Notes: a model not told the origin generated them from the letters alone. DNA of 9,796 bases from Candidatus Auribacterota bacterium (GCA_016932965.1 JAFGBW010000041.1:1-9796); one strand, 5' to 3'; positions 1-9,796 are shown, counted from the first letter of the stretch. Numbers and translations: made by a program.

Positions 1-1183
1 AGCCAAAGGGTGCCAAAAACGGGTCTGCGATTTTCCAGGTACCTTCTTTAAAGGGATTTCTGTAAAAAGCATTCAAAGGACCGTTTGTGGGATCTAAAAA
101 CAACATCTCTATTACCCGATTGACTGCTTCCGGAGTGTTATCAATCAATATGTCTGAAATCAGCTTTTTCATGCTCATACGGACAACAATTCCGTCATTT
201 TCAAATCGCATGATAGAAGAAGGTGGAATTGTTCTGGTTTCATAGGGAGAAAGGGAGCGGCTTATGACATATTTCCAGAATTCAGGACGTTCTTTGCAGT
301 ACACCGCAATCACCATGGTCACTATCGAAGGGTCCGGTTCAGAAAAATCAGACTCTTCCATGTCCTGTAAGGCAAGAAAAGTTTTATGCTCATATGTTTG
401 TACCTGGGGATCATACGCTGCATATTCCCTTCGAAAACTATCTCTAAAGGATGGGTTTGCCCTGATCAGCCTTGCAATAAAACGGAATTGATTGTTGATT
501 GCTTCAACCTCCTCCCAGGTACTCAGGTGAACAAAGGACATGATCGCTTTATTTCTTAATTCAACTAGAGTCGGATCCAAAGTGTGGGCCAGGGGCATAA
601 TGAATTTTCGAAGATTGTCTTCAGCCTTGTGATAATGAGCCTGGTTCCCGTGCGTGATCTCATGAATCAGGAACGTGGTTTTTCTTAACGGACCGATTTT
701 GTTTGCGCTATATTCATTCACTGAGAAACGGGGTCTGAGGCTGGTATCAAAAGTAACTAAATAACGATAAGGGGATACCGGATCGGAAAAAAAATCCACG
801 GCAATTCTCTCCTTGGTGATCCCGTCTTTGAAAGCCTGTAATTTCAAAGTTTCCTCAGAAGTGCCGGTTTTTTCATCAGCTATCTTTGAAAGTTCAATTG
901 CCGCGTCTATATCATCCAGTAGACCCTGCAGCTTATTCTGACGGCTTATCGCAGCTTCTTTCGATGGCTTTTCAAAATCCAATCCAGCATCGGCCTCCGT
1001 GGTCAAAGTGGATACAGTGGATACAGTGGATAGCATGGCCATGGAAATAACCGCATAACGAAACGCATTTTTTCCAGATACGGATTTGAGATGGAAGGAT
1101 GATCTCGGAGCCAGGCATGAAGCAGGTTCACACAAGTGTGCTGATACAATGAAAATGATAAAAATACTGATAATGTTTTTCAT
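1..1183 (-). CDS. Exported HExxH-motif protein, putative zinc metallopeptidase (C-terminus beyond window)
   Basis: Reading the minus strand from the ATG at 1183-1181 gives 394 codons without a stop, so the C-terminus lies left of the window. Residues 1-22 are a short hydrophobic leader (MKNIISIFIIFIVS...), followed by CLAPRS at residues 23-28. A second hydrophobic stretch lies near residues 43-55. Residues 174-178 read HEITH, followed by GNQAHYH: the HExxH zinc-binding signature of gluzincin/metzincin-type proteases. A helix-like stretch with Glu residues at 224, 225 and 227 (TWEEVEAINNQ) lies about 50 residues downstream and could supply a third zinc ligand; that is inference. I do not recognise a named family. 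No good Shine-Dalgarno sequence precedes the ATG (a GGAG lies 16 nt away, too far), so the start is moderately certain. It is transcribed divergently from the gene at 1354, which carries the same LAP motif. A non-catalytic role cannot be excluded. Confidence 0.8.
   Translation of the reverse strand, partial: MKNIISIFIIFIVSAHLCEPASCLAPRSSFHLKSVSGKNAFRYAVISMAMLSTVSTVSTLTTEADAGLDFEKPSKEAAISRQNKLQGLLDDIDAAIELSKIADEKTGTSEETLKLQAFKDGITKERIAVDFFSDPVSPYRYLVTFDTSLRPRFSVNEYSANKIGPLRKTTFLIHEITHGNQAHYHKAEDNLRKFIMPLAHTLDPTLVELRNKAIMSFVHLSTWEEVEAINNQFRFIARLIRANPSFRDSFRREYAAYDPQVQTYEHKTFLALQDMEESDFSEPDPSIVTMVIAVYCKERPEFWKYVISRSLSPYETRTIPPSSIMRFENDGIVVRMSMKKLISDILIDNTPEAVNRVIEMLFLDPTNGPLNAFYRNPFKEGTWKIADPFLAPFG
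1008..1032. repeat. 9-bp tandem repeat inside the metallopeptidase-like gene
   Basis: The unit gtggataca occurs twice and then seven bases of a third copy follow. In the minus-strand protein it encodes Ser-Thr-Val, Ser-Thr-Val, Ser-Thr-Leu near residues 52-59. The period is a multiple of three, so copy-number change would keep the frame. Confidence 0.75.
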
Positions 1184-1233
1184 CAACTGATTTTAAATGC
1201 TCCATGAAAAATTTTAACTGTATATGCGATTAG

Positions 1234-1239
1234 ATTATA
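1234..1239 (-). promoter_or_regulatory. Candidate -10 box for the minus-strand metallopeptidase-like gene
   Basis: A perfect TATAAT on the minus strand, 50-55 bases upstream of the ATG at 1183. The predicted start is near 1227, giving a leader of about 44 nt. No convincing -35 hexamer is seen at 16-18 nt spacing; a run of eight T residues occupies that region. Weak on its own, but the location is sensible. Confidence 0.4.
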
Positions 1240-1290
1240 CCCTATCTGCCTGAAAAAAAACAGTGGGCAATTGAAATTATTACTGAAGAT

Positions 1291-1310
1291 AATAAATAAT
1301 GTTATTTATT
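1291..1310. promoter_or_regulatory. Perfect A/T-only dyad, possible operator
   Basis: AATAAATAA and TTATTTATT are exact reverse complements separated by two bases (tg). The dyad lies between two divergent genes and ends 9 bases before the TTGACA box of the rightward promoter. That position suits an operator for one or both genes, or a binding site for an AT-preferring protein. A chance palindrome in AT-rich DNA is the alternative. Confidence 0.45.
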
Positions 1311-1318
1311 CGTTCGTA

Positions 1319-1347
1319 TTGACAAATATTGTATTTTAGAGTATTAA
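1319..1347 (+). promoter_or_regulatory. Candidate sigma-70 promoter, possibly producing a leaderless mRNA
   Basis: A consensus TTGACA at 1319-1324 is followed after exactly 17 bases by TATTAA at 1342-1347 (four of six match TATAAT). The expected first transcribed base is about 1354, which is the A of the ATG of the next gene. No Shine-Dalgarno sequence lies in front of that ATG, consistent with a leaderless transcript. A perfect TATAAT at 1348-1353 abuts the ATG but sits 23 bases from the -35 box. Confidence 0.5.
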
Positions 1348-1353
1348 TATAAT

Positions 1354-2847
1354 ATGCGTATCAGGATAAATAGCAGTATAGTTAACCTGTTTATGGTTAT
1401 TTTCTGTCTCATTGCCGGAACCGCCTGGAGTTCTGCAAGTCTCTTTCAATATGAATATTCTGCATTAGCCCCCCAATCCCAGGCTGATCCGACGGCATTA
1501 CTCCGGTCCAGGCCCCCAGTCAATGTTAAATCTCTAATGAATATTTTCTGGAATTATTACATCACCCGCAATCCTTCAGATGAAAGGCTGGAACCGGCTT
1601 TACATGAATGCGGGATCACTCTTAAAAAACTGGATGATTTTTTGGATCAGACAACCACCAGTATCGTTCAGCGGGATCTGGAAAATCACGAATTCGAAAA
1701 ATATGATGCGGGTGCGGCAATGCAAGCGTTTTATTCTCCTTCCTTTCCGGGCATCATCCTGAAAACACCCAATCCGAATTTCAGAAATCTAAGGGAACAG
1801 TACAATCTGGCGAAAAAACATCTCAGGGGAATTTTCGCCCCTCTGCTTTTGACCAATGTCTATTTAATGATAGATGGAGAAAAAAAGTATTTTCCTGAAT
1901 TGATCGTACAGACCAAAATCGACAAAACGTATTATGACATGTATTTTGACAAAGATACCGGCGAGCTTCTTCCTTCCATTGAACAGAAAACCCAGGAGGA
2001 AATTGAAGCCGACGTAGAGAGAATAGTTGAGTCTTATATTACTGTGACCCATCATTACTGGGAATTAGGCATCGGGGACAAGGATTTCCTGAACTTCATG
2101 CGGAATTATGGATTCCTTGAGCAGGAGGATGATTCGGTTGAAACACTTGGGATCGATCTGGATGGACTGACTACCGACCGGCAGACGCTTGAAGATCAGC
2201 TTGCAGATCCTGAAGATCCTGATAAAAGACCTGAGAATTCCCCTGCTTTAACCGAGCTTTTGGGTTATTGCAGAGAAGAATTTCAGCAGGAAATGACAGC
2301 CAGATTGAGGGTGGGAATTTCAATTCAGAGCCTTTCCGAGCATTTTCCCGATGAACCGGAGTCCGATTACGTACCCAATCCTCATTTCCCGGGACTGGAT
2401 CAGGTATTGCGCTTAAAACTCGCTGAATTTGTCGAGGATCCTGAACGCTATGATGTCAAAAAATCCTCCACCTCCCCGCAGATCCAGCAGGAACTTACGT
2501 TAATACAGAAAAAAATCCTTCTTATCTTATCGAAGCCGATTTATAATCTTGATCCCAGAAGATTGGTTCAGATAGCCGATGCTGAGGATATCCAGCTCAA
2601 TGAAGAAATGCTGGAAAAAATCAAAAAAAATATTAGTAAGCGGAGATTTGCTGATCTGCACAGGAGGGTTATTGAACAGATTGCATCCGTTGCCATATCG
2701 AAAAGCAAAAGGGACTTCAATATTTTTTCGCATCCCGGTATTTCAGAATTGGTTGAACCAAAAGCATGGAGCTCACTGGATACCATTATTTACGGTGTTT
2801 ACAGGGGCGACTTTAAATCTCTGGCTATGATGCAAAATTCCGCCTGA
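1354..2847 (+). CDS. Exported protein of unknown function with LAPQS motif
   Basis: A 497-residue protein that I do not recognise. Residues 1-7 are basic/polar and 8-28 are hydrophobic, a likely signal peptide with possible cleavage near Ala-Trp-Ser-Ser-Ala (24-28). SALAPQS follows at residues 36-42, matching SCLAPRS in the divergent neighbour. The rest is soluble, rich in Glu, Asp and Leu, and mainly helical-looking, with an acidic Pro-containing loop near residues 287-300. Residues 130-190 loosely resemble a protein-kinase N-lobe: hydrophobics then Lys137 in IILKT, an amphipathic helix, and a hinge-like IVQTKID at 184-190. No HRD or DFG motif follows, so this is at most a degenerate resemblance. 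The start rests on the promoter position rather than a ribosome binding site; Met14 is an alternative but would cut the leader. It converges on the glycosyltransferase gene. Confidence 0.8.
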   Translation: MRIRINSSIVNLFMVIFCLIAGTAWSSASLFQYEYSALAPQSQADPTALLRSRPPVNVKSLMNIFWNYYITRNPSDERLEPALHECGITLKKLDDFLDQTTTSIVQRDLENHEFEKYDAGAAMQAFYSPSFPGIILKTPNPNFRNLREQYNLAKKHLRGIFAPLLLTNVYLMIDGEKKYFPELIVQTKIDKTYYDMYFDKDTGELLPSIEQKTQEEIEADVERIVESYITVTHHYWELGIGDKDFLNFMRNYGFLEQEDDSVETLGIDLDGLTTDRQTLEDQLADPEDPDKRPENSPALTELLGYCREEFQQEMTARLRVGISIQSLSEHFPDEPESDYVPNPHFPGLDQVLRLKLAEFVEDPERYDVKKSSTSPQIQQELTLIQKKILLILSKPIYNLDPRRLVQIADAEDIQLNEEMLEKIKKNISKRRFADLHRRVIEQIASVAISKSKRDFNIFSHPGISELVEPKAWSSLDTIIYGVYRGDFKSLAMMQNSA

Positions 2848-2948
2848 TCCAGGGTCCGGCCATTCCATCTGGTGTTAAATATTTTGCATCTACCGGATCA
2901 AATCTTTCGTTTTACAGACCTGTCTAGCCGGTCCTCGCGCATTGCGCT
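2848..2948. other. Spacer between convergent genes, weak hairpin only
   Basis: This 101-bp gap separates two genes that end towards each other, where a bidirectional terminator would be expected. The only compact hairpin is GCGC-att-GCGC at 2937-2947, followed by three T residues on the plus strand, too short to call a terminator. A TGATCC at 2846-2851 can pair with GGATCA at 2894-2899, but the loop is long. Confidence 0.3.
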
Positions 2949-4481
2949 TTAAAATTCAACGATTTTTCCAAAACCCGGATACGTAATCACCTGATAAGGA
3001 ATTCCCCACGATTTTAACTCAGCCTCCACTTCATTTAAGGGTCTGTTGATGTCCTCAATCCAGAAAGCCTGCTTAAAGCCTTTTTGACGGAGCCAGAGGG
3101 TGATCTCTTTTGTCAGATCGCTCTTGCGCCAATAATAGCGGAAAGCAGCTTTGCCTGTTGTGTATTCAATGGTGCCGGAACGCTCAAAAGCCCAGACCAC
3201 ATCATATTTCCCAAAGCAGTCCTGATAAATCCGGCAGTCCCGTATAAAGGATTTTCCGGCATTCAATGTCGGAGAAAGAAAAAAAGGACCGGCCAGAAAT
3301 ATGAGCGTCATAGCGGATAAAACCCATGACCAGACCCGGGATTTCTTATCCATACGCTCGTCAATCAATCTCATCAGCATTCCAAAAACAATCATCGCTG
3401 AAGCGTAAGGGTAATAAGGATTTCTGATTTCATGGAAAAGGCAAAAGGCATAATTATAAAGACTCAATGCTATGGCATAAATCCATTCCCTAAAACCGGA
3501 TTTGAATTTTAATACAAAAATCCCGAAACCCAGCAAAAAGAGAACATGAACCATAAACCACGGCCCTTTCAGATAAAAAGGCAGATTCAGCGAAAAAGCG
3601 GCCAATGACCCAGTCCATTTCTGGTCCGAATAAGCATAGGTGGATGCAAAAGGATTTCCCAGCAAAAGATAAACGTAAACGAAATACAGTCCGAGCCCGC
3701 CGGCCAATAACAGAGCCGCCCCCTTGACAGATCCGGCCAGGAGCCACCGTAAACCTTTTACACGTTCCCAAGTCCTGCCAAGATAAAAACACAAAAACGG
3801 AACAAAAAAAATCACATTCGATATTCTGAAAAGGCAGGAAAATCCCAAAAGAAAAAGGGAGAACGCAGGCCTTCGCTTCAGTAAAAACCCCGAGGCGATC
3901 AGGGCCCCGAAAGTGGGCGCCAGCGAATTCACCCTCTGCAGTTCAATTTTAACGGGTTCCAGAAAAGTAAAAAGTAAAACATAAAATCCGATCCATAATG
4001 CCGATGTCTTCCAGGAAAAAGAAGGCTCAATGTAAAAGGCAGCCATTAGGATCACGGCAAAAAGAATCCAGCAGAAAAGGACAAATCCTGCCTGGCGAAA
4101 AGGAAGGGGGGCCAGAGCAAGCAGCAACGAAGTTCCGGGCGGATACTGATTGATGATTTTGAATGTCTTTGAGTCCAGATGATAGGCATGGGGGCAGATG
4201 ACATACTGATAAGTTTTCAGGGGAAAAGAGCTTTTCCTTAAGAATTCAATCAATTGAGGGGCAAAAGGTCTGAGGGTGTGGTCCTCAAACAGCTTCCCAT
4301 CCCAAAGAGCCTTTGCCATAAAAAGATAGCCAAATTCATCACAGCCCTGGGGAAGATGGGTATGGTACTTGTAAAACACCCGGTAGGAAAAAAAGATCCC
4401 GGCACAGATGGCGATCAAACACAACACATTGGTCCAAAAAGATTTGTTACGGATGCTGACCTGCATCATTCCTCTTTTCAT
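2949..4481 (-). CDS. Polytopic membrane glycosyltransferase, GT-C fold (GT39/ArnT-like)
   Basis: A 510-residue protein with about ten hydrophobic segments, starting at residues 15-37. The first extracytoplasmic loop carries QGCDEFGY with the acidic pair Asp48-Glu49, followed by a helix (LFMAKAL). This is the arrangement expected for GT-C enzymes of the PMT/ArnT type, where an acidic residue in loop 1 is catalytic. NQYPPGTSLL near residue 110 and an EIRNPYYPY stretch late in the membrane domain also resemble this family. The last 100 or so residues form a soluble, probably periplasmic domain. Such enzymes transfer a sugar from a lipid-phosphate carrier to lipid or protein at the outer face of the inner membrane; donor and acceptor cannot be read here. 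ATG codons at residues 1, 5 and 6 compete: an AGAGGA lies inside the first codons, so initiation may be at Met6. It is divergent from the kinase gene and looks monocistronic here. Confidence 0.85.
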   Translation of the reverse strand: MKRGMMQVSIRNKSFWTNVLCLIAICAGIFFSYRVFYKYHTHLPQGCDEFGYLFMAKALWDGKLFEDHTLRPFAPQLIEFLRKSSFPLKTYQYVICPHAYHLDSKTFKIINQYPPGTSLLLALAPLPFRQAGFVLFCWILFAVILMAAFYIEPSFSWKTSALWIGFYVLLFTFLEPVKIELQRVNSLAPTFGALIASGFLLKRRPAFSLFLLGFSCLFRISNVIFFVPFLCFYLGRTWERVKGLRWLLAGSVKGAALLLAGGLGLYFVYVYLLLGNPFASTYAYSDQKWTGSLAAFSLNLPFYLKGPWFMVHVLFLLGFGIFVLKFKSGFREWIYAIALSLYNYAFCLFHEIRNPYYPYASAMIVFGMLMRLIDERMDKKSRVWSWVLSAMTLIFLAGPFFLSPTLNAGKSFIRDCRIYQDCFGKYDVVWAFERSGTIEYTTGKAAFRYYWRKSDLTKEITLWLRQKGFKQAFWIEDINRPLNEVEAELKSWGIPYQVITYPGFGKIVEF

Positions 4482-4525
4482 TAATCATGAATACCTGACT
4501 ATACTAATATAACGGGAGGAAAGTC

Positions 4526-4534
4526 ATTATACCA
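4526..4534 (-). promoter_or_regulatory. Candidate extended -10 promoter of the glycosyltransferase gene
   Basis: The minus strand reads TGGTATAAT, a perfect TATAAT preceded by the TGn extension that can replace a -35 box. No good -35 hexamer is seen upstream. The predicted start near 4519 gives a leader of about 38 nt. Confidence 0.5.
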
Positions 4535-4542
4535 ATATCAAT

Positions 4543-4570
4543 TTAACTGTTTGTGTTTTATAGGTACAAT
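4543..4570 (+). promoter_or_regulatory. Weak candidate promoter of the CHASE2 kinase gene
   Basis: TTAACT (4543-4548, four of six consensus bases) and TACAAT (4565-4570, five of six) are spaced by 16 bases. The predicted start near 4577 would give a leader of about 130 nt. It lies back-to-back with the extended -10 element of the divergent glycosyltransferase gene, so the two promoters may compete. Confidence 0.3.
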
Positions 4571-4619
4571 AAGCGAACTCCTGTATGCATATCCCGTTTG
4601 ATTTTTCCCGGTTTATCCC

Positions 4620-4650
4620 TGATCAAAAAGGGAAAAAAGGGATTGATCAA
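4620..4650. promoter_or_regulatory. Paired TGATCA sites with AAAAAGGG direct repeat in the kinase leader
   Basis: TGATCA occurs at 4620-4625 and, within the palindrome TTGATCAA, at 4644-4649, so the centres are 24 bp apart. Two AAAAAGGG copies lie between them. Same-face half-sites of this kind could be an operator downstream of the predicted start. The evidence is only the pattern, and AT-rich sequence makes it weak. Confidence 0.25.
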
Positions 4651-4693
4651 CCTGATATGAATCGATTATTGTTCCTACGGCCGTTTAACCAGC

Positions 4694-4699
4694 AGAGGA
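4694..4699 (+). promoter_or_regulatory. Ribosome binding site of the CHASE2 kinase gene
   Basis: AGAGGA sits 7 bases before the ATG at 4707 and supports that start codon. Confidence 0.7.
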
Positions 4700-4706
4700 T
4701 CCCTTT

Positions 4707-7133
4707 ATGGCCGATCAAAACGCGGAAAAAACCTCATCCGGCATTTCGGAGAATAAATCGAAACAGCAGGATCCATCTGTTCACGAAAACAGCGAAGCCA
4801 CTAAAATCCTTGAGGACCCTGAAATAAAAAGAACCGGCCGTGAACGTGACGCGACCCGCACTGCTGTTATCAATAAAGATGAAAAGGAACCCACTGCCTC
4901 AGACGGCCAAATCACGCGTATATCGCCCAGGACAGAAAAGGGCTGGGTCAGTGAACAACTGATCAAAAGCAGAAAAATCCCCTTGTCCCAATCAATCAAA
5001 CGCACTCTTGAAAACGGGCTGAACCGTTTCATAGGCGGCTGCCACTATCACAAGCCATCCTTTGCCTGGATGTTCTGCCTGTTTCTGCTGGTGGTTGTGT
5101 TTTTTATCGCCCCTGTTTTTGACAAATTCGAATGGATCGCCTTTGACCAGATGTTTAAATTCAACAAGCATGTTCCGGTATCCAAAGACATCGTCATCGC
5201 CCAGATCAATGACAATTGCAAGGAGCTATACGGCCGGATGGGCACATGGCCGTGGTCCAGAAAAATTCACGCCTCCATCATAGACAACCTCAATAAATTT
5301 TTTAAACCAAACATGATCGCCATGGATATCCTGTTTATCGGGCCTTCGGCTGACGAGGTTGCCGACATCGCTCTAGCAAAAAAAATCAGGACAGCGGGGA
5401 ATGTTTATCTCCCTCTTTGTTTCAATCTGTCCGCGAAGGAAGAAAAAAGAATAAAGGACCGTATTCAGGGAATGGAAAAACCCCATGAATTATTTCAGAC
5501 CGGAATCAAAGGCACCGGGCATATCAATTATGTTCCTGATAAAGACGGAAAAATCCGGCGTATCCCGCTTTTGATCCCGTACAAAAATCAATTCATACCC
5601 CATCTTGCCTTTCAAATGGCGTTGGACTATCTGGGAGTAAAGATGGAACAGGTGAAAATAGAAAAAGGGCCTTTTGTCTGTTTTACTGATCCAAAAGGGG
5701 CCAGCTATTCGATTCCTGTTGATGATGATTTCCAGATGATCCTTGCCTGGCCCGGTTCATGGGAAAAATCCTTTGATTCCATCTCCTGCATGGATATCAT
5801 CCGCGCTTCCGCCAGCGAACAGCTGGAGGGGGTTGAATCTCTGATCGATCCTGTTCAGTATCAGAACAAAGTCATGATCATCGGGGATACCACCGTGGGG
5901 TCTGTTGATCTGAAACCGACCCCGTTTGATACGCATTGCCCCATGGTCTATTCTTCTGCAACGGTTTTGAACCAGATCATCAATAAAACTTTTATCAGGA
6001 CTCTCTCCAAGAAATTCAGCCTCATCATCTGCTTTCTGCTGGCGGTCATTGTCGGATTATTTGCGATCCATTACAGCCCTTTAAGGGGACTGGTTCTGAC
6101 AGGGCTTGTGTTTATTTTAATTTTATCCGGTTCGATTGTTTTTCTTCTTTATCTACATGTCTGGATCGAAGTCGTAAAACTGCTGTTGACGGTTTCCGTC
6201 ACATTTCTTCTACTGGGGACTTATAGTCACATGCGGTTCAAGGACCATGTGGATTTAAAACTGTCCTTTGAACAAAAGCTGAGCATGGCAGACGCCAACC
6301 TTCCTCAGCTGAAGGCAAACCTGAAAATCGGCAATTATTCCCGTATAACAGAGCTGGGCAGGGGAGGGATGGCGATTGTTTACAAAGGCACGGGAAAAGA
6401 CGGAAAGGAGTATGCAATCAAGGTGATCAATCCAGAATGTCTGGCAAAGGACAAACTTTTCAAATTCCGTTTTAAACGGGAAATTGAAACCATGCGGCGG
6501 GTCGTGCATCCCAATGTGATCAGGATATACGAAAGCTCAAGCTATCAGGGTGTCCTATATTATGCCATGGAGCTCTTTATGGCAGGTGATCTTGCCTCCC
6601 ATATGTCTCAAATCAGCAAAATGACTGATTGGAAATGGATGGCACACCTGTTTATTCAGCTGGCTTCAGGACTAAAGGCCATTCATGATGCCGGCTTGAT
6701 ACACAGGGACATCAAGCCGGCCAATATCATGATGAATGACGAGTACGTTGTGAAAATTGCTGATTTTGGACTGGCAAAGCCTGTTGAAGAGGGGCAAATT
6801 CTTACCACGCTCGGTCAGGTTCTGGGCACGCCGGCTTACCTGGCACCGGAATTGTGCTCGGGTGAAATGCCGGGATTTTCCGCAGATATTTATGCGATGG
6901 GAATCGTCTTTTTTGAAGCAGCTTCGGGCTACCGTCCCTTTCAGGAATGTCTGACCATGGTAGCTCTCATGCAGGCAAAATTAAAAGGCTCCATGCCTTC
7001 TGTCAAGCTCAGAAGGCCTGATTTGCCGGATTTTCTGGCTGGAATAATCGATAAAATGACGGCATTTAAACCACAGGACCGTTATTCAAATTGCGGAGAT
7101 ATCATCAGGGATTTAACGCAGCTTGTTCTGTGA
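4707..7133 (+). CDS. CHASE2-domain transmembrane Ser/Thr protein kinase
   Basis: An 808-residue membrane kinase. Residues 1-115 are a hydrophilic, probably disordered cytoplasmic region rich in Lys, Glu, Ser and Thr. One transmembrane segment (about 119-138) leads into a periplasmic CHASE2 sensor (about 140-432), recognised by its 'IVIAQIND' strand, GTWPWSR at 179-185 and MDILF at 206-210. Three transmembrane segments follow (about 437-456, 463-485 and 489-509). The Hanks-type kinase domain (about 543-805) has a Gly-rich loop LGRGGM (550-555), catalytic Lys572 in AIKVI, HRDIKPAN (666-673), DFG (686-688), APE (713-715) and a DIYAMG helix, so it should be active. The kinase is C-terminal with no extra domain; most CHASE2 proteins I know of carry a cyclase or histidine kinase instead, though Ser/Thr kinase versions exist. 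The ligand is unknown. The next gene on the same strand encodes an exported FecR-domain protein, a plausible signalling partner. Confidence 0.95.
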   Translation: MADQNAEKTSSGISENKSKQQDPSVHENSEATKILEDPEIKRTGRERDATRTAVINKDEKEPTASDGQITRISPRTEKGWVSEQLIKSRKIPLSQSIKRTLENGLNRFIGGCHYHKPSFAWMFCLFLLVVVFFIAPVFDKFEWIAFDQMFKFNKHVPVSKDIVIAQINDNCKELYGRMGTWPWSRKIHASIIDNLNKFFKPNMIAMDILFIGPSADEVADIALAKKIRTAGNVYLPLCFNLSAKEEKRIKDRIQGMEKPHELFQTGIKGTGHINYVPDKDGKIRRIPLLIPYKNQFIPHLAFQMALDYLGVKMEQVKIEKGPFVCFTDPKGASYSIPVDDDFQMILAWPGSWEKSFDSISCMDIIRASASEQLEGVESLIDPVQYQNKVMIIGDTTVGSVDLKPTPFDTHCPMVYSSATVLNQIINKTFIRTLSKKFSLIICFLLAVIVGLFAIHYSPLRGLVLTGLVFILILSGSIVFLLYLHVWIEVVKLLLTVSVTFLLLGTYSHMRFKDHVDLKLSFEQKLSMADANLPQLKANLKIGNYSRITELGRGGMAIVYKGTGKDGKEYAIKVINPECLAKDKLFKFRFKREIETMRRVVHPNVIRIYESSSYQGVLYYAMELFMAGDLASHMSQISKMTDWKWMAHLFIQLASGLKAIHDAGLIHRDIKPANIMMNDEYVVKIADFGLAKPVEEGQILTTLGQVLGTPAYLAPELCSGEMPGFSADIYAMGIVFFEAASGYRPFQECLTMVALMQAKLKGSMPSVKLRRPDLPDFLAGIIDKMTAFKPQDRYSNCGDIIRDLTQLVL

Positions 7134-7362
7134 GTAATCCTTGCTGTCCTTGAGAACATAATGATTGTATATCATAAAAAAATAATACAGATGATTTTTC
7201 GAAGCATATCTAAGAAAAAACGTTCGAACTTTTAGTCATTTTCATGATGATAGGAAAACAAAAAGGATATTAAAAAAAGGCAAATTATTCATCTTTTTAC
7301 TCGCTATTTTTAAATTTTTATCTTATAAATTGTATATATTTAAACTAAAATTGGTATTTTTT

Positions 7363-7381
7363 TAATATTTTTGAAATATTA
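7363..7381. promoter_or_regulatory. A/T-only hairpin or dyad upstream of the FecR gene
   Basis: TAATATTT and AAATATTA are perfect reverse complements around the 3-base centre ttg. The dyad overlaps the candidate -35 box of the FecR promoter, so it may be an operator. It is too weak thermodynamically to be a good terminator. Confidence 0.4.
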
Positions 7382-7398
7382 TGTTACGGGGATATTTT
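7371..7398 (+). promoter_or_regulatory. Candidate promoter of the FecR-repeat gene
   Basis: TTGAAA (7371-7376, five of six consensus bases) and TATTTT (7393-7398, four of six) are spaced by 16 bases. The predicted start near 7405 gives a leader of about 29 nt that contains the ribosome binding site. In such AT-rich DNA other -10-like boxes exist, including TATATT near 7335. Confidence 0.35.
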
Positions 7399-7418
7399 TA
7401 ATAACTGAAGCCATTCAT

Positions 7419-7425
7419 AAAGGAG
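7419..7425 (+). promoter_or_regulatory. Strong ribosome binding site of the FecR-repeat gene
   Basis: AAAGGAG lies 8 bases before the ATG at 7434, the best Shine-Dalgarno match in the window. It fixes the start of a gene whose end is outside the window. Confidence 0.85.
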
Positions 7426-7433
7426 ACTTAATT

Positions 7434-9796
7434 ATGGCTCATGTGATAAAAAAACTCGTCACATTTTTTCTGTCCCTTTTTCTATTTTTTCTTTCCTTTT
7501 CAATCTGTATTTCTTCCGGAACAAAACATCCTTCAATCGAATTAAAAAAGAAATCCCCGCTAGATTCATCCATCCTTTCAGTCAGGGAAAAGTTACCCCT
7601 TCTTTACGGAAGGGAATTCAAAGACGCATTCAACAAACTGATTTCGCTTCATAAAAAACGCGTCAAACTGGATACGACAGATAAAAGTGCAAAATGGTCA
7701 TTCATTGAAGATGATTTAAAATGGGGAAACGGTTCCTATGCGATCTTTCTTCTTAAAGAAATGAAAACCAATCAGGCCCTGCTTCAGTTGATTGATCTCA
7801 ACCTGGATCTGAAAAGAACCGGAAAAACAATCCGCCTGAAACGCCTGACTTTCAATCCGTTTCTTGTCCTGGCGGACATGATGTCAGGAAGAAATAAATA
7901 TACTTTTAAAAAGGAAAATGCCACGCCCCTCATTTCTTCAATAAACCGACCGGGTTTGACCGAAAATGAAAAAAGGATTCTTGCCGGCATGGAATCGAAA
8001 TTACGGCCGGCCGGACCTGTTAAAAAACCGGCTCCTCCCGCTTTTGTTCCTTCAGAAAGAGGAAAAGAAAACATGCGTACTGCCAGGCCGGCAGCTGTCT
8101 TATCCGAAAAAAAGACCCTTCCCGAGCCCGCCCGGCTTACACCGGCAGTAAAACCAATCGATACTCATTCAAAAAAAATATCCATCGAGGAATTTGTAAG
8201 CCAAAACCAGAAACAAAAGGTGTCAAAAAAGCCGGAAGAAAAGCCCATTGTCATTCCGTCTGAAAAAAAGGCTGCGACGGATGAAATAAAAACAGAGATA
8301 GAACCATCTGCGGAAGTAGTAAAAGAACCTATCAGGCAATCCGAAGAAAAATATTATTGGGAAATCGTCAAGGTCATTAAAAATGTCCGGGTCAGGCGTG
8401 CTGATGAAGAAGGGTGGAGCGTCATGGCTCCGGGAGATAAAATATTCGAAGGCGACACATTGAAAACCGGATCAAAATCAAGCGTCACTATTTTAATAAG
8501 AGGTCTGGATAACAAGGACTCCTATTCGCAGTTGTTTGAAAATTCGGAACTAAAAGTAATCCGCCTCTCAAAGAAAAACATCATGGAACTCCCTGAAGTA
8601 TACATGGATTTAATCCTGGGTGAGGTGTTCGTGAACGTGGAGGGACTGCCGGCCCATTCCAGTTTCAAGGTAAAAACTCCAACGCTTGTCGCCGGTATCC
8701 GCGGGACCACGTTCAGCGTCAAGACCCTGTCGGACAAAATAGCCCAGATCCTGGTTTTTAAAGGGATCGTCGGAGTGACCCAGCAGACTCTGACCGGATT
8801 CATTGAATTAAACATCAAAACAGGTGAAGAACTGCTGAATGATCTGTCCGGTAAAAAGAAAAATTCGCTTAAAAAAATAGATGAAGCCACGCTCCTGGAA
8901 TATCAGATGAAGGCGCAGGAAATAGCTCAAATCATTATCGACTCTCTTTCCGGGGGAGAAAAGTATTTAGGAGATCAAAAGAGTGACGAAGATGGGAAAA
9001 AAACCGGACCCGATGGTCCGGATGACGGCCAGGACGGATTAGGCAAGGAACAATGGAAAACACAAGGTCCTTTAGTGGACCCCGAAACAGGCCAATTATT
9101 CAATCCAGATGGGACTCCCGTACTCGATATGAAAGGGAACCCGGTCTATTATGGTCCGAATGGTCCGGTGGACGCTAACGGCAATCCGGTCTATCTGCCT
9201 CCGCCTCTTAAAGTGGATCCCAATACAGGGCAAATGTATAATCCGGACGGGAGTCCTGTGATTACGCCTGATGGAAGGCTGGTTTATATGGGGGATAATG
9301 GACAGATGGTGGATACAAACGGCAACCCGGTGTATCTGCCTCCGCCAGACAGCACTCAATATATGCCGCCTCCCAAGGTCGATCCTGATACTGGGCAGTT
9401 ATTGGATCCCTATTCAGGGAAACCCATATTGGATCCCAACGGGAATCCCGTGTATTACAGTCCGAACGGACCGGTGGATGCCGACGGCAACCCGGTCTAT
9501 CTTCCCCAGCCTGAAAACACGCAACGAACTGCCCTGCCGCCCAAGGTGGATCCTGAAACAGGTCAGCTAATAGATCCTAATTCAGGGAAACCCATACTGG
9601 ATGAAACCGGCAACCCGGTCTATTACAGCCCGACAGGACCGGTGGATGCCGACGGCAACCCGGTCTATCTTCCCCAGCCTGAAAACACGCAAGGAACTGC
9701 CCTGCCGCCCAAGGTGGATCCTGAAACAGGTCAGCTAATAGATCCTAATTCCGGGAAACCCATATTGGATCCCAACGGGAATCCCGTGTATTACAG
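7434..9796 (+). CDS. Exported FecR-domain protein with C-terminal tandem repeats (C-terminus beyond window)
   Basis: Open from the ATG through the right edge: 787 codons and no stop. Residues 1-28 are a signal peptide (MAHVIKKL, then a Phe/Leu/Ser-rich core); the Cys near its end lacks a proper lipobox, so a lipoprotein is unlikely. Residues 40-165 form a domain I do not recognise. Residues 180-305 are a Lys/Pro/Glu-rich linker like those that span the periplasm. The FecR domain runs from about Trp309 to 455, with the hallmark TPTLVAGIRGTTF around residues 415-427. An acidic, Gly-rich stretch (about 510-545) leads to the repeat array from residue 548. In classical FecR the domain signals from an outer-membrane transporter to a sigma factor. 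Here there is no anti-sigma N-terminal region and no FecI-like gene in view, so the domain is probably structural or sensory. The preceding same-strand gene is the CHASE2 kinase. Confidence 0.9.
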   Translation, partial: MAHVIKKLVTFFLSLFLFFLSFSICISSGTKHPSIELKKKSPLDSSILSVREKLPLLYGREFKDAFNKLISLHKKRVKLDTTDKSAKWSFIEDDLKWGNGSYAIFLLKEMKTNQALLQLIDLNLDLKRTGKTIRLKRLTFNPFLVLADMMSGRNKYTFKKENATPLISSINRPGLTENEKRILAGMESKLRPAGPVKKPAPPAFVPSERGKENMRTARPAAVLSEKKTLPEPARLTPAVKPIDTHSKKISIEEFVSQNQKQKVSKKPEEKPIVIPSEKKAATDEIKTEIEPSAEVVKEPIRQSEEKYYWEIVKVIKNVRVRRADEEGWSVMAPGDKIFEGDTLKTGSKSSVTILIRGLDNKDSYSQLFENSELKVIRLSKKNIMELPEVYMDLILGEVFVNVEGLPAHSSFKVKTPTLVAGIRGTTFSVKTLSDKIAQILVFKGIVGVTQQTLTGFIELNIKTGEELLNDLSGKKKNSLKKIDEATLLEYQMKAQEIAQIIIDSLSGGEKYLGDQKSDEDGKKTGPDGPDDGQDGLGKEQWKTQGPLVDPETGQLFNPDGTPVLDMKGNPVYYGPNGPVDANGNPVYLPPPLKVDPNTGQMYNPDGSPVITPDGRLVYMGDNGQMVDTNGNPVYLPPPDSTQYMPPPKVDPDTGQLLDPYSGKPILDPNGNPVYYSPNGPVDADGNPVYLPQPENTQRTALPPKVDPETGQLIDPNSGKPILDETGNPVYYSPTGPVDADGNPVYLPQPENTQGTALPPKVDPETGQLIDPNSGKPILDPNGNPVYY
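9075..9796 (+). repeat. Tandem in-frame repeat array, 168-bp unit, five copies seen
   Basis: Units begin at 9075 (46 residues), 9213 (55), 9378 (56), 9546 (56) and 9714 (cut by the window edge). The consensus opens VDPETGQL, continues through SGKPILD and GNPVYY, then PVDADGNPVYLP, and ends in a Pro-rich linker PPK. The first two units are divergent; units 3-5 are close to identical in DNA. Positions 9468-9596 match 9636-9764 with two mismatches, while 9417-9460 match 9753-9796 exactly at an offset of 336 bp. Each unit contains smaller echoes of a D-x-x-G-x-P-[VI] motif. All units stay in frame, so this is a protein repeat and not a CRISPR array. Confidence 0.95.

What the first reader, a model, noticed from the sequence alone, without database searches (positions are those of the whole stretch)
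1067..1479. Shared S-x-LAP-[RQ]-S motif just after the leader of two divergent exported proteins
The minus-strand protein has SCLAPRS at residues 22-28 and the plus-strand protein has SALAPQS at 36-42, each directly after the hydrophobic leader, although the proteins are otherwise unrelated. Recurrence at the same relative place suggests a sorting or processing tag rather than chance. From memory, similar LAP-type N-terminal motifs recur in some uncultivated lineages such as Omnitrophota, which I cannot confirm.
Basis: partly seen in the sequence, partly recalled or inferred. Interest (0 to 1): 0.6.

Follow-up and report, generated by a model that had tools for sequence, protein, structure and literature searches.

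The report
Two-ended export tag on enzymes
In one uncultivated bacterium, dozens of otherwise unrelated enzymes that normally stay inside cells carry an export signal, the same short tag just behind it, a matching tag at the far end, and often a shared gene switch, which looks like an undescribed system for sending a whole set of enzymes out of the cell.

Summary
The motif is real, at the stated coordinates, and is not chance. In 1.13 Mb sampled from this 3.14 Mb genome, 40 ORFs from about 36 unrelated families carry L-[A/S]-P-x-[S/T]-like tags 0-19 residues after a likely signal-peptidase site. In the first 0.92 Mb, LAP.S occurs in 17 leader proteins; shuffles give 0.35 (maximum 4). The set was defined by this motif alone, yet it shares two further features. 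(1) A C-terminus of small residues, usually (S/T)(S/A)A: 19/35 against 2/247 untagged leader proteins. (2) A promoter, TTGAC-N15/16-[A/G]GTA: 18/40 against 8/841 other genes. The window's plus-strand protein has all three; its partner runs off the contig. Recognisable tagged proteins include kinases, glucan water dikinases, radical-SAM enzymes and a PLP decarboxylase. Untagged exported proteins look like ordinary envelope proteins. Tagged proteins are cysteine-poor like exported ones, so they probably do leave the cytoplasm. A sister genome's sample lacks the tag. Most likely reading: a lineage-specific two-ended sorting signal on a coregulated secretome, probably enzymes acting in another cell. 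The tag set is firmly supported; destination and receptor are inferred.

The parts
1..1183 (-). Tagged exported protein 1 (ATG at 1183; at least 394 aa, runs off the contig end so its C-terminus is unseen). Leader, then the tag, then an HExxH stretch (HEITHGNQAH); putative zinc metallopeptidase.
   Evidence: ORF; no family in Pfam, NCBIfam, PADLOC or PHROGs; HExxH; no homologue elsewhere in own genome
1100..1120 (-). N-terminal tag SCLAPRS (residues 22-28)
   Evidence: genome-wide enrichment
650..664 (-). HEITH (HExxH) stretch, residues 174-178
1319..1344 (+). Regulon-type promoter TTGAC-N16-AGTAT upstream of the plus-strand gene; TTGAC begins 35 nt before the ATG
   Evidence: 18/40 tagged against 8/841 other upstream regions
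1354..2847 (+). Tagged exported protein 2, 497 aa, no known family; by eye a faint kinase-like pattern (GDKDFLNF...IDLDG), not confirmed
   Evidence: structure prediction too poor to use
1459..1479 (+). N-terminal tag SALAPQS (residues 36-42), about 9 residues after the best predicted signal-peptidase site
2836..2844 (+). C-terminal tag Asn-Ser-Ala-COOH, followed by TGA
   Evidence: [ASG]A-COOH in 19/35 tagged, 2/247 untagged leader and 12/584 other ORFs

Best explanation
The motif is the N-terminal half of a two-ended, protein-level sorting signal: a Sec-type signal peptide, then L-[A/S]-P-x-[S/T] near the start of the mature protein, and a C-terminus ending in small residues, typically (S/T)(S/A)A-COOH. 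It marks a coregulated set, roughly 70-100 proteins by extrapolation, many expressed as single genes from a TTGAC-N15/16-[A/G]GTA promoter. Shown: the three features coincide on unrelated proteins, and these proteins have the cysteine-poor composition of exported ones. Inferred: Sec carries them across the inner membrane; signal peptidase trims the leader; a dedicated receptor or protease reads L[AS]PxS and sends them on out of the cell; the C-terminal tail is a second docking site, or a degron that removes strays. Because recognisable cargo needs ATP, SAM with an Fe-S cluster, B12 or PLP, and includes an RlmN-like RNA methyltransferase relative, the most likely destination is the interior of another cell (host or prey).
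For: N-tag enrichment and controls. Full-genome pattern test: G000 is highest of 44 genomes, 39/170 anchored against 690/5772 pooled, Fisher p 6e-5. C-tag: 19/35 against 2/247, p 5e-18, with varied codons and all three stops, so selected as protein; it also holds on contigs chosen blind (7/18 against 2/171, p 7e-7). Promoter: 18/40 against 8 others; on blind contigs 9/20 against 3/182, p 2e-8. Of the four untagged leader genes with this promoter, two end in SAA and RAS and carry variant tags CLAQKS and LGPLS. In the paralogous dikinases the leaders diverge while LAPSHS is invariant. Cargo. Untagged exported proteins are TonB receptors, TPR, CsgG, HlyD, OEP and binding proteins. Exported-like cysteine content 0.68% against 1.32% cytosolic, p 1e-4. 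A probable untagged, leaderless RlmN and its tagged, leader-bearing relative. Signal-peptidase-like sites before the tag in 40/40, median 6 residues away, by a permissive score.
Against: No receptor, protease or outer-membrane translocon was identified. The other-cell destination rests on cofactor needs and on lysine depletion (5.6% against 7.8%, p 6e-8), which has other possible causes. No ATP/ADP translocase was found, so no sign of energy parasitism. The single FHIPEP hit matches one each in both relatives and is probably flagellar. About half the tagged proteins lack the strict C-tag or the promoter. Only 36% of one draft genome was read, and enzymatic activity of the cargo is inferred from families and motifs, several below curated cut-offs.
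Confidence: 0.5

Rival explanations
1. The tagged proteins stop in the periplasm or on the cell's own surface. L[AS]PxS is a docking or maturation site for envelope retention, and the cargo acts on extracellular or storage glucans and on surface proteins, not inside another cell.
For: Glucan water dikinases, a GH116 enzyme, an aldose epimerase and HExxH proteins are in the set; exported-like cysteine content; no host-dependence marker found.
Against: Protein kinases, radical-SAM enzymes, an RlmN-like protein, a uridine kinase-CYTH fusion and a PLP decarboxylase have no known source of cofactor outside a cytoplasm. 37 of 40 lack any further membrane segment, so there is no obvious anchor.
Confidence: 0.22
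2. The tags govern lifetime rather than destination. The small-residue tail is a degron for a tail-specific (Prc/Tsp/CtpA-type) or ClpXP-type protease, and LAPxS is a processing site, so a burst of enzymes from a dedicated promoter is cleared quickly.
For: [quoted passage not shown] The set shares a promoter and consists mostly of single genes.
Against: It does not explain the signal peptides, the N-terminal tag or the cytosolic kind of cargo. No tmRNA lies in the stretches held, so the tag peptide of this organism could not be compared.
Confidence: 0.12
3. The tagged genes form laterally acquired islands from one donor lineage whose sorting system is not active here.
For: Tagged genes cluster (8 adjacent pairs against 1.5 expected), with 6 of 7 genes tagged on contig C2, and the nearest held relative lacks the tag.
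Against: GC and tetranucleotide composition equal the rest of the bin. Many tagged genes sit singly on ordinary contigs; both tags and the promoter are intact across unrelated families; catalytic motifs are kept in those checked.
Confidence: 0.1
4. The contigs come from an alga with complex plastids, and the motif is the ASAFAP plastid-targeting motif.
For: Superficial likeness: a signal peptide followed by FAP/LAP (PMC4329603); glucan water dikinase is best known from starch-storing eukaryotes (own knowledge).
Against: The tag lies 0-19 residues past the cleavage site, whereas ASAFAP spans it. The promoter is bacterial in form, genes are intronless and tightly packed, composition equals the bacterial bin, and bacterial genes such as a CHASE2 kinase and a FecR protein sit beside them in the window. 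ASAFAP has no C-terminal tag.
Confidence: 0.02
5. Chance resemblance of two peptides.
For: A short match in only two proteins is weak on its face.
Against: Genome-wide enrichment over shuffles, permuted triplets and non-leader proteins, plus two independent shared features.
Confidence: 0.01

Closest known systems
Plasmodium export element (PEXEL/HT, RxLxE/Q/D)
   Same: A short motif some residues behind a hydrophobic export signal that marks a large, otherwise unrelated set of exported proteins; cleaved by plasmepsin V (PMC10653839 and PMC3567231, abstracts).
   Different: Eukaryotic parasite, other residues, no C-terminal half, no shared promoter; whether LAPxS is cut is unknown.
ASAFAP motif of complex plastids
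   Same: A motif with aromatic/Leu-Ala-Pro just behind a signal peptide that directs proteins across further membranes (PMC4329603).
   Different: Spans the cleavage site, belongs to eukaryotic nuclear genes, is followed by a transit peptide; no C-terminal tag.
PEP-CTERM/exosortase
   Same: Genome-specific tag on many unrelated exported proteins, first found by sequence statistics (PMC1569441, abstract). An exosortase gene is present in this genome.
   Different: PEP-CTERM is a C-terminal tripartite signal with a membrane helix; the tagged proteins end in soluble small-residue tails.
SsrA-like or Prc/Tsp C-terminal tails
   Same: C-termini of small nonpolar residues (PMC5686067).
   Different: Here genome-encoded, tied to a signal peptide and an N-terminal tag; degradation is untested.

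Membership tests
PEP-CTERM/exosortase substrates | C-terminal signal with PEP-like motif, membrane helix and basic end | tested here: not met
   C-termini are (S/T)(S/A)A-type without a helix; 37/40 have no further membrane segment
PEP-CTERM/exosortase substrates | Exosortase encoded in the genome | tested here: met
   PF09721, 188 bits, at G000:C157:2474-3232; a weaker one in G001, whose sample lacks the tag
PEXEL-type export element | Motif behind the export signal on many unrelated exported proteins | tested here: met
PEXEL-type export element | RxLxE/Q/D consensus | tested here: not met
   consensus here is L-[A/S]-P-x-[S/T]
PEXEL-type export element | Cleavage by a dedicated aspartic protease and delivery into a host cell | not testable with these tools
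   needs N-terminomics and localisation
ASAFAP plastid targeting | Motif spans the signal-peptide cleavage site | tested here: not met
   only 7 of 40 have the tag within one residue of the best site; median 6, up to 19 (crude scoring)
Bacterial lipoproteins (lipobox/export signal after +1 Cys) | L-[AS]-[GA]-C at the end of the leader | tested here: not met
   in the alignment of 40 leaders and tags a Cys directly precedes the tag in only about nine, and no shared lipobox is seen
Signal peptidase I cleavage site in itself | A-x-A cut with +1 not Pro | tested here: not met
   cutting after L-A would put Pro at +1; candidate sites lie upstream of the tag in 40/40
SsrA/Prc-type degron | Protease recognition of the tail | not testable with these tools
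   sequence resemblance only

The most novel reading that the evidence does not exclude
A bacterial delivery system unlike any described: Sec-exported enzymes of cytosolic type, marked at both ends (L[AS]PxS and (S/T)(S/A)A-COOH) and switched on by a dedicated promoter, are passed through a second, unknown translocation step into the cytoplasm of another cell, where kinases, radical-SAM enzymes and glucan dikinases remodel it.
Probability: 0.35. Interest if true: 0.95.

Novelty: new variant of a known kind. Interest (0 to 1): 0.85.

Why it matters
Short sorting signals have repeatedly exposed whole export systems (PEP-CTERM, PEXEL). This one defines, from sequence alone, a coregulated secretome in an uncultivated lineage. 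The cargo is surprising: enzymes needing ATP, SAM, B12 or PLP carry export signals. If they act in another cell, the tag gives a ready list of candidate effectors for a lineage with no culture, and makes the question of what these cells do to their neighbours testable with a reporter. The combined N-tag, C-tag and promoter signature can be scanned for in other genomes.

Tried and rejected
Relatives of the window plus-strand protein and of the tagged dikinases in genome contigs: none found. Window proteins in viral contigs, plasmids (minus-strand protein only) and PDB sequences: nothing significant. AlphaFold on both window proteins without an alignment: pLDDT 38 and 35, so no fold search was made. 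Unanchored DNA pattern for LAP.S: only slightly above the reversed-pattern control (170 against 139). The tool's reversed control for the anchored pattern (39 against 2) was judged misleading, so the rate across 44 genomes was used instead. Contamination of the bin: composition shows no difference. ATP/ADP translocase as a mark of parasitism: absent. Type III export gate: one FHIPEP per genome in all three order members, probably flagellar. Secretins: five, as many as in the relatives. Known use of the name LAPxS in open papers: none relevant. Anti-phage and phage families for tagged orphans: none.

Full report
WHAT WAS CLAIMED. Two divergent exported proteins share S-x-LAP-[RQ]-S behind the leader. 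Both motifs are where stated: SCLAPRS at 1100-1120 (-), residues 22-28, and SALAPQS at 1459-1479 (+), residues 36-42. The proteins match no family in Pfam, NCBIfam, PADLOC or PHROGs and have no second copy in their genome. The minus-strand protein carries HExxH (HEITH, residues 174-178) and runs off the contig. The plus-strand protein is 497 aa and of unknown fold.

IS IT MORE THAN CHANCE. The window is contig 96 of a 3.14 Mb, 300-contig genome. A plain ORF caller with a hydrophobicity test for leaders gave, in the first 0.92 Mb, 247 leader and 514 non-leader ORFs. LAP at residues 15-55 occurs in 29 leader ORFs against 5 non-leader; shuffling residues 15-55 gives a mean of 3.8 (max 11 of 2000). 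LAP.S is 17 against 0.35 (max 4). The five permuted triplets give 1-8. The first 20 stretches were partly chosen because they held DNA-pattern hits, so the blind contigs matter: LAP.S is 8/148 against 0.18 by shuffle. One later block (C100-C120) had only 1 LAP and no LAP.S in 52 leader ORFs, so members are unevenly spread; adjacent tagged pairs are 8 against 1.5 expected. Substitution counts show L and P nearly fixed, A or S between them, and S or T at the fifth place. I then fixed a set of 40 tagged ORFs (37 of at least 150 aa; four weak hits with other explanations removed; a few members whose leader fell just under the threshold added by hand because they carry the full motif) and used it for everything below. 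Only three dikinase-related proteins are clearly related to each other. In the two paralogous dikinases the leader differs but LAPSHS is invariant. On whole genomes, a start-codon-anchored DNA pattern singles out this genome among 44 of the phylum: 39/170 against 690/5772, Fisher p 6e-5. In 338 kb of a same-order genome no leader protein has LAP (0/86).

TWO FEATURES NOBODY ASKED FOR. The 40 were chosen only by the N-terminal motif. Of 35 with a visible stop, 19 end in [ASG]A, against 2/247 untagged leader ORFs and 12/584 others (p 5e-18). Several of the rest end in other small residues (SS, AS, SG). Codons and stop codons vary, so this is selection on the protein. The plus-strand window protein ends Asn-Ser-Ala. 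Upstream, TTGAC-N14-19-[AG]GTA lies within 200 bp of 18/40 tagged genes against 8/841 other genes; the spacing is sharply 15-16. Both results hold on blind contigs (p 7e-7 and 2e-8). Four untagged leader genes have the promoter, and two of these turn out to be members with altered tags (CLAQKS...SAA and LGPLS...RAS). The window plus-strand gene has the promoter at 1319-1344. Tagged genes are mostly single (5/35 operon-like against 360/789) and seldom have a Shine-Dalgarno stretch (4/40 against 224/889).

WHAT CARRIES THE TAG. Recognisable members: protein kinases, two glucan water dikinases plus a separate Ig-like dikinase domain protein, a GH116 protein, a radical-SAM protein, an isochorismatase-family hydrolase, an Orn/Lys/Arg decarboxylase-like protein, a methyltransferase-like protein, a B12-binding radical-SAM protein, an aldose epimerase and a uridine kinase-CYTH fusion, and several HExxH proteins. 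The first radical-SAM protein resembles RlmN/Cfr over the catalytic half (79 bits to TIGR00048, below its cut-off of 290) and keeps CxxxCxxC and the C-terminal Cys. The genome's other RlmN-like protein (258 bits, also just under the cut-off) has neither leader nor tag. By contrast, 37 sampled untagged exported proteins are TonB receptors, TPR, CsgG, HlyD, OEP, binding proteins and the like. Tagged proteins are as cysteine-poor as untagged exported ones (0.68% and 0.65%, against 1.32% for cytosolic; p 1e-4), so the leaders are probably real export signals and not artefacts. They are also lysine-poor and arginine-rich (5.6% and 6.2%, against 7.8% and 4.5%), beyond what base composition explains (t -4.8). 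A strong arginine-over-lysine bias is known from toxin subunits that enter a eukaryotic cytosol (PMC6471375); here it is only suggestive.

MECHANISM. Shown: tag, tail, promoter and exported-type composition go together. Inferred from Sec biology: the leader is cut upstream of the tag (candidate sites in 40/40, median 6 residues before it, by a permissive score), leaving LAPxS near the mature N-terminus for a second recognition step. The tail may be a second docking site or a degron. The destination is argued from cofactors: kinases, radical-SAM, B12 and PLP enzymes have no known supply outside a cytoplasm, so another cell's interior is the best single guess. Envelope retention is the main rival. 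No receptor was found. The canonical signal peptidase I family PF10502 is seen in 40 of 44 genomes of the phylum but not in this one (92.6% complete); only a weak match (27 bits, TIGR02227) is present at C43:37044-37229. That ORF is the first candidate for a changed processing enzyme, but incompleteness could explain the gap. An exosortase is present, yet the tagged C-termini are not PEP-CTERM.

ALTERNATIVES EXCLUDED OR WEAKENED. Contamination: GC and tetranucleotides of tag-bearing contigs equal the rest. Algal plastid genes: bacterial promoters, intronless genes, bacterial neighbours. Shared ancestry: unrelated families. Chance: see above.

LIMITS. The literature search covers open papers only.

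Noticed in passing
window 1319-1344; L034, L043, L048, L081, L089, L092 and others upstream of tagged genes: A TTGAC-N15/16-[A/G]GTA promoter marks tagged genes (18/40 against 8/841 others). In six it begins only 28-35 nt before the start codon, suggesting leaderless transcripts. Which sigma factor reads it is unknown.
   Followed up: yes
L034:5206-6309 (-) and L049:2870-3916 (+): An RlmN/Cfr-like radical-SAM protein with leader and both tags, and a probable ordinary RlmN without them elsewhere in the genome.
   Followed up: partly
L043:301-5340 (+), L092:682-4022 (+): Two exported, tagged glucan water dikinases and a separate Ig-like N-terminal dikinase domain protein; no full-length relative in the 43 other genomes of the phylum.
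   Followed up: partly
G000 whole genome; G000:C43:37044-37229: Canonical signal peptidase I (PF10502) is not found in this genome although 40 of 44 in the phylum have it; a weak, 164-aa candidate lies on C43.
   Followed up: partly
tagged proteins as a set: Lysine depletion with arginine excess beyond base composition.
   Followed up: partly
L034 (G000:C2): A 12 kb contig on which six of seven genes are tagged, on both strands.
   Followed up: partly
window 4707-7133 (+) and 7371-9794 (+): A CHASE2-serine/threonine kinase followed by a FecR-domain protein with a C-terminal array of repeats of the type KVDPETGQLIDPNSGKPILDPNGNPVYY; neither has the tag.
   Followed up: no
L052:423-1145 (+): A response-regulator-like gene without leader that has the regulon promoter 32 nt upstream and lies on the contig of a tagged methyltransferase; possible regulator.
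   Followed up: no
G024:C274, G005:C45 (relatives): Very long open frames (5103 and 4024 aa) that include a PPDK-like ATP-binding domain.
   Followed up: no
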